Shown here: piece after piece, positions 1 through 64,000 of the stretch
Layout of the letters: each line of letters starts with the position of its first letter
Numbering within the stretch: position 1 is the first letter of the stretch
NCBI GenBank assembly: GCA_020057405.1
Contig: JAGVFW010000003.1
Coordinates: 62,001-126,000 of the forward strand
DNA: 64,000 nt
Direction of reading: 5' to 3'
Source of the DNA: an archaeon
GTDB taxonomy: Archaea; Micrarchaeota; Micrarchaeia; Norongarragalinales; UBA97
The notes under the pieces: generated by a model
The model's database searches: none
What the model was told of the DNA's origin: nothing
Seen by the model: the letters and a program-made list of their open reading frames with translations, nothing else
Position numbers and translations under genes: made by a program

Positions 1-1026
1 GATTGCGAAAATTATGGTGTCCTTCCCCGCCCGGTCGGCAAAGTAAGTGTACTCACTTGCCATCATCACTTCGGCGTGCTTGCCTGCAACCGAGTCAAGG
101 GCGTAGCGGGTAATCAGGCCGGCGTGGCGGGCGGTGCCCATTGCTATGATGATGACGTTTCGCGCAAGCATCAGGTCGTCTGCGAAATCCTGGACTGCAG
201 CGTCGTCCTGGCGTAGCGCGTCGGCGACTGCTAGGGGCTGTTCCATGATTTCCTTTAGCATAAAGTCCGCGTAGCCGCCCTTTTGCGCCTGCTCGGCGCT
301 CCAGTCAACGGTAGTGGGCTTCTTGTCAACGGCAGTGCCGTCGGAAACCTTGAGCACCTGCACCGCGCCTGCAGTCAGGACGGCGATTTCCCCGTCGTCA
401 AGAAATATGAGGTCGCGGGTGTGTGAGAGGACCGGGGTGGCGTCGCTTGCGGCAATTGCAAATCCTTCGCCAATTGCTGCAATAAGGGGGCTTTCGTTGC
501 GGACTGCGATGAGTTTTTTCTCGCTTGAGCGGCCTACGAGGAGGGCATAGCTGCCGTGCATCCTTTTTACTGCAAGGCGAACTGCCTCCTCAAGCGTCAC
601 CCCTTTTGCAAGCTCGTCCTCAATTAAGTGCGCGGCCACTTCGCTGTCGGTATCCGAGCGAAACTCGTGGGTCACGGCTAGGCCGCGCTTTAGTTCCAAG
701 TAGTTTTCGATGATGCCGTTGTGAACAACTACGAGGTCATTGTCGCAATCAGAATGCGGATGCGCGTTCTCCTGCGTCACTGCGCCGGTTGTTGCCCAGC
801 GGCAGTGCGCCATGCCGAACTCGCCGTCAAGCTCGCCCCAGTCCTGCGCGGCGCTGACGTCACCGACCATGCCGACTTCCTTTCGGAGTTCAAGTTTTCC
901 GTCGTTGGCGACGGCTATGCCGCACGAGTCGTAGCCGCGGTATTCGAGTTTTGCGAGGCCCTCGCGCAGGTGGCTTCCCATCGTTCCCTTGGGAAAGTCG
1001 CCGACGATGCCGATGATTCCGCACAT
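1..1026 (-). CDS. glmS: Glutamine--fructose-6-phosphate aminotransferase (isomerizing), partial
   Basis: Makes glucosamine-6-phosphate from fructose-6-phosphate and glutamine, the first step towards UDP-GlcNAc. The protein begins MCGIIGIVG, so the N-terminal nucleophile Cys follows Met. The class II glutamine amidotransferase motifs YRGYDSCG, HCRWATTG and HNGIIENY follow, then the start of the first SIS domain. The gene runs off the left window edge, so only about 342 residues are visible and the second SIS domain is missing. An AGGTG ribosome binding site lies 8 nt before the ATG. A TTTAATA box about 140 nt upstream may be its promoter, divergent from the regulator gene to the right. The family call is secure. 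Confidence 0.93.
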   Translation of the reverse strand, partial: MCGIIGIVGDFPKGTMGSHLREGLAKLEYRGYDSCGIAVANDGKLELRKEVGMVGDVSAAQDWGELDGEFGMAHCRWATTGAVTQENAHPHSDCDNDLVVVHNGIIENYLELKRGLAVTHEFRSDTDSEVAAHLIEDELAKGVTLEEAVRLAVKRMHGSYALLVGRSSEKKLIAVRNESPLIAAIGEGFAIAASDATPVLSHTRDLIFLDDGEIAVLTAGAVQVLKVSDGTAVDKKPTTVDWSAEQAQKGGYADFMLKEIMEQPLAVADALRQDDAAVQDFADDLMLARNVIIIAMGTARHAGLITRYALDSVAGKHAEVMMASEYTYFADRAGKDTIIFAI

Positions 1027-1186
1027 AACAAAACACCTAGTTTGATGCCAAAGGGGCGGGAGCCTTACGAGCCAGCAAGGCCTTCCCACACCCACCTGTG
1101 CGCACGGGGTGATCCGTTTGCACTATTCTTTTTGCCTCCGGGCGGTATTAAAGCCCGCTAAAGCTTTTTTCCCACAACCGCAACCT

Positions 1187-1240
1187 TTTTTAACAAAATT
1201 GATAGTATAGTTATCAAATTATTCATTGCATTATCAAGTT
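1187..1240 (+). promoter_or_regulatory. Promoter and candidate operator of the winged-helix regulator
   Basis: A T-rich TATA-like stretch (CTTTTTTAAC, about 1185-1194) is followed by three TATCAA half-sites: TTGATA at 1199-1204, TATCAA at 1212-1217 and TATCAA at 1232-1237. The first two form an inverted repeat with a 7-bp spacer. The last two are direct repeats (TTATCAAATT, TTATCAAGTT) spaced exactly 20 bp, two helical turns. The last site abuts the start codon. Autoregulation by the encoded wHTH protein is inferred. Confidence 0.5.
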
Positions 1241-1247
1241 GGTCAAC

Positions 1248-2159
1248 ATGGCTGGTTCGCAGGGACTCCTCCTCCGTGACGGGAAAGCGCTCTCTGCATC
1301 AATAGTCGGCGAAAAGGCGCTCGCCGTTCTAAGCGAGGACCGCCTGCGCATCCTGCGGGCACTCGCCGAGGAGCCCAAGTATCCCACCCAGGTGGCGCGC
1401 GAGTTGCGGATGCAGGTGCAGACGGTCTACTACCACATGCGCCTGCTTGAGGAAAATGAACTGGTTCAGTTTGTCGAGCACGAGGAAAAGGGGGGCGCTA
1501 CTGCAAAGAAGTTCGCCGCAGCTGGTGACGCGCTTGCCGTCGTCGTAAACGAACGCAACTGGAAGCCGTACTCGGCGGGAAAGCTCGCAAAGCCGCCCGC
1601 GTTCCTTGAACACTTCGTCTCGGGTGGTCACCTAGACGCCAAGATGGTGCTCGGTTCGCCCGACGCTCACGGAAAATACCGCGCACGCGGGAGCGAACTG
1701 TGCGCTGCCGAGTTGGCAATGTTTTTGGGCAACTACGCGACATTCTCTTATCCACTCTACTACCTCGACACCGAGATTACGGAAAAAGCCAAACGCGGCA
1801 ACTTAATCGTCATCGGCGGGCCCAAAGTCAACACGCTTGCCGCAGAACTTAACCCGCACCTGCGAGTGCAGTTTGACGAGCGCTCCTTCGCCATCCGCTC
1901 GCAAGTTAGCGGCAAGACCTACGAGGAGAACGTCGGGGTCATCGAAATCACGGAAAATCCGTTCCACCGCGGGAAGAAAATCATTATTTTGGCCGGCATG
2001 AACCACCTTAGCACGCGCGTTGCGGTGCTTGCGCTCCTAAAGGAGCGGAAGAAACTAGAGGAAGGCAACCTCTTTGACGCCAGTGTCAAGGCGAAGGTCG
2101 TGCAGGGATTCGACGAGGACGGCGACGGGATTGTGGACGCGGTCGAAGTGCTCGAGTAA
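1248..2159 (+). CDS. ArsR-like winged-helix transcriptional regulator with a C-terminal S-layer-like domain
   Basis: The N-terminal ~100 residues form a winged helix-turn-helix of the ArsR type: LSEDRLRILRALAEEP, then a recognition helix around QVQTVYYHMRLLEENELV. The C-terminal part holds LIVIGGPKVNTLAAELN and an IIILAGMNHLSTR segment, resembling the S-layer-type domain often fused to such regulators in DPANN archaea (from memory). It ends in an acidic DEDGDGIVDAVE stretch like a calcium-binding loop. An in-frame TTG at 1239 is possible, but the ATG at 1248 is preferred because it follows GGT at good spacing. Its ligand is unknown. The candidate operator upstream suggests self-control. Confidence 0.75.
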   Translation: MAGSQGLLLRDGKALSASIVGEKALAVLSEDRLRILRALAEEPKYPTQVARELRMQVQTVYYHMRLLEENELVQFVEHEEKGGATAKKFAAAGDALAVVVNERNWKPYSAGKLAKPPAFLEHFVSGGHLDAKMVLGSPDAHGKYRARGSELCAAELAMFLGNYATFSYPLYYLDTEITEKAKRGNLIVIGGPKVNTLAAELNPHLRVQFDERSFAIRSQVSGKTYEENVGVIEITENPFHRGKKIIILAGMNHLSTRVAVLALLKERKKLEEGNLFDASVKAKVVQGFDEDGDGIVDAVEVLE

Positions 2160-2207
2160 ATAAGGCAATTAAAACGGTTTAGGAAGAATAACTCAGTAGG
2201 GAAGAAC

Positions 2208-3032
2208 GTGCACAAGCAAACAACCGACGTCAAGGAACTCGAGCGCATTGCAAACGACGTCCGCAAGTGGTCAATCAAGATGACTACTGCCGCCAACAGC
2301 GGGCATCCGGGCGGCTCACTGTCATCAGCAGACTTTTTCACTGCCCTCTACTTCTCAGTCATGAAGCATGACCCGGCCAAGCCCGATTGGGATGGCCGCG
2401 ACAGGTTCATCCTCTCAAACGGCCACATTTGCCCAGCTTGGTATTCAGTGCAGGCGCTCGCGGGCTACTTTCCCGTTGAAGAGTTAATGACTTTCCGCCA
2501 GTTTGGCAGTCGCTTGCAGGGCCACCCCACGCGCGGCACGCTTCCCACAATTGAAATCTCTACGGGCTCGCTTGGCCAGGGCTTCTCCGCCGCAGTCGGC
2601 TACGCACTTGGCCTCCAGTTGGCGGGCAAGCCGAACAAGGTGTTCGTTAGTGTTGGCGACGGCGAGCTTGAGGAAGGCGCGACCTGGGAAGCGGCAATGG
2701 CTGGCAGCCACTACAAGCTAGGCAATCTCATCGCAGTGTGCGACCGAAACGGCCTGCAGCAGAACGGCTCAACTGAAGACTTGATTGGCCTTGAGCCGCT
2801 TGCCGGCAAGTACACGGCGTTCGGCTGGCGAGTGGTAGAGGCAGAAGGCAACGACATGGCGAAAGTCCTCGACGCGTTCAAGAAGGCACTCGCACCATCG
2901 CAGAAGCCTACGATGATTCTGTTCAAGACGGTTATGGGCAAGGGCGTCAAGTTCATGGAAAACGATCACCAGTGGCACGGAAAGGCCCTGCCGCAAGACA
3001 AGGCGGAAGCAGCACTAAAGGAACTAGGGTGA
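2208..3032 (+). CDS. Transketolase, N-terminal (thiamine-diphosphate binding) subunit
   Basis: One half of a split transketolase, 274 residues, as usual in archaea. SGHPGGSLSSADF near the N-terminus and the ThDP/Mg motif starting GDGELEEGATWEAA with the later CDRN are present, as is the catalytic-site GSLGQGFS. It acts with the C-terminal subunit encoded at 3208-4173 to exchange two-carbon units between sugar phosphates. The start is GTG with an AGGGA element just upstream; no ATG is available in this region. It heads a four-gene sugar phosphate operon. Confidence 0.93.
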   Translation: MHKQTTDVKELERIANDVRKWSIKMTTAANSGHPGGSLSSADFFTALYFSVMKHDPAKPDWDGRDRFILSNGHICPAWYSVQALAGYFPVEELMTFRQFGSRLQGHPTRGTLPTIEISTGSLGQGFSAAVGYALGLQLAGKPNKVFVSVGDGELEEGATWEAAMAGSHYKLGNLIAVCDRNGLQQNGSTEDLIGLEPLAGKYTAFGWRVVEAEGNDMAKVLDAFKKALAPSQKPTMILFKTVMGKGVKFMENDHQWHGKALPQDKAEAALKELG

Positions 3033-3037
3033 AGAAA

Positions 3038-3199
3038 ATGGGAATGAACGAAATGATTTTGTCCTCGGTTGTCGGGCTCGTAATTGGGATTGTATTCGGC
3101 GTTCTCAAGCTCCCGTTGCCAACGCCAGACAAGATTGAAGGAGTCATTGCCGTAATCGCAGTCTTTGCCGGAATGATGTTGGTCAAACAATTCACTTAA
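3038..3199 (+). CDS. XapX domain small membrane protein
   Basis: A 53-residue protein with two hydrophobic segments (about residues 6-22 and 34-50). They are separated by KLPLPTPDKIEG, the signature of the XapX (DUF1427) family. Membrane location is evident; the function of the family is not established. It lies inside the transketolase operon between the two subunit genes, with 5 nt after the first subunit stop and 8 nt before the second. The start at 3038 uses a GGGTG ribosome binding site formed by the end of the upstream gene. The ATG at 3044 is an alternative. Confidence 0.8.
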   Translation: MGMNEMILSSVVGLVIGIVFGVLKLPLPTPDKIEGVIAVIAVFAGMMLVKQFT

Positions 3200-3207
3200 G
3201 TGAAAAC

Positions 3208-4173
3208 ATGGCAGTAAAACTCTCGACTGTTGAAAAGCCTCTTCTTGAGGCAACTCGCGATGGTTTTGGCAGGATGCTTGCTGCGCTTGGCGAGAAGGAC
3301 AGCCGCATCATCGGCCTTAGCGGCGACCTTAACGACAGCACGCGAATTGATTGGCTGAAGGAGAAGCGGCCAAAGCAGTTCGTTCAGGCTGGCATTGCGG
3401 AGCAGAACATGGTTGGCATGGCGGCGGGCCTGTCACTTGCGGGCTTCGTGCCCTTTGCAGCGACTTTCGGGGCATTCACCTTCAGGGCCGCCGACCACAT
3501 TCGCGTCTCAATCGCATTTAGCAACCTGAACGTCAAGATAGTCGCCACCCACTGCGGCGTGACGACGGGAGAAGACGGGGGCAACGCGCAGGTGCTTGAG
3601 GACATCGCCTTCTTCCGCTCGCTCCCGAACTTCACAGTCATTTCCCCCTGCGATTCGCTTGAGGCAGAGAAGGCAACCGAAGTCGCGGCTGGTTTACAAT
3701 CGCCGGTTTACCTGCGCCTTGGGCGCGAGAAAGTCCCGATTATCACTTCAGCAGAGACGCCGTTTTCGCTTGGCAAGGCCGAAGTGTTCCACGATGGTGA
3801 CGACGTAGCCATTATCGCAACTGGCCTCGAAGTGAATGAGGCGATGATTGCGGCTCGCGCGCTTGCCAAGGAAAAAATTAGCGCCCGAATAATCAACATG
3901 CACACGATTAAGCCCATTGACGAAGAGACGATTGTCAAGGCGGCCAAAGAGTGCGGCTGCGTGGTCACTGCAGAAGAGCACCAGGTGACAGGCGGGCTAG
4001 GCGGAGCGGTTGCCGAAGTCTTGGGCCAACGCCAGCCCGTGCCAATGAGATTTGTCGGCGTCCAGAACAGGTTCGGCGAGAGCGGCAAGGGCGCCGAATT
4101 GCTGCATAAGTTCGGATTAACAAGCGAGTTTATTGTCAAGGCGGCGAAGGAATCGGTTAAGGCAAGAAAGTAG
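3208..4173 (+). CDS. Transketolase, C-terminal subunit
   Basis: The 321-residue partner of the transketolase N-terminal subunit. It carries the pyrimidine-binding domain ([18 protein letters not shown] with the ThDP-activating Glu, then [15 protein letters not shown]) and a C-terminal transketolase domain ([17 protein letters not shown]). Subunits of this length are typical for archaeal split transketolases. It lies 8 nt after the XapX gene and 8 nt before transaldolase, so co-transcription and stoichiometric synthesis are likely. Confidence 0.94.
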
Positions 4174-4181
4174 GTAAAAAA

Positions 4182-4826
4182 ATGAAGCTCTTTTTGGACA
4201 CCGCGATTGTCGACGAAGTGCGAGAAGCCGCAAGCTGGGGCATCCTTGGAGGCGTGACGACGAACCCGACGCTCGTGATGAAGAGCGGCAGGAAATTCAA
4301 GGAAGTCGTAATCGAGATTTGCAACCTCGTTGACGGGCCAGTAAGCGCGGAAGTGACTAGCGAGAAGGCTGAGGACATGATGAAAGAGGCACGCGAGTTC
4401 GTCACCTGGCACGAGAACATCGTCGTGAAATTCCCGATGACTGAAGAAGGCATGAAGGCAGTCAGCCAGGCGAGCAAAGAAGGAATCAAGAGCAACGTCA
4501 CACTCGTCTTCACGCCAAACCAGGCCTTGGTTGCCGCGCGTGCCGGCGCGACGATGGTCTCGCCTTTTGTAGGCAGGCTAGATGACATAAAAGAGGACGG
4601 CATGCAGGTCGTGCGCGAAATCGTCGAGATTTTTTGCATCTACGAGATTGAGACTAAAGTGCTTGCCGCGAGCATTCGCCACCCCGAGCACGTGAGGCAG
4701 GCGGCCCTGGCCGGCGCAGACTACTGCACCATGCCGTTTAGCGTGATGAAGGAACTCTTCAAGCATCCGCTCACTGATGCTGGACTAAAGAAGTTTGCAG
4801 AAGACTGGGCAAAGGCGAAGAAGTAG
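4182..4826 (+). CDS. Transaldolase (small TalC/MipB type)
   Basis: A 214-residue TIM-barrel enzyme starting [16 protein letters not shown], with TTNPTL, the Schiff-base lysine strand IVVKFPMT and [20 protein letters not shown], all typical of the short transaldolase/fructose-6-phosphate aldolase family. Transaldolase is favoured over F6P aldolase by the transketolase neighbours. It ends the operon and converges on the phosphoribosyltransferase gene with only 2 nt between the stops. Confidence 0.92.
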
Positions 4827-4828
4827 CT

Positions 4829-5212
4829 TTATTCGGTAGTACGCTCAGTTTCCCACGGGAAAAGGATCCACTGCTTTTTTTTCACGCGGACGTGAAAGTC
4901 GGGAATGAAGGTGGTGTTTTCATGCTTGTAGATTGTGCAGACGAGTGCAGCTTTCTTTGCGGCCTTGCTATTGGACAACGTTTTTCCCGAGTCGGCGATG
5001 TCATCGACCACTAGAGTTGTTGCGCCAACTTTTTTTTCGTCAAGCACTAGCGGCTGCTCAAGTATGTGCGAAAGTTTGACGGCAAGCACGAGGCCACCAC
5101 GAGGAAATCCGTAAATGCCGTCGATTTTCTTGCCACTGCCTCTCACATGGTCAGCTATTTTCAGACAATCGTTATCGAATTTTCTCCACGTCAAACGCTC
5201 GAGTTTTGGCAT
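4829..5212 (-). CDS. Phosphoribosyltransferase
   Basis: A 127-residue type I PRTase. The PRPP motif TLVVDDIADSGKTL and an N-terminal YGFPRGGLVLA loop are clear. The short size and C-terminal WILFPWE motif resemble the xanthine/guanine PRTase-like family, so purine salvage is the likely role. It is the last gene of a tight minus-strand operon (dcd, thyX, alaX, this gene), beginning 6 nt after alaX. Base specificity cannot be read from the sequence. Confidence 0.85.
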   Translation of the reverse strand: MPKLERLTWRKFDNDCLKIADHVRGSGKKIDGIYGFPRGGLVLAVKLSHILEQPLVLDEKKVGATTLVVDDIADSGKTLSNSKAAKKAALVCTIYKHENTTFIPDFHVRVKKKQWILFPWETERTTE

Positions 5213-5218
5213 CTAAAA

Positions 5219-5923
5219 TCATACCCCCAACTTGTAGTAGAGCCGCTTGTTTTTTGCGCCCTTGTTGTCAAGCTTGATGACAACGATTCGGCCGATTTCG
5301 TTCAAATTGTGCACGTGCGGCCCGCCGTCGGCCTGGATGTCGACGCCCGGAATCTCGACAATGCGCAGAATTGGGATGTTCGGGGGCAGGACGTTGGCGA
5401 GCTTCACCATTTCTGGAATGGCTAGTGCCTGTTCTCGTGGCATTTCGGAGATTTTGAGTTCAACATCTTGGGCAAGGGCGGCGTTGGCCTCTCCGATTAT
5501 CGCGTCCAAGACCGACCGGTCAAATTCTTCCATTGACAAGTCAACGCGCGTCTCGTCAGGCCCTACTTGGTTGCCTGTGATTTTGTAGCCTTTGCCAAAC
5601 GCGATTGAGCCGAGTACGTGGAGAGAAGTGTGCATGCAGATGAGGGCGTAGCGGCGGGGCCAGTCGATTTCGCAGCGGACTTCGTCGCCGGTTGTCAGAC
5701 CCTCGCGGTCGACGGTGTGCAGCACACGGCCGCTGTCCTTTCGCACTTCGGTGACGGCGAACTTCTCGTTCGCCTTTTCAATCACCCCGAAGTCGCAGGG
5801 GACGCCCCCTCCGGTTGGGTAAAAGACAGTCTTGTCGAGCTCCACGCGGTTGCCGAAAACTGCAACGACTTTGGCGGTGCATTCTTTCTGGTAGGAGTCC
5901 TTGAGGCACAATAGTTCAGTCAA
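5219..5923 (-). CDS. alaX: Alanyl-tRNA editing protein AlaX
   Basis: A 234-residue free-standing editing domain that hydrolyses mischarged seryl- or glycyl-tRNA(Ala). An N-terminal AlaRS-like OB/glycine motif region (YPTGGGVPCDFG) is followed by the zinc motif HTSLH and the second site QADGGPHVHNLNEIG. In many homologues the second metal motif is C-x3-H. Here the residue four before the His is Asp, so metal coordination may differ. The start is TTG, 2 nt after the thyX stop, implying translational coupling. Length fits the medium AlaX class. Confidence 0.88.
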   Translation of the reverse strand: MTELLCLKDSYQKECTAKVVAVFGNRVELDKTVFYPTGGGVPCDFGVIEKANEKFAVTEVRKDSGRVLHTVDREGLTTGDEVRCEIDWPRRYALICMHTSLHVLGSIAFGKGYKITGNQVGPDETRVDLSMEEFDRSVLDAIIGEANAALAQDVELKISEMPREQALAIPEMVKLANVLPPNIPILRIVEIPGVDIQADGGPHVHNLNEIGRIVVIKLDNKGAKNKRLYYKLGV

Positions 5924-5925
5924 GC

Positions 5926-7557
5926 TTAGTGGCCACCGTATTTCTTGTCCATTTCCGCAAGCTTTTTGTCGATTTTCTTTTCCGACTCGAGGCGCTCGAG
6001 GGTCGGCGAGGCCGAGTGGTCGACGAAAGTCATGTAATTGGCAAAGGCGGGGTGAACTTTTCCGATTTCGGCGTGCATTTTCTGGGCCATGCGACGGTAA
6101 TCGGGATGGCCCTGCGGAGTCGAGCGCAGTTCAAGCAGGTGGAATGCCTCGCGGAGGTTCAGGTCGGCGTACCAGCGCACGCGGTAGGCCATTGGCACGG
6201 CGTACTGGGCTTCTGATGCATGTGACTTGACAATCTCGTCGTAAGCGTTTGCGGCAACGGCCATGCAATCGTTGAATTCCGCGTCGAAGCCTGCGTCGAC
6301 GAGTTCTGACGGCAGGTCGTAGCCAAGGCGAGTGGTTAGCTCCTGACGCTCTTGGGTGAGCATGCGATGGCGCTGGAGGTCGCGGTAGGCGCCGTAGTTG
6401 CAGCAGAGGTCGAAAGTGTAGCGCGGGAGCTCGAAGGCTCGGCCGGGTTTGTTGCGGCGGTTGGCGCGCTCGCCAACGTAAGTCTTGATTACGGTTGCGC
6501 GCTCGTGGGCCGGCATTGCAGCAGCCTTTTGCCGCAAGTCTGCCATTGAATCATGCGAGTGGGGGTAGAGGGCTGCTGCGATAATGCGCTCTTCGGCGTT
6601 GGCATCGTAGTCGATGAGGGTGACTTCCTTTGAGAATGACGCCGCCGCCTTGTTTTGCTTTGCCGCGTGGCGCAGGTTCCGCCGGATTGCCTTCCAGTAC
6701 GCCTGCTGCTGGACGCCGTAGGCGTTGTTCGCGCGCTTGACGAAAGACGGGATTACTTTTGCGAGTTCCTCGTTCATTGCGCCTGAAATGTTTCTGATTT
6801 CCGCCAGGTCGCTTGAATACATTTTAGTGAGCAGGTACTCAAATGACCTGCCGTTGCCGTAAATGCCGGTATTCGTGATTGTCGAGGCCGGCAGCAGGCC
6901 GCGAAGCAAGTCGCAGGTCTTCGCGCGGACGGTAGACTTGTACGCCCTGTCGCTGACTTCAGTTTCTTGCGGGAAGCGCTCGATGACGTAGGCGCTGACT
7001 TTTGGAATGAGTTTTGCGTAGGTGCTGAAGAGTTTTTCGCAAGTTGCGACGTAGAGGTCGGCCTGGTGTGACGCCATTAGCGTTGGCTCGCGCAGGTAAA
7101 GGTACTCGCCGTTGACTTTCTCGTCGAAGTAGACGTAGCGCGTTGACTTCTCAAGCGGGCTTAGTCCGATGCGGCTGTCCTGGAGTGCTTTCGTTGCAAT
7201 GTTGCTTACTTGCTCGCAGGCAATGTGGACTCCCGCGAGTTCAGCGACACTATCATCGCCGTAGCCGACGAGGACTCTATCGTAGAATTCCTCTGCTTTC
7301 TTGATGGCAACGACGTCGGAGACGCCCCGCTCTTGCTGGTGGCCGACGATTGCCTCAAAGCCCATTTCGGGCGCGTTGATGAATTCGTCTAGAAGGACAC
7401 GGCGGAGGCTCTTTGCGGTGCGCGAGTAGCGGGAGAAGAGGGCGCCCTTGACGACTTCGGGGAGGTTCTTGAGGGCGAAGATGGGCTTGTCGAGGTTGGT
7501 GAAGAAGGGCGCTAGGATTTTTTCTTCTTCGGGGGTGAACTCGGTCATGTTTTTCAC
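5926..7557 (-). CDS. Double-domain ThyX-family (FAD-dependent thymidylate synthase-like) protein
   Basis: A 543-residue protein made of two ThyX-like halves. The C-terminal half contains DLQRHRMLTQERQELTTRLG, which fits the ThyX flavin/dUMP motif region. The N-terminal half holds a degenerate equivalent (FSRYSRTAKSLR) and GYGDDSVAELAG. Single-domain ThyX enzymes are about 220-250 residues, so this is a fused duplicate. It overlaps the dCTP deaminase/dUTPase-like gene by 4 nt (GTGA), supporting a role in dTMP synthesis from dUMP. The start is the coupled GTG at 7557; the ATG at 7548 is an alternative. Catalytic competence of the N-terminal half is doubtful. Confidence 0.85.
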   Translation of the reverse strand: MKNMTEFTPEEEKILAPFFTNLDKPIFALKNLPEVVKGALFSRYSRTAKSLRRVLLDEFINAPEMGFEAIVGHQQERGVSDVVAIKKAEEFYDRVLVGYGDDSVAELAGVHIACEQVSNIATKALQDSRIGLSPLEKSTRYVYFDEKVNGEYLYLREPTLMASHQADLYVATCEKLFSTYAKLIPKVSAYVIERFPQETEVSDRAYKSTVRAKTCDLLRGLLPASTITNTGIYGNGRSFEYLLTKMYSSDLAEIRNISGAMNEELAKVIPSFVKRANNAYGVQQQAYWKAIRRNLRHAAKQNKAAASFSKEVTLIDYDANAEERIIAAALYPHSHDSMADLRQKAAAMPAHERATVIKTYVGERANRRNKPGRAFELPRYTFDLCCNYGAYRDLQRHRMLTQERQELTTRLGYDLPSELVDAGFDAEFNDCMAVAANAYDEIVKSHASEAQYAVPMAYRVRWYADLNLREAFHLLELRSTPQGHPDYRRMAQKMHAEIGKVHPAFANYMTFVDHSASPTLERLESEKKIDKKLAEMDKKYGGH

Positions 7558-8060
7558 ACGTTTTCCTTGTGGTGGATGCCCTTGTAGAGTTCCGCGGCGT
7601 GGTCGTCGAGGGTGACGAACATGAGTTGAGTGATTTTAGCGTTTTTCTTTAGAGTCAGGCCCGCAGGGTTCATCACGGCCAGCATATTCTCGCTCCTGCC
7701 CGAATACCCCGGGTCCCAAAAACCTATTTGCACGGCTGCGCCGCAGCGGGTGAGTGAGGAGCGCGAGGAGTTGAAGGCGCAGAGGTCAGACGGCAGGGAG
7801 ACGATTTCATTGTAGCGCACTTTATAGGCGCCCGGCTTGAGGAATACCTTGTCGGATGCGTCAAACGGGAGTTCCTCTACTTCAGAGAGCTTGCGCTCCG
7901 CATTGTCAAAGTCGATTGTGCCGCCGTCCTTGAAGGCAAAGACTTTCTGCAGCGTCAGATCGAAGCTGGCGGGCTGGAGTTGCTGCTCGAGGTCGACGTA
8001 GTCGGTAAAGAGCTTCTGTTCCTTGATGCGGCGCAAGAGCTCTGACTTTTGAAGAATCAC
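7554..8060 (-). CDS. dcd: dCTP deaminase / dUTPase family protein
   Basis: A 168-residue trimeric dUTPase-fold protein. LQPASFDLTL near the N-terminus is Dcd-like; SSRSSLTRCG (motif 2) and FWDPGYSG (motif 3) follow. The region where dCTP deaminases carry a catalytic Glu (LExxN) reads MLAVMNPAG, closer to dUTPases, so the substrate could be dUTP rather than dCTP. Either activity feeds dUMP to the ThyX protein encoded directly downstream. The start is GTG with a clear GGTGGG ribosome binding site. Confidence 0.82.
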   Translation of the reverse strand: MILQKSELLRRIKEQKLFTDYVDLEQQLQPASFDLTLQKVFAFKDGGTIDFDNAERKLSEVEELPFDASDKVFLKPGAYKVRYNEIVSLPSDLCAFNSSRSSLTRCGAAVQIGFWDPGYSGRSENMLAVMNPAGLTLKKNAKITQLMFVTLDDHAAELYKGIHHKENV

Positions 8061-8126
8061 TTAAATCCCACCGCAAGTAGATTGGGGGAAAAGGTTTTAT
8101 TGGCTGCGGGAAAGGGAGTTAACGGC

Positions 8127-11069
8127 TTAGCGTGGGACGATGACGTTGTGCATTCCAAGCGCCCAGGCGGGCGAGCCGGGTTGCAGGGTGTAGTCGTCGG
8201 CACTCGGGTTGGTGAAGAGCGGGTCGGCGATTACCGAGTCGGCGTCATAGCCAAACGCGTTCCACTGGGCCCAGGTGTAATGGCCGTTGGCTCCGCCGTG
8301 CCATGATGCTTCGGGATCGAGAACCGACACAGTGCCGCCGCCGTTCCAAATCAGGTTCTTGCTAAAGCGCGTGTTTGCAGTGCCGACAATGTGGCGCACC
8401 CAATAGAGGTTGGCAGTCGGGTGTCCCGGGTAGTAGACGATGTTGCGCTCAAAGCGGTTGTTTTCGTAGACCGTATTGTTCGCCATTGTCGCGGGGTTGG
8501 GCGCGTTTACCAAAAGCGGGTAATGCGAATAGTATTTTGCGGTGTCGAATCCCCAGCCGGTCATGTTTTGCAGTTCATTCCACATGCCAATGTAGTAAAC
8601 GAAAATGCTCGGCGGGCCCCACTCGCCTTGTGCGTACATGCCGTCGTAGATTCCCTCGACACCGATGTTGTCGTGGATGTAGTTGTCGCGGCCGGCGTGG
8701 ATTTGCGCGAACCCTGAGCCCGTCCTTGCGACGACGTTGTCGTTGATTTCAAATTCGCTTGAAAAGTCATCCGGGTAGATGCCCCAGCTGAAGCCCGGGT
8801 ATTGATAGGTGTTGGTTTGGCTCTTGTACTCGTAGCCGCCCAGGTCGTGGATGAAATTGTGGCGGACGGTGGTGTTGCGGTAGAGCCAGCTGCGGGAGAG
8901 AAATCCGATGCCGCCGGTGTCCTGCGTCTCGCGGTTGAGGTTGTAGACGTGGTTCCACTCGATTACGTTGTCGTTGCCCTGGCCGCCTATTGCAATTCTA
9001 GGCGTGTCGCGTATGGTGTTGTTGGCAATCACGATGCCGACTGCGCGGTAACTGATGGCGGCAGTTGCCTTGTTCAGCGTGCCGGTGTTGTAAATCGAGT
9101 TTCTCAATATACGGTAGTTGCCGGGGGTGAGGGTCTTGAAGTGGTACGCCTCTTGCGAACGGTCCTGGCCAGGCAGCCATGTGCCCCAACCGCTTTGCAA
9201 GTCTATGGCTGAACCGCCAGTGTCGTGAATAGTGTTGTCGGTAAACTCAAGGTTGTAGAAGTTAGTGTCCTGGCTCGGGTCGGAATAGGCTTCGATGCCC
9301 TTGCCGGTCAGGAAGGGCCCGCCGTTTGGCCGCGAGTTTTCGTTGTTGGCAATGTTGCGAATTTCGCTGTTGCGGATTGTGATGTCGTGGGCGTTCTTGA
9401 TTGTGAAGCCCTGGGCGCGGAATTCTTCTAGGGTGAGGCCGTTGAATTCGAGGTGGTGCGTGCCGGTGTCGACGAAAATACCCAGCGTTGTTGACGGCAC
9501 TGAGGCGCGGTCGTTTGTTGAATAAGCCGACGGCGGATAGACGTAGAGCTTTTGTACAGTGCTGTCGTAGAACCACTCACCTGGAACGTCAAGCGCTGCT
9601 CGCACGTGCTGGATGTAGAAGCGGTTGCCTTTGAGGATCGTGTAAGATGCGCCGGTGCCCCACTCAAGCAACCTAAGCGAGCCGTTTGAAGAGTCAACGC
9701 GCTCTAGCTTGCCAATGCCGTTCCAGTAGTTGGGGCCAGTGTAAATCACAAGCTGGCTGTTCTGCATTTGCCACGAGCTGGAGTCAAAAGCGTTTGGCTG
9801 GAACAGCACGAGCTTGTCGCTGATGTTGGTTGAGGCGCTTGCTAGCACGAAAGAGCCTGCCCACGGGTCTGTTTGACCGAAGTTTGGAGTAACGGCGTTT
9901 GGATAGCGCGCGGGTTCGAGAAGTTTTCCGTTCCAGAAGAGAACTAGCTGGCCGTTGGTGAAAACTGACGGTGCGACTGTAGCCTCGTAAACGTTCGATT
10001 GAGAGGACGGACTGAATGCAGTGATTGAATTGCTTCCGCGAAGGATTGGCGTTTCGCCGTAGTAGTTGCGCCAAATTATGCGGTAGCCGCTCTTGCCCGA
10101 GTCAGTTGCGGCGTAGAGGCTCAGTTGGCTTGCGAGATTGTAGGCGCCGCCTCGCAGAAATATGACGACGTTTTTCGTCATTCCTGAGGTGATGTTGGTG
10201 CGGACGGTAGTTTGGGCTTTTGAGAGTGTTAGGAAGGGTGCGGTTAGGGTGCCGGGGTTGGTGTCGCTGCCGTTTGTTGCAACGTAGAAGAATACGGTTG
10301 AGTCGCAGGCATCCCCAACGCCATTGCCGTCGGCGTCCCATTGGTTTGCGTTGGAGGTTGTGGGGCAGTTGTCGAGTGAGTCGGGGATGCCGTCGCCATC
10401 GGAATCGGGCAAGGGCGTTGGAGTTGGCGTTGGGGAACCATTCGGGGTTGGTGTCGGAGAACCGTTTGGAGTTGGCGATGGCGTGGGAGTGCCGCTTGGT
10501 GTCGGGGTGGGCGAACCCTGCGGTCCTGGAGTCGGCGTTGCCGTCGGTAGAGGAGTCGGCGAGGGCCTTGGCGTGACTATGGGTTCGGTTGAGTTAACGC
10601 AATTGGTTGCATCGACAATTTGCGCACCGCTGCACGCTGCGACGCACTCGTTAAAGTAAGTCCGACCGTCATTGCCGCAGACCGGCGTGTAGACGCTTGG
10701 GCAAGCGCAGGGGTCGGGCGTAGGCGTTGCCGTCGGCACCGGAGTCGGCTGGACTGAAGGCATTGGCGTGGGCGATGGGCTGGGCGTGACGATTGGCGTT
10801 GAGAACATATCGACTCCACGCAAGCCGAATAAGCTTTCGCCCAGCTCGCGAATTTTGGCCGCAACTTTCTCTTGCGCGCCGACCACGTGCTCAGCAGCGG
10901 TGACGACGGGAGTGTATTCGGCTTGCGTTGGCGGGGACGAGACGACGAAAAACGAGCCAGCCATTACAACGTAAGCGAGAACGGCGATTAGGAAAACGAT
11001 TGTAAACGCGGATGAAACGCCTTCGCCGAGCTTGCCTTTGATTGCAGCCAGCTCTTCCCCCAAGTTCAC
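8127..11069 (-). CDS. Secreted multi-domain surface protein: Kazal, TSP3 and right-handed beta-helix
   Basis: A 980-residue protein, anchored or exported through one hydrophobic segment (residues ~20-45). Then come a Kazal-like domain (CACPSVYTPVCGNDGRTY), a long Pro/Thr-rich linker and a thrombospondin type-3 calcium loop (DSDGDGIPDSLDNCP...GDACD). The C-terminal ~650 residues have repeated N-x-I and D-N-x-I turns of a right-handed parallel beta-helix, as in carbohydrate-active or adhesive proteins. A close paralogue lies at 20933-23704: the first ~330 residues and the promoter are nearly the same, the helix domains differ. The start is GTG behind a TATA box (TTCTTAAATTCC, 11087-11098). Substrate unknown. 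Confidence 0.85.
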   Translation of the reverse strand: MNLGEELAAIKGKLGEGVSSAFTIVFLIAVLAYVVMAGSFFVVSSPPTQAEYTPVVTAAEHVVGAQEKVAAKIRELGESLFGLRGVDMFSTPIVTPSPSPTPMPSVQPTPVPTATPTPDPCACPSVYTPVCGNDGRTYFNECVAACSGAQIVDATNCVNSTEPIVTPRPSPTPLPTATPTPGPQGSPTPTPSGTPTPSPTPNGSPTPTPNGSPTPTPTPLPDSDGDGIPDSLDNCPTTSNANQWDADGNGVGDACDSTVFFYVATNGSDTNPGTLTAPFLTLSKAQTTVRTNITSGMTKNVVIFLRGGAYNLASQLSLYAATDSGKSGYRIIWRNYYGETPILRGSNSITAFSPSSQSNVYEATVAPSVFTNGQLVLFWNGKLLEPARYPNAVTPNFGQTDPWAGSFVLASASTNISDKLVLFQPNAFDSSSWQMQNSQLVIYTGPNYWNGIGKLERVDSSNGSLRLLEWGTGASYTILKGNRFYIQHVRAALDVPGEWFYDSTVQKLYVYPPSAYSTNDRASVPSTTLGIFVDTGTHHLEFNGLTLEEFRAQGFTIKNAHDITIRNSEIRNIANNENSRPNGGPFLTGKGIEAYSDPSQDTNFYNLEFTDNTIHDTGGSAIDLQSGWGTWLPGQDRSQEAYHFKTLTPGNYRILRNSIYNTGTLNKATAAISYRAVGIVIANNTIRDTPRIAIGGQGNDNVIEWNHVYNLNRETQDTGGIGFLSRSWLYRNTTVRHNFIHDLGGYEYKSQTNTYQYPGFSWGIYPDDFSSEFEINDNVVARTGSGFAQIHAGRDNYIHDNIGVEGIYDGMYAQGEWGPPSIFVYYIGMWNELQNMTGWGFDTAKYYSHYPLLVNAPNPATMANNTVYENNRFERNIVYYPGHPTANLYWVRHIVGTANTRFSKNLIWNGGGTVSVLDPEASWHGGANGHYTWAQWNAFGYDADSVIADPLFTNPSADDYTLQPGSPAWALGMHNVIVPR

Positions 11070-11112
11070 CTAGGAGTAACGCAAGCGGAATTTAAGAAAT
11101 GAATGGCCAGCA

Positions 11113-12060
11113 TTAACGCGCCGCAAGAGGCTTGGCGAAATCCTTGCTTACTGAGGCCAGGTATTCCTCGATGTTCTTTCGCGTAGTCACCCACGCCCTG
11201 CCGCGCTTGAGTGCGTTGAGCCGGCCTTTCCTTGCAAGGAGGCTTAGGTATTCCTGGCTGTAGGGAGTGAGCTTTGCGGCATCTGAGAGTGAAATGAGGC
11301 CGGTTTTTTCGGATGGCTTTTCCAGGACTTCAAGGTAGAGGTCAAGCGAGCGTTCCACACTCCTTGCAACCAGTTCAACAAATGATCCGAAGGTTCCCGT
11401 GCGGGCGGCGTCAAGCGAAGAGTAGTAGCGGGGCCGATCGCCCTTTAGGATAACCGCGGGGGGAAAGCCGTGACGCATTAGAAAGAGGTTCGTCAGCAAC
11501 CGGGCCGTTCGGCCGTTGCCGTCAACGAACGGGTGGATGTCAACTAGCTTGAAGTGCGCGAGGGCCGCGAATTCAACTGATTCAAGCAAGCCGCGGGGCT
11601 CGGCCTTCAAAAACTTGACGAACTCCGTCATCAAGTGCGGCACTTTTTCGGGCGAGGGCGGAGTAAACTCCGAGCCCGTGATGCGTACGCGCTCGCGGCG
11701 GTAAAATCCGGCTCCGTGCGGGTCGATGCGGTCAAGCACGAGCGCGTGAATCTCAAGCACGTCAGCCTCGGAAATGCTCTTTTTCTTGAGCAGGCCATTG
11801 ACGAAGTCTATCGCGGCCTTATGGTTCGTCACTTCCAAGTGCTCGCGCATGCTCTTGCCCCCCACCGTAATGCCATCCCTAAGTACCAGCATCGTCTCGC
11901 GCAAAGTAAGCGAATTGCCTTCAATCGCGTTGGAATGGTAAGTCCACTCTAGCTCGAACCTCTCGCGAAGCTTTTCGAGCGACGCCGGAGGAATCGGCCT
12001 CAGCGCGTCAAGCCTCCGCCGCTTCTCCAAAATCCGCCCGGCAAGAACTGCTGGAATCAT
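11113..12060 (-). CDS. Fic family protein (class II) with C-terminal HTH-like domain
   Basis: A 315-residue Fic AMP-transferase. The catalytic motif is HPFVDGNGRTARLL. The N-terminal autoinhibitory helix SNAIEGN precedes it, which defines class II Fic proteins. Residues ~255-310 contain LSDAAKLTPYSQEYLSLLARKG followed by a wing-like ALKRGRAWV, a likely DNA-binding excisionase/HTH domain. Target proteins are unknown. The promoter contains several TATCGGATA-type sites, so self-repression by the C-terminal domain is plausible (inference). It lacks the extra N-terminal domain of the two Fic proteins in the 17-20 kb region. Confidence 0.9.
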   Translation of the reverse strand: MIPAVLAGRILEKRRRLDALRPIPPASLEKLRERFELEWTYHSNAIEGNSLTLRETMLVLRDGITVGGKSMREHLEVTNHKAAIDFVNGLLKKKSISEADVLEIHALVLDRIDPHGAGFYRRERVRITGSEFTPPSPEKVPHLMTEFVKFLKAEPRGLLESVEFAALAHFKLVDIHPFVDGNGRTARLLTNLFLMRHGFPPAVILKGDRPRYYSSLDAARTGTFGSFVELVARSVERSLDLYLEVLEKPSEKTGLISLSDAAKLTPYSQEYLSLLARKGRLNALKRGRAWVTTRKNIEEYLASVSKDFAKPLAAR

Positions 12061-12076
12061 AACAACAATTAGACGA

Positions 12077-12134
12077 TACCGATATTTAAGCCTATCCGAT
12101 AATTAAAGTATCGGAATGCGCGAAGTATCGGATA
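12077..12134 (-). promoter_or_regulatory. fic (11113) promoter with four TATCGGATA-type operators
   Basis: The TATA box on the minus strand is GGCTTAAATATC (12081-12092). Around it lie TACCGATA (12077-12084), TATCCGATA (12093-12101), TATCGGAA (12109-12116) and TATCGGATA (12126-12134). The second and fourth are perfect inverted 9-mers. Two sites flank the TATA box directly, an arrangement that would block TBP binding when occupied. Confidence 0.6.
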
Positions 12135-12186
12135 TGCCCCACGCGAGCCGTTGCTTCAGGTAAACTGCTCAAAAACTCGGGGCCCG

Positions 12187-13182
12187 TTAATCCCACTTGA
12201 GCGAGCCGGCAGTCTGGTATTCGGTGACGCGCGTCTCGAAGAAGTTCTTTTCTTTCGGGAGGTCGGCGGACTGGCTCATCCATGGAAACGGGTTTTCAGT
12301 GTTGTAGGCCTTTGGCAGGCCGATGCGCTCGAAGCGGCGGTCGGCGATGTACTCGACGTAGGCGGCGAACTGGTCTGAGCGGATGCCGACGATGCCGTCG
12401 GGGCAGGCTTCGTAGGCGTACTTCTTCTCAAGCTCGACGGCCTTCTTGATTAGCTCAATGATGTTCTTCTCGAAAGCCGGAGTCCACACTCTTGGGTTCT
12501 CGGCCTTGATCGTGTTGATGAGGTCGCAGCCGTAGGCCAGGTGCAGGCTCTCGTCGCGCATGATGTACTCGAACTGCTCGCCTATGCCGATCATCTTGTT
12601 CTGGCGCTTTAGTGCAAGCATCATGGCGAAGCCCGCGTAGAAGAAAATGCCTTCCATGATGACGTAGTAGCCGACGAGGTCGTGGAGGAAGAGCCGGATG
12701 TTCTCGTCGCTGTCTGTCAAGAAGGTCGGGTCGAAAATGCTCTTGGTCAACTCGACGACGTAATCGTCTTTCGCCTTGATGCAGGGGATGGTGTTGTACA
12801 TGTTGTAAATCGTGTCCGGGTCAAGGCCAAGCGTGTCACAACAATAGATGAAAGTGTCAGTGTGGACTGCCTCCTCATAAGCCTGGCGCAGCATGTATTG
12901 CCTGCATTCCGGATTTGTCACGTGGCGGTAGACGGCGAGCACGATGTTGTTTGCGGTAAGCGACTCGGCGGTTGAGAAGAAGCCCAGGTTCCACAGGATG
13001 AGCTTGCGTTCCTCCGGCGAAAGGACTTTAGGCGACTTCCACTGCTCGACGTCCTTTTGCATTGACACTTCTTCCGGGGTCCAGTTGTTTGCGATGCCGT
13101 CCTTGTAGTACTTGCGCGCCCAAAGGTAGGACATCGGGAGAATCTTGTTCGGGTCGGTCTTGCTGTTGTTGATTATGGGCAT
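12187..13182 (-). CDS. nrdB: Ribonucleotide reductase beta subunit, predicted class Ic
   Basis: A 331-residue ferritin-like R2 subunit supplying the oxidant for NrdA. The six metal ligands can be placed as E73, E104, H107, E177, E211 and H214. The radical tyrosine is replaced by F111 in EEAVHTDTF. As remembered, these positions show a constant offset of 16 from the Chlamydia trachomatis R2 residues E89, E120, H123, F127, E193, E227 and H230. That enzyme uses a Mn/Fe cofactor with no tyrosyl radical, so a Mn/Fe cofactor is predicted here. The gene is 39 nt downstream of nrdA. Confidence 0.94.
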   Translation of the reverse strand: MPIINNSKTDPNKILPMSYLWARKYYKDGIANNWTPEEVSMQKDVEQWKSPKVLSPEERKLILWNLGFFSTAESLTANNIVLAVYRHVTNPECRQYMLRQAYEEAVHTDTFIYCCDTLGLDPDTIYNMYNTIPCIKAKDDYVVELTKSIFDPTFLTDSDENIRLFLHDLVGYYVIMEGIFFYAGFAMMLALKRQNKMIGIGEQFEYIMRDESLHLAYGCDLINTIKAENPRVWTPAFEKNIIELIKKAVELEKKYAYEACPDGIVGIRSDQFAAYVEYIADRRFERIGLPKAYNTENPFPWMSQSADLPKEKNFFETRVTEYQTAGSLKWD

Positions 13183-13221
13183 TTTTCACACCTTTTGATT
13201 GAGTTAATATTTTGGGTAAAA

Positions 13222-16212
13222 CTACTGGCAGGCTTCGCATTCGGGGTCGCCCACGCACACGAGGCCTGCATTCTTTGCGGCCGGGTCAAACTTGCCTTCT
13301 GCGGCCAGCTTCTTGGCTGCCATCTCAAGTGCGTTAGGAGCGCGGAACTCGGGTGCGGCTTGGCCTTGCTCGACTGCGGGCTGGACTACGGGCCTTGACA
13401 CTGCGCCTTCCATCACGGTGGTCCTGCCGGCGCCCTCCATTGCCATCATTGGCGCGCGGCGGGAGGCGGCGACGTCGACTGCAACTTGCGCAGAGGCGAG
13501 TGCCGTTGCGCCCGCGTCTTGCGCAACTGTCGCGTACTCGCGCTTTTGCGTGAAACCGTATTTCGTGTCTAGCGTTGACTTCTCGATTTGCGATGCGGCG
13601 AGGGTGCGCAGGTAGTAAGTCGTCTTCAGGCCCGCGTGCCATGCTGCAAAGTAAGTGTCGTCAAGCGCCTTGCCTGTTGCCCCGCCCATGAATATGTTGA
13701 GCGACTGGCTCTGGTCAATCCACTTGCCCCTAACGGCCGCGTGCTTGATGAGGCACTCGGACTCTACTTCAAACGCTTCCTTGTACTTTTCTTTGAGCTC
13801 TTTTGGAACGCCGGGGATGAGTTGGATGCTGCCGTCGTAGTACTTGAGTTGCTCAAGCATTTCGGTGTTCCACAGGCCCATGCCTTTTAGGTCCTCGACG
13901 AGGCCGGAGTTCACTATGGTGAACTCGCCGCTGATGTTGGCCTTCACATAGATGTTTTTGTAGATGGGCTCGATTGAGGGAAGGCAGCCGGCGATGTTGG
14001 AGATTGTCGCAGTCGGGGCGATTGCCATGGTGTTCGAGTTGCGCATGCCGTGCTTTCGCACGCTCTCGCGGACGGGAGTCCAGTCAAGCGACTCGTTTCG
14101 GTTGACTTCGACTTTCATGCCGCGCTCTTCCTCAAGCAATTGAAGGGTGTCAAGGGGGAATAGCCCCCGGTCCCACTTGCTGCCCTGATAGGATTCGTAG
14201 GTGCCGCGCTCTTTGGCAAGCTCGCTTGAAGCGAGGATGGCGTGGTAGGCGATGAATTCCATCATGTTGTCGGAAAACTCGATTGCCGCGGGCGAGTCAA
14301 AGGACAAATCCATTGCATAGAGGCTGTCTTGGAAGCCCATGATGCCTAAGCCGACTGGCCGGTGGCGCATGTTTGAGACTTTAGCCTCCGGAGTTGGGTA
14401 GTAGTTTACGTCAATGACGTTGTCCAGCATGCGCATGCCGGTCTTGGTGGTCGCCGCGAGAAGCTCGCGGTCGAGCTTGCTGCCATCCAGGTGGCGGGAG
14501 AGGTTGATTGAACCCAGGTTGCACACTGCAGTCTCTTCGGCCGAGGTGTTGAGCGTGATTTCAGTGCACAAGTTGCTGGAGTGCACCACGCCGGCGTGGT
14601 CCTGCGGCGAACGGATGTTGCACGGGTCCTTGAAAGTTACCCACGGGTGGCCGGTCTCGAAGAGGCGCGTTAGCATTTTCCGCCAGAGCTGGCGGGCTGA
14701 GAGGACTTTGTGCTTCTTGATTTGGCCGTTGCGGGCTTTTTCCTCGTAGCCTAGGTACTGGCTTTCGAACTTGCTTCCGTAAATGTGGTGCAGGTCGGGC
14801 ACTTCCTCTGGGGAAAAGAGCGTCCAGGTCTCGTCTGCGGCAACGCGCTTCATGAAGAGGTCGGGAATCCAGTTGGCCGTGTTCATGTCGTGCGTTCGGC
14901 GGCGCTCGTCGCCAGTGTTGCGGCGCAGGTCGAGGAAGTCCTCTATGTCAAGGTGCCACGTCTCGAGGTAGGCGCATGTCGCTCCGCGTCTCTTGCCGCT
15001 TCGGTTGATGGCGACAGTCACGTCGTTGGCGATTTTGAGGAATGGGATTACGCCCTGGCTCTCGACTTTGGTGCTTTTTATCCACGAGCCGGTCGCTCGG
15101 ATGTTGCTCCAGTCGTTGCCAAGCCCTCCGCTCCACTTCGAGAGCTGCGCGTTGTCGCCGAAGCTCTTGAAAATGTCGGTCAAGTCGTCGCTCACGGTGG
15201 TGAGATAACAAGAGGAGAGCTGCGGCCGCGCGGTTCCCGAGTGGAAGAGCGTCGGGGTCGAGGGGACGAAACGCATGAGAGAAATTGCGTCGTAGAACTC
15301 GAGTGCCTTTGCTTCCTTGTGCTTCTCGTTTAGGGACAGGCCCATTGCTACGCGCATCCAGAATGACTGCGGGAGTTCGGCGCGCTTGCCGGCGACGCTG
15401 AAGAAGTACCGCTCGTAGAGAGTCTGGATGCCGATGTATTGGAAGAGCGCGTCGCGGCCGGGAACTAGCCCGCCGGCCATCTTGTCGAGGTCGAAATCGA
15501 GCATGCGCTTGTCGAGTGTGCCCTCGTCGACGCCGGCGAGGATGCCTTTTGCGAACGCCGTGCGGTATGCCGCTTCCATTTCCTCGTCCTTGATTGAGCG
15601 GCCGATGACTTCCTTGTAGAGCTTTTGGAGAAATAGGTTGGCGGACAGGTAGCTATAGGCCGGGTCGCGCTCGATGAAGGAAATGCTTGAGAGGATGAGG
15701 GTCTTCTCTAGCTCGTCGGTTGAAATGCCGTCGTAGACGTTTTTCAGCGCCTCTTTTGAGACGAGCTCGACTGAAACGGCATCGCCAAGCGTGCGGCTGG
15801 AGCGGGCGATTGATGCGTTGAGCTTCATGATGTCGAAGATGACGGTCGCACCGTCGCGCTTTCGCACGCGCAGCTTGCCGAGAAGCGATTTGCGGACGTT
15901 CTGCTGCTTTTCTTCCTCGCGCTGGTCGTGGCGCTTGGCGCGGTAGAGGATGTAGCCTTTTGCGACTTCGTAGAGGCCCTTTTGGACCAAGTGTTTTTCG
16001 ACTAAATCCTGGATGTTCTCGACGTTGGGGTAAAAGTCGGTGAAGCGCCGCTGGACTTCGGTTGTTATTTCGGAAGTGATTTCGTCAACCGCGCCCGGGG
16101 GCAGGTCGGTCTGGGTTGCTGAAACTGCTTTCGAGATTGCGCTCTTGATTCGGTTAGCGTCAAAATCAACTACTTCGCCAGTTCTCCTGACGACCATCAT
16201 TCCGCCGTTCAT
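13222..16212 (-). CDS. nrdA: Ribonucleoside-diphosphate reductase alpha subunit (class I)
   Basis: The catalytic subunit, about 996 residues. Two ATP-cone domains lie at the N-terminus (residues ~5-95 and ~110-205), longer than the usual single cone. The ten-stranded barrel carries SSCYLTT, the catalytic NLCTEITLN and AVCNLGSINLS, giving the active-site cysteines. The C-terminus ends with a CEACQ tail that would exchange electrons with thioredoxin. The start chosen is the ATG at 16212, which follows GGTGGGG at normal spacing; an upstream ATG at 16239 has no such site. It lies 28 nt downstream of nrdR. Confidence 0.95.
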   Translation of the reverse strand: MNGGMMVVRRTGEVVDFDANRIKSAISKAVSATQTDLPPGAVDEITSEITTEVQRRFTDFYPNVENIQDLVEKHLVQKGLYEVAKGYILYRAKRHDQREEEKQQNVRKSLLGKLRVRKRDGATVIFDIMKLNASIARSSRTLGDAVSVELVSKEALKNVYDGISTDELEKTLILSSISFIERDPAYSYLSANLFLQKLYKEVIGRSIKDEEMEAAYRTAFAKGILAGVDEGTLDKRMLDFDLDKMAGGLVPGRDALFQYIGIQTLYERYFFSVAGKRAELPQSFWMRVAMGLSLNEKHKEAKALEFYDAISLMRFVPSTPTLFHSGTARPQLSSCYLTTVSDDLTDIFKSFGDNAQLSKWSGGLGNDWSNIRATGSWIKSTKVESQGVIPFLKIANDVTVAINRSGKRRGATCAYLETWHLDIEDFLDLRRNTGDERRRTHDMNTANWIPDLFMKRVAADETWTLFSPEEVPDLHHIYGSKFESQYLGYEEKARNGQIKKHKVLSARQLWRKMLTRLFETGHPWVTFKDPCNIRSPQDHAGVVHSSNLCTEITLNTSAEETAVCNLGSINLSRHLDGSKLDRELLAATTKTGMRMLDNVIDVNYYPTPEAKVSNMRHRPVGLGIMGFQDSLYAMDLSFDSPAAIEFSDNMMEFIAYHAILASSELAKERGTYESYQGSKWDRGLFPLDTLQLLEEERGMKVEVNRNESLDWTPVRESVRKHGMRNSNTMAIAPTATISNIAGCLPSIEPIYKNIYVKANISGEFTIVNSGLVEDLKGMGLWNTEMLEQLKYYDGSIQLIPGVPKELKEKYKEAFEVESECLIKHAAVRGKWIDQSQSLNIFMGGATGKALDDTYFAAWHAGLKTTYYLRTLAASQIEKSTLDTKYGFTQKREYATVAQDAGATALASAQVAVDVAASRRAPMMAMEGAGRTTVMEGAVSRPVVQPAVEQGQAAPEFRAPNALEMAAKKLAAEGKFDPAAKNAGLVCVGDPECEACQ

Positions 16213-16240
16213 AATCCCCCACCCCAGACCTATAAACAAA

Positions 16241-16732
16241 TTACTGCGATTTTACGATTGCAATTTCCTTCTCTTCCCGCTTGAGCTCGCGCAAGGCCTT
16301 CTCAAACTCGCTCACGTCGGCAAACTCGCGGTAAACGGATGCAAAGCGGATGTAGGCGACCTTATCAAGCGCCTTTAGGTGCGCCATCACCTTTTCCCCA
16401 ACCTGGGCGCTTGCGACTTCCTCGGACTCGCTGCCAAAGCGGAGTTCGGCCTCGATTTCTGCAACAGTCTGGTCAACTTGCTCCATGCTGACTGGACGCT
16501 TGTGACAGGCCTCAACCAGGCCCTTTCGCAGCTTTAGGGGTGAAAACGTCTCGCGCCGGCCGTCTTTTTTGATGACGACTAAGTCGGGCGCCTCGACACG
16601 CTCGTAAGTGGTAAAACGCTTGCCGCAAGCCTCGTTTAGGCACTCCCGTCTGCGGCGGTTTGTTACCTCTCCCTCGGCCTCTCTTTTGTCGAGAACCCGC
16701 GTTTCAACGTGCAAACAAAACGGACATTTCAT
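16241..16732 (-). CDS. nrdR: Transcriptional repressor NrdR
   Basis: A 163-residue nucleotide-sensing repressor of ribonucleotide reductase genes. It starts MKCPFC, followed by RRRRECLNEACGKRFTTYE, a zinc ribbon in which the second Cys pair is spaced by four residues rather than the usual two. The rest is an ATP-cone domain (VIKKDGRRETFSPLKLRKGL). The start at 16732 follows GGTGGGG. It is first in the nrdR-nrdA-nrdB operon and probably binds the palindromes in its own promoter. NrdR is mainly a bacterial protein, so its presence here suggests transfer. Confidence 0.93.
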   Translation of the reverse strand: MKCPFCLHVETRVLDKREAEGEVTNRRRRECLNEACGKRFTTYERVEAPDLVVIKKDGRRETFSPLKLRKGLVEACHKRPVSMEQVDQTVAEIEAELRFGSESEEVASAQVGEKVMAHLKALDKVAYIRFASVYREFADVSEFEKALRELKREEKEIAIVKSQ

Positions 16733-16793
16733 GTAAATTCCCCACCAACATGGCACACGCCAAACAAGTGCCCCAAAACCACCAGTTGTGCCA

Positions 16794-16862
16794 TACAACT
16801 TAATGAAACACAAGCTTTTGTGGTTTTGCGTCATTCTCAACGCTATTCTAGTTTAAATAAGT
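16794..16862 (-). promoter_or_regulatory. nrd operon promoter with NrdR-box-like palindromes
   Basis: A TATA box (TTATTTAAAC on the minus strand, about 16851-16860) precedes two dyads. One is an imperfect palindrome around ACACAAGCTTTTGTGG (16818-16833), close to the bacterial NrdR-box style ACACnnnnTnnnGTGT. The other is AGTTGT-gccat-ACAACT (16794-16810), a perfect 6-bp inverted repeat. Both lie at or just downstream of the expected transcription start, a good position for repression. Confidence 0.5.
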
Positions 16863-17013
16863 TTCGGCTTTCTTCAAGAATATCCCGCCGTTTTAGGGAA
16901 AAACGCGTAGTGCTTTGGTGCGTACGAGAAGTTTGGCGGTTAGGCGCCGATGCTCACTCGGACAAGGTACGGGCGCAAGCAATGGTAAAGTTTATTAATG
17001 GTATTTTTTATAA

Positions 17014-17250
17014 ATGGTAGGTGGTTTTGTGGAGAATGTGAGTGTTGACAAGTCGGGCCGCTTCGTTATTCCAAAGAAGGTGCGAGCCGAGTTTGACACC
17101 AACGTGTTTTCAGTAGAGGTGGAGAAAGACGCCATTGTCTTGCGGCCGAAGAAGGGCCTTAGGGGACTTTTTGGCACGTTTCCGGACCTCGACATGAAGG
17201 AATTCGAGAAATGGAAGAGGGAGGAAGTAGAACGTGAGAATTCTTCTTGA
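17014..17250 (+). CDS. SpoVT/AbrB-type antitoxin (VapB-like)
   Basis: A 78-residue swapped-hairpin DNA-binding protein (VSVDKSGRFVIPKKVR, then VFSVEVEKDAIVLRPKKG) with a charged C-terminal tail that would wrap the toxin. It pairs with the PIN toxin whose start codon lies inside its last 17 nt. Translation may begin at the ATG (17014) or at the GTG at 17029, which has GGTGG just upstream. An AT-rich stretch (TTTATTAATG) supplies a promoter. Confidence 0.87.
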   Translation: MVGGFVENVSVDKSGRFVIPKKVRAEFDTNVFSVEVEKDAIVLRPKKGLRGLFGTFPDLDMKEFEKWKREEVERENSS

Positions 17251-17608
17251 CGCTTGGGCCATCCTTGAACTCATCAAGGGCAGCGACAAGGGCGCAAAAG
17301 TGGAAGAAATCGTGCGCGATAGCACGCTTGCCTGCACCACTTCCCTAAATCTCTACGAAGCGAAATACAAGCTTACCGGCCGGTACGGCGAGGCCAGAAT
17401 CGACAAAATGCTCGATGAAGTCAGGGCAACAACCCAAATCCTCCCAATCACCGAAGAAGCCGCGCTTGCGGCAGCGGAAGTAAAGCTGCAGCAAAAGCAG
17501 CTAAGCGCAGTTGACTGCAACGCTTATGCTGTCGCCCGGCTCCACAAACTAGAATTCGTTACAGGCGACAAGGGTTTTACCGGACTCGAAGGCGTCGTGC
17601 TGGTCTAA
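17234..17608 (+). CDS. PIN domain toxin (VapC-like RNase)
   Basis: A 124-residue PIN nuclease with acidic residues in the expected places: LLDAWA (Asp, strand 1), NLYEAK (Glu), SAVDCNAYA (Asp) and VTGDKGF (Asp). It probably cleaves tRNA or rRNA when free of its antitoxin. The GTG start overlaps the antitoxin gene by 17 nt. The stop codon lies inside the first copy of the 17-bp array repeat. The last nine codons plus the repeat recur at 23796-23834, where the rest of the toxin gene is missing. Confidence 0.87.
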   Translation: MRILLDAWAILELIKGSDKGAKVEEIVRDSTLACTTSLNLYEAKYKLTGRYGEARIDKMLDEVRATTQILPITEEAALAAAEVKLQQKQLSAVDCNAYAVARLHKLEFVTGDKGFTGLEGVVLV

Positions 17609-17644
17609 GTGCAGGGGGAGCGACTCTAGCTTCTTACTAGAGTC
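17604..17644 (+). repeat. Array repeat copy 1 with hairpin
   Basis: Core TCTAAGTGCAGGGGGAG at 17604-17620, overlapping the vapC stop codon. It is followed by a perfect 8-bp hairpin, GACTCTAG (17622-17629) and CTAGAGTC (17637-17644). The left flank matches copy 4 over the 3' end of vapC. See the array finding. Confidence 0.85.
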
Positions 17645-17710
17645 TGAAGCACCGGGCAGTTAACCCCACAAAACGTTGTTTTTTATGCATGCCAAACAAT
17701 CGCGCCCCTC

Positions 17711-17755
17711 TAGGCGTAGTCACTTAGAACGATTAATTTAAATAGGCGTAGTCAC
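17711..17755 (+). promoter_or_regulatory. fic (17767) promoter bracketed by 13-bp direct repeats
   Basis: TAGGCGTAGTCAC occurs at 17711-17723 and again at 17743-17755, exactly 32 bp apart (three helical turns). The TATA box TTAATTTAAAT (about 17732-17742) sits between the two copies. The start codon follows 11 bp after the second copy. A repressor bound to both would cover the promoter. Confidence 0.65.
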
Positions 17756-17766
17756 CTATTACTACT

Positions 17767-18705
17767 ATGCACGTTGAACTCCGCAAGGCTGGCGAGGGTC
17801 GTAAGTTCTACTTGGCACACTCATACCGGAGAGGCAAGAAAATAGTCAAGCTCCGCATCTACCTTGGCGCGAACCTTTCCCCCGATGAAATAGTGGAGAA
17901 AAAACACCTTGCCGAAAGCACGCTTCGCTATCGTGTCGATGCCAGCGCTGCCATGAGCGACCCGTTTGAAACCGCGCTTTCCAAGGGTGAGCTCGAGGAG
18001 CTTAAGACGCTTGAGGCCAAGGGAGAGCTCGCCATCAAGCACTTGTCCGAGGAGGACTGGCGCAACTTTACCGAAGCGTTCACTTACGACACGAATGCCA
18101 TCGAAGGCTCCACCATACTCCGGGAAGAAGTAGGGGACATCCTCGAGCGCGGGAAGTGGCCGGACAAGCCGAAGGGAGACATATCCGAAACGTATGGCGT
18201 GGCGAAAGCCATCGAACACGTAAGAAAAACCAAGGAGCACATCTCGCTGCCGCTGCTTTTAGAATTGCACCGCATAGTTTTCCTGAACTCTAAGCCGTAC
18301 GCGGGAAAGTTCAGGGCGCGCGGAGTGGAAGTAGTCGTGGCGGACGCATACGGGAATATCCTGCATCGCGGCGCCCCTTCGACGCAAGTGCGAAAGCTCC
18401 TAAAGCGGCTGGTGGAATGGTACGGGAAGAACAAAAAGCGCTACCCGCCACTAGTCCTCGCCGCCGTAGTGCACAACCAGTTCGAGAACATCCACCCGTT
18501 TCAGGACGGCAACGGGCGGGTCGGCAGGCTCTTGCTCAATAATATCCTGCTCAAACACGGGCTGCCGCCGCTCAACATCGAACTGCGCAACAGGCACGAA
18601 TACTACGCGGCGTTGCAGGCGTACGAGCACAAGCATGACATCCGGCCCACAATCCAGCTCATGCTCAAGGAATACCGTGCTCTCAAGAAACTCCTCAAGA
18701 GGTGA
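17767..18705 (+). CDS. Fic family protein (class II) with N-terminal accessory domain
   Basis: A 312-residue Fic protein. Residues 1-60 form an accessory domain (FYLAHSYRRGKKIVKLRIYLG) of a kind also seen at the start of IS1634-type transposases and of archaeal Fic proteins. The autoinhibitory motif TNAIEGS and the catalytic HPFQDGNGRVGRLL follow. It shares architecture with the Fic protein at 18875-19816 but is on the opposite strand and diverged. The promoter has two 13-bp direct repeats. The inverse motif GGTGACTAC straddles its stop codon, with GTAGTCACC 13 bp later. Confidence 0.9.
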   Translation: MHVELRKAGEGRKFYLAHSYRRGKKIVKLRIYLGANLSPDEIVEKKHLAESTLRYRVDASAAMSDPFETALSKGELEELKTLEAKGELAIKHLSEEDWRNFTEAFTYDTNAIEGSTILREEVGDILERGKWPDKPKGDISETYGVAKAIEHVRKTKEHISLPLLLELHRIVFLNSKPYAGKFRARGVEVVVADAYGNILHRGAPSTQVRKLLKRLVEWYGKNKKRYPPLVLAAVVHNQFENIHPFQDGNGRVGRLLLNNILLKHGLPPLNIELRNRHEYYAALQAYEHKHDIRPTIQLMLKEYRALKKLLKR

Positions 18706-18731
18706 CTACACCGCACAATTTTGTAGTCACC
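18701..18731. repeat. Inverted repeat GGTGACTAC / GTAGTCACC at the 3' end of fic (17767)
   Basis: Perfect 9-bp arms at 18701-18709 and 18723-18731 with a 13-bp spacer. The left arm overlaps the stop codon. The same GTAGTCAC core forms the direct repeats in this gene's promoter, so the gene is bracketed by one motif on both sides. It may act as a terminator hairpin or an operator. Confidence 0.7.
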
Positions 18732-18741
18732 CAAAACAGCG

Positions 18742-18798
18742 TGCTTCTAGCCCTAGTCTAAGTGCAGGGGGAGTAAGCTTAGACCTGGACTAAGTGCA
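18742..18798 (+). repeat. Array repeat copy 2
   Basis: Core TCTAAGTGCAGGGGGAG at 18757-18773, preceded by the left arm GCTTCTAG. The core is flanked by GTCTAAG and CTTAGAC in inverted orientation. It is followed by TAGACCTGGACTAAGTGCA, which looks like a second, truncated copy. The 58-bp direct repeat begins exactly there. It lies about 37 bp after the fic stop codon. Confidence 0.85.
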
Positions 18799-18855
18799 TA
18801 CCGAAACGAAAGCACGATAATGCCGAATGTGGCAAAGCCAAATAAAAAGTGTCTC
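18798..18855 (+). repeat. 58-bp direct repeat, left copy
   Basis: Begins ATACCGAAACGAAAGCAC and ends AAAAAGTGTCTC. It matches the copy at 19921-19978 at 53 of 58 positions by eye. It sits 19 bp beyond the 3' end of the minus-strand fic gene (18875) and contains a small TGCC-GAATGT-GGCA dyad. Confidence 0.9.
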
Positions 18856-18874
18856 GAGTTTGAGCGGACTTGGG

Positions 18875-19816
18875 CTATGCGCGCTTGTCGTGCCCGTTTT
18901 CGGCTTGTTCTTCGGGTTTCAGGATCGTGTACTGCTCAAGCAATTGCTGGGAAAGAAAGCTCGCGAAAGGCTTTTGGTTTCCCTTGTCCGCTTCTTCGAT
19001 CGCGTTGTAGTATTGTTCCTTGTTTCTCGTTTCAATGATTGCCGGCGGGAATCGATTCCGCATGAGGATCCAGTTCATCAACAGCCTTGACGTGCGACCG
19101 TTGCCATCGGTGAAGGGATGGATTTGAACGAACCCATTGTGCAACCATGATGCCAATTCTACAGGATGAAGCGCGCGCTTATTTTTTTGATATTCCTTGA
19201 AGAGTTCGCCCATCAACCGCGGTACGTCCTTTGCTGCCGGAGGCTTCCAGTCCGAACCGCCGATTCCGACTTCACTGTCGCGGTAATCGCCTTGAATCCT
19301 GCACGTCGTGTTTTTCGTGATCTCAAACTGTATTTTGCACGCGAATTCCTTGTTCACCTGTCCCTTGTACGACTTGACGAATTCCCACGCATCCTTGCCG
19401 TTCAACACCTCGATGACGTCGTTCGTCTTTACGCCTTGCGGCGCGATTCCTTCGGAAAGAATGAGCGCGGTTTGCCGCAAGGTGAGCGGATTGCCTTCGA
19501 TCGCGTTCGTGTTGTACGTAAAGCGCACGAGAAAATCGCTCGGCACCATGCCCTCCGGAAAACCCTTGAACGCGACTACGGCTGAATGCAAGTCCTCGAG
19601 CCGATCTTCCGCTTCCTGCGACAGCCACTTCGCCTCGTAAGGCTTCGGCGCCTTTCGTTCAAGCTCTGAAAAATACTTTTGCAACTCATCGTGGCCTGGC
19701 ACTTTCCTCCCCAAAAACACCCGAACTTTGCTAACCTTGGTGGGAGAAAGGCGCACGCTCTTGACGAGGTAGAAATAGTCGTGCTTCCCGTGCCTCTGCT
19801 TCTCGATAAACGCCAT
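18875..19816 (-). CDS. Fic family protein (class II) with N-terminal accessory domain
   Basis: A 313-residue Fic protein. The same N-terminal accessory domain as the protein at 17767 is present (YFYLVKSVRLSPTKVSKVRV). TNAIEGNPLTLRQT is the inhibitory helix and HPFTDGNGRTSRLL the catalytic motif. The gene lies between two 58-bp direct repeats. Its promoter has three copies of a TGTAGCCATA-like motif around the TATA box. Targets are unknown; the accessory-region location suggests a toxin or defence function. Confidence 0.9.
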   Translation of the reverse strand: MAFIEKQRHGKHDYFYLVKSVRLSPTKVSKVRVFLGRKVPGHDELQKYFSELERKAPKPYEAKWLSQEAEDRLEDLHSAVVAFKGFPEGMVPSDFLVRFTYNTNAIEGNPLTLRQTALILSEGIAPQGVKTNDVIEVLNGKDAWEFVKSYKGQVNKEFACKIQFEITKNTTCRIQGDYRDSEVGIGGSDWKPPAAKDVPRLMGELFKEYQKNKRALHPVELASWLHNGFVQIHPFTDGNGRTSRLLMNWILMRNRFPPAIIETRNKEQYYNAIEEADKGNQKPFASFLSQQLLEQYTILKPEEQAENGHDKRA

Positions 19817-19818
19817 AA

Positions 19819-19897
19819 TATGGCTACATCTTCAAACTATTTAAATATTGTGGTCATAATGCCTACTTTTACGCGCCTAATATAAATTGTAGCCATA
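19819..19897 (-). promoter_or_regulatory. fic (18875) promoter with three TATGGCTACA-type operators
   Basis: On the plus strand TATGGCTACA lies at 19819-19828, TGTGGTCATA at 19849-19858 and TGTAGCCATA at 19888-19897. The first and third are perfect inverted 10-mers; the middle one has two mismatches. The minus-strand TATA box AATATTTAAATAG (about 19837-19849) lies between the first and second sites. Confidence 0.6.
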
Positions 19898-19920
19898 CGG
19901 ATTAATCTCGAGGGGAATTT

Positions 19921-19978
19921 ATACCGAAACGAAAGCACAGAAATGCCGAATGTGGCAAAGTCGAATAAAAAGTGTCTC
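19921..19978 (+). repeat. 58-bp direct repeat, right copy
   Basis: Second copy of the repeat at 18798-18855 (53 of 58 identical by eye). It ends 9 bp from the 3' end of the minus-strand exporter gene. Both copies therefore lie just downstream of a minus-strand gene. Confidence 0.9.
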
Positions 19979-19987
19979 TGCTTTTGG

Positions 19988-20731
19988 TTAAATCAAGTGA
20001 AGACCCGAAGCCAAAGCAACTAACCCCGAAAGCAAGACCAAAACCAATGAAATTTTCCTAAATAATTCGTCATCGACCTTGTGGACGATTGCCATGCCTG
20101 CAAGAGAACCTACGACCATTGCCGGAAAAAGCATAATCGTATAATTAATCACCTCGTTCGTAAGCAGGCCGTTCACAAAATAGAACGGAATCGTGAGAAG
20201 AAAGAGAACTGAAAAATAGGCGACTAAATCGGCGCGAAAATCATCTTTTTTTGTCCCTTGGTTTGCTAGAAAGAGCACTACTGGCGGACCGCTCATGGTG
20301 GTGCTGCCGTTAAGGACTCCACTTGCAAAGCCCGTTATCGCAAATCCCGTCAGCTTATTCTTTATTTCACGCCTGAAGCCAACGATCAACGCCAGGGCGG
20401 TTAAGGCGACTATTGTTCCTGCGAAAATTTTTAGCGTTGCAACGTCCAAATACAAGAGAATCCAAGTTCCTATCGGAATGCCCGCCAACCCGGCAACCAG
20501 CAATGGAAGTATGCGTTTGAAGCTGACGTTACGCCAGACCTGCACTAACACGATGAAATTTATCGCAGTGTTAAGGAGGAGAACTATTGGTATTGCCGTC
20601 TTTGGAGACAAGAAAAGTACGAGGAGTGGAACCGATACAAGGGCAAAACCAAATCCCGTCAAACCATAAGTCAAAGCAGCCAGGAGGATTATTGCAAACG
20701 CAAAAACAATCGGGATAGAAACTTCAAACAA
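19988..20731 (-). CDS. TauE/SafE family membrane transporter
   Basis: A 247-residue protein with about eight hydrophobic helices. The N-terminal repeat has LTYGLTGFGFALVSVPLL, and the second half has the related GFASGVLNGSTTMSGPPVVLFL, giving the two-fold repeat of the TauE/SafE (DUF81) family. Members export sulfite, sulfoacetate or related anions; the substrate here is unknown. The gene lies within the accessory array with a 58-bp repeat at its 3' end. The start codon lies about 160 bp from array copy 3. Confidence 0.85.
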   Translation of the reverse strand: MFEVSIPIVFAFAIILLAALTYGLTGFGFALVSVPLLVLFLSPKTAIPIVLLLNTAINFIVLVQVWRNVSFKRILPLLVAGLAGIPIGTWILLYLDVATLKIFAGTIVALTALALIVGFRREIKNKLTGFAITGFASGVLNGSTTMSGPPVVLFLANQGTKKDDFRADLVAYFSVLFLLTIPFYFVNGLLTNEVINYTIMLFPAMVVGSLAGMAIVHKVDDELFRKISLVLVLLSGLVALASGLHLI

Positions 20732-20881
20732 GGTAATTCAACTCTGCCAATTTACATTATCGCTCAGTTTGTTTAAATAGTGCCTAATGCCCTTTCGTTG
20801 ATCACCTAAAAAATGCTGAATTAATTAACGGCCAAATTCTACATTTCTGTGTAACATGAGGGCGAAAAACTTCGGTATACC

Positions 20882-20925
20882 TTTAGACCAGGTCTAAGTG
20901 CAGGGGGAGTGCTTTGAACCCACGG
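20882..20925 (+). repeat. Array repeat copy 3
   Basis: Core TCTAAGTGCAGGGGGAG at 20893-20909, preceded by a perfect palindrome TTAGACC-A-GGTCTAA (20883-20897) that overlaps the core. The right flank TGCTTTGAACCCAC, read on the minus strand, resembles a tRNA T-loop followed by an acceptor strand. It lies 23 bp beyond the 3' end of the beta-helix gene. Confidence 0.85.
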
Positions 20926-20932
20926 AATAGGG

Positions 20933-23704
20933 CTACCCGCGGGGGAAGGGGAAGTCGGCCATGAGGCCTACGGGAGTGGTGTTGAAGTTGGTGAAGCCGG
21001 TTGCCAGGACTGCCCCGTTTTGGACGAAGTAGTCGCCTGCGGCGGGATTCCTGAACTGGGGGTCGGCGGTGACTGAATTGACGTCAAAGCCGTATTGCGA
21101 CTGCCATTGGGCGAGAGGGATTTTTGGCGTTCCTACTTGAATCGTATACCTCCCATCAGGCCGGTAAAACGAGTTGTAATCCGAAGCGCTTACTTTGTCG
21201 GATTGCCAGTCTGCAAACTTGAACATGGTGGGATCGAGCGCGTTCGAGGTGGAGGCATAGAAAATATTGCGAGTAATGTTCAGGTGGTGGTTGGGCATGC
21301 CCAGATACGCTTGGAAGAAAGCAAGCTCTCGCGGCTCGTCGGTTGCTACAATGTTGTTGGTGAGCGTGTTGTAATCGCCTTTGATTAAGAAAGTATAGGG
21401 ATTGGTGCGGATGTTGTAAACGAGGTTGTTGCTGACCATATTGTATCCGGACCCATCGTCAAGGTACATGCCAACGGCGAATGGATTGTTGACTTGAGTG
21501 GTCGCGGTAATGTCGTGAATGACATTGTTGGTGATGAGATTGTCCTTGCCGGAACCCCACAAATAGATTCCGCCGCCGTCATGCGTGTCCCGCATCACGT
21601 CCGAAACGTCGTTAAAGGCGATGGTGCCGTTTCTGGCGTAGACGTAATCGCGGTAGTTTTCCTGAGTTGCGTCCGGAATGAAAAGTTTAGTGTAGTTGAG
21701 AGTAAAGCCGAGGTAGAGGATTCCAGCGTAATTTCCGCGGTGGATTTTGTTGAAGGACACGTTGGTCGAGCTGATGCGCGCGAGAAGCATTCCCGCGGCC
21801 CTCGAATAGCGCCGGCCGAAGTCGTAAAAGCGGTTGTTGACAATGCGGTTAAAGCCACTCACGTCGCCATTGCCCGGATAAGGGCCGCCCAATTTGATTG
21901 CATCAGCGCCAAGCTCGTTTAGGTAATTGCCGTAAATGTCAAGGCCAGTAACGTAGAAGCCGCCCGTAATTCCATGAGTCAGTTGCTTGAATTCATTGAA
22001 GCGCACGCGGATGTTGTCGGCGTAGGCCACATGCAATCCCGTGGGCGTGCTTAGCGGCCCGTTGGAATTGGCTGTCTTAAAGCCGTTGCCCATTTCGAGA
22101 GTCAGGCCGCGCAGTTCGATGTTCGACGTTTTTACCGAGGGCGAAGAGCCGGAGACCTGGATTATCCGCTCGATTGTGGGCGCCAGGATTTCCTGCGAGT
22201 CAATCGGCGCGTTTCGCGGCCAGTAGTAAGTCAGGCCGGTCGTCTCGTCGTAGAAAAATTCTCCGGGAGAGTCAAGAAAGTCGAGTGAATTGATGAGGGC
22301 AAACCGGTTGTTGAGTCTTATGACGTAGCTCGTGTTGGCTGACAGGTTGATTGTGCGGGTGGAGAAGTTGACGTAAGTGATGGGAGTTATGTCAACGGCC
22401 CAGTCGTAAACGTAAGAGCCGCTTCCGCCGGGGAAGATGTAGGCCTTGGCACTGGAGTAGGAAAACGTGTCGGGAAGCGCGCCGGACGGGTAGACGAAGC
22501 TCGTGAAGTTGTTGTCGCCATAGCCGGCAACTTTCAGGTAACCTGAATTGGGCGTGCGCGCGGGCACCGCCTCGACGCCATTTTCGTAAAGCGAGTAAAT
22601 ATTGGGGCCTATGTTTGCAACGTAGATGTTGCCTGAATAAAGCGTCCAGCCGGTCGCGGCCTTGGATGCAATCAACCTTGGCTTCTCGCCGTAGTAGTTG
22701 CGCCAAATAACGCGATAGCCGTTCTTTCCGGAATCCGGGGGCTGGAGCAAAAGCCCGCTCGTAAGGTAGTACTTCCCACCTCGAAGAAAGACAACCGCAT
22801 TAGAGGTCATTCCGGAAGTGATGTTGGTGCGGATTGTAGTCTGGGCTTTTGAGAGTGTTAGGAATGGTGCGGTTAGTGTGCCGGGGTTGTTGTCATTGCC
22901 GTTTGTTGCAACGTAGAAGAAGACTGTCGAGTCGCAGGCGTCGCCCACGCCATTCTCGTCCGCATCCCATTGGTTGGCGTTCGCCACTGACGGACAATTG
23001 TCAACTGAATCGAGCACGCCGTCGTCGTCTGAGTCGGGCGGGGGCGTCGGAGTCGGCGTGGGAGTGGGAACGCAGGAGGGGCACGGTGTTGGCGTGGGTG
23101 TAGGCGAGCCGCTTGGCGTGGGGCTCGGCGTTGGGCTGCTGTTTGGAGTTGGCGTTGGGCTTCCTTGCGGGCCCGGAGTTGGGGTCGGCGATGATGTTGG
23201 CCGGGGGGTGACTATAGGGAGAGTAGAGTTCACGCAGTGCTCGGCAGGCGCGATTGATATTCCTTCGCAGCTGGCGACACACACGTTAAAGTAAGTCCTG
23301 CCGTCAGAGCCGCAGACCGGCGTGTAAACGCTTGGGCAAGCGCATGGGTCGGGCGTAGGTGTTGCCGTCGGCACCGGAATCGGCTGGACTGAAGGCATTG
23401 GCGTGGGCGTTGGGCTGGGCGTCACGATTGGCGTTGAAAATAAGTCGAGTCCCCGCAAGCCGAACAGGTTTTTGCCTAGCTCGCGAATTTTGGTGACGAT
23501 TTTCATCTGCGCATCCACCATCTGCTGCGCAACAGAAACAATAGGATGATACTCCGATTGCGTAGGCGGGGAAGAAACGATGAAGAAAGAACCTGCGAGT
23601 GTAATGTAAGCCAAAACCGCGATTAGAAAAACGATTGTAAAGGCCGACGCCGCACTTTCGCCTAACCTACCGCGCAGCGCCTCCAGCTCTTCCCAAAAAT
23701 CCAC
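20933..23704 (-). CDS. Secreted multi-domain surface protein: Kazal, TSP3 and right-handed beta-helix (paralogue)
   Basis: A 923-residue paralogue of the protein at 8127-11069. It has an N-terminal hydrophobic segment (TIVFLIAVLAYITLAGSFF), a Kazal-like domain (CACPSVYTPVCGSDGRTY), a Pro/Thr-rich linker, a TSP3 loop (DDDGVLDSVDNCPS) and a C-terminal parallel beta-helix. The first ~350 residues closely match the paralogue up to RNYYGEKP. After that the helix domain is strongly diverged. The start is GTG behind a TATA box of the same sequence (TTCTTAAATTCC). It is the only large structural gene in the accessory array. Confidence 0.85.
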   Translation of the reverse strand: MDFWEELEALRGRLGESAASAFTIVFLIAVLAYITLAGSFFIVSSPPTQSEYHPIVSVAQQMVDAQMKIVTKIRELGKNLFGLRGLDLFSTPIVTPSPTPTPMPSVQPIPVPTATPTPDPCACPSVYTPVCGSDGRTYFNVCVASCEGISIAPAEHCVNSTLPIVTPRPTSSPTPTPGPQGSPTPTPNSSPTPSPTPSGSPTPTPTPCPSCVPTPTPTPTPPPDSDDDGVLDSVDNCPSVANANQWDADENGVGDACDSTVFFYVATNGNDNNPGTLTAPFLTLSKAQTTIRTNITSGMTSNAVVFLRGGKYYLTSGLLLQPPDSGKNGYRVIWRNYYGEKPRLIASKAATGWTLYSGNIYVANIGPNIYSLYENGVEAVPARTPNSGYLKVAGYGDNNFTSFVYPSGALPDTFSYSSAKAYIFPGGSGSYVYDWAVDITPITYVNFSTRTINLSANTSYVIRLNNRFALINSLDFLDSPGEFFYDETTGLTYYWPRNAPIDSQEILAPTIERIIQVSGSSPSVKTSNIELRGLTLEMGNGFKTANSNGPLSTPTGLHVAYADNIRVRFNEFKQLTHGITGGFYVTGLDIYGNYLNELGADAIKLGGPYPGNGDVSGFNRIVNNRFYDFGRRYSRAAGMLLARISSTNVSFNKIHRGNYAGILYLGFTLNYTKLFIPDATQENYRDYVYARNGTIAFNDVSDVMRDTHDGGGIYLWGSGKDNLITNNVIHDITATTQVNNPFAVGMYLDDGSGYNMVSNNLVYNIRTNPYTFLIKGDYNTLTNNIVATDEPRELAFFQAYLGMPNHHLNITRNIFYASTSNALDPTMFKFADWQSDKVSASDYNSFYRPDGRYTIQVGTPKIPLAQWQSQYGFDVNSVTADPQFRNPAAGDYFVQNGAVLATGFTNFNTTPVGLMADFPFPRG

Positions 23705-23795
23705 GCTAGGCTAACGCCAAGGGAATTTAAGAACAGAACGGCTCTCTGCTGTCGAAACACTAATGGAAAAGAAAAAAAGCGCATAGCTAACGGTG

Positions 23796-23822
23796 GAACT
23801 CGAAGGCATCGTGCTGGTCTAA
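23796..23822 (+). pseudogene. Remnant of a vapC 3' end
   Basis: Codes for ELEGIVLV and a stop, against GLEGVVLV and a stop at the true end of the PIN toxin gene (17608). The nucleotide match continues without a break into array repeat copy 4, exactly as the toxin gene continues into copy 1. No toxin coding sequence precedes it. The rest of a second toxin gene was probably lost by recombination or deletion. Confidence 0.75.
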
Positions 23823-23879
23823 GTGCAGGGGGAGTACGCTGAGACGTCGTCTAGAAGCGGACTTTGCGAGACACAATTG
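23818..23879 (+). repeat. Array repeat copy 4
   Basis: Core TCTAAGTGCAGGGGGAG at 23818-23834. The left flank matches copy 1 (vapC end). The right flank (CGCTGAGACG, GTCTAGAAG, GGACTTTGCGAGACACAATTG) matches copy 5. The copy is thus a hybrid of the two, as expected from recombination at the core. Confidence 0.88.
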
Positions 23880-23915
23880 ATTCGTTGATTAATATAGTCC
23901 TAAAATCAATTATTC

Positions 23916-24707
23916 TTGACAGAGGGAATCAACTTGATTTTGCGTCCAAGAACTTTAAAGTCAATGGCTGAACAACTAGCCCAATTGCCCCCTCAAAGAC
24001 GGAAAGTAGTGGTTTTAGTCGGTAGACACCTAAATGAAGGGTCAGTAAACTTAGCAAACAGGTGTCATGAATCTTGGGGAAAAAAAGGCGCGGTCACCAT
24101 CCAACTTCCAGTGGACTGGACTCCAGAAGGTTTTTGGCATAGTGCGATGCAACGAAATCTCACTGCTGAAGAAGTAGAGAATGAAGCGAAAGCTATTCCT
24201 TCAGATGAGGCTATTTTAGACTTTCTCTTCAAAAGAGGATTTCGAATTCCGGTTCTAAATATCCACGGCGCTGGACACGAGGCGCGCGATATAACTAATT
24301 CTTCTGCGGAAACTGCCGAGAATAGGGAAAAAATCGAGACTGAACGGACTCCGACAACAAGCATAACCACAGGTAATAAAACGAGAATTTTCGAGCACAA
24401 ACTCATTCGCCATCACTATGGTAATATTGAACATCCTAACGAAATTTTGATAGAAATATATTATGGCGGATCTAAAAGAAATACTAAATCTCTAGAATAT
24501 GCGGTAGGTTTGGATCCGCATTCGAGACTCGCAGTTAACAATTCTCCGAGTTATATTGCAAAAAGATACTTGCGCGGCATCGTTATCAACCGCGGTTCAC
24601 TTGAGCGCCTTCACAAGGACGTGACTCCGAAAATAGAAGAACTGATTGAACACCTATCAAAAACCGGTCTAAAAGCAAGGCTTGGAAAAAGAGACTATAT
24701 TCGCTGA
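23916..24707 (+). CDS. Uncharacterised protein
   Basis: Up to 263 residues; no family recognised. A hydrophobic strand KVVVLVGRHLNEG near residue 30 and VLNIHGAGHE near residue 115 hint at an alpha/beta hydrolase-type fold with a conserved His, and RYLRGIVINRGSLERLHK near the C-terminus is charged. A middle section (residues 128-155) is Thr/Glu-rich and probably disordered. The sequence is clearly more AT-rich than its neighbours, suggesting acquisition. Starts are uncertain: TTG 23916 (near-leaderless behind TTAATATA), TTG 23934 (after GAGGGA) or ATG 23962. GAGACACAATTG upstream and AATTGTGTCTC right after the stop bracket the gene. Confidence 0.7.
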   Translation: MTEGINLILRPRTLKSMAEQLAQLPPQRRKVVVLVGRHLNEGSVNLANRCHESWGKKGAVTIQLPVDWTPEGFWHSAMQRNLTAEEVENEAKAIPSDEAILDFLFKRGFRIPVLNIHGAGHEARDITNSSAETAENREKIETERTPTTSITTGNKTRIFEHKLIRHHYGNIEHPNEILIEIYYGGSKRNTKSLEYAVGLDPHSRLAVNNSPSYIAKRYLRGIVINRGSLERLHKDVTPKIEELIEHLSKTGLKARLGKRDYIR

Positions 24708-24718
24708 AATTGTGTCTC
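24708..24718. repeat. AATTGTGTCTC at the 3' end of the unknown gene
   Basis: Begins at the base after the TGA stop. It is the exact inverse of GAGACACAATT at 23868-23878 in front of the same gene, so the gene is enclosed by an inverted 11-mer. Confidence 0.7.
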
Positions 24719-24751
24719 TGGATATGAAAACAAGTCGTTGGCGACAAGGTC

Positions 24752-24834
24752 TGCTTCTAGACCTGGACTAAGTGCAGGGGGAGTGCGCTTAGACGCGGTC
24801 TAGAAGTGGACTTTTCGAGACACAATTGTGTCTC
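24752..24834 (+). repeat. Array repeat copy 5, most complete copy, with nested inverted repeats
   Basis: The core is GACTAAGTGCAGGGGGAG (24766-24783). Outer arms CTTCTAGAC and GTCTAGAAG are perfect 9-bp inverses. Inner arms CTAAG and CTTAG flank a 15-nt centre, TGCAGGGGGAGTGCG. The spacers are 5 nt on each side (CTGGA, ACGCG), so the site is symmetric over 53 bp. The unit continues into GGACTTTTCGAGACACAATTG, shared with copy 4. It lies 44 bp beyond the end of the unknown gene. Confidence 0.88.
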
Positions 24835-24845
24835 AATCTATAAGT
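24817..24845 (+). promoter_or_regulatory. Palindromic operator and TATA box of the ParB-like gene
   Basis: GAGACACAATTGTGTCTC (24817-24834) is a perfect 18-bp palindrome. It directly precedes the TATA element CTATAAG (24838-24844), about 25 bp before the ATG. Half-sites of the same sequence flank the upstream unknown gene, so one regulator may act on both. Confidence 0.65.
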
Positions 24846-24868
24846 AGTCTTGTTTCACAAGTGATAGT

Positions 24869-25204
24869 ATGCGAATATCCTTTCGGGCTTTTGAACACCG
24901 TTATCCTGGCACCTATGGGACGAGCATGCTTTCTGCCAACGAACTGAGAGAAGCGAAATCGCTGAGGACATTCATAACTCGCAAAAAGTACGAAGATGCT
25001 ACTCGAGGAATTCCAAAAGGAAATCCAAAAATCGTTCGCGTCTTGGGTGAGATTTTTATCATCGACGGCCATCATCGAAGTAGGTTTGCCGTAGATCGCG
25101 GGGAAGGAATCACGGTAGAGCATTTCGAAACTGACTCTAAAGCACTCAAATTTATTTTGGATAAAAAGGCAAAAGCCAAGATTGGAGGAGTGGAAATTCG
25201 TTGA
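24869..25204 (+). CDS. ParB/sulfiredoxin-like nuclease-fold protein
   Basis: A 111-residue single-domain protein. FIIDGHHRSRFAVDRG carries the conserved D-G-H-H-R signature of the ParB N-terminal/sulfiredoxin-like superfamily. It has no HTH or C-terminal partner domain, so a chromosome-partition role is unlikely. Stand-alone members occur in mobile elements and as DNA-modifying or nuclease proteins. The gene forms the smallest unit of the accessory array (474 bp between copies 5 and 6), has a palindromic operator in front, and is AT-rich. Confidence 0.75.
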   Translation: MRISFRAFEHRYPGTYGTSMLSANELREAKSLRTFITRKKYEDATRGIPKGNPKIVRVLGEIFIIDGHHRSRFAVDRGEGITVEHFETDSKALKFILDKKAKAKIGGVEIR

Positions 25205-25227
25205 TGAACGAAAAACGAGGCAGTACA

Positions 25228-25275
25228 CTTCTAGATGTTGTCTAAGTGCAGGGGGAGCGATTTGAACTCTTGAAC
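25228..25275 (+). repeat. Array repeat copy 6, right end of the array
   Basis: Core TCTAAGTGCAGGGGGAG at 25241-25257. The left arm CACTTCTAGATG resembles those of copies 2 and 5. The right flank CGATTTGAACTCTTG, read on the minus strand, is GAGTTCAAATCG followed by CTCCCCCTGCA, resembling a degenerate tRNA T-arm and acceptor end. It lies 23 bp after the ParB-like gene and 28 bp before the 3' end of the DUF2090 gene, a core metabolic gene. Confidence 0.85.
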
Positions 25276-25285
25276 GCCGTTGAGT

Positions 25286-26206
25286 TTAGCGCTTTTCGCC
25301 CTGCCAAAGCGAGACGAATTCCTTGTAGTTTCGGGCAACCATCTCGACTGCTTCCTCGCGCGAGTGCTTGCCGTCCTTCAGGCCCGCCAGGGCGTCCCAG
25401 AAGATGGTGCGGCCGACTGCAAAACCGATGATACCGGGAATTTTGGCGCCAACGGAAAGCCATTCCTTGACTTTTTCCTTGCTTTCGCCGCGGCCGAGCG
25501 TGATGACGCCGGCTTTCCTGCCGTTTGCCTGCGCTTGGGCGACTATTGCACGCGCGTCCTTTGGCGAATCAACGCCCTCCATCTTCCAGACGTCGGGCTC
25601 GACGCCTGCGGCCTGGATGTCGGCCATTGCGCGGACCATGAGCTTGGGGCGAAGTTGGGAATCGTAAGCGGCCTTGTCCCCATTGAGTTTCGCCAACTGG
25701 TCGGCGGTCGCGGGGACGAGGAGCTCGAAGAGGTAACCCCGATTGGTGCGCTCGAGGTATTCGCCGAGGGTCTTGAGGCGGGCGAGCTGGCGCTTGTTCA
25801 TCACGGCATCAGCTTCGTGGTTGTAGCGCACGAGCACTTTTGCGAATGCGGGTGCAAAGTCTTCTAGGTGGTGGCCGAATGCCCCGCCGTACTCGAAGTC
25901 AAACTCGTCCTGACCGCTTTTCTCAACGGGCATGGCGAAGTTTACGCCATTTGCTCTCGCGTCGACCGCGATTGCCGCGCCGAACTGCTCGTCAACGAGA
26001 ATGCCTGCGATGGGCTTTGGCACGCCATCGGCAATCGCCTTTGAGAAGCCCTCGTAGACGACTTTCTTGAAGTCGCAAATGCGGGAAGTCTCTGCCACGG
26101 TAGGCGGGCGTCCCTTGATGCCGAATAGCTTCTCCATGAACGACCCGCGGTGGTCAAACGCGAGAATGAGCAGCTGCCGCTTAGTAAAGTCCTTCTCCAA
26201 TGCCAT
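25286..26206 (-). CDS. DUF2090 aldolase-like protein
   Basis: A 306-residue TIM-barrel protein matching the DUF2090 family (the C-terminal domain of bacterial IolC): LAFDHRGSFMEKLFG, GILVDEQFGAAI, FELLVPAT, WKMEGVD and GFAVGRTIFWDAL. In bacteria the domain is linked to 5-keto-2-deoxygluconate-6-phosphate aldolase activity. Here it is a stand-alone gene 32 nt downstream of glpX with no inositol genes nearby. A fructose-bisphosphate or related aldolase role feeding GlpX is therefore plausible, but inferred from context only. Its 3' end borders the accessory array. Confidence 0.85.
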   Translation of the reverse strand: MALEKDFTKRQLLILAFDHRGSFMEKLFGIKGRPPTVAETSRICDFKKVVYEGFSKAIADGVPKPIAGILVDEQFGAAIAVDARANGVNFAMPVEKSGQDEFDFEYGGAFGHHLEDFAPAFAKVLVRYNHEADAVMNKRQLARLKTLGEYLERTNRGYLFELLVPATADQLAKLNGDKAAYDSQLRPKLMVRAMADIQAAGVEPDVWKMEGVDSPKDARAIVAQAQANGRKAGVITLGRGESKEKVKEWLSVGAKIPGIIGFAVGRTIFWDALAGLKDGKHSREEAVEMVARNYKEFVSLWQGEKR

Positions 26207-26238
26207 CTAAACCATCCCCCAAAATTGAATTCAAATTA

Positions 26239-27186
26239 TTAATGCGAGTGCCTGTGAATTGCCTCGACGTAGCGAACTGTGCCGCTTTTTGCGCGCATGA
26301 CGACGGAATGCGTGCGGATTACACCATGCGGCTCAAACGCTACGCCCTTAAGAAAAGTGCCGTCGGTGACACCAGTTGCCACAAACATTGTTTCTTTCCC
26401 GCCGGCCAAGTCCTCGAGCTTGAGAATCTTGTCGGGGTCGGCCAAGCCGTAGTCGATTGCGCGCTTGCGTTCCTCTGGATTGCGGAAGGCAAGCCTGCCC
26501 TCCATGTAACCGCCCAAGCACTTCATTGCCGCCGCGGCAAGCACGCCCTCTGGTGCCCCGCCGATGCCAAAGAGGGCGTCGACGTTTGAGCCCGGCATTG
26601 CCGAGGCGATTGCACCGGAGACGTCGCCGTCGCCGATTAGTTTTATGCGCGCACCGGCTGCTCGCACGTCGTCTATGAGTTTTTTGTGCCTCTCGCGGTC
26701 GAGGATGACGATTGAAAGCTCGTTAACTTCCTTCCCCGTCTTCTTGGCAATGCTTTTCAGGTTCTCGCCAACGGACCTTTCAAGCGAGACGGCATTGCCG
26801 ACGATGGGGCCGACGGCGATTTTCTCCATGTAAGTGTCGGGAGCATTAAGCAGCTTGCCGTGGGGTGCTGCTGCAAGAACGGCTAGTGCGTTTTCCCCGC
26901 CCCTTGCGGTGACGCCGGTGCCCTCAAGGGGGTCAACAGCGATGTCGATTTTCATGCCCTTGCCCGTGCCGACTTTCTCGCCGATGAAAAGCATTGGCGC
27001 CTCGTCCCGCTCGCCCTCGCCGATGACTACGGTACCCGCAATGTCGATGAAGTTGAGCCGCTCGCGCATCGCGGTGACTGCTGCCTGGTCTGCCGAGTTG
27101 CTGTCGCCCTTGCCTGCCCACTTTGATGCGGAGATGGCTGCGGCTTCGGTAACGCGAACGAATTCTAGAGCGAGATTCTTATCCAT
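26239..27186 (-). CDS. glpX: Fructose-1,6-bisphosphatase class II
   Basis: A 315-residue GlpX enzyme hydrolysing fructose-1,6-bisphosphate in gluconeogenesis. The metal and substrate motifs are IGEGERDEAPML, DPLEGT, GDVSGAIA and GIGGAPEGVLAAAAM. Most archaea use a bifunctional FBP aldolase/phosphatase, so GlpX is notable. The ATG at 27186 has the ribosome binding site GGTGGAA; upstream in-frame TTG/GTG codons overlap this site and are less likely. A TATA box (CTTATATTATTG on the minus strand, 27213-27224) precedes it. It leads the operon with the DUF2090 gene. Confidence 0.94.
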   Translation of the reverse strand: MDKNLALEFVRVTEAAAISASKWAGKGDSNSADQAAVTAMRERLNFIDIAGTVVIGEGERDEAPMLFIGEKVGTGKGMKIDIAVDPLEGTGVTARGGENALAVLAAAPHGKLLNAPDTYMEKIAVGPIVGNAVSLERSVGENLKSIAKKTGKEVNELSIVILDRERHKKLIDDVRAAGARIKLIGDGDVSGAIASAMPGSNVDALFGIGGAPEGVLAAAAMKCLGGYMEGRLAFRNPEERKRAIDYGLADPDKILKLEDLAGGKETMFVATGVTDGTFLKGVAFEPHGVIRTHSVVMRAKSGTVRYVEAIHRHSH

Positions 27187-27230
27187 TTCCACCAACTCTT
27201 TCTTCTTAGCAAATCAATAATATAAGGAGG

Positions 27231-27351
27231 GAGGGCGCGACGGCGCAGAGCACTTTTGGGATTGCCTCCTTGGGGTTGCCTGGCGAAGCGCCCTCATTTG
27301 GTCCTTGTCCTGACGGCTCCCGAAGGCGCGGGTGAGCGCCCCCAACGGGAG
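27231..27351 (-). ncRNA. Candidate structured RNA (leader or small RNA)
   Basis: The expected start of transcription from a minus-strand TATA box (27375-27383) lies at about 27350. The first 35 nt fold into a nested hairpin: CTCCCG (346-351) pairs with CGGGAG (317-322), and inside it GGCGC pairs with GCGCC around a 6-nt loop. Further on, GAGGGCGC (about 27287-27294) can pair with GCGCCCTC (about 27231-27238), closing a 64-nt domain. No open reading frame is convincing. It could be an independent RNA or a long glpX leader; no known RNA family recognised. Confidence 0.4.
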
Positions 27352-27366
27352 TATGATAAAGTATGA
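27350..27366 (-). promoter_or_regulatory. Left 17-bp operator of the divergent region
   Basis: AGTATGATAAAGTATGA, itself two AGTATGA direct repeats. It lies between the minus-strand TATA box (27375-27383) and the expected transcript start. It matches the right operator in inverse orientation at 16 of 17 positions. Confidence 0.65.
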
Positions 27367-27455
27367 AGACATCATATTTAAAAGTTTTGGCTAGGGCCGG
27401 CCAAACGTACCGGCAAAGTGGCCGAAATGCCGGGGGGAGCAGGCACAACCGCCGC

Positions 27456-27479
27456 ATTTAAATCCTACTTTATCATACT
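27456..27479 (+). promoter_or_regulatory. TATA box and right 17-bp operator of the fusion gene
   Basis: ATTTAAAT (27456-27463) is the TATA box about 37-44 bp before the start codon. TCCTACTTTATCATACT (27463-27479) overlaps its last base and is the inverse of the left operator. Binding would block TBP or the polymerase. Confidence 0.65.
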
Positions 27480-27499
27480 TCCTCTTATTCGGTGGGGAT

Positions 27500-28345
27500 T
27501 TGGCAGAGTTAGAGCGCGTTACGGTCACCATAGACAGGAACCTGCTTGCAAGCGTGGACGCTACGGTGGGCTCCGGCGAGGCAAAGTCAAGGAGCCACGC
27601 GATTGACCTTCTTTTGAGAAAAGCGCTTGCACGGACTCAGATGAGGAAGGCCATTCTTTTGGCTGGCGGCAGCCGCGATAAGCTCATGGCACCTGATGGG
27701 AAGGAAATCAAGCCCTTAGTCGAAGTGGGCGGCGTCCCGGTTATTGAGCGCATCCTCTTGCAGCTAAAGCGTTTTGGCGTAGAGGAAGTCACGGTGAGTG
27801 TCGGCTACCATGGCGAGCGCATCGTATCCAGGCTGCAAAACGGCGAGCGCTTTGGCATCAGGGTCAAGTACGTCTGGGAGAACGCCGACTCGCCCTTGGG
27901 AAGCGCGGGGAGCCTGCGATCCGCCCAGCCTGCGCTAAACGAGACGTTCGTCTTAAGTTATGCCGACGTGCTCTACGACTCGCTTGACTTGGCCGACATG
28001 CACCGGTTCCACAAGGTAAACGGAGGCGCGTGCACACTCGCGCTTGCAAATGCCGAGCGGGCGAGCCACTTTGGCGTTGCGCAGATGGAGGGGTCGCGCA
28101 TTCTCGACTTTGCAGAAAAGCCAGTCAGTGCGCAGTCGCACTTGATTAACGCGGGGGTTGCGATTTGCGAGCCAAGCGTCTTTGCATTCATTCCGAAAAA
28201 AACGCCTTGCAGTTTTGAGCACGACTTGCTTCCCGCGATGGCCAAGAAGGGCAAGCTCTTCGGCTACGTCTATTCCGGCCCGTGGTTTGATGTCGGCAAG
28301 GCCCAGGCGCTGCAGTCAGCGCAAAAGTATTTTGAGCGAAGGTAA
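27500..28345 (+). CDS. Ribbon-helix-helix / sugar nucleotidyltransferase fusion
   Basis: A 281-residue protein. Residues 1-45 form a ribbon-helix-helix DNA-binding domain: beta strand ERVTVTIDRNLLASVDATV, then helix KSRSHAIDLLLRKAL. From residue 50 a nucleotidyltransferase follows (MRKAILLAGG, KPLVEVGGVPVIERIL, a metal-binding YADVLYD, INAGVAICEPSV, GPWFDVGKAQAL), resembling mannose-1-phosphate guanylyltransferase or glucose-1-phosphate thymidylyltransferase. The start is TTG behind GGTGGGGA. The DNA-binding domain joined to an enzyme, next to a pair of inverted operators, suggests an enzyme that senses its substrate and represses its own gene (inference). Confidence 0.85.
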   Translation: MAELERVTVTIDRNLLASVDATVGSGEAKSRSHAIDLLLRKALARTQMRKAILLAGGSRDKLMAPDGKEIKPLVEVGGVPVIERILLQLKRFGVEEVTVSVGYHGERIVSRLQNGERFGIRVKYVWENADSPLGSAGSLRSAQPALNETFVLSYADVLYDSLDLADMHRFHKVNGGACTLALANAERASHFGVAQMEGSRILDFAEKPVSAQSHLINAGVAICEPSVFAFIPKKTPCSFEHDLLPAMAKKGKLFGYVYSGPWFDVGKAQALQSAQKYFERR

Positions 28346-28379
28346 AGGCAAATAAGCCCCCTTTGCACGAATTCTCATT

Positions 28380-29483
28380 ATGCCGAAGATAGCTTCCAAG
28401 AACATTAAGTGGGGTCTTGCCTTCGAACTCCTAGCCATGGGCCACTCTAGGGACGCAGCCGTCCAAGTTCTCCAGCAAGAGCATCATCCCTGGAATTCAC
28501 TTGAAGAAGTTCATCGCGCTTATTTTCCCACAGGCGGTTCGCTCAAGTCACCTAATCTTGAGGGCGCTTCGCGCGAGGAAATTCTTGCGGAAATGAAAAG
28601 AATTGGCGAGATAAGGCGCAAAGTGAGTGAGCGGATGAAGGCACTGAACGACGACCCGGACTTCGCGACAATGAGAAACGCGCGCATCGCGGCAGTGAAT
28701 GCCGACCTCGAACTGACTGAAAAACGCAAGAAGGCGCAGAAAGTGGCGCTTGCGGAAGTTACGAACAGTCCGGATATGGGAAGGCAAATATCGATAGGCC
28801 TGCGCAAAAAAATTGCTGAAGACCCCGAATTTGCGCAGAGGCTTTCTCAAAACGGTTCTGCGGTCCTTAACGCGCTTTGGGACAACGACGACTTTCGGGC
28901 ACTGGCTTCCAAAAAGTCAAGCGCTTTTTTCACTCAACTTAACCAGGAGCCGTCTTTCGCTGCAAAGAGGGACGCCAAGATTGAGGGCGTAAACAAGCGG
29001 CGAAAAGAGAACCCGGCTTTCGGGAGGAGGTGGCTTAACGCGCTCAGGGCAGCGAAAACTAAAAAAACCAAGGCTGCAGCGATAAGAGGGTTTTTGGAAG
29101 GGCAAGACAGCACTTCCTCGGATTTCGAGCAAACTCCCGTAGATGCCAACACCCCAGAAAGCCATTTGATGACAAAACTCATGGCGGAAGAACTCATCAA
29201 AGCATTAGCCGCCCTTGAGCCGCAAGAGCGTCACGCGGTCAACGAGGAGTTCGAGCTTGGGATTGACTTGCCTAAAGCGCAATTCACTGACGACGAAAGG
29301 CAAAAACACGTCGCTAGCGCGCTTAAGAAAATGCGCGACCACTTCACCGACATCGACCTCCACGACTACCGGCCAGAGCCACAATGGCAGCCGAACACCA
29401 AGCGCTCGAAGGTAATAGACATCGAACTTCCAAGCGCCCTTGGCAGGCTGACCAAGGATACGCGCAAGAACCGCAAGCGCTAA
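28380..29483 (+). CDS. Uncharacterised repeat protein with a sigma-region-4-like segment
   Basis: A 367-residue basic protein with no recognised family. From residue ~90 to 225 it contains six short repeats starting D-P-x-F or similar (DPDF 92, SPDM 130, DPEF 148, NDDF 169, EPSF 190, NPAF 211), the last four 21 residues apart and rich in Lys/Arg helices, like nucleic-acid-binding repeats of homing endonucleases. Around residue 280, ALAALEPQERHAVNEEFE and a following helix resemble sigma-factor region 4. The C-terminus is Lys/Arg-rich. DNA binding is likely; the rest is unknown. It follows the fusion gene by 34 bp. Confidence 0.65.
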   Translation: MPKIASKNIKWGLAFELLAMGHSRDAAVQVLQQEHHPWNSLEEVHRAYFPTGGSLKSPNLEGASREEILAEMKRIGEIRRKVSERMKALNDDPDFATMRNARIAAVNADLELTEKRKKAQKVALAEVTNSPDMGRQISIGLRKKIAEDPEFAQRLSQNGSAVLNALWDNDDFRALASKKSSAFFTQLNQEPSFAAKRDAKIEGVNKRRKENPAFGRRWLNALRAAKTKKTKAAAIRGFLEGQDSTSSDFEQTPVDANTPESHLMTKLMAEELIKALAALEPQERHAVNEEFELGIDLPKAQFTDDERQKHVASALKKMRDHFTDIDLHDYRPEPQWQPNTKRSKVIDIELPSALGRLTKDTRKNRKR

Positions 29484-29524
29484 CCCACCGCTTGTTTTAA
29501 ATATTACGGCTTCGAACTTTGTGC

Positions 29525-32500
29525 ATGGATAGGGGAGGGCTTGCACGCACTTACGTGCGCGGGGTAAAAAAAGCTCTTAAGGAAATTTACGAGGCCGGAG
29601 AGGAGGGCTTCTTCGGCCTGGCGGACGACTTCGAGGGCCGCGACGTTCCCGTCTACGAAAAATACATCAACCCCCTAGAGAAGCGCGGCGTGCCGAGCTT
29701 CCCGTTTACTACTGGCGTTTCCGGCATCGTCATGGTGATGGTGGGCCTGTTCCTCTACTCTCTTTTGGTTTCGCCCAACACTACGGTTGTCGAGTTCCGC
29801 GTGGTTGACACGCAAAACCATCCCATTGACGGGGCGCTCGTGCAGATTAACGACGCGTTCTCAAAGAAAGTCGAGACTTACTCTTACACTATTTCAGGCG
29901 GCAAGCTCTTGTTCAATCAAGTGCCTGCAGGAAAAGCGCTGACGTATGCGGCTTACAAGCCCGGATACGAGAGAAAGAGCGCGTCCATTGGCGGTAGCGA
30001 GCGGCTGATTACTATAGTAATGCGGTGTGTGAGCGGCGACTGCGGCACAAAGGCGCCCGCACTTCTTTTCTCGAACTTGAATGTCTGCGCTGACGGGACG
30101 CCAATCGGCGAGTGCAGCGTGACGCGGCGGCCCCTTAGGTGCAAGAATGGCGTGATGGTTCCCGATGCAAGCTGCGGGTGCGACGCTGGCTTTACATTCA
30201 AGGACGGCACGTGCGTTCCCGACAACGGATGCGGGTACTTCTGCCCCGACGGCACGCTCATCGGCTCGTGCTCGGCAAGCAAGCCGCTTGAATGCAATTC
30301 AGACCTGACCCTAACGACTAATGCGCAAAAGTGCGGCTGCCCGCCCGGATTCTTTGCCCAAGGCAACGTCTGTAAGCCCGAACGCACGACCACCGACTGC
30401 CCTGGCGGCGTTCCCCGCCTTGCGTGCAGTCCCAGCCAGCCATTTTACTGCAACCGCGACGGCAAGGTCGAGACTCGCGGAGACTTGTGCGGATGCCCCG
30501 AAGGGTTTACGCTTGATGGCACAAACTGCAAGGCTGACACGGGCGGGGGCGCAACTGAATGCGCAGACAACACCGCCAAGGGCCAGTGCAGCACTACGCG
30601 GCCGTTCTACTGCAATGACGCCCTTGAATTGGTTTCAAGGGAAAGCTGCGGGTGCGGCCCCAACTATCGTTACGCCAATGGCGTGTGCGAACCCCAGCAG
30701 CGGCCGACCGCCTGCAGTGATGGCACGGCTTTTGGCACCTGCTCGCGCAACAAGCCGTTTAGGTGTTCAGAGACGGGCGTGCTTGAGAACGCGGCGAGCA
30801 GCTGCGGATGCCCTGACGGTTTTGACTTGAATTCCGCCGACGACAGCTGCAAGCGGCGCGAAGGGACATACTTCTGCACGGATGGCACGCAGTCGACGAA
30901 GTGCTCCGCAGACAAGCTGTTCGTTTGCGATGCGACCTGCACTCTAAAGTACGCTCCGACCAGTTGTAGTTGCACGCCAAACCTGGCGATATTGTCGTGG
31001 CACCCGACTTTCGCGTGGCAGACTCTGACAATAAAGACCGACAGGGGCACCCTCGTCGTCACAATGCCGCCAGTAAATCCCGGCAAGCCGACCGAGTGGC
31101 CGGTGATTCTTTACGTGGCCCAAGACGGCACGCTTTACTACGGCGATGACGCACACGATGGCACCGGCAACCGATTGAACTTCGAGCAGGCCGCATCTAT
31201 CGCGCATAGGGTTGACCCAAGCAAGGCAATCAACAGCGCTGCTTTCGTGCTAACTGCTGTAACAGGCATGGTCTCAACTCGCGGCGATGTCTCAAGCGAC
31301 TTGCGCCAGGGCGAGATTTACGCAGCCTGGGGAATTAACGCCAAGAGCGGCTCGCGCGAACTGCCCGGCAACCACTTTGGCTACCTTGACCGGTTCAACA
31401 AATTTGTTTTGCAGGCCTGCACTGACAACTCTTGTTCAGTCAGGTCGGGAAGCCAATGTGGAGGCGGCGGTGGAGGCACCCCAACGCCCACTCCGGGAGG
31501 CATCACTCCGACACCCACGTCAACCCCGACGCCTACGCCCACTCCAGGCGGGCCTTACTGCGGTGACGGCATTTGCCAAGCTCCCGCCAACGACGCGCAG
31601 GGCACGTATGCTGAAACTTGCTTGCTTTGCCCGATGGACTGCGGCGTTTGCCCGCCTGAAGACAACACTGGCGACGTCGAGGCGCGGGTTAGCGAGTGCG
31701 GAAGCGGCCAGCCTATTGCTATTCCCAACGCGGTTGTTGTTGCCGGCGGAGTGCGCGGCGTGACGGACTCGGTGGGCCGCGTGCTGCTTACCCAAGTGCC
31801 CGCAGGCATCGGCAAGCCCGTTGACTCGTTCAAGGACACTTACTTGGCTTACCAGGGCAGCGTTGATGTGCCCCTTGGAGGCATTGCGCATGCGAACTTG
31901 TGCCTTAGGGCGAACACTGCGCCCACCCCGTTGACTGGAAGCGTGCAGGCTACAATCACATCCTGCAAAACGCAGCAGCCAATCCCGCTTGCAAGAGTGT
32001 TTGCTGGAGGAATCGGAGGAGAAACTGACTCTAGTGGAAGCGTGCTTTTAGCGCGCGTGCCAGTCGGAACGCAGCCCTTCGACGCTTTTGCCAATAGTTA
32101 CAAAGCTTACAAAGGACAAGTAACTGTGTTTTCGAACCAAGTGGCTTCGGCCCGCGCCTGCCTCGAAGAAACTGGCGGCGGCAGCACTCTTCTTGCTGGC
32201 GACTGCAGCTCGCCTGGCTTGATGGTGTATTCTTACGCCCCGCAGCCTGTTGCGCAGACTCTTGGTGTTGAGACCGAGTCAGGCGTAGTGGCAATTGCAT
32301 TGCCCGCTTTCTCGCCCGCAAGCGCCGAGCGTCCGATTGCGTTCTACATTGACTCTCAAGGAAAAGCGTATTTTGCCGACTCCAAGCACGACGGCACTGG
32401 CGCGAGGCTGACTTTCGAACAGGCGACTGCAGTCATGGGCTCTGTTGGAGGCGGCGGGAAGGCCGTGCCATTGACGTCCCAGTTTGCCTATGAGGTTGAG

Positions 32501-32842
32501 ACCACGCGCGGCGACTTGTCGGGCTCGACGCAAAGCCCCGTGCTCTACCTGGGCTGGGGTTACTCGACGACAAGCGGCTCGGACAAGTATCCTGCAAACG
32601 CGTTTGGTTACGTCAGCGCAAGTGGTGCTTTTGTTCCAGCAGGCTGCCGGGTTAACGACTGGCAAGTGTGCAGGTTTGGCAGGCCAATGGCACCAGAAGT
32701 TGTGCAAAACACTTGCGCAAACAAGGCAAGTGCATTCACTTCCTACCCATCCGGTTCGGCAGGAGCAAACATCGGTGCGCCAAGCGTGCCTGACAAGTGC
32801 ACCGACGGCACGCTCCCAGGCCAATGCAGTGTGGCAAAATGA
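29525..32842 (+). CDS. Membrane-anchored Cys-rich surface protein
   Basis: A ~1105-residue protein. The first ~60 residues are cytoplasmic, then comes one transmembrane segment (VSGIVMVMVGLFLYSLLV). Outside are a carboxypeptidase-regulatory-like beta-sandwich (VEFRVVDTQNHPIDGALV), about six Cys-rich modules of the pattern C-x-D-G-T-x4-C-S-x4-P-x2-C and GCPxGF, and two copies of an unknown ~130-residue domain (LTIKTDRGTLVVTMPP; LGVETESGVVAIALPA), each with HDGTGxRLxFEQA. A CGDGIC module, a Thr/Pro linker and two Gly-rich sandwich repeats lie between them. It ends abruptly in a partial Cys module (CTDGTLPGQCS). The leaderless ATG sits about 30 nt after TTTTAAATATT. Confidence 0.8.
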   Translation: MDRGGLARTYVRGVKKALKEIYEAGEEGFFGLADDFEGRDVPVYEKYINPLEKRGVPSFPFTTGVSGIVMVMVGLFLYSLLVSPNTTVVEFRVVDTQNHPIDGALVQINDAFSKKVETYSYTISGGKLLFNQVPAGKALTYAAYKPGYERKSASIGGSERLITIVMRCVSGDCGTKAPALLFSNLNVCADGTPIGECSVTRRPLRCKNGVMVPDASCGCDAGFTFKDGTCVPDNGCGYFCPDGTLIGSCSASKPLECNSDLTLTTNAQKCGCPPGFFAQGNVCKPERTTTDCPGGVPRLACSPSQPFYCNRDGKVETRGDLCGCPEGFTLDGTNCKADTGGGATECADNTAKGQCSTTRPFYCNDALELVSRESCGCGPNYRYANGVCEPQQRPTACSDGTAFGTCSRNKPFRCSETGVLENAASSCGCPDGFDLNSADDSCKRREGTYFCTDGTQSTKCSADKLFVCDATCTLKYAPTSCSCTPNLAILSWHPTFAWQTLTIKTDRGTLVVTMPPVNPGKPTEWPVILYVAQDGTLYYGDDAHDGTGNRLNFEQAASIAHRVDPSKAINSAAFVLTAVTGMVSTRGDVSSDLRQGEIYAAWGINAKSGSRELPGNHFGYLDRFNKFVLQACTDNSCSVRSGSQCGGGGGGTPTPTPGGITPTPTSTPTPTPTPGGPYCGDGICQAPANDAQGTYAETCLLCPMDCGVCPPEDNTGDVEARVSECGSGQPIAIPNAVVVAGGVRGVTDSVGRVLLTQVPAGIGKPVDSFKDTYLAYQGSVDVPLGGIAHANLCLRANTAPTPLTGSVQATITSCKTQQPIPLARVFAGGIGGETDSSGSVLLARVPVGTQPFDAFANSYKAYKGQVTVFSNQVASARACLEETGGGSTLLAGDCSSPGLMVYSYAPQPVAQTLGVETESGVVAIALPAFSPASAERPIAFYIDSQGKAYFADSKHDGTGARLTFEQATAVMGSVGGGGKAVPLTSQFAYEVETTRGDLSGSTQSPVLYLGWGYSTTSGSDKYPANAFGYVSASGAFVPAGCRVNDWQVCRFGRPMAPEVVQNTCANKASAFTSYPSGSAGANIGAPSVPDKCTDGTLPGQCSVAK

Positions 32843-35800
32843 AGACTAAAATACAGGCAATTGTAGTAATCGCGGCAATGTTGCTGATTTTGACAGCTGG
32901 AGGCATCAACGCGGCCACGCCAACCCCAACCGGCCAGCCTACGGTCACCCCGACAGCCTGCGAATTGTGCCAAATCGAAGGCGGCCCCTGCCCTACAGAC
33001 TGTCCGGGCGGATCGCCGGGCCCAAGCCCCACGCCAATTGACTGCTTATTGTGCGAGACCATCCAAGGCAACGTAGCGTTGCCCTATTACTGTTACTTGA
33101 CCCCACCAGACGGGTGTGGATTGCCGACTCCAACGCCTTCAGGCACGCCCACCCCGACGCCGCTTGGCACGCCCACTCCAACTCCGGGCTGGTGCGGTGA
33201 CGGCATTTGCCAAGGCGGTGGCGGAGGGTTTGGCTCGCCTACGCCCATCGGGGTGATTGACGTCATTACCGCAAAGGGCGGATTCATGTCATTTCTTCCA
33301 GTCAAGGACATTGGCCTAGGCAACGGCGGGAGCGGCGGTTACTCTGAAACGTGTTCCTCGTGTGCAGTTGACTGCGGCGTGTGCCCGACGCCTTCACCAA
33401 CGCCATACGGCTTCTGCGGCGACGGCATTTGCGGAGCAACTGAAAACTGCATGCAGTGCACCCGCGACTGCGGTGCGTGCCCGACTCCCTCGCCCACTCC
33501 AACAACCGTTCCGTGCAACTGCTTCTGCGTTCCAAACCCGACTCCAACGCCTGGGCCGCAGAGCAACGCCTGCGCTGTTCGACCGCAGCTCGTTGACTTC
33601 ACCGCCTGCAAGCTTCAGTTGGGCGACATTTCTGGCCCCTCGCCATCATCCTGCCAGTCTGACCTGACTGTTCGCGTCTGCGACGCCACCGGTTTGCCGC
33701 TTGGCGGCAAGGTATCTGTTTTTGATGGCGTGTCGGACTTAAACTCCGGCTTGCGCATTCAAACGCTTACGCGAAACCGCGGGCGCACTTCGGCAACTGC
33801 AAAAGGAGGCACGCTGGCGCTTGACATTACAACCGGCACGGACGAACTGGTGCCGCCACTTGTCGTAAAGGCGTGGTGCGGCGACGGCAAGGCATTCGAG
33901 TGGCGCACGCCAGAGTTTAACCGCGGAGTCTCGGTCGGCATTGAGCCGAGCGACTTGCTGTTATACGCTTCAAGCGACGGCTCGACTTACTTTGCGACCA
34001 AGGACGGCAAGACAATCAGTTTTGCGGCTGCTGCAGTGCCCGCAAACTTGGCTGCCAAGAAACCGGCGTCACTGGGAGACTTGTCTGTTGAGATTGCCGA
34101 CCCGTTCCTCGTTGGCAACGGCGATGCGCTAAAGGAGCCGGGCATTGGCGTGCCTTTTGTCGCGCGTGTGCTGCTGGTTAACCGCGGCACCGAGTCATTG
34201 GGCCCCGCGTTTAGCCTGCACGCCTACGTTGACGGGGTGCAAGTGTATTCCGCCACAATCGAGCGCACTCTGGCGCCCCGCGAGTCTTTTGCTTATGAAA
34301 TTCCACTCACGTCCAACAAGTTCGGACAGCAGCAGGTTGCGGTCGAGGCCGGCGACCTGCAGGGAACTACGGGCTGCGGGTTTAGCGAAGTTACGCTTTA
34401 CAACAATAAGCTTACTGAAACAGTCACCGTCGCCACCGACCCCGTGGCGGATACTGAAGGAAGGCCGATTGTCAAGTGCGATGACGGCACCGTAGTCGGC
34501 AGCTGCAGTAGCCAAACGCCGGACAAGTATTGTGCCCTCGCGCCACTCCTGACGCCCCAGGGAAGCACGCCCGGCTGGGTGTCCGCCGACGGCAAGGCGC
34601 CTGGCACGGTCAATGACGATTATTCTGGCACTTCGTGCGCGGGCTTGAGTTCTCCGACAACTCAAAAGTGCTTCGGCGGCGCGAAAAACGCGCTTTCGGG
34701 CACCGCAACCTACTCGGGCCTCGTGCGCGTGTTTAATGGCGAGGACATCACATTTACCATCGAGCCCGACGACGACGGCGTGCTTTACTTTGACGGCGAG
34801 GCTTTCTTGGCCGCCCACTATGAAGTGCAGGGAGACGGAACGCCTAGGAGAAAGACGGCAACTGCAACGCGTTTTGTCACCGCCGGCCTCCACTCGATCC
34901 AATTTAGCACAACTAACATCGAACCCCCTGATGTCGGCGGATTCATTTACTGGAAGGGCGAGTCGTTCCCGGAGCAGGAAATTTCGCCCGCGGTCTTTCT
35001 AGAGTGCAATGGCGGGACCGGCAGCGACTGCCATGATGTCCCGAGGCTCTTGCCAATGCCGCCTAACGGCTGCACTTGGGTTGAAAAATCAATATGCCCC
35101 GCGGGCAGTTACTCTTGGAACTGGGAGCTTCAGTGCCGCCGCGAGACTTGCGCGCGCGTTGGCGGCTCTTTAATCGGCTGCGAGTGCAGCGACGGGACTC
35201 CCGCAAGCGAGTGCAGCCTTGACTCGCGTGGACTCATTTGCGCATTTACTGGTTCTAACAACAACCTAGTCGGCGGCGGTAGCGTCACCCTCAAGCAGGA
35301 TGACCGCTGCGCTGTTGGCGGCGGGACCTGCACCGAAGGCTGGACTGACAAGACGGGCACGCAAACGGGCCTTATTGAATTTACTTACCACGAGCCCTAC
35401 CTCGACACTTACGGCCAGGGCACGATAACACACACTGGCACTTCGCCTCGCCTCGAGTTTGATGGGAAAGCAAGCGATTACAGCGCAACGGGCTATCTTA
35501 AGGTTATCCAGCCGCGCGTGGTCGCGTTCAAGTTGTCTTCGCAGGAGCACGCGAAGTTCTTCATCAACGGCAGGCTTGTCTTTGAGAAGAAGCAATGCCG
35601 AGGCGCGCTAAACTGCCCGCCGGCTGTTGTCGTCTCCCGCTTCCTTGACGCTAATGTCTACCGCGTGAATGTTGATGTTGTTGATGAAGCTTCAAGCGGC
35701 GGCAATGGCCACGTTGGAGTCAAGCTCGAATGGCAGGCCAAGCCGCCCGAAGGCACCTGCACTTCGGGCCTGCCGTTTGAACCAATCGGCCCGTCAAACT

Positions 35801-36237
35801 GCGGTGGCCCGACGCCGACTCCCACTCCAAGCATCACGCCAACCCCGACTCCCACACCGACAATCACCCCGACGCCACCGCCACAGTGCAACGATGACAG
35901 CCAATGCCAGCCGCCTGACAAGTGCACGCCAATCTGCGTGAGGCAAGGCAATGTCATCGTGTGCTACGGCGTTTGCGAACCGCCGTGCGACGGGACTTGC
36001 AGGGACGGCTACGTCTGCATCGAACCCTCGCCGACTCCGACGCCAACCATCACGCCATTCCCAACGCCAAGCCCCACGCCAATAAACTGCGGCGCGTGCG
36101 AGGCTATCCAAGGCAACGCGGCCTTGCCCGGTTACTGCTACGTTGCGCCCCCAGACGGGTGTGGCTATCCGACGCCAACGCCCTACCCTACGGGAACACC
36201 TACTGCAACAGCTGACATCACGCCCCTTCCTGCTTAG
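32839..36237 (+). CDS. Secreted Cys-rich surface protein with CARDB and PA14-like domains
   Basis: A ~1132-residue protein. The signal peptide (KIQAIVVIAAMLLILTAGG) is followed by Thr/Pro-rich linkers. CGDGIC modules (WCGDGICQGG; FCGDGICGATENC) lead to a CARDB-type sandwich (FVARVLLVNRGTESLGPAFS). Two PA14-like domains follow: one with GTATYSGLVRVFNGED and DDDGVLYFDGEAFL, and one with FFINGRLVFEKK. A C-terminal linker is last. The ATG overlaps the upstream stop (ATGA), so the proteins are made from one message. The upstream in-frame start at 32797 lies inside the previous gene and is not preferred. Likely a cell-surface adhesin or glycan-binding protein. Confidence 0.82.
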   Translation: MKTKIQAIVVIAAMLLILTAGGINAATPTPTGQPTVTPTACELCQIEGGPCPTDCPGGSPGPSPTPIDCLLCETIQGNVALPYYCYLTPPDGCGLPTPTPSGTPTPTPLGTPTPTPGWCGDGICQGGGGGFGSPTPIGVIDVITAKGGFMSFLPVKDIGLGNGGSGGYSETCSSCAVDCGVCPTPSPTPYGFCGDGICGATENCMQCTRDCGACPTPSPTPTTVPCNCFCVPNPTPTPGPQSNACAVRPQLVDFTACKLQLGDISGPSPSSCQSDLTVRVCDATGLPLGGKVSVFDGVSDLNSGLRIQTLTRNRGRTSATAKGGTLALDITTGTDELVPPLVVKAWCGDGKAFEWRTPEFNRGVSVGIEPSDLLLYASSDGSTYFATKDGKTISFAAAAVPANLAAKKPASLGDLSVEIADPFLVGNGDALKEPGIGVPFVARVLLVNRGTESLGPAFSLHAYVDGVQVYSATIERTLAPRESFAYEIPLTSNKFGQQQVAVEAGDLQGTTGCGFSEVTLYNNKLTETVTVATDPVADTEGRPIVKCDDGTVVGSCSSQTPDKYCALAPLLTPQGSTPGWVSADGKAPGTVNDDYSGTSCAGLSSPTTQKCFGGAKNALSGTATYSGLVRVFNGEDITFTIEPDDDGVLYFDGEAFLAAHYEVQGDGTPRRKTATATRFVTAGLHSIQFSTTNIEPPDVGGFIYWKGESFPEQEISPAVFLECNGGTGSDCHDVPRLLPMPPNGCTWVEKSICPAGSYSWNWELQCRRETCARVGGSLIGCECSDGTPASECSLDSRGLICAFTGSNNNLVGGGSVTLKQDDRCAVGGGTCTEGWTDKTGTQTGLIEFTYHEPYLDTYGQGTITHTGTSPRLEFDGKASDYSATGYLKVIQPRVVAFKLSSQEHAKFFINGRLVFEKKQCRGALNCPPAVVVSRFLDANVYRVNVDVVDEASSGGNGHVGVKLEWQAKPPEGTCTSGLPFEPIGPSNCGGPTPTPTPSITPTPTPTPTITPTPPPQCNDDSQCQPPDKCTPICVRQGNVIVCYGVCEPPCDGTCRDGYVCIEPSPTPTPTITPFPTPSPTPINCGACEAIQGNAALPGYCYVAPPDGCGYPTPTPYPTGTPTATADITPLPA

Positions 36238-36249
36238 GAGATGTAAAAA

Positions 36250-37476
36250 ATGAACAACAAATTCATCGGAATCGCTGCAATTGCGCTAGTGCTTCTCGTC
36301 GTGGTCGCGCCACAGCAGGCAACGGCCAAGCCGGCAGTGTGCGGAGACCTCTTCTGCGACCCCGGAGAGTGCGGCGCGTGCCCTGGCGACTGCAACCCAG
36401 TGTTGTGCCCCAGCCCCACGCCTACTGCAACGCCCACTCCCTCGCCAACCATAAGCCCGACGCCTTCGGGCAGTCCCACTCCAACGCCAACCGGCACGCC
36501 CTTCCCGACACCTAGCCCGACTCCCGACATTTGCGTGCTTTGCCAAACGCAAGGATACGGCCTGCCGTGCCCGGGCTACTGCGGCGGCGGAGTTTGCGTG
36601 CCAATAGAGTGCAAGTTTAACTCCGACTGCCTGCCCGGCTGGGAGTGCCTGCAAATCTACAGCGTCCAGTGCCCGGTCGGCCTGCAGAACCGCTGCCCTA
36701 CAGGCAGAGTTTGCGTGCCCCCCGCCCCGACTCCAAGCCCCGTGCCAACTGCAACGCCAGTGCCTTCACCAACTCCTAGGCCCAAGCCTACTCCCACTAT
36801 AGCCCCAACTCCTTCAGTAGAGCCATTCTGCGGTGACGCAATCTGCTCTGCGGGCGAAAGCTGCGCCAGCTGCGCTACTGACTGCGGAAGGTGCTCGCAA
36901 AAAGACATTTGCGGCGACGGAATTTGCGGCCTTACTGAAGACCAGAAGACCTGCCCGGCCGACTGCGCGGGACCGACAATAACGCCGGGACCAAGCGCAA
37001 CGCCCGCGCCTACTCCAATATTCATCACTCCAGCGCCTACGGCAACGCCAATCGGAGGAGGCGGTACGACGCCCACTCCAACGCCGGTGCCAACTGCAAC
37101 GCCAATAGCAATCGGCTGCGGTGACGGCATCTGCTCGGCGACAATCGCAATCGACGGCGCAGTAGGCGGAATCAGCAGTTCCAAGGTCAGCGTTGGTGAA
37201 ACGTGTTCGAGCTGCCCGGCTGACTGCGGAGTGTGCGTGACTCCGGCGCCTACTGCAACTCCGACACCCCTGCCAACTGAGGTAATCGTTACTGCGGTCC
37301 CGATTGGCGGCTCGGTTCCAGTTATCACCCCGACGCCCGTACCGACTGCAACGCCCGCTGGAGGCATTGACGCGGCCCAGGGAGGCAACCAGGCGACGGG
37401 CTTCTCGCTTAACCGCGATGCTATAACGCCGTTCTTCCGCGCAATGGCCTGCCGATTCATCGGCTTAGGCTGCTAA
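36250..37476 (+). CDS. Secreted Cys-rich protein with CGDxxC modules
   Basis: A 408-residue protein with a signal peptide (FIGIAAIALVLLVVVAP) and at least four modules of the form CGDxxC...C..CxxDCGxC: CGDLFCDPGECGAC, FCGDAICSAGESC, ICGDGICGLTEDQ and GCGDGICSATI. They are joined by Pro/Thr-rich linkers. The modules resemble those in the two proteins encoded just upstream. The gene follows by 12 nt with GGAG before the ATG. The C-terminal tail (MACRFIGLGC) has two cysteines and no anchor is seen. The function is probably structural. Confidence 0.78.
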   Translation: MNNKFIGIAAIALVLLVVVAPQQATAKPAVCGDLFCDPGECGACPGDCNPVLCPSPTPTATPTPSPTISPTPSGSPTPTPTGTPFPTPSPTPDICVLCQTQGYGLPCPGYCGGGVCVPIECKFNSDCLPGWECLQIYSVQCPVGLQNRCPTGRVCVPPAPTPSPVPTATPVPSPTPRPKPTPTIAPTPSVEPFCGDAICSAGESCASCATDCGRCSQKDICGDGICGLTEDQKTCPADCAGPTITPGPSATPAPTPIFITPAPTATPIGGGGTTPTPTPVPTATPIAIGCGDGICSATIAIDGAVGGISSSKVSVGETCSSCPADCGVCVTPAPTATPTPLPTEVIVTAVPIGGSVPVITPTPVPTATPAGGIDAAQGGNQATGFSLNRDAITPFFRAMACRFIGLGC

Positions 37477-37492
37477 ACGAAGTGAAGAGCAA

Positions 37493-37618
37493 ATGGACCG
37501 GAAGAATGCGGGCTATGTTATCCTCCTAGTCGGCCTCGTGGCCGCGGTTGGAGTTCCGGACTACAGCATCATTGGGGCGGCTTTGATGGTCGCGGGCCTG
37601 CTTTTGGCTTTTAGTTAG
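37493..37618 (+). CDS. Small two-helix membrane protein
   Basis: Forty-one residues: MDRKNAG, then two hydrophobic stretches (YVILLVGLVAAVGV and IIGAALMVAGLLLAF) split by a short PDYS turn. It starts 16 nt after the upstream surface protein, with a GTGAAGAG element before the ATG, and its stop overlaps the convergent gene by 4 nt. It is too small to classify. Conserved position in the operon would support it. Confidence 0.55.
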   Translation: MDRKNAGYVILLVGLVAAVGVPDYSIIGAALMVAGLLLAFS

Positions 37619-38559
37619 GGATTCTGGGGCGCAAGCCGGTTGATTGCCGCTGCGTTGCGGGCATAGTCAGCTCCGTTGACAAAGAGCCTCACGCCGTGGC
37701 TGCGCTCGATGTAGGCAGCCAGTTGGGCGGGCACGTCGTAGAGGCCCAGTTGCTCTCCCGCCATCGCGCTATTGGTACCCAAGAGGCGCTTGAACTCCTC
37801 TGCAGTAACCCGCTCGGAATAGTCGTTGCCAGACAAGCTATAAGACTCGACTGCGGGAGTGCCGTCCTCGTCACGGTACTGCACTTGAATCTCGTCCTTG
37901 ACCCGCACTATTTTCTCGACAGAACCACCCCGGCCGAAGATGCCTGAAAGCACTTCCTTTGCGGGCACTGCCTCGAGTCCCAACTGCCTGCCCGTCAATG
38001 AACTAGCGCCGTCAAGCACTTTTTTGAACTCTTCGGCGGTAAAGCGCTTGCTCTTGTCGGCGTCGGCCAAGTTTAGTTCGGTTACGCGGCCGTAGCCTTT
38101 GCTATCGAACCAATGAACGCGAATTGCGTTGCCCGCGTCGTCAACGCGGTTTAGCTTCCCGCCGCTTTTGACTAGCCCGTCGACCATCTTTTTGGCCGCG
38201 CCGCTTCCCCAATCGACTATTACCGGCTTTGGAACGGCAGGCGAACGCGAGTTTATCGCCTGCATTGCCTCCATGTCGCGGCCCCGGCTGCTCTTCTGCA
38301 GCTCGTTTCGAAGCAAGCGCAGGTACTCCTCGCTTGCGCGCTGTTGTTTTGACTTGAAGAGCCCGAATAACCAGCCCCTGCCGACTGACTCGTTAAGCAG
38401 CCGTCGGCTCTCGCGCTCCCACTCGCCGGAGTCCTTCCAAAGGGGGTTGGCACCTTCCTTGCGCTCGACTCCCATGCGCAAAAACTGCTCGGCCGCTGCG
38501 CGCTGGGCTTCGCTTTTGAAAAGCACGAGGCTGCGCGCTGCGTCGAAGAACCGCTTCAC
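37615..38559 (-). CDS. Uncharacterised protein with internal repeats
   Basis: A 314-residue soluble protein with no signal peptide and no recognised family. The N-terminal 85 residues contain two related helical stretches (LFKSEAQRAAAEQFLRMG and LFKSKQQRASEEYLRLLR). The C-terminal half contains two ~80-residue repeats, each ending F/V-TAEEFKxxL...GxQLGLxxVPA. A beta-rich segment before each (IRVHWFDSKG; IQVQYRDEDG) completes the unit. It lies between the surface protein operon and tRNA-Ser. Confidence 0.6.
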   Translation of the reverse strand: MKRFFDAARSLVLFKSEAQRAAAEQFLRMGVERKEGANPLWKDSGEWERESRRLLNESVGRGWLFGLFKSKQQRASEEYLRLLRNELQKSSRGRDMEAMQAINSRSPAVPKPVIVDWGSGAAKKMVDGLVKSGGKLNRVDDAGNAIRVHWFDSKGYGRVTELNLADADKSKRFTAEEFKKVLDGASSLTGRQLGLEAVPAKEVLSGIFGRGGSVEKIVRVKDEIQVQYRDEDGTPAVESYSLSGNDYSERVTAEEFKRLLGTNSAMAGEQLGLYDVPAQLAAYIERSHGVRLFVNGADYARNAAAINRLAPQNP

Positions 38560-38590
38560 AAATTGCTTAGCGCGAGGGTGTTAAAAAAAG

Positions 38591-38720
38591 CGCCGGGAGG
38601 GAGATTCGAACTCCCGCACCCGTGAGGGAACTGGTTGGCCCGTGTTGAAAGCCGAAGGCCCATAAGTAGGGCGTTAGGCTATTTCGAGACCAGCGCGATA
38701 ACCACTCTGCCATCCCGGCC
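38591..38720 (-). tRNA. tRNA-Ser(CGA) with intron
   Basis: The acceptor stem starts GCCGGGA and ends TCCCGGC-G. The D-arm is present, as is the anticodon stem CTGGT/ACCAG with loop CTCGAAA (anticodon CGA). The long variable arm is typical of serine tRNA, and the T-arm is GGGAG-TTCGAAT-CTCCC. A 46-nt intron (38637-38682) interrupts it one base 3' of the anticodon, at 37/38. CCA is not encoded. Confidence 0.93.
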
Positions 38721-38773
38721 TGAAAGTATTGTGACCGCGGAAGCTAATTAAATCCACGGGCACATTTCTTTCC

Positions 38774-39376
38774 ATGGCAGTAGTCTCAAGAGTGGTTGTT
38801 CTGACCCACCCCCACTTCATGGTAAACTATAGCCTGAACGCCAGGCTACCGGCCTCAAGCGCCATGCTGGAAAAGCTGCATCCGAAAGTCGAGGAGCTAG
38901 CGCAGGGAAACGAGGTGGCCCGTAAAAAACTGCTTTACCTCGCCTCGCTGCAAAACCATTACCGCACTCAGGTTGACGCGATTGCGAAAGAATCCGGCAC
39001 CCACTTGATTTTCCTCGCCGACATTTTCCACAGCGACCCGGACTACATAGGCAATGAAATGGAGGAACTGTCCAGGGCAGGGCTGTCTTCCGAAGTTGCG
39101 AAAAACGTCTTTGACTTTGCGCACGACATGCAGGCGAAGCTCGCTTCCTACGCGAAGGAAAAGATGGCAGACCGCATTTGGGTTTCAAGGGCCACGCCAG
39201 CTTCCGCCGGCCGCGTGCTAAAGGGATACCTTCGACGCAATGGGCACGACCTTCACCCGAAAGCTGAAATCAGCGTCTTTGGCGAATGCTTAGGCGAGTG
39301 CGTCGACGAAGCGCATCAAAGCCTGAAGGATGCCGGCTTTAGAAACGCGGTAATCGACAGGACAAAATCAATTTAA
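38774..39376 (+). CDS. Uncharacterised protein, weakly isochorismatase/cysteine hydrolase-like
   Basis: A 200-residue protein beginning AVVSRVVVLTHPHFMVNY. The end, AEISVFGECLGECVDEAHQSLKDAG, has the strand-Cys-helix pattern seen near the nucleophile of cysteine hydrolases of the isochorismatase family (Gly-x2-x-x-C-V followed by a helix). I could not find a convincing Asp-Lys pair, so the assignment is weak. A shorter, broken relative lies directly downstream (39398-39546). The promoter may be the TAATTAAAT element at 38744. Confidence 0.6.
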   Translation: MAVVSRVVVLTHPHFMVNYSLNARLPASSAMLEKLHPKVEELAQGNEVARKKLLYLASLQNHYRTQVDAIAKESGTHLIFLADIFHSDPDYIGNEMEELSRAGLSSEVAKNVFDFAHDMQAKLASYAKEKMADRIWVSRATPASAGRVLKGYLRRNGHDLHPKAEISVFGECLGECVDEAHQSLKDAGFRNAVIDRTKSI

Positions 39377-39397
39377 AAAATAGTAATGCGAACACGT

Positions 39398-39546
39398 ATG
39401 ACCGAATTAGTACCGCTTGTTGCGGTGATTGCACACCCCCACTTTCGGGCGAAGTCCACAACGTGTGCGTCACAGAAACCCACGAAAGCATTGTCGCGGC
39501 TGGTTTTGCCAGAGCCAAAATAGCTAGAGAAAAGTCTTTGGGATAA
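39398..39546 (+). pseudogene. Decayed paralogue of the gene at 38774
   Basis: Translating from 39398 gives ELVPLVAVIAHPHF, matching the start of the upstream protein (VVVLTHPHF). In the next frame the sequence reads VHNVCVTETHESIVAAGFA and ends AREKSLG plus stop, matching its C-terminus (GECVDEAHQSLKDAGFR...DRTKSI). The middle ~150 residues are missing and the two ends are in different frames. It is a tandem duplicate that lost its core. Confidence 0.65.
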
Positions 39547-39551
39547 GCTGC

Positions 39552-40475
39552 CTAGAACTGCACTAGCGAGCGGTACTGCTCGAAGCGCTCGGCAATGTCC
39601 TCGGCGTCTATTGCCGCGAGGCGCTTTAGGGAGAAGTCCTCCACAGCGAAGCTGCCCATCACGCTGCCGTAAGCAATTGCCTTTCGCAATTGCGCTGGAG
39701 TGAGGCCGTCGCGCTCGACGCCGTGCTTTGCGAGGTAGCCGATGAAACCGCCGGCGAATGAGTCGCCTGCGCCCGTCGGGTCCTTTAGTTCCTCTAGCGG
39801 AAATGCGGGGAAGGGATAGACTGCGCCGTGATAGAAGAGGAGGCAGCCGTGCTCGCCTTTCTTGATGACAACTACCTTGGGGCCCATGTCCCAAATCTTT
39901 TTGCCGGCCTTTAGGAGATTGCTTTCTTTTGTGAGAAGGCGAACTTCTGCGTCGTTAAGCACGAGGCAGTCAACAGCGGCGATTGTCTTTAGGAGCGCCT
40001 CGCGCTCGGTGTTGATGTAGAACTCAATAGTGTCCATTGCGGAGAAGCCGCAGTTTTTCACGCTCTTTAGCACGGCGAGCTGCTTTTGCGGCGGCATTGT
40101 CGCGAGGTAGACGAAGCGCGAGTTCTCTGCAGCCGAGTTAGGCACTACAGGATTGAAGGTCGCCAGGCTGTTTAGCTGCGTCTCGTTCGTCGTCCGGCCG
40201 CCCAAGTCGTAGCCGAAGGAAGAGTCGTAGAAGAACGTCTTTTCGCTTGCCGAACGCTGCACGCCAGCCAAGTCAAGGCCGGTGCGTTTTGCGAGGAAAT
40301 CCCAGTGCTCTTTAGGAAAGTCGTTGCCCACAATGCTCACCAAGCTTACTGGTGAAAAGAAGCTCGCGCTGTAGCTAAAGTAGCTGGCCGCCCCGCCGAG
40401 TACGCGCTCTGCAGTCGCGAAAGGCGTGCGAGTCGTGTCAAGGGCTATCGAGCCCGCGCAAAGAATGGATTGCAT
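39552..40475 (-). CDS. PfkB family sugar or nucleoside kinase
   Basis: A 307-residue ribokinase-type kinase. The N-terminus CAGSIALDTTRTPF and GGAASYFSY bind the sugar or base. The ATP/anion-hole motif DPTGAGDSFAGGFIGYLA with the catalytic Asp lies near residue 235. ATP is the likely donor. The substrate cannot be deduced; archaeal relatives phosphorylate nucleosides, fructose or cytidine. It is divergent from the lipoprotein gene, with under 75 bp shared promoter space. Confidence 0.88.
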   Translation of the reverse strand: MQSILCAGSIALDTTRTPFATAERVLGGAASYFSYSASFFSPVSLVSIVGNDFPKEHWDFLAKRTGLDLAGVQRSASEKTFFYDSSFGYDLGGRTTNETQLNSLATFNPVVPNSAAENSRFVYLATMPPQKQLAVLKSVKNCGFSAMDTIEFYINTEREALLKTIAAVDCLVLNDAEVRLLTKESNLLKAGKKIWDMGPKVVVIKKGEHGCLLFYHGAVYPFPAFPLEELKDPTGAGDSFAGGFIGYLAKHGVERDGLTPAQLRKAIAYGSVMGSFAVEDFSLKRLAAIDAEDIAERFEQYRSLVQF

Positions 40476-40547
40476 GAAAATAGTTTGTGGCGGAAAAGAA
40501 GATATACCTTTAAGCTCGGCGTCCCCCCTAGGTTATTGGGAAATGGT

Positions 40548-42590
40548 GTGGAAATCAAAGTAGCCTTGTTGTTAATCACCGCGTGTCTCGTTCTAACCGG
40601 TTGCTTGCAGCAAGAGGCGCCCGAAGCGACTCCGACCCCCACGCCAGCCATTGAAACGCCGACTCCAACTGCCGAGCCGACGCCATCGCCTACGCCAAGC
40701 CCCACTCCGTCGCCAACGCCGTTGCCGACTCCAATGCCAAAGACGTTCCTGCCATTCCCGTCGGTTGAGAACGGCACTGGCTTTTCCATCCAAACGCAAC
40801 TTTACGATTTTCTTGACGAGAGCCAGAACACTGTCGGCGACTACGGCCGCGTCAACGACATTTTCTGGAGTCCGATAACTGGGAACATCGCCAGCATGGG
40901 AGGGTACAAAATCATCGGCTACAAGCGCGGCATCGCGGGAACCGTCTCCACCCAGCAGGACTACTACTTCCTTGCAGGCAGATCGTACTACGACGACAAC
41001 CAAACCGCTTACGTCGCCCGCTACCTACAAGCCTGGCAAGTCATCAACTTCACGCCCGCAATCACCTCGACCGTCATCGCAAACACACACCCGACGATAT
41101 ACATCTTCGGGCAAGAGTACCAAATTGACAACTTCTGGCCCGGCAACTCGAGCCTAGGGCCCGAAGTGACTTTATCGAGAAACAGCACAATACAATCAAT
41201 AAGAAGCCTTACGATTACAATCGGAGAAAAGTTTGAGCTAGATAATGGAAAGCAAATACGACTACAAAAAACCACTCCTCACAGCAGTAATGGCGTGCCC
41301 TACGCTACATTTGAAATTTTAGAAAATAACCTAACGCTTGATTCCACTAGCGTTAACGTGTCACAAGGATTCTATGAAAAAAACGATGTCAGAATCGCAG
41401 TAAAAGACATTAATGAGAACAATTCAATAATTGATGTTGACGCCTCAGCCAAAACCCGATTGAAACTCGCTGACCTCGAACCGATAACAATAACTCAAGA
41501 TGCAAATAAAAGTCAGATTCTATTCACCCAACGGAAGAAAGCGGGCGAGGTTATCGACGCGCCCGGAAACCTGCGGTTGATCCTAGTTTCGATTTCACCA
41601 TACTCCGATTATAACTCACCATTCGCAAGCTTTGAAATTACTCAAAACGGTGCGCGGCTTGACTTCTTTAGCATGAGCAAATCTAGCCAAACCTATTCAA
41701 AGTACGGATTGCAGCTTACGGTTCACGATGTGTTTGTCGGCGGAGGGGATTCCTCCTATGTCGATTTCACTGTGGGCGATGGTTCAAAGTCAGTCAACCA
41801 GGCCAACTACGATAATGGTTGGTCGGTGCGCGTGCGGGCGGAAGATTTCCCGGAGAACCTTAGCTTTATGCCGGCGCTAAAAAGCATCGAGTTGAGGCAA
41901 GCGCCTTCGGACTTCGTTTCTGAAGGCGGTTCGATTAACATGATTTCATGGCCCGTATTCGCACGGCTTACATTCAACGGCCGAACGCAGGTGCCTTTCG
42001 ACACTTTCAACTTGGAGGCATTGGGCCAGCGCAGGTTCTTCATCAACGGCAGTCCCGTTGAATTCGACGCGGTGCTTTTGACTGTTGGCGACAAGTTTTT
42101 GGATGTCGGGAACGGAGCGAACGCTTCGCAGGTCCTCATCGACGCTTCCGAAAACGGCGCGTTCTACTACGCTGCGGACGAAAACCAGTCGATTTACGGA
42201 AACTCGAGCATTTTGAAAGTGCAAACTGATTTTGTCAAGTACACTGGCGACTTTGACTCAAACGTGTCAAGAAATCCGTTGATTTACCACTCTAACGACG
42301 GCACGCTGCAGGTAGAGGAGCTATACGGGTTCGCCAACCACTCTTACTACAATGGCCACTTTGCAATCGGGCTGCCGAAGCTTGAGTCCAACGACACTCC
42401 GGAAGTGAGGTACTACTTTGACACGCCCGGAATCGACAAGGTCAGGCAGCTCAATTCGGGTGCGCAAGTCAAGGAAGGCTGGGTTTCACCGCTCGGGTCA
42501 GTCCTCTCTAGCGACCGGCCGGGCCAAATAAGCATCAACCACGCCAGGACGCAAGCTTACGCAGTATACTACTTCACCGTAACGCCCTAA
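40548..42590 (+). CDS. Lipoprotein with Pro/Thr linker and S-layer-like repeats
   Basis: About 680 residues. The signal peptide IKVALLLITACLVLTGC ends in a lipobox (LTGC). A Thr/Pro-rich spacer (residues ~25-65) leads to a large beta-rich ectodomain. Two segments around residues 220-410 resemble one another: GEKFELDNGKQIRLQ...ATFEILENN and GEVIDAPGNLRLILV...ASFEITQNG. This is the kind of repeat found in archaeal S-layer proteins. Further sandwich segments follow to the C-terminus. The start is GTG after TTGGGAAATG; an in-frame ATG farther upstream would disrupt the signal peptide. Probably an abundant surface protein. Confidence 0.75.
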   Translation: MEIKVALLLITACLVLTGCLQQEAPEATPTPTPAIETPTPTAEPTPSPTPSPTPSPTPLPTPMPKTFLPFPSVENGTGFSIQTQLYDFLDESQNTVGDYGRVNDIFWSPITGNIASMGGYKIIGYKRGIAGTVSTQQDYYFLAGRSYYDDNQTAYVARYLQAWQVINFTPAITSTVIANTHPTIYIFGQEYQIDNFWPGNSSLGPEVTLSRNSTIQSIRSLTITIGEKFELDNGKQIRLQKTTPHSSNGVPYATFEILENNLTLDSTSVNVSQGFYEKNDVRIAVKDINENNSIIDVDASAKTRLKLADLEPITITQDANKSQILFTQRKKAGEVIDAPGNLRLILVSISPYSDYNSPFASFEITQNGARLDFFSMSKSSQTYSKYGLQLTVHDVFVGGGDSSYVDFTVGDGSKSVNQANYDNGWSVRVRAEDFPENLSFMPALKSIELRQAPSDFVSEGGSINMISWPVFARLTFNGRTQVPFDTFNLEALGQRRFFINGSPVEFDAVLLTVGDKFLDVGNGANASQVLIDASENGAFYYAADENQSIYGNSSILKVQTDFVKYTGDFDSNVSRNPLIYHSNDGTLQVEELYGFANHSYYNGHFAIGLPKLESNDTPEVRYYFDTPGIDKVRQLNSGAQVKEGWVSPLGSVLSSDRPGQISINHARTQAYAVYYFTVTP

Positions 42591-42659
42591 CTCTAGCCGC
42601 TGGCCCCCGGCGCAACGGCTTTTAACGCTTGCCGCGCTAATGATTGCGGTGGGTTTAGT

Positions 42660-42974
42660 TTGACGGTTTTCACGGAGTGGCCTTCGGCCCTTACCCTGCT
42701 GCAAACGCTTTTTGCGCTAGTCGTTTTCCTCTTCCTTCCGGGCTACTTCATCGCCCTCGCGCGCCAAAAGCGGACCGACTTTAAGTCATTGCTTTTTGAG
42801 TCGCCGGCAGAGGCGGTTGGCGAAAGCGTGCTTGTCTCGGCGCTCTTACTCGGGTTTGCGTCAATGGCACTCAGCTTTTCAATCGGATTTAGCACACTAG
42901 CGATAGTCATTGTCGAAATGGCCGTACTTGGCGGCACGTGGTTTTATTGGACAAAGACAAGCAAGCGAACGTGA
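42660..42974 (+). CDS. Membrane protein, N-terminal GT-C accessory-like
   Basis: A 104-residue protein with three hydrophobic helices (LQTLFALVVFLFLPGYFIA; VLVSALLLGFASMALSFSI; LAIVIVEMAVLGGTWFY). The first resembles the short membrane segment that starts DUF1616/GT-C type membrane proteins. The start is TTG behind GGTGGG. Its stop overlaps the next gene as GTGA, so it and the next two genes appear to be parts of one functional unit. Confidence 0.65.
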   Translation: MTVFTEWPSALTLLQTLFALVVFLFLPGYFIALARQKRTDFKSLLFESPAEAVGESVLVSALLLGFASMALSFSIGFSTLAIVIVEMAVLGGTWFYWTKTSKRT

Positions 42975-43447
42975 TTGCACCCGCACTGTTCCTGGCAATA
43001 GTGCTAGCGTCCGCTTGGCTAATTTTGCCGGGAGCGAGAACGACTTTAGGCCCGTGGTACGACCCAGTCGTGACTAAGGAGGAGGTCGACGCTGCTCTTT
43101 GGGTTGACAAGAACATTCCCGCAAAGAGCTTGTTTGCGGCAGACTTGTTCGCCTGCGAGATGCTCGTCTCTGCTGGCAACCAGTTTTGCACCATTGGCGG
43201 AGCATGGGAGCTTGCCGATAGGGCCAACACTCGCTTTTACGAAAACGAGCAGGCATTCATGAGCAACAGCTCCGAACAGGCCCACTCGCTTTTCGTCAAG
43301 TATGGGGTGCAGTACGTCTTCACGCACCCCCGGACGTCTTTCTACGCGTACGGGTGGAAGAAGGGGAACATCAGCAAGTTTGAGGACGCGCGGTACTTCG
43401 AGCGAATCTACTCCGATAGGGGAGTGGAGATTTTCAAGGTGAAATGA
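42971..43447 (+). CDS. Membrane-anchored extracytoplasmic domain, GT-C C-terminal-like
   Basis: A 158-residue protein. One N-terminal helix (PALFLAIVLASAWLILPG) is followed by a soluble domain (EEVDAALWVDKNIPAKSLFA, then VKYGVQYVFTHP and ARYFERIYSDRGVEIFKV). This is the pattern of the C-terminal ectodomain in large archaeal GT-C transferases, which is also present at the ends of the proteins at 45289 and 48667. The GTG start overlaps the upstream stop; a GTG at 42938 is an alternative. Confidence 0.65.
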   Translation: MIAPALFLAIVLASAWLILPGARTTLGPWYDPVVTKEEVDAALWVDKNIPAKSLFAADLFACEMLVSAGNQFCTIGGAWELADRANTRFYENEQAFMSNSSEQAHSLFVKYGVQYVFTHPRTSFYAYGWKKGNISKFEDARYFERIYSDRGVEIFKVK

Positions 43448-44526
43448 TGGAGAAAAAAATCCACGCAATCGCGCTCCTCGCAGTAATCCTCATGTCGACT
43501 TACATAGTCTACGACGGGCTATTCAACAAGGCAGGCTACTTCCTGCCGACTTTCGACAACTCGATGCTTCACGCCGGCAGGGCGCGCGTCGTCGTAGACA
43601 CTGGCCACTGGGCGGAAATGGAACTGGTTTTCGGCGGCATCACGAAAAGCTACCACCTGCCGCTTTACCCTGACATCGTCGCGGGCCTCTCGGCCCTCAC
43701 CGGATTAAACGTCTGGTGGGCAGTTCGCCTGGCCGGCCTATTGATTACCGGCCTTTTGTTGCCGCTTTCAATCTACTTGCTTGCAAAGCAAGTTAGCGGC
43801 AGTTGGCAAGCGGGAGTCATCGCCGCATTAGTCACGCCCAGCCTGCCTTCGATAATCACTTGGGGAACGCGCACAAGCCCGATTAGCTTAGGCGTCGTGC
43901 TAGTCGCCTTCGGCATTTACTTTTTGGCAAAAGAAGACTACTGGCTCGCGGGCCTAGCCGGCCTGGCAGTCGCCTTCACGCACCAGCCGTCGCTTTTGGC
44001 ATTCGGCCTCGGGCTATTCATCTTCTTTGGACTAAGGACTATACTACAGGCAAGGGAGGAAAAGAAGCGGGATTACGTCAGGCTCGCGCAGTCTGCATGG
44101 CCGCTGTTTGCCGTCGGCAGCCTCACCCTCGGAGTATACCTATTGTGGCACTTGCGCCAGACTGGCTTCTCGTGCCTGGACTTCAAGTGCCTGCCCCACC
44201 TGGCCTCACACGAGTACGGCACTTCAGTTGACTTGGCGAAATACCTGCAGCTATTGCCCCGTGTTCTCGCCGTTGGCGGCGTGGCGCTGGTCGCGATTTC
44301 AAACCGCTTCAAGTTCGAGCACAAGCTGTTGCTCTTTTCCTGGCTCGCGGCACTCCTAATCCTCGTCAAGAACGACATGCTTGGCATAGGTGTATTCACC
44401 GAGCGCTTCCTAACTTTCTTTGACGAGGCGTTGGCCGTCTTCGCCGGCCTCTTGGCTGGCTGGGCGTACGCCTTGGCAAGCGAGGCACTCGAACAAATCA
44501 GCGGCAGGATGAAATCAAAGGCCTAA
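43444..44526 (+). CDS. GT-C superfamily membrane glycosyltransferase
   Basis: A 360-residue polytopic protein with about nine helices. The first luminal loop LPTFDNSMLHAGRARVV has an Asp in the position of the GT-C catalytic Asp. HQPSLLAFGLGLFIF and TERFLTFFDEALAVF are typical of lipid-linked sugar transferases. It overlaps the upstream gene (ATGATGG) and probably forms a complex with the two small proteins before it. Donor and acceptor are unknown. Confidence 0.72.
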   Translation: MMEKKIHAIALLAVILMSTYIVYDGLFNKAGYFLPTFDNSMLHAGRARVVVDTGHWAEMELVFGGITKSYHLPLYPDIVAGLSALTGLNVWWAVRLAGLLITGLLLPLSIYLLAKQVSGSWQAGVIAALVTPSLPSIITWGTRTSPISLGVVLVAFGIYFLAKEDYWLAGLAGLAVAFTHQPSLLAFGLGLFIFFGLRTILQAREEKKRDYVRLAQSAWPLFAVGSLTLGVYLLWHLRQTGFSCLDFKCLPHLASHEYGTSVDLAKYLQLLPRVLAVGGVALVAISNRFKFEHKLLLFSWLAALLILVKNDMLGIGVFTERFLTFFDEALAVFAGLLAGWAYALASEALEQISGRMKSKA

Positions 44527-44528
44527 AA

Positions 44529-45251
44529 TTAGTAAAGAATCCCGCGCTTCCAAAGCCTCAGGCGCATTGCGACGATGTCTGCAAACATCCTAAGCGAGTC
44601 GCGCAGGAAATTGACTTTCGACTGCCCCGCAAAGCGCTCTTCACTCCAGGCAATGGGCACTTCGGCAGTGCGGTAGCCCATCTTTTGCGCCAGGACGAGA
44701 ACTTCAGTGTCCCAAAACCAGCCACGGCTCTTCACGCGCTTGCAAATCTCGAGGATGACCGGCTTTTTGAAGGCCTTGAGGCCGCACTGGTGGTCGCGCA
44801 AACCCGAGCCGAGCACTATCTGCACGAGAAAGTTGAACACGCTGCTTGCAGTGAGGCGCGAGAGCTCGCGCTTTGCTTTCGCGCCGGGTGCGTAGCGCGA
44901 GCCCGTGACAACATCGCAGCCCTCAAGGGCGGTAAACAACTCCCGAAGCGCTTTCGGGTCTGGTGACAAGTCGGTGTCAATGTAGGCGACAAACTCGCCT
45001 TTTGCTTTGCTAAAGGCGTTGATGAGGGCGCCCCCGCGGCCCAAGCGGCCCTCGAAGTGAAAGACGCGAACGTTTGAGAAACCTCGGGCTGCTTTCTTTG
45101 CAGCCTGAAAAGTCCCGTCCCTGCTTCCGTCCTCGGCGACAATTACTTCGGCAGGCAGGCCCTTAAGCGCGCCTGCGACTTTACCGATTGCCCTGCCAAT
45201 CGACTCTGCCTCGTTGTAGGCGGGCAGGATGACGGAATACTTGATTGCCAT
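44529..45251 (-). CDS. Glycosyltransferase family 2 (dolichyl-phosphate sugar synthase-like)
   Basis: About 240 residues. YSVILPAYNEAESIGRAI opens a GT-A fold. VAEDGSRDGT and the DxD-like AYIDTDLSPDPKAL bind the nucleotide sugar and metal. VTGSRYAPGAK and LRDHQCGLKAFK match the dolichyl-phosphate mannose/glucose synthase group. It probably makes the lipid-linked sugar donors used by the neighbouring GT-C transferases. The start at 45251 is the Met directly before the fold; the in-frame start at 45278 is possible. Confidence 0.88.
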   Translation of the reverse strand: MAIKYSVILPAYNEAESIGRAIGKVAGALKGLPAEVIVAEDGSRDGTFQAAKKAARGFSNVRVFHFEGRLGRGGALINAFSKAKGEFVAYIDTDLSPDPKALRELFTALEGCDVVTGSRYAPGAKAKRELSRLTASSVFNFLVQIVLGSGLRDHQCGLKAFKKPVILEICKRVKSRGWFWDTEVLVLAQKMGYRTAEVPIAWSEERFAGQSKVNFLRDSLRMFADIVAMRLRLWKRGILY

Positions 45252-45288
45252 GTGTGCAGTCATTAGCCCGAAAACCATTTTAAACGGG

Positions 45289-47382
45289 TCAGCTGCGCGT
45301 GCGGAAAATCGCTATGCCCGAATTGGAATAGGCGAGCTCGAAGAACGGCGACGACGAGAAGGTGGCCATGGCGTTGCACTCCCCGCCGGGCCGGACGAGG
45401 ATGTAGCGCGCGCCGTAGTTACTCATCAGCGAGGCGGACTTTGCCGCGTCGCCGCCACAGTAAATCGCCTTGACGTCATGTTCGCGCGACGACGGGTCGT
45501 AGCCAGTGTTGCTGACGTAGGGCGTGAAGGTTAGGAGCCTCAGGCGGCCGGCAACGTCGGTCGGCTGGTTGATGAAAATGTCGGTGACAAAAACGTCCTT
45601 GATGGTCGTGTGGCCTTCCATCCACGAGGCGGCCTGCAAGTCAGTATCCGAGAGGGCGAAAGGCGAGCCGAGCACAAACCACCCCGCTACGAGGAGCGGC
45701 GAGAGCACGCTCGCGGCTATGGCGATTGCGATTACCGGCTTCGGCAGCCTCGCGAGCACGGCGGCGGCCATGATGCAGAGGGGAAGCCACATGAACTGGA
45801 AGAACTTGCCCGTGTCCCAGGAGATTGCGGTGAGCGCAACCGCGTTAGGCACTACAAAGAGCGCGGCCGCCAGGAGCCACAAAAACTTGCTGTCGGCAAC
45901 CTGCGGCGACAGGCGGGAACAGACGGCCGTGGCCCTGGCACCCAACGAAGCGAGCGCGGTCTTGCCCTTGGTTGCAAAAGCCCTACTGCCAAGCCAGGCG
46001 AATGCCAGGCCGGCGATGGCAAGGAAGAGGGGCACGCCAAAGTTGAGGCCATAAAATGTTGCGAATGAAGTCGGGTCGTGGCTGCCTGACTCCCAGCCCC
46101 AATTGAACCGCACTGCCCCCGACGAGCCGGCTTTCTGGAGTGGCAGCAGAACGAATGGAATGGCGAGGACAAGGGGGATTGCAAAACACAAGCCGAGCTT
46201 GAAAACGTCTTTTGCATTCTGCCTGCTCTTGAAAAGTTGGTTTAGCAAGAGGAGGCCGACGGCGATGGCGGAGACAGGCAGGGCGAAGAACTGGAAGGGA
46301 GGCAACAGCGCGGTGAGCAATCCTGCGACAAGCGCCTTTTTGGCCGAGCGCTGCTCAAACGCGAGCGCGATTAGGAGAAGCACGGCGGTGAAGGCGGGCA
46401 GGGCGACGGTTGTCGCGCGGTGGGTGAGGAGTCCGACGCCCATTACTGAAGGGACTTTGAACACGCGCGAGTTCCAGTCGTTGTCAAACGAGCGGTGGCT
46501 AATCATGTCGAGTGCGTCTTTTCCGTGCGAGAGGCCGTCGAAAAACTCCAGGTATCCCATGCCGCCCCCAAAGACAATCAAGACGACCGCGAGGGCGGCG
46601 GCCTTTCGCGAGCGGAGGAAATGCTCGGCTGTTGAGAAAGCCAGGAGTGCAAGCGAGAGGGCGAGGAAGGCTTGGGCGAAAATCATGACGTGCGCAAGCC
46701 ATGCGCCTGAGGAGACTGCGACGAGGGCGGAGTGCAGGTCGGCAAAATAGTGGTAGGCAAACGGCGTGCCGGCAAAGTAAGGCGTCTGGGGAGGGAAGTT
46801 GCCGGCGGCGATAGTTGCGGCAACGGAGTAGTGGAAGAGAAAGTCGCTCCAGTTCCAGCCGCCGTTGACAATGCCGCCGGTCACGTGGCGCCAAGTGCTT
46901 TGGTAGAGAACGCCTGCGACGAAAAGAAATGCTGCAGCGCCAAGCGAGAGAACGAGACGGTCTGCAAAAAGCGAGTTCAGCTCGCCCTTTAGCTTGCTAA
47001 AGTCAATTGCGTAGGCAAGCAAGGCAAGGACGACGGTGCAGGCGGAAACTAAAGCGGGCGAATAGCCGAATACGGTCGCAGCTGCGTTGGCGAAGTGGGT
47101 TGAGGCGAGCACGCTTGCAACTATCGAGGCGCCCACTTTTGCGGGCAACGGCAGCTCCAGGCGGGCAAACGAAATGAGTGCGTATCCTGTTGTGAAAAAG
47201 AAGACTGCAAAGGCCGCGGGCAAGGCGAGGAGGGGGTTTGCAAACCCGAGCACCGCGCTGGCGAGGAGAAATGAAGCGAGGGGATTGGCTTTGGCAAAGG
47301 CAAGGACGCCGTCACCGCCGGTGGAACGCAGACCGCGCCCTACGTTCTTGAGAGAACCGTGCAGCGCTCTTGCCTCACTCAT
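45289..47382 (-). CDS. GT-C type membrane glycosyltransferase
   Basis: About 697 residues with a dozen or more helices. The luminal loop WNWSDFLFHYSVAATIAAG and the motif GTPFAYHYFADLHSALV resemble the active-site loop of archaeal membrane-bound mannosyl- and oligosaccharyltransferase-like proteins. A C-terminal ectodomain carries ASWMEGHTTIKDVFVT. The start at 47382 overlaps the stop of the preceding mannosyltransferase gene (TAATG) and has GGTGGG upstream. Much longer in-frame extensions exist but lie inside that gene. Confidence 0.75.
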   Translation of the reverse strand: MSEARALHGSLKNVGRGLRSTGGDGVLAFAKANPLASFLLASAVLGFANPLLALPAAFAVFFFTTGYALISFARLELPLPAKVGASIVASVLASTHFANAAATVFGYSPALVSACTVVLALLAYAIDFSKLKGELNSLFADRLVLSLGAAAFLFVAGVLYQSTWRHVTGGIVNGGWNWSDFLFHYSVAATIAAGNFPPQTPYFAGTPFAYHYFADLHSALVAVSSGAWLAHVMIFAQAFLALSLALLAFSTAEHFLRSRKAAALAVVLIVFGGGMGYLEFFDGLSHGKDALDMISHRSFDNDWNSRVFKVPSVMGVGLLTHRATTVALPAFTAVLLLIALAFEQRSAKKALVAGLLTALLPPFQFFALPVSAIAVGLLLLNQLFKSRQNAKDVFKLGLCFAIPLVLAIPFVLLPLQKAGSSGAVRFNWGWESGSHDPTSFATFYGLNFGVPLFLAIAGLAFAWLGSRAFATKGKTALASLGARATAVCSRLSPQVADSKFLWLLAAALFVVPNAVALTAISWDTGKFFQFMWLPLCIMAAAVLARLPKPVIAIAIAASVLSPLLVAGWFVLGSPFALSDTDLQAASWMEGHTTIKDVFVTDIFINQPTDVAGRLRLLTFTPYVSNTGYDPSSREHDVKAIYCGGDAAKSASLMSNYGARYILVRPGGECNAMATFSSSPFFELAYSNSGIAIFRTRS

Positions 47383-48611
47383 TAAAACGCCCACCTGCCG
47401 AGTGCGAAGAGGAAGAAGAGTGCGGCCATGAGGACTGCCGAAGCGGTGAGGACTAGCGTGCGGGCGCGGCTGTCTTTCGTCCAGACCGCAATTGCGATAA
47501 AGAGCGGGAACGCGGCGAGGAGGTAGCGCGGCAGGCTTATTGGCCAAGAGTCGGCAAGCGACGGGAGAAGAAGCGCCCAGGCAAAGACCTGATAGGAAGG
47601 GCGCATCCACTTTGCCGAAGCAAGAAGAACGAGGACTGCAAACGCAAGCGCTGCCAGCGGGGCGAGGAACACTAGCGCGTTGAAGTAGGATGGGGGCTGG
47701 GACGACACGGTCCGAGCCGCCTCTGCGAAGAACCCGAGAGAAAAAGTGATGGCGTGGTGCCAGTGGTTGCGCTGTATTTCCATAAACGCAAGCGGGCTGC
47801 CGAGCACTGACGCGTTTAGGGCCAAGTAGGCTGCAAAGCCTATGGGCACGAGCAAAATCCACGCAAACGGCGCGAGGCTCGAAAGAGTAAGGTGACTGGA
47901 AGATTTGGAGAGGGTTGAAGTTTGGAGGCTCAAGCGTTGCCGGCTGTTTGCTTTAGTGCGCTTTTGCAGGAAAGAAGGCAGGAGCTTGCCCCCGTTTAGC
48001 TGCATCCACGCTTCAAGCGCGAGTGCGGGAAAGAGCGCGAGGCCGTGGATGCGTGCAAGCGATGCGAGGAATCCTGCAATGCCCGCGTGCATCCAGTTTC
48101 CTTTGCGGGCGAAGTAGACTGACGCTATTGCACAAGCGAGGAAGATTGCCTCGGTGTAAGGGAGGGCAAGGAAATAGGCTGTTGGAAAGAGGAAGAACGC
48201 CCAAAGCGCGCGCTTTGCAGTCGGGAAGTCATAGTCGATGCGCACAAGCGCTTGGAGGAAAAAACCCGCTGCAACGGAAGCCGCAAGCGAGACGAACAGG
48301 CCGGCGGCAACGTAGTCGGGCACGAAATAGTGAACGAGGCTTACTGCAAGGGGGAAGAGCGGGAAGAAGACGATGAAGAGGCGCGCTTCGTCCGAAGGCA
48401 GGTAGCCGTTTTGGGCGATGCTGATGAAGTGCGGGGCGTCCCAGCGGTTGACAGAGTCGGAAACGACTTTCCACGCGGGCGCGCTTGAGTCTAGCACGGC
48501 AAAGCCGGCGATGAGGGCAACTGCAATGAGCGCGAGGCGCACGCCGGAGGCAAGGGCAAGGGCGCTCCCGAACATCCTGCGTTCCTCTAAAGACAGCCGA
48601 CGGAATTTCAC
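47382..48611 (-). CDS. PIG-V-like mannosyltransferase
   Basis: A 409-residue GT-C enzyme. The signature RWDAPHFISIAQNGY in the first luminal loop and FFPTAYFLALPYTEAIFLA are those of the PIG-V/GPI mannosyltransferase II family. About ten helices are seen. It adds a sugar from a lipid carrier to a glycan on the outer face of the membrane. The GTG start is divergent from the gene at 48667. It starts the minus-strand unit with the GT-C gene and the GT2 gene downstream. Confidence 0.83.
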   Translation of the reverse strand: MKFRRLSLEERRMFGSALALASGVRLALIAVALIAGFAVLDSSAPAWKVVSDSVNRWDAPHFISIAQNGYLPSDEARLFIVFFPLFPLAVSLVHYFVPDYVAAGLFVSLAASVAAGFFLQALVRIDYDFPTAKRALWAFFLFPTAYFLALPYTEAIFLACAIASVYFARKGNWMHAGIAGFLASLARIHGLALFPALALEAWMQLNGGKLLPSFLQKRTKANSRQRLSLQTSTLSKSSSHLTLSSLAPFAWILLVPIGFAAYLALNASVLGSPLAFMEIQRNHWHHAITFSLGFFAEAARTVSSQPPSYFNALVFLAPLAALAFAVLVLLASAKWMRPSYQVFAWALLLPSLADSWPISLPRYLLAAFPLFIAIAVWTKDSRARTLVLTASAVLMAALFFLFALGRWAF

Positions 48612-48666
48612 TAGCGAGTTACGTGCCGCAGGTATTTTAATTCCTGCGGAGTCTTCAATACTGGAA

Positions 48667-50586
48667 ATGCTTTTCTCCTCGTGGCTTTTAGCCGCGTCAG
48701 TCGCTCTTGCCTACGCCATTGCATGCAAGTCAAGCCGCCTCGAGTTCCTTGAGCGCGTAGCGATTGCAGTGCCGCTCGGCCTCGCCATCGGCACGTGGGT
48801 GGCCCTTGCCGCTTCGCTAGTTTTGCAGCAGACGAGCTGGATTTCGACCTCCGTTGCATCTGCGTTACTCACCATTGCCACCGCGCTTCTCCTTGCTGGC
48901 CAAAAAATCCCGAGCATCAAGTCGCTAAAGGAAACGGCCAACGAACACCGCGGCCTCATTGTGCTGCTTGCAATTGGCGCAGTCGGGTTCGGCCTGCTGC
49001 TCTCAACGCACGTGCTTGAGGAAAAAGACGGGGCAACCTACTCTGCCGGCAGCACTTGGGGCGACTTGGCAATCCACCTTTCCTTCATCAACTCTTTTGT
49101 GCGCGGGCAAAACGCATTGCCATCCGCGAACTTCCCTTCTGACCCGACTTATTCGGGCGCCAGGCTCTCGTACCCGTTTTTGCCGGATTACAACGCGGCC
49201 GCATTGATTGCGTCGGGAGCAAGCTTGCGGGCGGCAATAATCGCGCCAAGCCTCCTCCTCTTCCTCGCACTCATCGCGCTCCTTTACTTCCTCGCGCTCC
49301 GCTTTAGCGGCAAAAAAGAAGTTGCGCTCGTCGCGGTCGCGGTCGCCATATTTGCCGGCGGCATTGGTTTTCTGCAGTTTCCTGCCGACCTGGCGTCGTC
49401 AAGCTATGGCCTGCCGGAGTTTTTGGTGCATCTTTCGCACGACTACGTCCACTCTTCGGGCACGGGCCACGACTACTACTGGCTTAGCTTGGTAAACGAC
49501 ATCATCTTGCCCCAGCGATCGGCGCTCTTCGCGTTCCCGCTAAGCATTGCCGTGTTTCTCTTGCTCTGGACCGGCCTTGATGCAAACTCCCCTGACAAGC
49601 GAAACGCTTTTGCACTCGCAGGCGTTTGCGCCGGGCTGCTTCCGTTTTTGCAGGGCCACGCGTTTATCGCGGTTGGCATCGTGAGTGTTGCGGCAGCGCT
49701 GTTAACTGCCAAAAAGCCGTTCCAAAAGCAATTCAGCGACTGGCTTTACTTCTTCGCGCCGGCAGCGGTCTTGGGGGGTCCCCAAATGCTTTGGTTTGCC
49801 GGCCAGGCAAGCGCCTGGGGCTTCGCGCGCTTTTCGCCCGTGTGGCAGAACGCCGAGCCGTTCTCGTTTTGGTTTGCCAACCTCGGCCTCTTTGCCGTTC
49901 TTTCCCTTGCCGGAATCGCGTTTCTCAACCGCAAGCAAGGCGTTTTTTACGCCGGTTTCCTTGCCGTGTTCCTCGCAGCCAGCCTCTTGTCATTCCAGCC
50001 CTGGCCACAGGACAACACCAAGCTGTTCTACCAGTGGGTCTTTGCTGCGGCGATAGTCGCATCTCTTGCGGCGTTTAGGATTGGCGAACGGGTTAGCGGG
50101 GCTATTGGCAAGGGCGGGCTTGGAAAACTGGTGGGCGCGGCAACCGTTGCAGTCATCGTCATCGCCTTGATTGCCTCAGGGGCCTTGGCAGTGTTGCGCG
50201 AGTCGTCCCTCCACTACCAGTTCCACTCTGCAAACGACATTGCAATTGGCGAGTGGATTGCTGCCAACACGCCAAAGGACGCGATAATTTTGACTAGCGA
50301 CTGGCACGCCCAGCCTGCGGCGACGATTGCGGGCAGGCCTCTTGTGATGGGCTATCGGGGTTGGCTCTGGAGCCACGGCTATGATTACGGGCAGCGCGAA
50401 AAAGACGTGAGGCTCATGCTGACGGGCGGGCTAAACGCAATCGAACTGCTTGGGAAATACCACGTCAGCTATGCGGTAATCGGGCCGAGTGAACTGCGCG
50501 ACTATAGCGCCGACAAGCCGTTCTTCAACTCGCACTACACGCGCGTCTACTCTGCTGGCGGCTACGTCGTCTACAAAATCAGTTAG
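48667..50586 (+). CDS. GT-C type membrane glycosyltransferase
   Basis: About 639 residues, the same architecture as the protein at 45289. Helices are followed by a luminal loop STWGDLAIHLSFINSFVRG with Asp, then LSYPFLPDYNAAALIASG, and a C-terminal ectodomain with GEWIAANTPKDAIILTSDWHAQPA. The ATG chosen at 48667 is near-leaderless: TATTTTAATT lies about 30 bp upstream. An upstream open frame overlaps the divergent gene and is not preferred. Substrate unknown. Confidence 0.75.
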   Translation: MLFSSWLLAASVALAYAIACKSSRLEFLERVAIAVPLGLAIGTWVALAASLVLQQTSWISTSVASALLTIATALLLAGQKIPSIKSLKETANEHRGLIVLLAIGAVGFGLLLSTHVLEEKDGATYSAGSTWGDLAIHLSFINSFVRGQNALPSANFPSDPTYSGARLSYPFLPDYNAAALIASGASLRAAIIAPSLLLFLALIALLYFLALRFSGKKEVALVAVAVAIFAGGIGFLQFPADLASSSYGLPEFLVHLSHDYVHSSGTGHDYYWLSLVNDIILPQRSALFAFPLSIAVFLLLWTGLDANSPDKRNAFALAGVCAGLLPFLQGHAFIAVGIVSVAAALLTAKKPFQKQFSDWLYFFAPAAVLGGPQMLWFAGQASAWGFARFSPVWQNAEPFSFWFANLGLFAVLSLAGIAFLNRKQGVFYAGFLAVFLAASLLSFQPWPQDNTKLFYQWVFAAAIVASLAAFRIGERVSGAIGKGGLGKLVGAATVAVIVIALIASGALAVLRESSLHYQFHSANDIAIGEWIAANTPKDAIILTSDWHAQPAATIAGRPLVMGYRGWLWSHGYDYGQREKDVRLMLTGGLNAIELLGKYHVSYAVIGPSELRDYSADKPFFNSHYTRVYSAGGYVVYKIS

Positions 50587-50632
50587 CGCACAAAGGGGGT
50601 TTTAATTCCCTAGCCGACCAAATTTGGTTAAC

Positions 50633-50745
50633 GGGCCCGTAGCTCAGCCTGGATAGAGCGGCTGCTTCCGAATTCCTTCGGGGTCTCTGACTTTCCGGAT
50701 GAGGGAGACAGCAGCAGGCCGCGCGTTCGAATCGCGCCGGGCCCG
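50633..50745 (+). tRNA. tRNA-Arg(CCG) with intron
   Basis: The acceptor stem is GGGCCCG/CGGGCCC, the D-arm GCTC...GAGC, and the anticodon stem GCTGC/GCAGC with loop TTCCGAA (anticodon CCG). The T-arm is GCGCG-TTCGAAT-CGCGC. A 38-nt intron at 37/38 (50672-50709) splits the loop. CCA is not encoded. Confidence 0.93.
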
Positions 50746-50790
50746 CCTCTTTACCCCTTTTTATTTCCGCGGCGCCACTATCCTATTGCT

Positions 50791-50916
50791 GGGCCCGTAG
50801 CTTAACCCGGACAGAGCGACTGGCTTCGAATGCCCCCAAGGCCGACTTCGACTTTAGGGAAAAAGCCGCCCGCAGGAGCAACCAGTAGGTTGTGGGTTCA
50901 AATCCCATCGGGCCCG
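50791..50916 (+). tRNA. tRNA-Arg(TCG) with intron
   Basis: The acceptor stem GGGCCCG/CGGGCCC is the same as in the tRNA-Arg 45 bp upstream. The anticodon stem is ACTGG/CCAGT with loop CTTCGAA (anticodon TCG). The T-arm is GTGGG-TTCAAAT-CCCAT. The intron runs 51 nt (50830-50880) at 37/38. Part of an open frame on the other strand crosses it but is not a gene. Confidence 0.92.
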
Positions 50917-50943
50917 CTTTATTAATTTTAAGAACGTAAAAGA

Positions 50944-51690
50944 ATGCAAGCAATGGTCCTCGAGTACATAATTGCGGCAACAATCGTCGTCAGCCTAGTG
51001 TCATTAGTAGGCATCGTGCTGATTTTCAGAAAAGACTACGAGGGCCTCATCCTTCCGCTCGTCAGCTTCTCCGCGGGCACACTACTTGGCGCTGCGTTCC
51101 TCGACCTCTTGCCGGAGGCGCTTGAGGCAACCGGCACGCGCGAGGCACTCGGCATGGCGCTTGCGGGCCTCCTCGTCTTCTTCGCTTTAGAAAAGCTCAT
51201 CCTGTGGCACCACCACCACTCGGGGTCGCACGCAACCGAGAAGCCGGCTGGCTATCTTAACCTAATCGGCGACGGGCTGCACAACTTTTTTGACGGCATG
51301 GTAATTGCAGCCGCGTTTCTTACGAGCACTCCGCTTGGAATCGTCACCACAATCGCAGTCATTCTCCACGAAATCCCGCAGGAAATCGGCGACTTCTCGC
51401 TTTTGCTCTACAGCGGCTTTACGGTAAAGAAAGCCCTTGCGTATAACCTGCTTAGCGCCCTTGCGGCAGTTGCCGGGGCGCTTGCGTTCTACTACGCTTC
51501 TGGGGCAGTGTCGGGCCTGCAGGCTTTCGGCCTCTCGTTTACAGCAGGAATGTTCATCTACATCGCGCTTGCCGACCTGGTGCCAGAGCTGCACAAGGAG
51601 CACGGAGCCGGCAGTGCAGCCCAGCAGCTGGCCCTCATCACCGCGGGTGCGGCCGCGATTTACTTCATTGCCACCTACCTCGGCGTTTAG
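50944..51690 (+). CDS. ZIP family metal transporter
   Basis: A 248-residue protein with eight predicted helices. Helix 4 has GDGLHNFFDGMVIAAAF and helix 5 HEIPQEIGDFSLLL, the conserved His/Asp/Glu metal path of ZIP transporters. A His-rich cytoplasmic loop (WHHHHSGSH) precedes them. It moves zinc, iron or manganese into the cytoplasm. ATG 50944 and 50953 are equally possible starts. Confidence 0.9.
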   Translation: MQAMVLEYIIAATIVVSLVSLVGIVLIFRKDYEGLILPLVSFSAGTLLGAAFLDLLPEALEATGTREALGMALAGLLVFFALEKLILWHHHHSGSHATEKPAGYLNLIGDGLHNFFDGMVIAAAFLTSTPLGIVTTIAVILHEIPQEIGDFSLLLYSGFTVKKALAYNLLSALAAVAGALAFYYASGAVSGLQAFGLSFTAGMFIYIALADLVPELHKEHGAGSAAQQLALITAGAAAIYFIATYLGV

Positions 51691-51776
51691 ACAATTACTC
51701 TACCTGCCGCTCCGGCACAAAACCAAGGGGCACACGCTTTTAAATCCTCAAGCGACTCTTTTTTGGAGGGATACAA

Positions 51777-52148
51777 ATGGAACAGCTTGCAAAACAACTT
51801 CGCGGAAAAGTAGTTTTCGCCTACATGCCCGACCACATGCGCGGAAAGCCCGGCGTAAAGATTGACCAGATCAGGGACAACGTAATTTACGTGGCACCAG
51901 CTGAAGGCTCGGAACTCACTAACGCACAACTTCACGACCTGATTGCCGGCCACATCAAAGAAAAACACGAGCGAAAAATCTCAGTGTCAATCCGCGAAAC
52001 GGGCATCATTGAAACAAACCACAGCCGACTGCTGCAAACCGACCCGGCCTGGAAACCACTCATGCGCACAAAATTCTTCAAAATATCGTCGTCCGGGCAC
52101 GATGGGGACGCGCTTCTTGAGGAACTGGCCAAGCGCCTTAATGCCTAA
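51777..52148 (+). CDS. Uncharacterised 123-residue protein
   Basis: A small soluble protein, family not recognised. VIYVAPAEGSELTNAQLHDLIAGHIKEK, then a beta segment RKISVSIRETGIIETNHSRLL and a final helix, suggests an alpha/beta fold. It is placed between a ZIP transporter and ferredoxin genes. A good ribosome binding site (GGAGGG) is 7 nt before the ATG, which supports translation. Confidence 0.6.
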   Translation: MEQLAKQLRGKVVFAYMPDHMRGKPGVKIDQIRDNVIYVAPAEGSELTNAQLHDLIAGHIKEKHERKISVSIRETGIIETNHSRLLQTDPAWKPLMRTKFFKISSSGHDGDALLEELAKRLNA

Positions 52149-52221
52149 AGCGCCAACGCCAAAACCGTTTTTAATCCTCTTGAGGCAATAATTGCTTTAA
52201 CGATTAATTAGGCGAGTTTAC

Positions 52222-52476
52222 ATGGCACGCTACAAGATTGAATTTGACCGCGCCGGATGCATCGGGGCTGCTGCCTGCGCCGCAGTCTACCCTGAGAAGT
52301 GGGTGATGAAGGACGACGGCAAGCCCGACATGGTGGGCGCTGTTGAGGGAGCAGACAAGCAGGAACTAATTGTAGAGAACGAGGCGGAAGTGAAAAAGCA
52401 CATCGAGGCCGCCAAATCCTGCCCCGTGCTAGTCATCCACGTGACCAACCTCGACACTGGCGAGAAAATAATTTAG
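52222..52476 (+). CDS. Ferredoxin with three conserved cysteines
   Basis: An 84-residue ferredoxin. The cluster ligands are C13 and C19 in CIGAAACAAVYP and C67 in SCPVLV. The position taken by Cys or Asp in [4Fe-4S] ferredoxins (third after C13) is Ala, and the position of the fourth Cys is Tyr. With only three ligands a [3Fe-4S] cluster is predicted. It would act as a one-electron carrier. The stop overlaps the convergent thioredoxin-like gene by 4 nt. Confidence 0.85.
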   Translation: MARYKIEFDRAGCIGAAACAAVYPEKWVMKDDGKPDMVGAVEGADKQELIVENEAEVKKHIEAAKSCPVLVIHVTNLDTGEKII

Positions 52477-52823
52477 GCAATCTTTGCGCCGTGTGCATCA
52501 AACCACGCGCGCAAGGCTTCTTTTGACTGCTCGCCTACGATGCGCTCGTTGTTTGCGGCAAGCCATGTTGGCGTACCCGTGATGCTATAAGTTTGCCAAA
52601 GCGAAGCGTCGGCACCTGCGTTCATCATTTTCACGCGGTAGCCCTCGGCCGCAAGCTCGGCGAGGATGGGCTTCATTGCAATGCAGTGCGAGCACGTTTC
52701 CGAGTAGAAGTACATCACGGGCGACTTGTCGTCGGCGTAAGGAGTCTTGGCACCCGTCGAAGTGAGGGCAAAGGCGAGTACGACTACGACGATTGCGCCG
52801 ATTACGATTAGCAGCTTGTTCAT
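52473..52823 (-). CDS. Membrane-anchored thioredoxin-like protein
   Basis: A 116-residue protein. The N-terminal anchor LLIVIGAIVVVVLAFALTS is followed by a thioredoxin fold with the redox motif SETCSHCIAMKP and a cis-Pro in GTPTW. The CSHC dithiol probably works on extracytoplasmic proteins, such as the many Cys-rich surface proteins in this region. It faces away from the gene at 52871. Confidence 0.85.
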   Translation of the reverse strand: MNKLLIVIGAIVVVVLAFALTSTGAKTPYADDKSPVMYFYSETCSHCIAMKPILAELAAEGYRVKMMNAGADASLWQTYSITGTPTWLAANNERIVGEQSKEALRAWFDAHGAKIA

Positions 52824-52870
52824 TGTAAATAGCTTTAACTCCCAGAGCTCTTAAAAACAATTTGGTTGAG

Positions 52871-53683
52871 ATGAGAAACGCCATTTTACTGCTTGCCGTC
52901 CTGTCGCTTGCCGTCTTTGCCAGTGCGTACGAGAATGAAACCAGCGGCGGGGCACTTTGCGGCGCTCCGGTGCCGACAGAATACACGCTGAGCGGTTTGC
53001 AGGCTGGCGGCCTGGCGGTCGCGTTTGTCATTGGCCTTGCGGCGCTTGCTGCCGCAGCGTTAAACTTCAAGCCGCTTGCGAAATACAAGACAACCGCCGT
53101 AGCGGCGGCAATGCTGCTTTGCATCGGCAGCGTGGGCTACTACTTCCTCGCAACTCCAGGCTACAACTCCCTTTTCGATTCTTTCGGCAAGGCCGGAAGC
53201 GTGCACTACCACGCCAACCTCCTCGTGATGATTAACGGAAAGCAGCTGAACCTCTCGCAGGACAAGTACATGAGCACGCTTTCCTCGCCCAAGAGCATGT
53301 TCGTGCACGTTCACGACGGGGAAGGCAGTGTCATCCACTACCACGCGCCCAACGTTCCACTTTGGTACTTCTTCCACATCAGCGGAATGTCGCTAACCTC
53401 CTCGTGCCTGCAAGTAGATGACAATACCTACTGCAGCGACTCAACCCACGTGCTGGAATTGTTCGTAAACGGCGGCCGCGTGCAAGACTTGGCTAACTAC
53501 GTCGCCCGCGACATGCACACCACGACAAACGAGGACAAGCTGCTTTTGTGGTACGGGCCCGACGACGCGGCGGCAATAGCGCAGGCGGAAAGCCAGGTTG
53601 CCAACCACTCGTGCTGGTACGACGAAACCTGCCCATTGCCGGAGGGCGTGACGCTGCCGCCCGAAAGCTGCTCGAGCGGCTGA
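52871..53683 (+). CDS. Uncharacterised membrane protein with His-rich ectodomain
   Basis: About 270 residues. A signal peptide (NAILLLAVLSLAVFASA) and two helices (residues ~45-70 and ~78-95) precede an ectodomain rich in His: SVHYHANLLVMINGK, FVHVHDGEGSVIHYHAP and ELFVNGGRV. The paired H-x-H elements could bind copper or zinc. Six Cys in the tail may form disulfides. The start ATG 52871 follows GGTTGAG. It is divergent from the thioredoxin-like gene. Confidence 0.65.
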   Translation: MRNAILLLAVLSLAVFASAYENETSGGALCGAPVPTEYTLSGLQAGGLAVAFVIGLAALAAAALNFKPLAKYKTTAVAAAMLLCIGSVGYYFLATPGYNSLFDSFGKAGSVHYHANLLVMINGKQLNLSQDKYMSTLSSPKSMFVHVHDGEGSVIHYHAPNVPLWYFFHISGMSLTSSCLQVDDNTYCSDSTHVLELFVNGGRVQDLANYVARDMHTTTNEDKLLLWYGPDDAAAIAQAESQVANHSCWYDETCPLPEGVTLPPESCSSG

Positions 53684-53714
53684 AGGGAAAATAGTTTGGA
53701 AGCGAGCAACTGGA

Positions 53715-54443
53715 CTAGTGCAGGCCGGTAAACGCTTCGCGCCGCACGCGCTTCTTCTCAATGCCGGCACCTTCAAGCATAGTGCACATTGCGGCGACCA
53801 TTGTCGGCCCGGCGCAGACGTACCAGAGGCGCTGGCGGAAGTCGGGAACGTGCTTTTCAACAAACGCCAAGTCAATGCGGCCCTTGTTGCCATCCCACGG
53901 AACGGTGCTTTCCTGGGGACGCGTTATCGTGTGCACCATCTTGAGGTTAGGATTTGCTGCGCACGCTTCCTCTAGCTCGCGGCCGTAGGCGATGAATTCC
54001 GGCAGCTTGTTGCTATAGAGTAGAACCGCGTCAGTAGGCAAACGCTCGTCGTTGATGTGATCCATCATCGACTTGAAGGGCGTGATGCCTACCCCGCCGG
54101 CAATGAAGCCGACTTTCGGCGCGGTAGGGTCGAGAGTGAATGCACCGTAGGGACCTATGATGTTGACGCCGTCACCGTCCTTGACTTCCTTCCACTTGGC
54201 CTTGTAGGGAGAGGCAGTCATTTCCGCAAGCAAGTCGATGTAGGGCGCCGGGCCGACTGCCTTTAGGGGCGAGGAGGCGATTGAGAACGCCTTTGCCCCA
54301 ACGCCTTCGAAGGCAACCATGACGAACTGGCCGGGGGCAAACTCGAGGGACTGGGGCAGCTGAAGCCGCCAGTGGATGTTCTCCACTCCCTCAAGCCTAA
54401 CTTGGTCCGCCTTTGCCTGCAGTCGAAGAATGTTTAGTGGCAT
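53715..54443 (-). CDS. FAD/NAD(P)-binding oxidoreductase (ferredoxin reductase-like)
   Basis: A 242-residue flavoprotein reductase of the FNR family. AFSIASSP binds FAD, GFIAGGVGITPFKSMM binds NAD(P)H, and a C-terminal LWYVCAGPTMVAAM is present. A single C-terminal Cys instead of an iron-sulfur motif means it lacks a plant-type ferredoxin domain. It probably transfers electrons between NAD(P)H and a carrier such as the nearby ferredoxin. Confidence 0.85.
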   Translation of the reverse strand: MPLNILRLQAKADQVRLEGVENIHWRLQLPQSLEFAPGQFVMVAFEGVGAKAFSIASSPLKAVGPAPYIDLLAEMTASPYKAKWKEVKDGDGVNIIGPYGAFTLDPTAPKVGFIAGGVGITPFKSMMDHINDERLPTDAVLLYSNKLPEFIAYGRELEEACAANPNLKMVHTITRPQESTVPWDGNKGRIDLAFVEKHVPDFRQRLWYVCAGPTMVAAMCTMLEGAGIEKKRVRREAFTGLH

Positions 54444-54498
54444 CTAGTTTAACCCTCAAAAAGCCGTTTAATAGCTTTGGCCGCAAACAAATTAAAAC

Positions 54499-54780
54499 AT
54501 GGCTGTTGGAAAGGCCGTGCTCAAGGTGGTGGGAGGCAAGCTCTTGCGCGCCGAGGTAGAGCACGAGGAAGGCATCATCAAGCGAGTCAAGCTCAGCGGC
54601 GACTTCTTCCTCTACCCCGAGGAGGCGCTTGAGGCGATTGAACTCGACCTGCAGGGCGCCACAGTCGAGCAGGTTGCCGACAGAGTGAATGAGACTGCCA
54701 AGGCACTAAACGCCGAGCTAGTTGGCTTTAGCGCAAAAGACGTGCAGGCGGTTGTCGAAATGGCGGTGAGTTCATCATGA
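54499..54780 (+). CDS. lplB: Lipoate--protein ligase, C-terminal accessory subunit
   Basis: A 93-residue protein matching the small C-terminal domain of lipoate ligase (GKAVLKVVGGKLLRAEVEHE, then KLSGDFFLYPEEALEAIE). In Thermoplasma this domain is encoded separately and is needed for adenylation of lipoate. Its stop overlaps the catalytic subunit start (ATGA), so the pair is translationally coupled. Confidence 0.88.
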   Translation: MAVGKAVLKVVGGKLLRAEVEHEEGIIKRVKLSGDFFLYPEEALEAIELDLQGATVEQVADRVNETAKALNAELVGFSAKDVQAVVEMAVSSS

Positions 54781-55523
54781 AATGGCGGGTAATTCCGGTA
54801 AGCGAACGGCCGGGCGCGCTCAATATGGCCCTAGACGAGGCGGTAAGCGAGGGAGTCAAGGCCGGCACGACTCAGCCGACAATACGATTCTACTCGTGGA
54901 ACCCATCGTGCGTCAGCATCGGGTACTTTCAGTCAATTGAGGAGGAGGTCAACCTCCCCGAGTGCGAGGCCCGCGGCATTGATGTCGTCCGCAGGATTAC
55001 CGGAGGTGGGGCGGTCTACCACGACCGCGCGGGCGAAATCACTTACTCAGTCATCGCGCCGCAAGAAATGTTTCCGACAGGCATCATCGACAGCTACAAA
55101 GTCATTTGCGGCTGGATTATTGGGGGCTTAGCCGAGCTTGGAGTGCAGGCGGAATTCAAGCCCATCAACGACATTATCGCGGACGGCAAGAAAATCAGCG
55201 GCAACGCACAAACGAGGCGGGGCGGCGTGCTGCACCAGCACGGGACAGTAATCTACGACCTAGACGTTACGACGATGTTTACCGTCCTGCGGGTGAGCAA
55301 GGAGAAAATCAGCGACAAGCTTATTGCTTCAGTCGAGGAGCGCGTCACTTCGCTGCATAAAGTGTGCGGAGCCTCCCGCGAGCAGTGCTACGCGGCCATG
55401 ATGGCCGGCTTCACTGCCGGAAAAGAGTGGTCTCAAGGCGACTTTACCCCAACTGAGCTTGAGCGCGCAGCAGAGCTTGCGAAGGAAAAGTACTCCAGCC
55501 GCGAGTGGAACTTCAGCAAGTGA
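54777..55523 (+). CDS. lplA: Lipoate--protein ligase, catalytic subunit
   Basis: A 248-residue biotin/lipoate ligase fold. It has NMALDEAVSEGVKAG, the RRITGGGAVYHD glycine-rich loop, and NDIIADGKKISGNAQTRRGG with the adenylate-binding Lys. It attaches free lipoate to the E2 component encoded on the other strand just downstream. The split catalytic and accessory subunits are the archaeal arrangement. Confidence 0.93.
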   Translation: MKWRVIPVSERPGALNMALDEAVSEGVKAGTTQPTIRFYSWNPSCVSIGYFQSIEEEVNLPECEARGIDVVRRITGGGAVYHDRAGEITYSVIAPQEMFPTGIIDSYKVICGWIIGGLAELGVQAEFKPINDIIADGKKISGNAQTRRGGVLHQHGTVIYDLDVTTMFTVLRVSKEKISDKLIASVEERVTSLHKVCGASREQCYAAMMAGFTAGKEWSQGDFTPTELERAAELAKEKYSSREWNFSK

Positions 55524-55527
55524 ACGC

Positions 55528-56955
55528 CTACTTCTTTTTCGGCAGGTGAGTCGAGCTTCCTAGCGCCACTTCGCAGGCCTCCGAGAGTGCCTCTGGGAAG
55601 GTGGGGTGCGTGTGAATCGTGTTCGCTATGTCTTCAAGCATCAGCCCCGCCTCTACTGCGACTGCAACTTCGCCGATGAGGTCTGCAGCCGAGTGGCCGA
55701 CGATGGTGCCGCCAAGGACGGTGTGAGTCGCCGGGTCGGCGACGATTTTGACATAACCGCTTGGCGCGTTGCTCGCAAGAGCCCTGCCGAGGGCGCGGAA
55801 CGGGAACTTGCCGACAATGACGCTAGTGCCTTTTGCTTTTGCCTCGTGTTCTTGTAAGCCGACTGAGGCGATTTCGGGGTCGGAAAATACTACGGCTGGC
55901 ACGACTTTGACGTCGTAAACAACGTCGTGGCCGGCGATGACTTCGGCAGCGACCCTGCCTTGCCGGTAGCCGCGGTGCGCGAGCATGGGGTGGCCGGTGA
56001 CGTCGCCGATGGCGTAAATGTCCTCGTTGGAGGAACGTAGCTTGGCGTCAACCTTGATGAAGCCGCGCTCGTCAAGCGAGACGCCGGCGTGCTCAATGCC
56101 AAGGCCCTGCGTTGTCGGGTTGTGGCCAACCGCCACAAGCACTTTTTCCACGTGCAGTTCGCTAGTTCCACTGGCCCCGTTTGAGGAAAAGTGGATTGTC
56201 ACACCGCTTGCGTCAATGTCGCACTTTTCAGCCTTTGAGTTGAAGAAGAACTGCACGCCTAGGCCCTTTAGCTTCTCAAGCACCATGCTTGACGCCTCGG
56301 GGTCGCAAACGCTTAGGATGTGGTCGCCGTGCTCGATTACGCTGACTTTCGTGCCAAGCTTGGCGAAGACCGTACCGAGCTCGATGCCGACGTAGCCGCC
56401 GCCAAAGACCGCCATCGTGGCGGGAATCTTGTCAAGGGCGAGTGCCTCGCGCGAGGAGAGGATGTTGACTCCGTCGAAGGCGGCTTCGGCAAGCTTGCGG
56501 GGCGTGCTGCCTGTTGCGATGACCGCCTTTCTAAACTCGAATGCGCGCACGCCGTTGTCGGTGGTGACTGCAAGCCGCTTTTGCGACTGGAATACCGCCG
56601 TGCCTTTGACGATTTCGATGTTGTATTGCTTGAAGAGCGCTTCGAGGCCGGAATTGAGTTGGCGTATGACGCGGTTCTTCCACTCTTGCGTCTTGACCCA
56701 GTCAAGCTTGACCTCGCCCACCGTGATGCCCAGGTCGCCTAGGTGCTTGACCTCGTCGAAAGCCGAGGCGGCATGGATGAGGGCCTTTGAGGGAATGCAG
56801 CCGTGCAGGAGGCAGAGGCCGCCTAAGCCGCCGGGGCCGTCCTTGTCAACGAGAGTGACTTGCTTGCCAAGCTGCGCCAAGCGCAAAGCACAAGTATAGC
56901 CAGCGGGACCGCCGCCGATTACGATGATGTCAGCGCCTTCAGCAAGCTCGCCCAT
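55528..56955 (-). CDS. lpd: Dihydrolipoamide dehydrogenase (E3)
   Basis: About 475 residues. It has the FAD Rossmann motif IIVIGGGPAGYTCALRLA, the redox disulfide GLCLLHGCIPSKAL, an NAD fold around GGGYVGIELGTVF, and a C-terminal dimer motif IHTHPTFPEALSEA with the catalytic His-Glu. It reoxidises lipoamide on E2 with NAD+. It lies about 100 bp downstream of E2 on the same strand, at the end of the 2-oxoacid dehydrogenase locus. Confidence 0.95.
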   Translation of the reverse strand: MGELAEGADIIVIGGGPAGYTCALRLAQLGKQVTLVDKDGPGGLGGLCLLHGCIPSKALIHAASAFDEVKHLGDLGITVGEVKLDWVKTQEWKNRVIRQLNSGLEALFKQYNIEIVKGTAVFQSQKRLAVTTDNGVRAFEFRKAVIATGSTPRKLAEAAFDGVNILSSREALALDKIPATMAVFGGGYVGIELGTVFAKLGTKVSVIEHGDHILSVCDPEASSMVLEKLKGLGVQFFFNSKAEKCDIDASGVTIHFSSNGASGTSELHVEKVLVAVGHNPTTQGLGIEHAGVSLDERGFIKVDAKLRSSNEDIYAIGDVTGHPMLAHRGYRQGRVAAEVIAGHDVVYDVKVVPAVVFSDPEIASVGLQEHEAKAKGTSVIVGKFPFRALGRALASNAPSGYVKIVADPATHTVLGGTIVGHSAADLIGEVAVAVEAGLMLEDIANTIHTHPTFPEALSEACEVALGSSTHLPKKK

Positions 56956-57054
56956 TACCACGACAACCGCACCCCCGAAAGTTCATACTAATTCATACTA
57001 GAGATAAGTTGGTAGTCGGGGAAAGCTTTTAAGCTTTCTTTGCGGCCCCTGCGC

Positions 57055-58413
57055 CTAGAGTTGGCTGCGCCAGTAGTCAGAGGGCTTTTGCAGTTCGCTG
57101 GCCACGATGGCCGCAAAGCGCGCCCCATCCCCACCGTCGATGATGCGGTGGTCGTAGGTGACGGTCAGGGGCATGATTTTTCTGGCGACGATTGCGCCGT
57201 TTACCACGCGCGGCAGTTCCTTGCTGCGGTAGAGGCCGAGGATTGCGGTTTCGGGGTGGTTGATGATTGGCGTTGCGCCATTGCCGCCGACGCTCCCGAT
57301 ATTCGTGATGGTAAAAGTGCTGCCGCGCATTTCATCCATTGAGGCTTTTCTCTCGCGGCCCCTGGCGGCAAGGTCGTTGATGCGGCGGGCGAGCTCAAAT
57401 ACGCCGAGCTTGTCGGCATCCTTGACGTTTACTACGATGAGACCGTCGGGAGTGTCAACCGCGATGCCCAGGTTGTAGTACTTTTTGTAGACAATCTCGT
57501 TCGTCATTTCGTCGAGAGAGGCGTTGAAGACGGGTAATTGCTTGAGGCCAACAAGCACGGCTTTTGCCGCAAACGGAAGGAGCGTGAGGTGGATGCCTTT
57601 TGCCGCCGCGTCGGCCTTTAGCGACTCGCGGAGGGCCCAGAGGTCGGTAACGTCGGCTTCCTCAAAGTGCGTCACTTGCGGTGCCTTTGAAATGCTCTCA
57701 AGCATTTTTCTCGCAACTGCTTTTCTAAGCGAGGACATTGAAACGCGCTCGACTGGGCCGTCAAGCCTAAGCGGGGTTGGTGCAGGGGCGGAGGGCATTG
57801 CAGCCTGCATTGCCGGGGAGGCAGCTGAAGGAGCGGCACTTGAACCGGACTGGATTGCCTTCTGCACGTCCTCTGCGCTGATGCGGCCGCCGTGGCCTGT
57901 GCCTACGACGCGGGAAATGTCAACGTTTAGCTGCCGTGCCAGGTTTCGCACTGCGGGAGTGGCAAGAGCGGAGCCAGAGGAAGGCGGCGATGATGCGGAT
58001 GCAGACGGTAGTGGTGCCACTGCGGGTTGTGCGGGCCGAGAACCGCTTATGGTGTAGTGGTCTTTTTCGCCTGCGACGCCTATGACGTGCTGGCTCGTGG
58101 CGGGCATTGGAACGACGTTGGCTAGCGACACGCCAGCGTGGCTCTCGCCTCCAAGCTGTGGGGGCACTGTCTCGCCTGGGTTGCCGATGACTAAGAGTAT
58201 TTGGCCGACCTTGACCATTTCACCTTCCTTGAAATAGAGCTTGAGCATGGTGCCGGTAGACGGGCACGGGAGTTCGACAATTGCCTTGTCGGTCTCGACT
58301 TCGCCGATTATGGCGTCGGCCTTGACAACGTCGCCGTCCTTGACTAGCCACTTGACAATCTTGCCTTCGTGGACGCCTTCACCAAGATCCGGAAACTTGA
58401 AAACAAATGCCAT
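57055..58413 (-). CDS. Dihydrolipoamide acyltransferase (E2)
   Basis: About 452 residues. One lipoyl domain lies at the N-terminus (GEVETDKAIVELPCP with the lipoylated Lys). After an Ala/Ser/Pro-rich linker comes the peripheral-subunit binding domain (ATPAVRNLARQLNVDIS). The catalytic domain ends with TYDHRIIDGGDGARF. Pyruvate or a branched-chain 2-oxoacid is the likely substrate. The ATG at 58413 has GGTGGGAAAA before it. Confidence 0.95.
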   Translation of the reverse strand: MAFVFKFPDLGEGVHEGKIVKWLVKDGDVVKADAIIGEVETDKAIVELPCPSTGTMLKLYFKEGEMVKVGQILLVIGNPGETVPPQLGGESHAGVSLANVVPMPATSQHVIGVAGEKDHYTISGSRPAQPAVAPLPSASASSPPSSGSALATPAVRNLARQLNVDISRVVGTGHGGRISAEDVQKAIQSGSSAAPSAASPAMQAAMPSAPAPTPLRLDGPVERVSMSSLRKAVARKMLESISKAPQVTHFEEADVTDLWALRESLKADAAAKGIHLTLLPFAAKAVLVGLKQLPVFNASLDEMTNEIVYKKYYNLGIAVDTPDGLIVVNVKDADKLGVFELARRINDLAARGRERKASMDEMRGSTFTITNIGSVGGNGATPIINHPETAILGLYRSKELPRVVNGAIVARKIMPLTVTYDHRIIDGGDGARFAAIVASELQKPSDYWRSQL

Positions 58414-58453
58414 TTTTCCCACCAACTCTGATTGTTTAACAACTTAAGCGAAT

Positions 58454-58936
58454 TTAATTATGCAAGTGCGCAGGCGAATCGACGTAGTTTAGGGCCGCCA
58501 CAAACACGGGCCAAAGCGAAAAGTGCGTCGCCACGAGCGGAACGGTTTTCTTTGACTCGATTACCTTTGCCTTGTTTCGCTGCCATTTCCCCAGGTCAAA
58601 GTCAGTCTCTTCAACCGCCTTGTCAATTGCCGGAAACACCACGTCGTGCTCCAAATCAAGCTTCGCGCGCACTTTGTCATCCAGGTTAAGCCCTTTCCGC
58701 AACCGCTCGACCCTCTCCCGCAAATCTCCTTCGGGAAGTCTGTGGAAAAAATTGTTCATGAACGCGAAGGCCGCGACGTGCGCTTTGCGCTCGTCACTAA
58801 GCTTCGGGTTTATTTGTCTTAACAAAAGCGCGTGGTTGAAGGCCTCGACTAAGCCCGCTTCGACTTCCGGAACGTGCCGCGTCGGAATGCGGTCGAACAA
58901 CAGCGTCTTCTTTTGCGCCGGACTCAGCCTATCCAA
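58454..58936 (-). CDS. Uncharacterised protein in the 2-oxoacid dehydrogenase locus
   Basis: A 160-residue soluble protein, mostly helical and highly charged, no family recognised. Sequence landmarks: FNHALLLRQINPKLSDERK, FAFMNNFFHRLPEGDLRER and KTVPLVATHFSLWPVF. It lies between E1beta (18 bp upstream) and E2 (40 bp downstream), same strand, so it is probably co-expressed with the complex. It could be an assembly or regulatory factor; this is only contextual. Confidence 0.55.
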   Translation of the reverse strand: MDRLSPAQKKTLLFDRIPTRHVPEVEAGLVEAFNHALLLRQINPKLSDERKAHVAAFAFMNNFFHRLPEGDLRERVERLRKGLNLDDKVRAKLDLEHDVVFPAIDKAVEETDFDLGKWQRNKAKVIESKKTVPLVATHFSLWPVFVAALNYVDSPAHLHN

Positions 58937-58954
58937 TAACTTTCGCCCCGCTCT

Positions 58955-59935
58955 TCAGTATCCCGCACTCTTCTGCACCGCCGTTAGGATGCGCTTGATG
59001 TCGGGGATGAAGAAGTCCTCATTCGTGCCGAGCGGAAGCTGGGTATCCCAACCGCACACGCGCATTGGCGCTGCCTGCAGGGAATCGAAGGCGCGTTCGT
59101 TGACGCGGGCGATGACTTCGGCTGCAACGCCGAAGCTTTTCGGCGCTTCCTGCACGACGACGAGCCGCCCCGTCTTGCGCACGCTCTTGACCACTTCGTC
59201 AGTCTCGTCGAGGGGGGAAATCGTGCGCAAGTCGATTACCTCGCAGAGGATGCCGTGCTCTTTCGCCTTTTCGGCGGCGTCGAGAGTTTGCTTCATTTGC
59301 GGGCCCCAACTAACGAGAGTGACCTTGTCGCCCTGCTGCACGACGTTGGCAACGCCGATTGGCACGGTGTACTCTTCGTCCGGCACTTCGGCCTTAATCG
59401 AGCGGTAGAGGCGGGTGGGCTCCTCGAACAGCGTGGTGCAGTCGCCGCGGATGGCGCTGGCGAGAAGGCCTTTTGCATCATAAGGGTTGCTTGGGCAGAC
59501 GACTTTGAGGCCGGGAACGTGGGCGTAAGTCGCTTCGATGCACTCGCAGTGGTGCTCGAGGGCTCGGATGCCGCCGCCGCTTGGCGTGCGGATTGTAATC
59601 GGCATTTTCGTCTTGCCGCGGCTTCGGTAGTAGAGGCGCGCGCAGTGGTTGACGATGTGATTGTGGGCGACGCCGACAAAGCCGCTGAATTGGATTTCTG
59701 GAACCGGCCGCAGGCCCGCTGCGGCCATGCCGATTGACGTTGCGATGATGTTCTCTTCAGCAAGGGGCGTGTCAATCACGCGTTCTTTGCCGAATTTCGC
59801 CTGCAGGCCGTCGGTTGCGCGAAAGACTCCGCCCTCGTGGCCGATGTCCTCGCCTAGGGCGATTACGGTGCCGTCGCGGCCCATTTCCTGGTGCAGCCCT
59901 GCGTTGATTGCCTGAATCGTTGTCATCAAAGTCAT
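58955..59935 (-). CDS. 2-Oxoacid dehydrogenase E1 component, beta subunit
   Basis: About 326 residues. ALGEDIGHEGGVFRAT and TPLAEENIIATSIGMAAAGL contain the ThDP-activating Glu region, and GVAAEVIARVNERAF and LPLGTNEDFFIPD fall in the C-terminal transketolase domain. It pairs with the alpha subunit. The ATG at 59935 has AAGGAG 8 nt upstream, but the coupled GTG at 59944 overlaps the preceding stop and is an alternative. Confidence 0.94.
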   Translation of the reverse strand: MTLMTTIQAINAGLHQEMGRDGTVIALGEDIGHEGGVFRATDGLQAKFGKERVIDTPLAEENIIATSIGMAAAGLRPVPEIQFSGFVGVAHNHIVNHCARLYYRSRGKTKMPITIRTPSGGGIRALEHHCECIEATYAHVPGLKVVCPSNPYDAKGLLASAIRGDCTTLFEEPTRLYRSIKAEVPDEEYTVPIGVANVVQQGDKVTLVSWGPQMKQTLDAAEKAKEHGILCEVIDLRTISPLDETDEVVKSVRKTGRLVVVQEAPKSFGVAAEVIARVNERAFDSLQAAPMRVCGWDTQLPLGTNEDFFIPDIKRILTAVQKSAGY

Positions 59936-59940
59936 TTCAC

Positions 59941-60348
59941 TCACTCCTTCACGTTAACGCGTACCACATTTACAGGCTTGCCGGGTTGCAGGAGCTTTAC
60001 GACGTCCTCCAGCGCTCTTGCGTGGTGGATGAACGTCTTCTCCGGTCCCGAATACCTTACCGAGGCGACTGAACCCTTCATCAAGAGCACCGCGACGAAA
60101 TTGCCCGGAGCGTGATGCCGAATTAGGTCGTCCGTGCTAGTAACACTCGAGATAACCGGTTTTGCGAGCGCTTTGGCTGCTTCGGGCGTGAGCTTAGTCG
60201 CCACTCCGAGCACCAGGTGGTGATTGTCAGACTGGCTGGCAACGGTGTCAAAGCCTGCGCGTCGCAAATAGGCCTCCGCGCTTGCCATGAAAGGCGTAGC
60301 GGCCTGAATTCGATTTAGTTTTTCTGTCCTTATGCCTCTTGAATTCAT
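59941..60348 (-). CDS. Uncharacterised protein between E1 subunits
   Basis: A 135-residue protein of unknown family that overlaps both the E1alpha stop (ATGA) and the E1beta start, so it is certainly in the same message. It has an alpha/beta pattern: ASQSDNHHLVLGVATKLTPEAA, KPVISSVTSTDDLIRHH and GNFVAVLLMKGSVASV. No catalytic motif was spotted. Strict overlap on both sides suggests a subunit or specific regulator of the complex (inference). Confidence 0.6.
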   Translation of the reverse strand: MNSRGIRTEKLNRIQAATPFMASAEAYLRRAGFDTVASQSDNHHLVLGVATKLTPEAAKALAKPVISSVTSTDDLIRHHAPGNFVAVLLMKGSVASVRYSGPEKTFIHHARALEDVVKLLQPGKPVNVVRVNVKE

Positions 60349-61415
60349 AGCCCGTACACCTCGCTAAACTCGGCCTTCTGGCGCTGGAGTTCCGCCGTCA
60401 TCTGGGGGTAGACGAAGTCGAACATTTGGGAGGGCGAGTCCTTGAATTCCTCGGCCTTGGCGACCGCAGCCTCGACTTCCGTTACAATCGCCGCGTCGAG
60501 CTTGGCCTGCACGTCGTTGTTCCAAAGGCCCTTGCGCTCTAGGTACTTGCGGTAGCGGACGGCCCAGTCGAGCTTGCGCCAAGGATCGGCTTCGGCGTCT
60601 TCCCGGTACTTCTTGGGGTCATCCGCGGTGCTATGCGGCCCGAACCGGTAGGCAATTGCCTCAACGAGAGTCGGGCCTTCGCCCTTGCGCGCGCGGTCAA
60701 ATGCTTCGGAGAGGACGTGCTCCATTGCAAGCGGATCCATGCCATCAGCTTGCACGCCGTGGATGCCGTACCCCATTGCGCGCTGGGCGATTGTCTCCGA
60801 CGCCGTTTGCATCATGCGGGGAGTGCTGATTGCGTACTGGTTGTTCGTGCAGATGAACACGACGGGCAGCTTGTAGATGCCGCTAAAGTTGAGCGCCTCG
60901 TGGAAGTCGCCTTGGCTGCTTGCACCGTCGCCGAAAAAAGCGATGGCAATTTTGCCGTTTTTGAGGAGCTTGTTGGCGTAGGCGGCACCCGGGGCGTGCG
61001 CGATTTGGGAGCCAACCGGGATGGAGAGCGGGAAGTCGTTAGTCTTGTCCGGAATTGCCATTCCGTCCTCGTGGCCCTTGAGGTAGGTAAAGAGCATTGA
61101 CATGGGAGCGCCGCGGGCGAGGTAGAATGCGCTTTCGCGGTAGGAAGGGAATGCCCAGTCCTTGGGATCAAGCAGACGAGCTGCAGTGACTTGGATGGCT
61201 TCCTGGCCCTCAAAGGGCGTGTAGGTGAATGACCTGCCCTGCCTCTGGAGTGAGACGGCCTTTCGGTCAAAGGCACGGGTGGTTGACATGATGACGTAAC
61301 GGCGGACCAGCTCTTCTTGGGAAAGAGTGGGCTCGAGGCTCGCATCCGCATTGCCTTCCTCATCAAGCACTGAAACGTGCTTTACATGGCCACTAAACGC
61401 TATTGTCTCCGGCAT
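60345..61415 (-). CDS. 2-Oxoacid dehydrogenase E1 component, alpha subunit
   Basis: A 356-residue ThDP enzyme. The ThDP/Mg motif runs from GDGASSQGDFHEALNFSG to NNQ. YRFGPHSTADDPKKYR is the typical phosphorylation-loop region in pyruvate and branched-chain dehydrogenases. It forms a heterotetramer with the beta subunit. It follows lipA by 1 nt and has a GGTG element before the ATG. Confidence 0.95.
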   Translation of the reverse strand: MPETIAFSGHVKHVSVLDEEGNADASLEPTLSQEELVRRYVIMSTTRAFDRKAVSLQRQGRSFTYTPFEGQEAIQVTAARLLDPKDWAFPSYRESAFYLARGAPMSMLFTYLKGHEDGMAIPDKTNDFPLSIPVGSQIAHAPGAAYANKLLKNGKIAIAFFGDGASSQGDFHEALNFSGIYKLPVVFICTNNQYAISTPRMMQTASETIAQRAMGYGIHGVQADGMDPLAMEHVLSEAFDRARKGEGPTLVEAIAYRFGPHSTADDPKKYREDAEADPWRKLDWAVRYRKYLERKGLWNNDVQAKLDAAIVTEVEAAVAKAEEFKDSPSQMFDFVYPQMTAELQRQKAEFSEVYGL

Positions 61416-61416
61416 T

Positions 61417-62424
61417 TCAACACACCCCTTCTGATACAGTACTCACTGTTTCCTTGTTTTTAATAACGCTTGCGATGAAGAACTCGCCGGCGCGATAAGA
61501 GCTTCGCACGAATGGACCGGCGGCGCAGTAGAGAAAACCGGCGTCAAGAGCGTGCCTCTCAAATTGCTTGAAGCGCGAAGGCGGGATGAACTCGGCTACC
61601 GGCAGGTGCCTTGAGGACGGCCGCAGGTACTGGCCGAGAGTAAGAAAATCACAGCCAATTGCGCGCAAGTCTGAAAACGCCTGCAGCAGCTGCTCTTCCG
61701 ACTCCCCCAGGCCGAGCATGATGGACGATTTCGTGAAAATCGATGGGTCGAGTGCCTTTACTGTTTGCAGGACTTTGAGCGACTGATCGTAGTTTGCGCG
61801 CGGGTCGCGCACGAACTTCTGCAGGCCGGCAGTTGTTTCCACATTGTGTGCGATGACGTGCGGCTTGGCAGCGACTATGGTGCGGATGCACTGCTCGTCA
61901 GCGCGGAAGTCAGGGATTAGCACTTCGACTAGAGTCTTTGGCGCCTGGCGCCTGATTTCGCGGATGACTTCGGCATAGTGGCCGGCGCCCTGGTCAGGCA
62001 AGTCGTCGCGGTCCACGCTTGTGATGACGACGTACTCAAGGCCCCACTTTGCAACTGCCTCGCCGACTTTTCGCGGCTCGTCCGCGTCAAGAACATCGCC
62101 TTTGGGCCCGTGGGGAACTGCGCAAAAGCGGCAGCCGCGAGTGCAAGTGTTGCCAAGCACCATGAAAGTCGCTGTGCCTCCGCTCCAGCACTCGGTGATG
62201 TTGGGGCAGTGGGCGCTTTCGCACACTGTATGCAAGCCGAGTGACTTGACTGTCGCCTTGACGTCGGCAAACTGGCCGGTTGGTGTCTTGATGCGCAGCC
62301 AGTCGGGTTTTGCGGGGTCTGCAACTTGCGAGAAGCTTAGAGTAGCGTAGTGCGGCGCAAGCTGGTGGGCTGAAATGCCTTCTTCCTGCGGTTCCCCGGC
62401 AGGCTCTACGCGCAGCGGAATCAT
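61417..62424 (-). CDS. lipA: Lipoyl synthase
   Basis: A ~335-residue radical SAM enzyme that inserts two sulfurs into octanoyl chains on E2. The auxiliary cluster motif CESAHCPNITEC and the radical SAM motif CTRGCRFC are present. The start at 62424 is leaderless, since the TATA box GTTTTTAAATTG (62450-62460) ends 27-30 nt upstream. The longer in-frame start at 62451 lies inside this box and is unlikely. It is the first gene of the operon lipA-E1alpha-unknown-E1beta-unknown-E2. Confidence 0.94.
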   Translation of the reverse strand: MIPLRVEPAGEPQEEGISAHQLAPHYATLSFSQVADPAKPDWLRIKTPTGQFADVKATVKSLGLHTVCESAHCPNITECWSGGTATFMVLGNTCTRGCRFCAVPHGPKGDVLDADEPRKVGEAVAKWGLEYVVITSVDRDDLPDQGAGHYAEVIREIRRQAPKTLVEVLIPDFRADEQCIRTIVAAKPHVIAHNVETTAGLQKFVRDPRANYDQSLKVLQTVKALDPSIFTKSSIMLGLGESEEQLLQAFSDLRAIGCDFLTLGQYLRPSSRHLPVAEFIPPSRFKQFERHALDAGFLYCAAGPFVRSSYRAGEFFIASVIKNKETVSTVSEGVC

Positions 62425-62446
62425 AGCACAGAGAATTGGCGCTGCA

Positions 62447-62461
62447 AGCAATTTAAAAACG
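62447..62461 (-). promoter_or_regulatory. lipA operon promoter
   Basis: GTTTTTAAATTGC on the minus strand gives a strong archaeal TATA box centred about 30 bp before the lipA ATG. This fits a leaderless transcript that would drive the complete dehydrogenase locus. Confidence 0.6.
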
Positions 62462-62567
62462 ATGCTGGAGGTAAAGCCAACGGCAAAAGACGAAGGGGAC
62501 CGGCACGGAGGGGTTAAACCCCACGCTTTTTAGCCCTTGGGGGTATCAACTCCTAGTGGTGGATTTA

Positions 62568-63491
62568 GTGGACGAGATTTACGACTTTGCAGTCATCGGG
62601 GCCGGCGGAACTGGCTTTGCGGCAGCGATGTATGCCGGAAGGTTCCAGCTAAAGACTATAGTCATCGGCGAGACGCTAGGGGGCACCATCATTTTGACTG
62701 ACGTGGTAGAAAACTACCCTGGCTTCAAGAAGCTGACTGGCATGGAATTGGCCGAGAAAATCCAGGAGCACGCAATGGATTACCCAAGCGTGAAAGTGGA
62801 GAACGACCGCGTGACGGACGTCAAGAAGGAAGGCGAGCTCTTCGCAATCACCACGCTTGAGGGAAAGGTCTTCAAGTCCAAGACCCTGCTTTTCGCAACC
62901 GGCACCGAGTGGAAGAAGCTCGGCGTGCCCGGCGAGAAGGAACTGATGAACCGCGGCGTGCACTACTGCGCTCTCTGCGATGGCCCCCTATACAAGGACA
63001 AGACTTTAGTCGTCGTCGGAGGCGGGGACAGCGCGGCAAAGGAAGCCCTCTTGCTAACGCAGTGGGCAAAGAAAGTCTACATGGTCTACCGTGGCGAGAA
63101 AATCCGGCCCGAGCCAATCAACTATGATAGGTGCATCGCCAACCCCAAGCTTGAGATAATCAGCACCACCAAGGTAGTTCAAATCAAGGGCGAGAAGAAA
63201 GTGGAAGGCGTAGTCTTCGACAAGCCCTACAACGGCAGCACGGAATTTCCCTGTGACGCCGTCTTTGTCGAGATTGGCCACCTGCCGCTATCGCAGCTTG
63301 CAGTCAAGCTGGGCGTGAAAGTGAACAAGAAGGGCGAGATTGAGATTGACAGGCTTGCAAGAACCAACGCGCCGGGAGTTTTCGCTGCAGGCGATGTTGT
63401 TGACACCGAGTTCAAGCAGGCGATTACTGGCGTTGCCGAAGGCGTCCTGGCGGCTTACAGTGCGAACGAGTTTTTGAAGGGCAAAGCCTAA
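62568..63491 (+). CDS. Thioredoxin reductase-like flavoprotein
   Basis: A ~307-residue FAD/NAD(P)H disulfide reductase. IGAGGTGFAAAMYAGRF binds FAD. The redox motif CALCDGPLY, VGGGDSAAKEALLL (NAD(P)H) and GVFAAGDVVD follow. It reduces thioredoxin for ribonucleotide reductase and other targets. The GTG at 62568 is chosen because GTGGTGGA lies 5 nt upstream, the same pattern as other genes here; GTG 62556 and 62559 are upstream in-frame options. Confidence 0.92.
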   Translation: MDEIYDFAVIGAGGTGFAAAMYAGRFQLKTIVIGETLGGTIILTDVVENYPGFKKLTGMELAEKIQEHAMDYPSVKVENDRVTDVKKEGELFAITTLEGKVFKSKTLLFATGTEWKKLGVPGEKELMNRGVHYCALCDGPLYKDKTLVVVGGGDSAAKEALLLTQWAKKVYMVYRGEKIRPEPINYDRCIANPKLEIISTTKVVQIKGEKKVEGVVFDKPYNGSTEFPCDAVFVEIGHLPLSQLAVKLGVKVNKKGEIEIDRLARTNAPGVFAAGDVVDTEFKQAITGVAEGVLAAYSANEFLKGKA

Positions 63492-63541
63492 ACGCAAACG
63501 CTTTAAACCCCGAAGAGTATAAGTGTGTTATAGTGATTTCA

Positions 63542-64000
63542 ATGGAACACGTCAAGGGCGACATGCTCGTTGGTGAAATTGTTGCGCGCTACCCGCAGGT
63601 GGTGCCGGTTTTCCTAAAGTACGGCCTCCATTGCGTTGGCTGCCGCGTCTCGCCTTTTGAGACTATTGAAGAGGGCAGCATGGGCCACGGCATGCCGAAA
63701 GACGTTTTTGAGAAGATGATTGTCGAGGCAAATGAACTCGTTACCAACTCAAAGGCCGAAAAAGTCGCAAGCGGCGGGGAAAGCAAGCCCGTCTGGGTCA
63801 CCGAGAAGGCCGCGGTACAGATTCGAAAGATTGCAGAGGGCGAGGGCAAGGCCGGCTTTGGCTTGCGCATCAGCGTGCAGGCGGGAGGCTGCGCCGGCCA
63901 CAGCTACCAAATGGACTTCGAGGAGCAGCCCGATAAGGACGACGTCGTCATTGAGGCGCACGGCATAAAAGTTTTCTACTCAAGCGAGCTTGACAGCCTC
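63542..64000 (+). CDS. DUF1858 - A-type iron-sulfur carrier (IscA/HesB) fusion, partial
   Basis: At least 153 residues, cut by the right window edge. Residues 1-60 form a DUF1858 domain (VGEIVARYPQVVPVFLKYG, then HCVGCRVSPFETIEEG). From residue ~80 an IscA/HesB domain follows (VWVTEKAAVQIRKI, ISVQAGGCAGHSYQMDFE) with the first of three Cys ligands. The two C-terminal Cys lie outside the window. The protein probably delivers or assembles Fe-S clusters, which LipA and the ferredoxin need. An upstream in-frame GTG at 63533 exists, but the ATG is preferred. Confidence 0.88.
   Translation, partial: MEHVKGDMLVGEIVARYPQVVPVFLKYGLHCVGCRVSPFETIEEGSMGHGMPKDVFEKMIVEANELVTNSKAEKVASGGESKPVWVTEKAAVQIRKIAEGEGKAGFGLRISVQAGGCAGHSYQMDFEEQPDKDDVVIEAHGIKVFYSSELDSL

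What the first reader, a model, noticed from the sequence alone, without database searches (positions are those of the whole stretch)
17604..25275. A repeat-punctuated gene-cassette array: six copies of TCTAAGTGCAGGGGGAG between accessory genes
Six copies of a 16-17-bp core occur at 17604, 18757, 20893, 23818, 24766 and 25241 (five read TCTAAG, the fifth GACTAAG). They bound units of about 1.15, 2.1, 2.9, 0.95 and 0.47 kb. Each plus-strand gene (vapC, fic, unknown, ParB-like) is followed within 0-65 bp by a copy. Minus-strand genes have their 3' ends next to copy 3 or a 58-bp repeat. The cargo is toxin-antitoxin, Fic, exporter, surface protein and unknowns: accessory functions flanked on both sides by core metabolic genes (nrdR and DUF2090/glpX). 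The layout of one gene plus one recombination-like site is like integron cassettes, but no classical attC core motif (GTTRRRY) and no integrase is present in the window. It may be an undescribed archaeal cassette system.
Basis: partly seen in the sequence, partly recalled or inferred. Interest (0 to 1): 0.88.

Follow-up and report, generated by a model that had tools for sequence, protein, structure and literature searches.

The report
tRNA-anchored gene-cassette arrays in Micrarchaeota
The six repeats are attachment sites for a DNA-inserting enzyme, copied from the 3' end of a tRNA-Leu gene; they show that small archaea of the Micrarchaeota collect single-gene 'cassettes' (many of them toxin genes) in rows, much as bacterial integrons do but with different parts.

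Summary
In detail: six same-strand copies of CTAAGTGCAGGGGGAG (0.1 expected), and eleven exact copies in the genome. The core is the 3' end of tRNA-Leu (CTCCCCCTGCA) plus CTTAG. In this genome and about ten relatives a copy abuts a tRNA-Leu gene. In relatives, a zinc-ribbon tyrosine recombinase starts about 100 bp from such a site. The integrase-bearing element of relative G005 shares its ends with window cassettes D/E. Each cassette's two ends pair with each other better than with other cassettes' ends (26 units; P < 5e-5), so the circular form would restore a long palindrome around a 7-bp core. A 1.1-kb Fic cassette lies between cores in three genera at unrelated places. The uvrA-uvrC junction, tight in relatives, here holds a cassette plus vapBC. 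The window array ends at a 3' fragment of tRNA-Leu.
It is therefore an integrase-less, integron-like array of tRNA-Leu-targeted cassettes, most likely mobilised in trans. It is not an integron: no attC motif, no IntI. The 2.9-kb surface-protein unit is probably not a clean cassette. The parts resemble known kinds (tRNA-targeted integrases, CIME accretion); gene-sized cassettes tied to tRNA in DPANN archaea look undescribed. Recombination itself was not shown.

The parts
17605..17620 (+). Site 1 core; left arm is the vapC 3' end (vapC stop codon inside the core), right arm (type B) 17621-17652
18758..18773 (+). Site 2 core; left arm 18739-18757, right arm (type A) 18774-18805
20894..20909 (+). 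Site 3 core; left arm 20871-20893; right side weakly resembles the T-arm of tRNA-Leu (nominal P 0.0025)
23819..23834 (+). Site 4 core; left 21 bp repeat the vapC 3' end seen at site 1 (97% over 37 bp with core); right arm (type A) 23835-23866
24768..24783 (+). Site 5 core with full palindromic arms (24746-24767 and 24784-24814)
25242..25257 (+). Site 6 core; left arm 25222-25241
25247..25287 (-). 3' fragment of a tRNA-Leu gene at the right end of the array (best score 15; shuffles at most 9, 1500 random places at most 10)
17621..18773 (+). Cassette A: Fic protein (312 aa, 17767-18705) between GTAGTCACC repeats; the same gene lies between cores in G015 and G019
18774..20909 (.). Cassette B: second Fic protein (18875-19816 -) and TauE exporter (19988-20731 -); probably two fused cassettes, because a 58-bp start sequence is repeated at 18798 and 19921
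20910..23834 (.). Unit C: surface beta-helix/Kazal protein (20933-23704 -); its ends do not pair (rank 24 of 26), so probably a host segment between two arrays
23835..24783 (+). Cassette D: 263-aa protein without known family; its 3' end is shared with the C1 cassette and with the cassette at the C16 tRNA-Leu
24784..25257 (+). Cassette E: 111-aa protein (24869-25204) with its own promoter-like start GAGACACAATTGTGTCTCAATCTATAAGTA, homologous to the start of the integrase element of G005
17014..17608 (+). MazE-like antitoxin and PIN toxin (vapBC) at the left edge of the array

Best explanation
The array is a row of small, integrase-less mobile cassettes that integrated by site-specific recombination at a site derived from the 3' end of a tRNA-Leu gene. 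The site looks like a tyrosine-recombinase core: arm CTAAGTGCA, 7-bp middle GGGGGAG, arm TGCRCTTAG, with longer inverted arms outside. Each cassette carries one half of the palindrome at each end; as a circle it would regain the whole palindrome around the core. A XerA-like tyrosine recombinase with a zinc ribbon, encoded by autonomous elements at the same tRNA-Leu sites in relatives, most likely recombines the circle with any resident core, so that cassettes pile up head to tail in one orientation. Shown by sequence: core equals tRNA-Leu 3' end, paired ends, shared ends with an integrase element, same cassette at different places, broken synteny, and integrase next to the site in several genera. 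Inferred: the recombination itself, action in trans, circular intermediates, the exact crossover position, and that this particular array once sat at a tRNA-Leu gene.
For: Core next to tRNA-Leu 3' ends in G000 (C16), G003, G004/G017, G005, G006, G007, G019, G037, G121 and G159. Integrase next to the site or tRNA-Leu: G005, G006 (two), G010, G036, G037, and named loci L096, L099, L108, L111, L126. At least 19 of 69 integrase loci have a tRNA or T-arm just upstream, against 5.7% of control windows for the motif. The core follows the local tRNA: GGGGGTG in G010, CTTCCCCTGCA in L111, tRNA-Thr end in Diapherotrites L142. Own-end complementarity in 26 units 19.3 versus 15.0 shuffled, P < 5e-5. G005 integrase element shares both ends with window cassettes (E 9e-18 for the 3' end; 30 identical bases at the 5' end). 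Fic cassette of 1.11-1.15 kb between cores in G000, G015, G019. uvrA-uvrC gap 27-98 bp in five relatives, about 1.49 kb in G000. Array end is a tRNA-Leu fragment. Catalytic residues R169, K195, H267, R270 and Y302 invariant.
Against: The genome's only recognisable tyrosine recombinase (C17, 382 aa) is 34% identical to the G005 enzyme, has no zinc ribbon and no core nearby, so the enzyme acting in this strain is unknown. The window array has no intact tRNA. Apparently single sites exist (C11; C1:48 kb). Unit C fails the end-pairing test. No strain pair, sequencing reads or circular junctions were available. No integrase relative or site was found in viral contigs.
Confidence: 0.8

Rival explanations
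1. It is a cluster of integron attC sites without an integrase (CALIN), as reported for other archaea.
For: One or two genes per site, tandem same-strand array, hairpin-capable sites, toxin cargo.
Against: No GTTRRRY/RYYYAAC pair in any of the six sites. Strict sequence conservation in the middle rather than structure only. Associated recombinases score at most 48 bits against the integron-integrase model, whose cut-off is 265. Core equals tRNA-Leu.
Confidence: 0.03
2. Tandem decayed integrative elements (CIMEs): ordinary islands at tRNA-Leu that lost their integrase by deletion and piled up, rather than a dedicated cassette system.
For: Autonomous elements with integrase use the same site and ends. 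CIME accretion is a known process (PMC5704250). G036 and L142 have arrays that mix integrase units and small units.
Against: Units are gene-sized, share short ends but carry different cargo, and the same Fic cassette recurs in three genera without an integrase. This looks like repeated mobility of the small form.
Confidence: 0.35
3. A plain dispersed repeat (MITE, REP or terminator) that happens to lie between accessory genes.
For: Copies also at C1, C11 and C16, two apparently single.
Against: Uniform orientation within nearly all arrays, cassette-specific pairing of ends, abutment on tRNA-Leu genes and integrases, no T-run after the hairpins.
Confidence: 0.04
4. Homologous recombination between tRNA-Leu-derived repeats built the array after a single integration.
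For: Sites 1 and 4 share 37 bp including the vapC 3' end; the 58-bp repeat in unit 2.
Against: Does not explain the paired ends or the recurrence of the same cassette at unrelated places in other genera. May still have shaped units B and C.
Confidence: 0.08

Closest known systems
CIMEs and site-specific accretion at tRNA genes (Pavlovic 2004, Bellanger 2011; cited in PMC5704250)
   Same: Integrase-less units bounded by att sites, tandem array at a gene 3' end such as a tRNA gene, mobilised by a related element's recombinase.
   Different: Here the units are 0.5-2 kb with one or two genes, have palindromic arms, carry no conjugation genes, and recur between genera.
Integrons and CALINs, including archaeal integrons (Ghaly 2022, PMC9668308)
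   Same: Gene-sized cassettes, one site per cassette, same-strand arrays, toxin-antitoxin cargo, hairpin-capable site restored in the circle.
   Different: No attC motif, no IntI, conserved core in the middle of the palindrome rather than at its edge, platform is a tRNA gene, at least some cassettes appear to have their own promoter.
tRNA-targeted archaeal integrases of the SSV and pNOB8 types (own knowledge)
   Same: Tyrosine recombinase using a tRNA 3' end.
   Different: Integrase gene stays whole beside the site and has a C-terminal zinc ribbon; it matches XerA-like models below cut-off.
Tycheposons of marine bacteria (own knowledge; term found in PMC10872708)
   Same: Tyrosine-recombinase elements at tRNA genes with variable cargo.
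   Different: Those are larger elements; the minimal integrase-less cassettes in rows seen here are not their hallmark.

Membership tests
Integron / CALIN | attC sites with R boxes GTTRRRY / RYYYAAC | tested here: not met
   no such pair in +-50 bp of the six sites; one lone GTTRRRY near site 6
Integron / CALIN | IntI integrase with its extra domain | tested here: not met
   G000 has one PF00589 protein; all recombinases tested are far below the integron-integrase cut-off of 265 bits
Integron / CALIN | tandem same-strand cassettes with one site each | tested here: met
tRNA-targeted tyrosine-recombinase integrative elements | attachment core identical to the 3' end of a tRNA gene | tested here: met
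tRNA-targeted tyrosine-recombinase integrative elements | tyrosine recombinase encoded in the element | tested here: not met
   not met for the window cassettes; met in relatives G005, G006, G010, G036, G037, L111
CIME | bounded by att sites but lacking integration and transfer genes | tested here: met
CIME | excision by a related element's recombinase in trans or cis | not testable with these tools
   needs reads or an assay
SSV-type integrase element | attachment site inside the integrase gene, which splits on integration | tested here: not met
   integrase frames are whole, with the site outside them

The most novel reading that the evidence does not exclude
An independent counterpart of the integron in DPANN archaea: dedicated one-gene cassettes whose palindromic ends are captured by a zinc-ribbon recombinase at a fixed platform, the tRNA-Leu 3' end (tRNA-Thr in a Diapherotrites relative), giving exchangeable arrays of toxin and other accessory genes, possibly through folded single-stranded sites.
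Probability: 0.3. Interest if true: 0.88.

Novelty: new variant of a known kind. Interest (0 to 1): 0.72.

Why it matters
It gives a concrete, testable route by which tiny-genome archaea of the Micrarchaeota gain and swap accessory genes, and a second natural solution to the problem that integrons solve. The related integrase occurs in 90 of 301 Micrarchaeota genomes searched, and the tRNA-anchored architecture extends to Diapherotrites. Because sites mark unit borders exactly, the cargo of toxins and unknown proteins can now be catalogued.

Tried and rejected
Integron attC (motif absent). Rfam family in the region (none). Intact tRNA in the window (none by ARAGORN). A hidden second integrase in G000 with the G005 enzyme as query (only the C17 gene). 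Viral origin (no integrase relative and no site in viral contigs). nrdR-DUF2090 as a syntenic empty site: DUF2090 neighbours differ between genera, so no clean empty version. In-situ hairpins at every copy: only site 5 folds well in situ, whereas circle junctions 2, 4 and 5 do. PADLOC labels for the Fic proteins are only general Fic matches. Literature searches found no description of such arrays in Micrarchaeota, in a library that lacks most subscription journals. No structure prediction was run: the recombinase family was already clear from sequence.

Full report
Observation. Six same-strand copies of TCTAAGTGCAGGGGGAG (copy 5 with A for T) lie at 17604, 18757, 20893, 23818, 24767 and 25241, against 0.10 expected by chance. 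The source genome G000 is a 1.22-Mb, 17-contig, 91% complete assembly with eleven exact copies of the 16-mer (12 places with up to 2 mismatches) and none of the reversed control. The other copies are two at C1:12.2-12.9 kb, one at C11, two at C16 and one with two mismatches at C1:48 kb; weaker copies make a second small array at C16:52.7-54.5 kb.

What the core is. On the other strand the core reads CTCCCCCTGCA-CTTAG. At C16:59175 it is the 3' end of a tRNA gene (Rfam 37.8 bits). In relatives it abuts tRNA-Leu genes: G004/G017 (TAG), G005 (CAG), G007 (with intron), G019, G037, G121 and G159. Where the tRNA end differs, so does the core: GGGGGTG in G010 at both the tRNA and the integrase-proximal site, and CTTCCCCTGCA in L111 at three sites. 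The right end of the window array, just beyond site 6, is a 3' fragment of tRNA-Leu: anchored score 15, against at most 9 in 400 shuffles and at most 10 in 1500 random places. The window has no intact tRNA.

Anatomy of the site. Reading CTAAGTGCA-GGGGGAG-TGCRCTTAG, it is a 9-7-9 arrangement as expected for a tyrosine-recombinase core (own knowledge), with longer inverted arms outside. Two arm types occur: A, CTTCTAGACC..GGTCTAAG and its complement, and B, ACTCTAG-N7-CTAG and its complement. The left end of a cassette pairs with that cassette's own right end: over 26 units from 14 arrays the mean complementarity is 19.3, against 15.0 for permuted partners (sd 0.86; none of 20,000 permutations reaches it). 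Within G000 alone P = 0.018 with nine units. Folded junctions of circles 2, 4 and 5 give long hairpins, while in situ only site 5 does. Unit 3, the 2.9-kb surface-protein segment, ranks 24 of 26 and is probably not a cassette. The window then reads as two arrays, sites 1-3 and sites 4-6, each starting after a vapC 3' end (37 bp, 97% identical).

Related enzymes. In G005 the core lies about 100 bp before a tyrosine-recombinase gene. In G006 and G037 the integrase begins directly beyond the tRNA-Leu end. In G010 the integrase lies at the far end of a 5.7-kb element that begins at tRNA-Leu. In G036 it lies inside one unit of a three-site array. These enzymes are 55-64% identical to the G005 enzyme, have invariant R169, K195, H267, R270 and Y302, and carry a C-terminal CxxC-type zinc ribbon visible in the alignment (weak DZR matches). 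Their nearest solved relatives are XerA-like recombinases. A scan of named genomes gave 79 loci, mostly Micrarchaeota. A tRNA-Leu gene lies just upstream of the integrase in L099, L108, L111 and in the complete genome of Candidatus Fermentimicrarchaeum limneticum (L126). In total 19 of 69 testable loci have a tRNA or T-arm motif just upstream, against 5.7% of control windows for the motif. In Diapherotrites L142 a relative of the integrase sits in an array whose repeated core is the end of tRNA-Thr. 90 of 301 Micrarchaeota genomes have the integrase family at E <= 1e-40.

Link between integrase elements and the window cassettes. The first 60 bp of cassette E (GCTTAGACGCGGTCTAGAAGTGGACTTTTCGAGACACAATTGTGTCTCAATCTATAAGTA) align to the start of the G005 integrase element, with 30 consecutive identical bases. 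The last 76 bp of cassette D align at 84% (E 9e-18) with the element end that abuts tRNA-Leu in G005. The same 3' end occurs in G000 at three places with different cargo or context: window cassette D, C1 and C16.

Evidence of movement. The Fic gene of cassette A recurs as a 1.11-kb unit between cores in G015 (80% identical over most of its length) and G019 (73%). In G004 it occurs without a recognisable core, and in two other Micrarchaeota just upstream of the integrase. DUF2090, a neighbouring housekeeping gene, is only 56-58% identical between G000 and G015 or G019. In G019 three cassettes (RelE/ParE-like, Fic, RelE-like) lie in a row that ends at a tRNA-Leu 3' half. uvrA and uvrC are 27-98 bp apart in G003, G004, G005, G018 and G026, but about 1.49 kb apart in G000, where a cored cassette and a vapBC pair lie between them.

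Mechanism, with status. Shown by sequence: core equals tRNA-Leu end; paired ends; common ends with an integrase element; the same cassette at different places; integrase beside the site. Inferred: the zinc-ribbon integrase excises cassettes as circles and inserts them at resident cores, acting in trans on cassettes that have no integrase; G000 itself has only a distant relative (34%, no zinc ribbon, no core nearby), so the acting enzyme has been lost, lies in the unassembled part (the C16 contig ends about 195 bp from the tRNA-Leu core, inside a cassette), or is that relative. Whether recombination uses double-stranded or folded single-stranded sites is open; the covarying ends fit both a dyad-symmetric protein site and a hairpin.

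Comparison with the known. It works like an integron array but is not one: no attC motif, no integron integrase. By membership it fits integrase-less elements accreted at a tRNA site (CIMEs, PMC5704250), with unusually small, modular units. Archaeal integrons have been reported (PMC9668308), but a word search of that paper's main text found no mention of tRNA or Micrarchaeota. No paper describing such arrays was found in the library searched.

Limits. All genomes are assemblies of environmental DNA; no strain pairs, no reads and no experiment were available. G004 and G017 share a nearly identical contig, so they count once. The T-arm motif count is a crude test, and the permutation test uses arrays of which some share ancestry.

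Noticed in passing
L142:6477-16500: Diapherotrites genome with an array of tRNA-Thr-derived cores (6540, 9147, 16090, 16256, 16438 and others) around an integrase of the same family: the same architecture at another tRNA.
   Followed up: partly
L017:10735-12549 (G000 C16:52.7-54.5 kb): A second small array in the same genome with a poly(A)-polymerase/CCA-adding-like protein and a 191-aa unknown protein as cargo.
   Followed up: partly
L090:7600-7830 (G006 C69): tRNA-Leu gene apparently interrupted by an insert in its T-arm, right next to the integrase; other tRNA-Leu genes of the order also seem to carry introns.
   Followed up: no
window 18798-18855 and 19921-19978: 58-bp direct repeat (91%) with the palindrome AATGCCGAATGTGGCA; a similar palindrome AATGCCGAATTCGGCAT stands before the integrase in L132, perhaps an operator.
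   Followed up: no
window 17711-17767 and 18700-18733: GTAGTCACC repeats on both sides of the Fic gene, also seen around its relatives in L029, L063, L068, L098 and L132; likely autoregulatory operators.
   Followed up: no
L028 and L069 (G004 C1, G017 C53): Near-identical contigs assigned to genomes of two families; probably a binning error.
   Followed up: no
L016:9760 (G000 C11:90.7 kb): A single core with type A arms directly after a gene, with no second core found nearby: perhaps a scar after excision.
   Followed up: no

Follow-up and report, generated by a model that had tools for sequence, protein, structure and literature searches.

The question raised by this locus is what lies behind the nested inverted repeat at positions 24754-24806 of a 64,000-nucleotide stretch of Micrarchaeota DNA (hereafter, the window), which had been described as copy 5 of a repeated sequence and compared to recombination sites that act as folded single strands, such as attC. 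The letters and coordinates of the original prediction all check: over 53 bp in total, the outer arms CTTCTAGAC (at 24754) and GTCTAGAAG (at 24798) and the inner arms CTAAG (at 24768) and CTTAG (at 24788) are separated by the 5-nt spacers CTGGA and ACGCG and enclose the 15-nt centre TGCAGGGGGAGTGCG. The longer inner arms GTCTAAG/CTTAGAC are likewise kept in copy 2 (18756, exact) and copy 4 (23817, one mismatch). Copy 5 is better described as two mirror-image 24-nt arms, alike at 19 of 24 positions, around the 7-bp sequence GGGGGAG (24777-24783); read outward from this center, the left arm is TGCACTTAGTCCAGGTCTAGAAGC and the right arm is TGCGCTTAGACGCGGTCTAGAAGT. By itself, the nested geometry is not rare (3 loosely defined nested perfect repeats in the window, where a first-order Markov null predicts 1.2). 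What greatly exceeds chance is the number of copies: the 18-mer GTCTAAGTGCAGGGGGAG matches the window 6 times, always on the + strand, against 0.05 matches expected.

The copies share an 11-bp core, TGCAGGGGGAG. Intact tRNA-Leu genes with near-identical arms beside them, in this genome and in its relatives, have the same 11 bp at their 3′ end. In this genome, a tRNA with an intron on contig C16 (anticodon CAA, as read from the sequence; the contig ends about 200 bp past the core) ends in the core, as does tRNA-Leu(TAG) on C11. Relatives from the same order or class also carry the core, with arms of these kinds, directly next to tRNA-Leu genes; the anticodons there are TAG, CAA, CAG or AAG. The genome searched (1.22 Mb in 17 contigs, about 91% complete) contains 18 copies of the core, 17 of which are clustered or accompanied by element-end sequence; the copy on C2 is probably a chance occurrence. 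No intact tRNA is present at the array in the window sequence. Elsewhere in the window, two tRNA genes (50791-50916 on the + strand and 38591-38719 on the - strand) were found by Rfam and missed by ARAGORN with default settings; their length suggests that they carry introns.

Table. Features of the array in the window (window coordinates; LE, left end; RE, right end)
Feature	Coordinates	Strand	Details
PIN-domain (VapC-like) gene	17234..17608	+	PF01850, E 1.6e-15
Copy 1 of core	17610..17620	+	Upstream end is the vapC 3′ end; followed by a type-B left end
Cassette 1: Fic-domain protein	17621..18762	+	ORF 17767-18705 (+); PF02661, E 4e-20
Copy 2 of core	18763..18773	+	Type A on both sides
Cassette 2: Fic protein and TauE/SafE permease	18774..20898	+	Genes 18875-19816 (-) and 19988-20731 (-)
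Copy 3 of core	20899..20909	+	Type-A right end, then decayed tRNA-Leu T-arm TTTGAACCCACG
Interval with 923-aa beta-helix surface protein	20910..23823	+	Gene 20933-23704 (-); no left end
Copy 4 of core	23824..23834	+	Preceded by a vapC 3′ remnant; followed by a type-A left end
Cassette 3: 263-aa protein, unknown family	23835..24772	+	Gene 23916-24707 (+); matching type-A ends
RE of upstream cassette	24690..24776	+	Inverted arm 24749-24776, GTCTGCTTCTAGACCTGGACTAAGTGCA
Core TGCAGGGGGAG (copy 5), tRNA-Leu 3′ end	24773..24783	+	Reverse strand CTCCCCCTGCA; putative 7-bp overlap GGGGGAG, 24777-24783
LE of downstream cassette	24784..24855	+	Inverted arm 24784-24811; TATA-like leader ATCTATAAGTA
Cassette 4: 111-aa protein, no family match	24784..25246	+	Gene 24869-25204 (+), just 3′ of the LE leader
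Copy 6 of core, array end	25247..25257	+	Followed by decayed tRNA-Leu 3′ half CGATTTGAACTCTTGAAC

In the array delimited by these cores (Table), copy 5 is a junction at which the right end of the cassette 23835-24772 meets the left end of the cassette 24784-25246. The right end shares 90-92% identity with other right ends in this genome (at C1 and next to the C16 tRNA-Leu), and 84% over 76 bp with an element end at the tRNA-Leu of the relative G005. The left end and its leader are 82% identical over 88 bp to those of an integrase gene in G005, including GAGACACAATTGTGTCTCAATCTATAAGTA; the common leader is a probable promoter. Since the left end with its leader and the preceding right end both match the ends of the G005 element, the cassette 24784-25246 resembles an integrase element in which another gene has taken the place of the original. 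The interval 20910..23823 is not a clean cassette because it lacks a left end; part of its surface protein gene belongs to a pair of paralogous stretches of two large proteins (22678-23742 and 10046-11107, 73% nucleotide identity). The stop codon of vapC sits within GTCTAAG of copy 1, and the vapC 3′ end abuts the core both at 17584-17620 and at 23798-23834 (97% identity over 37 bp). Each gene of cassette 2 is preceded by a 58-bp repeat (18798-18855 and 19921-19978, 91% identity), which may mean that a leader was duplicated or that two cassettes fused. The cargo found comprises Fic, PIN, GNAT acetyltransferase, AAA/DUF4143, AHSA1 and TauE proteins; those of the Fic and AAA kinds are also recognised by candidate defence models of PADLOC.

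The arms fall into type A, CTTAGACC-N-GGTCTAGAAGC; type B, CTCTAG-N7-CTAGAGTC on the left, shortened on the right; and type C, CTTAANCTGAAAGC, seen in G011. Their distal box usually occupies positions 17-24 from the 7-bp center and lies about 10 nt further out in the right ends of G005. When the LE of each of 19 cassettes was compared with its own RE, the likeness was 0.550 against 0.454 for shuffled ends (p = 0.0001; p = 0.036 with shuffling within genomes), and when the RE was compared with the next LE across 24 junctions, it was 0.497 against 0.456 (p = 0.051; within genomes, p = 0.22). The ends of the same cassette are alike beyond shuffling and junction partners are not clearly so; by eye, unlike arm types are joined in 8 of the 24 junctions. 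The arms belong to the cassette ends, and the symmetry at copy 5 therefore arises because the terminal inverted repeats of head-to-tail neighbours meet there. A self-folding site would show the opposite pattern.

Comparable arrays are found in related genomes. One of these (L178) is a complete three-cassette array, running from the native flank through core-LE and two junctions to RE-core-tRNA-Leu(CAA). The Fic cassette of the window has counterparts of about 76% nucleotide identity in arrays of two other species (L076 and L048), and a cassette on C11 that we label RelE-like (a Pfam search gave no match) is matched at 74% identity by one in L076, where the left end agrees and the flanks differ. 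Models of the end sequences match 10 and 10 of the 29 genomes of the order; some of the matching genomes supplied training sequences, and G017 and G003 have a nearly identical contig stretch in common, probably through a binning error. Neither a circular form nor a pair of empty and occupied alleles was seen.

One integrase family sits directly inside these ends in relatives. In L074, a 5.7-kb element at tRNA-Leu(TAG) has its integrase gene immediately within the far copy of the core, and in L071, L072 and L073 the gene is located just inside a core copy. The closest homologues adjoin tRNA-Leu in other genomes of the phylum (L093, L106, L108, L110 and L112). A homologue at E <= 1e-40 was detected in 80 of 295 genomes, the genome of the window not being among them; the family is absent from this 91%-complete assembly. 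All six catalytic residues are conserved (R169, K195, H267, R270, W292 and Y302), with a K-to-H spacing of 72. The best solved relatives are XerA/XerC-like (PDB 4a8e, E 1.4e-14; 5hxy, E 5.6e-12), and with 89-100 bits the integrase does not reach the 220 bits required by the NCBIfam XerA model. Unlike XerA/XerC-like recombinases, the integrase bears an additional C-terminal zinc-ribbon-like cysteine tail (C-x-R-C ... C-x-x-C-G) and is present in several copies in some genomes. On G043:C1, three integrase genes with identical scores lie exactly 25,989 bp apart (341071, 367060 and 393049), either because a large element was triplicated in tandem or through an error of assembly.

Other sources of the enzyme were considered and rejected. 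The sole tyrosine recombinase of the assembly, on C17, is distant (29% identical to the matching integrase) and has no att or core nearby, and a serine recombinase is not encoded in the genome. A viral origin was dismissed because a close-relative scan of IMG/VR contigs yielded no relative of the integrase, and the five core-like matches there are all in chance contexts.

With considerable confidence, we interpret copy 5 as a composite recombination site (RE-core-LE) between two small, integrase-less, head-to-tail cassettes of a tRNA-targeting integrase system. At the level of sequence, this reading is carried by the copies themselves and follows from the identity of the core with the tRNA-Leu 3′ end beside the same arms at intact tRNA-Leu genes, from the integrases inside such ends or beside tRNA-Leu in relatives, from the left end and leader that the cassette after copy 5 has in common with the G005 integrase gene, and from the complete array of L178, the matching ends within cassettes and the similar Fic and RelE-type cassettes elsewhere (about 74-76% nucleotide identity). 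Against it count the lack of a matching integrase in the assembly, the lack of an intact tRNA at the array, cassettes with unlike ends such as 17621-18762 (type B on the left, type A on the right), and the negative result for circular forms and for paired empty and occupied alleles. Each cassette carries an inverted arm of about 24 nt at either end and terminates in the tRNA-Leu 3′ sequence, which reads TGCAGGGGGAG on this strand. Under the proposed mechanism, a XerA-like tyrosine integrase, probably supplied in trans and presumably active in this genome at present, would bind the mirror-image arms as double-stranded DNA and exchange strands within GGGGGAG, the likely overlap. The cassette would pass through a circle whose attP, RE-core-LE, is the same kind of sequence as the copy 5 junction; circles would enter either an existing junction between cassettes or the 3′ end of tRNA-Leu, and the tRNA would be restored at each insertion, allowing arrays to grow.

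Among the alternatives, transposons with terminal inverted repeats, mobilized by a casposon-like Cas1 or a DDE enzyme and duplicating their target, here the core, at tRNA-Leu 3′ ends, are very unlikely. Terminal inverted arms, direct repeats of the target and the use of tRNA-Leu, a known casposon target, are all seen, and terminal inverted repeats with target duplication at a tRNA fit casposons, but this pattern is also expected of paired integrase arms. The genome (91% complete) contains no match to Cas1 (PF01867), on which ground casposons were rejected, and integrase genes, not Cas1, lie just inside the ends in relatives. Slightly less credible still is the spread of dead tRNA-derived repeats through homologous recombination or segmental duplication with no dedicated enzyme. 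Such an origin would agree with the decayed tRNA-Leu T-arms flanking several copies (20899 and 25247) and with the absence of the matching integrase from this assembly, but not with the precise ends, the matching of ends within cassettes, the tRNA-anchored arrays of relatives, or the integrases at the same sites.

The least probable explanation is an integron-type attC, a site that folds as single-stranded DNA into a hairpin recombined by an IntI-like integrase. Copy 5 does fold strongly (-17.8 kcal/mol, z -5.9), arrays of single genes look cassette-like, and GTCTAAG/CTTAGAC is similar to the R boxes of integrons (RYYYAAC/GTTRRRY) with the last base changed. However, when each copy was folded as single-stranded DNA, the other five of the six window copies lacked the fold (z -0.98 to +0.90), and junctions with mixed arms are common. 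When the copy-5 structure was counted on 21 junctions, 55.8% of cells were paired compared to 52.9% in shuffles, and covarying pairs were not above shuffles; the 55.8% exceeds slid versions, yet any structure taken from one member does so. The integrases score 45-48 bits against a cut-off of 265 for integron integrases (TIGR02249), their K-to-H spacing is that of XerD and the Xer type and differs from that of IntI, and the core is a tRNA-Leu end. AttC-like folding was thus rejected on the grounds of folds, pair counts and arm mixing, its own stated test having failed because the arms show no conserved pairing. The original prediction is therefore supported in part: its reading of the copies as recombination sites is kept, the system being one in which a tyrosine recombinase moves gene cassettes, with a candidate enzyme in relatives, and its single-strand-folding mechanism is abandoned.

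The system is integron-like in arrangement, with a cassette array and a common recombination site, yet it is not an integron because both the IntI-specific domain and a conserved hairpin are absent. As in integron arrays, including archaeal ones (Ghaly et al. 2022, PMC9668308), short gene cassettes are separated by a common recombination site, many arrays lack an integrase (CALIN-like), and the cargo is toxin-antitoxin-like. Unlike in integrons (PMC9668308), there is no IntI domain or conserved single-strand fold, a tRNA-Leu anchor replaces attI, both cassette ends bear arms, and some left ends hold a promoter-like leader.

By sequence anatomy, the elements qualify as candidate tRNA-targeting tyrosine-integrase elements: a direct repeat of the tRNA 3′ end is found at both ends (tRNA-Leu plus a core copy in L074 and L178), and a tyrosine integrase lies inside the element near att in relatives, though not in the window cassettes or in this assembly. 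Archaeal elements of this kind have been reviewed by Badel et al. 2021 (PMC8371274), whose text does not mention Micrarchaeota or DPANN. Common to both are an integrase near the end, a tRNA 3′ target, restoration of the gene and possible tandem integration at one locus, whereas most units described here are integrase-less cassettes of 0.5-3 kb that hold a single gene, have strong inverted arms at their termini and form arrays. Tycheposons of Prochlorococcus, reported as 4-200 kb (PMC10872708), are also bordered by tRNA, employ a tyrosine recombinase and carry cargo, but here minimal cassettes are arrayed in an archaeal host. In the case of the tandem ssrA islands of Dehalococcoides and of cis-mobilizable elements and accretion (PMC3146451), direct repeats of an RNA-gene 3′ end similarly delimit the units, some of which lack an integration module; those islands differ in relying on a serine recombinase, a tmRNA gene and multi-gene integration modules. 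No description of such single-gene cassette arrays in Micrarchaeota, and no report on Micrarchaeota with integrases or tyrosine recombinases, was found in the literature searched, which omits most subscription journals.

A wider proposal, on which we consider the evidence evenly balanced, is that Micrarchaeota hold an independently evolved gene-cassette capture system functionally equal to integrons, in which single genes (Fic, PIN and RelE-like toxins, an acetyltransferase and others) would travel between species as circles with their own ends and leader and be stored at tRNA-Leu by a trans-acting XerA-like integrase. If so, DPANN archaea with tiny genomes would use a tRNA anchor to shuffle individual genes, of which many are toxin- or defence-like, and an ordinary tRNA-targeting integrase would have given rise to a second route to integron-like arrays. 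Software built to find integrons would overlook such arrays, since it depends on IntI and on attC folds. The enzyme and the sites are short enough for direct testing.

Two further loci in relatives are of note. A stretch of 5,847 bp is 99.98% identical between genomes of different families (L182 on G017:C53 and L183 on G003:C1), and is probably one contig binned twice. At L013 (4700-5530), cassette ends are nested and decayed, with 32 bp between two cores and inverted-looking arms, which suggests repeated insertion and decay at one junction.
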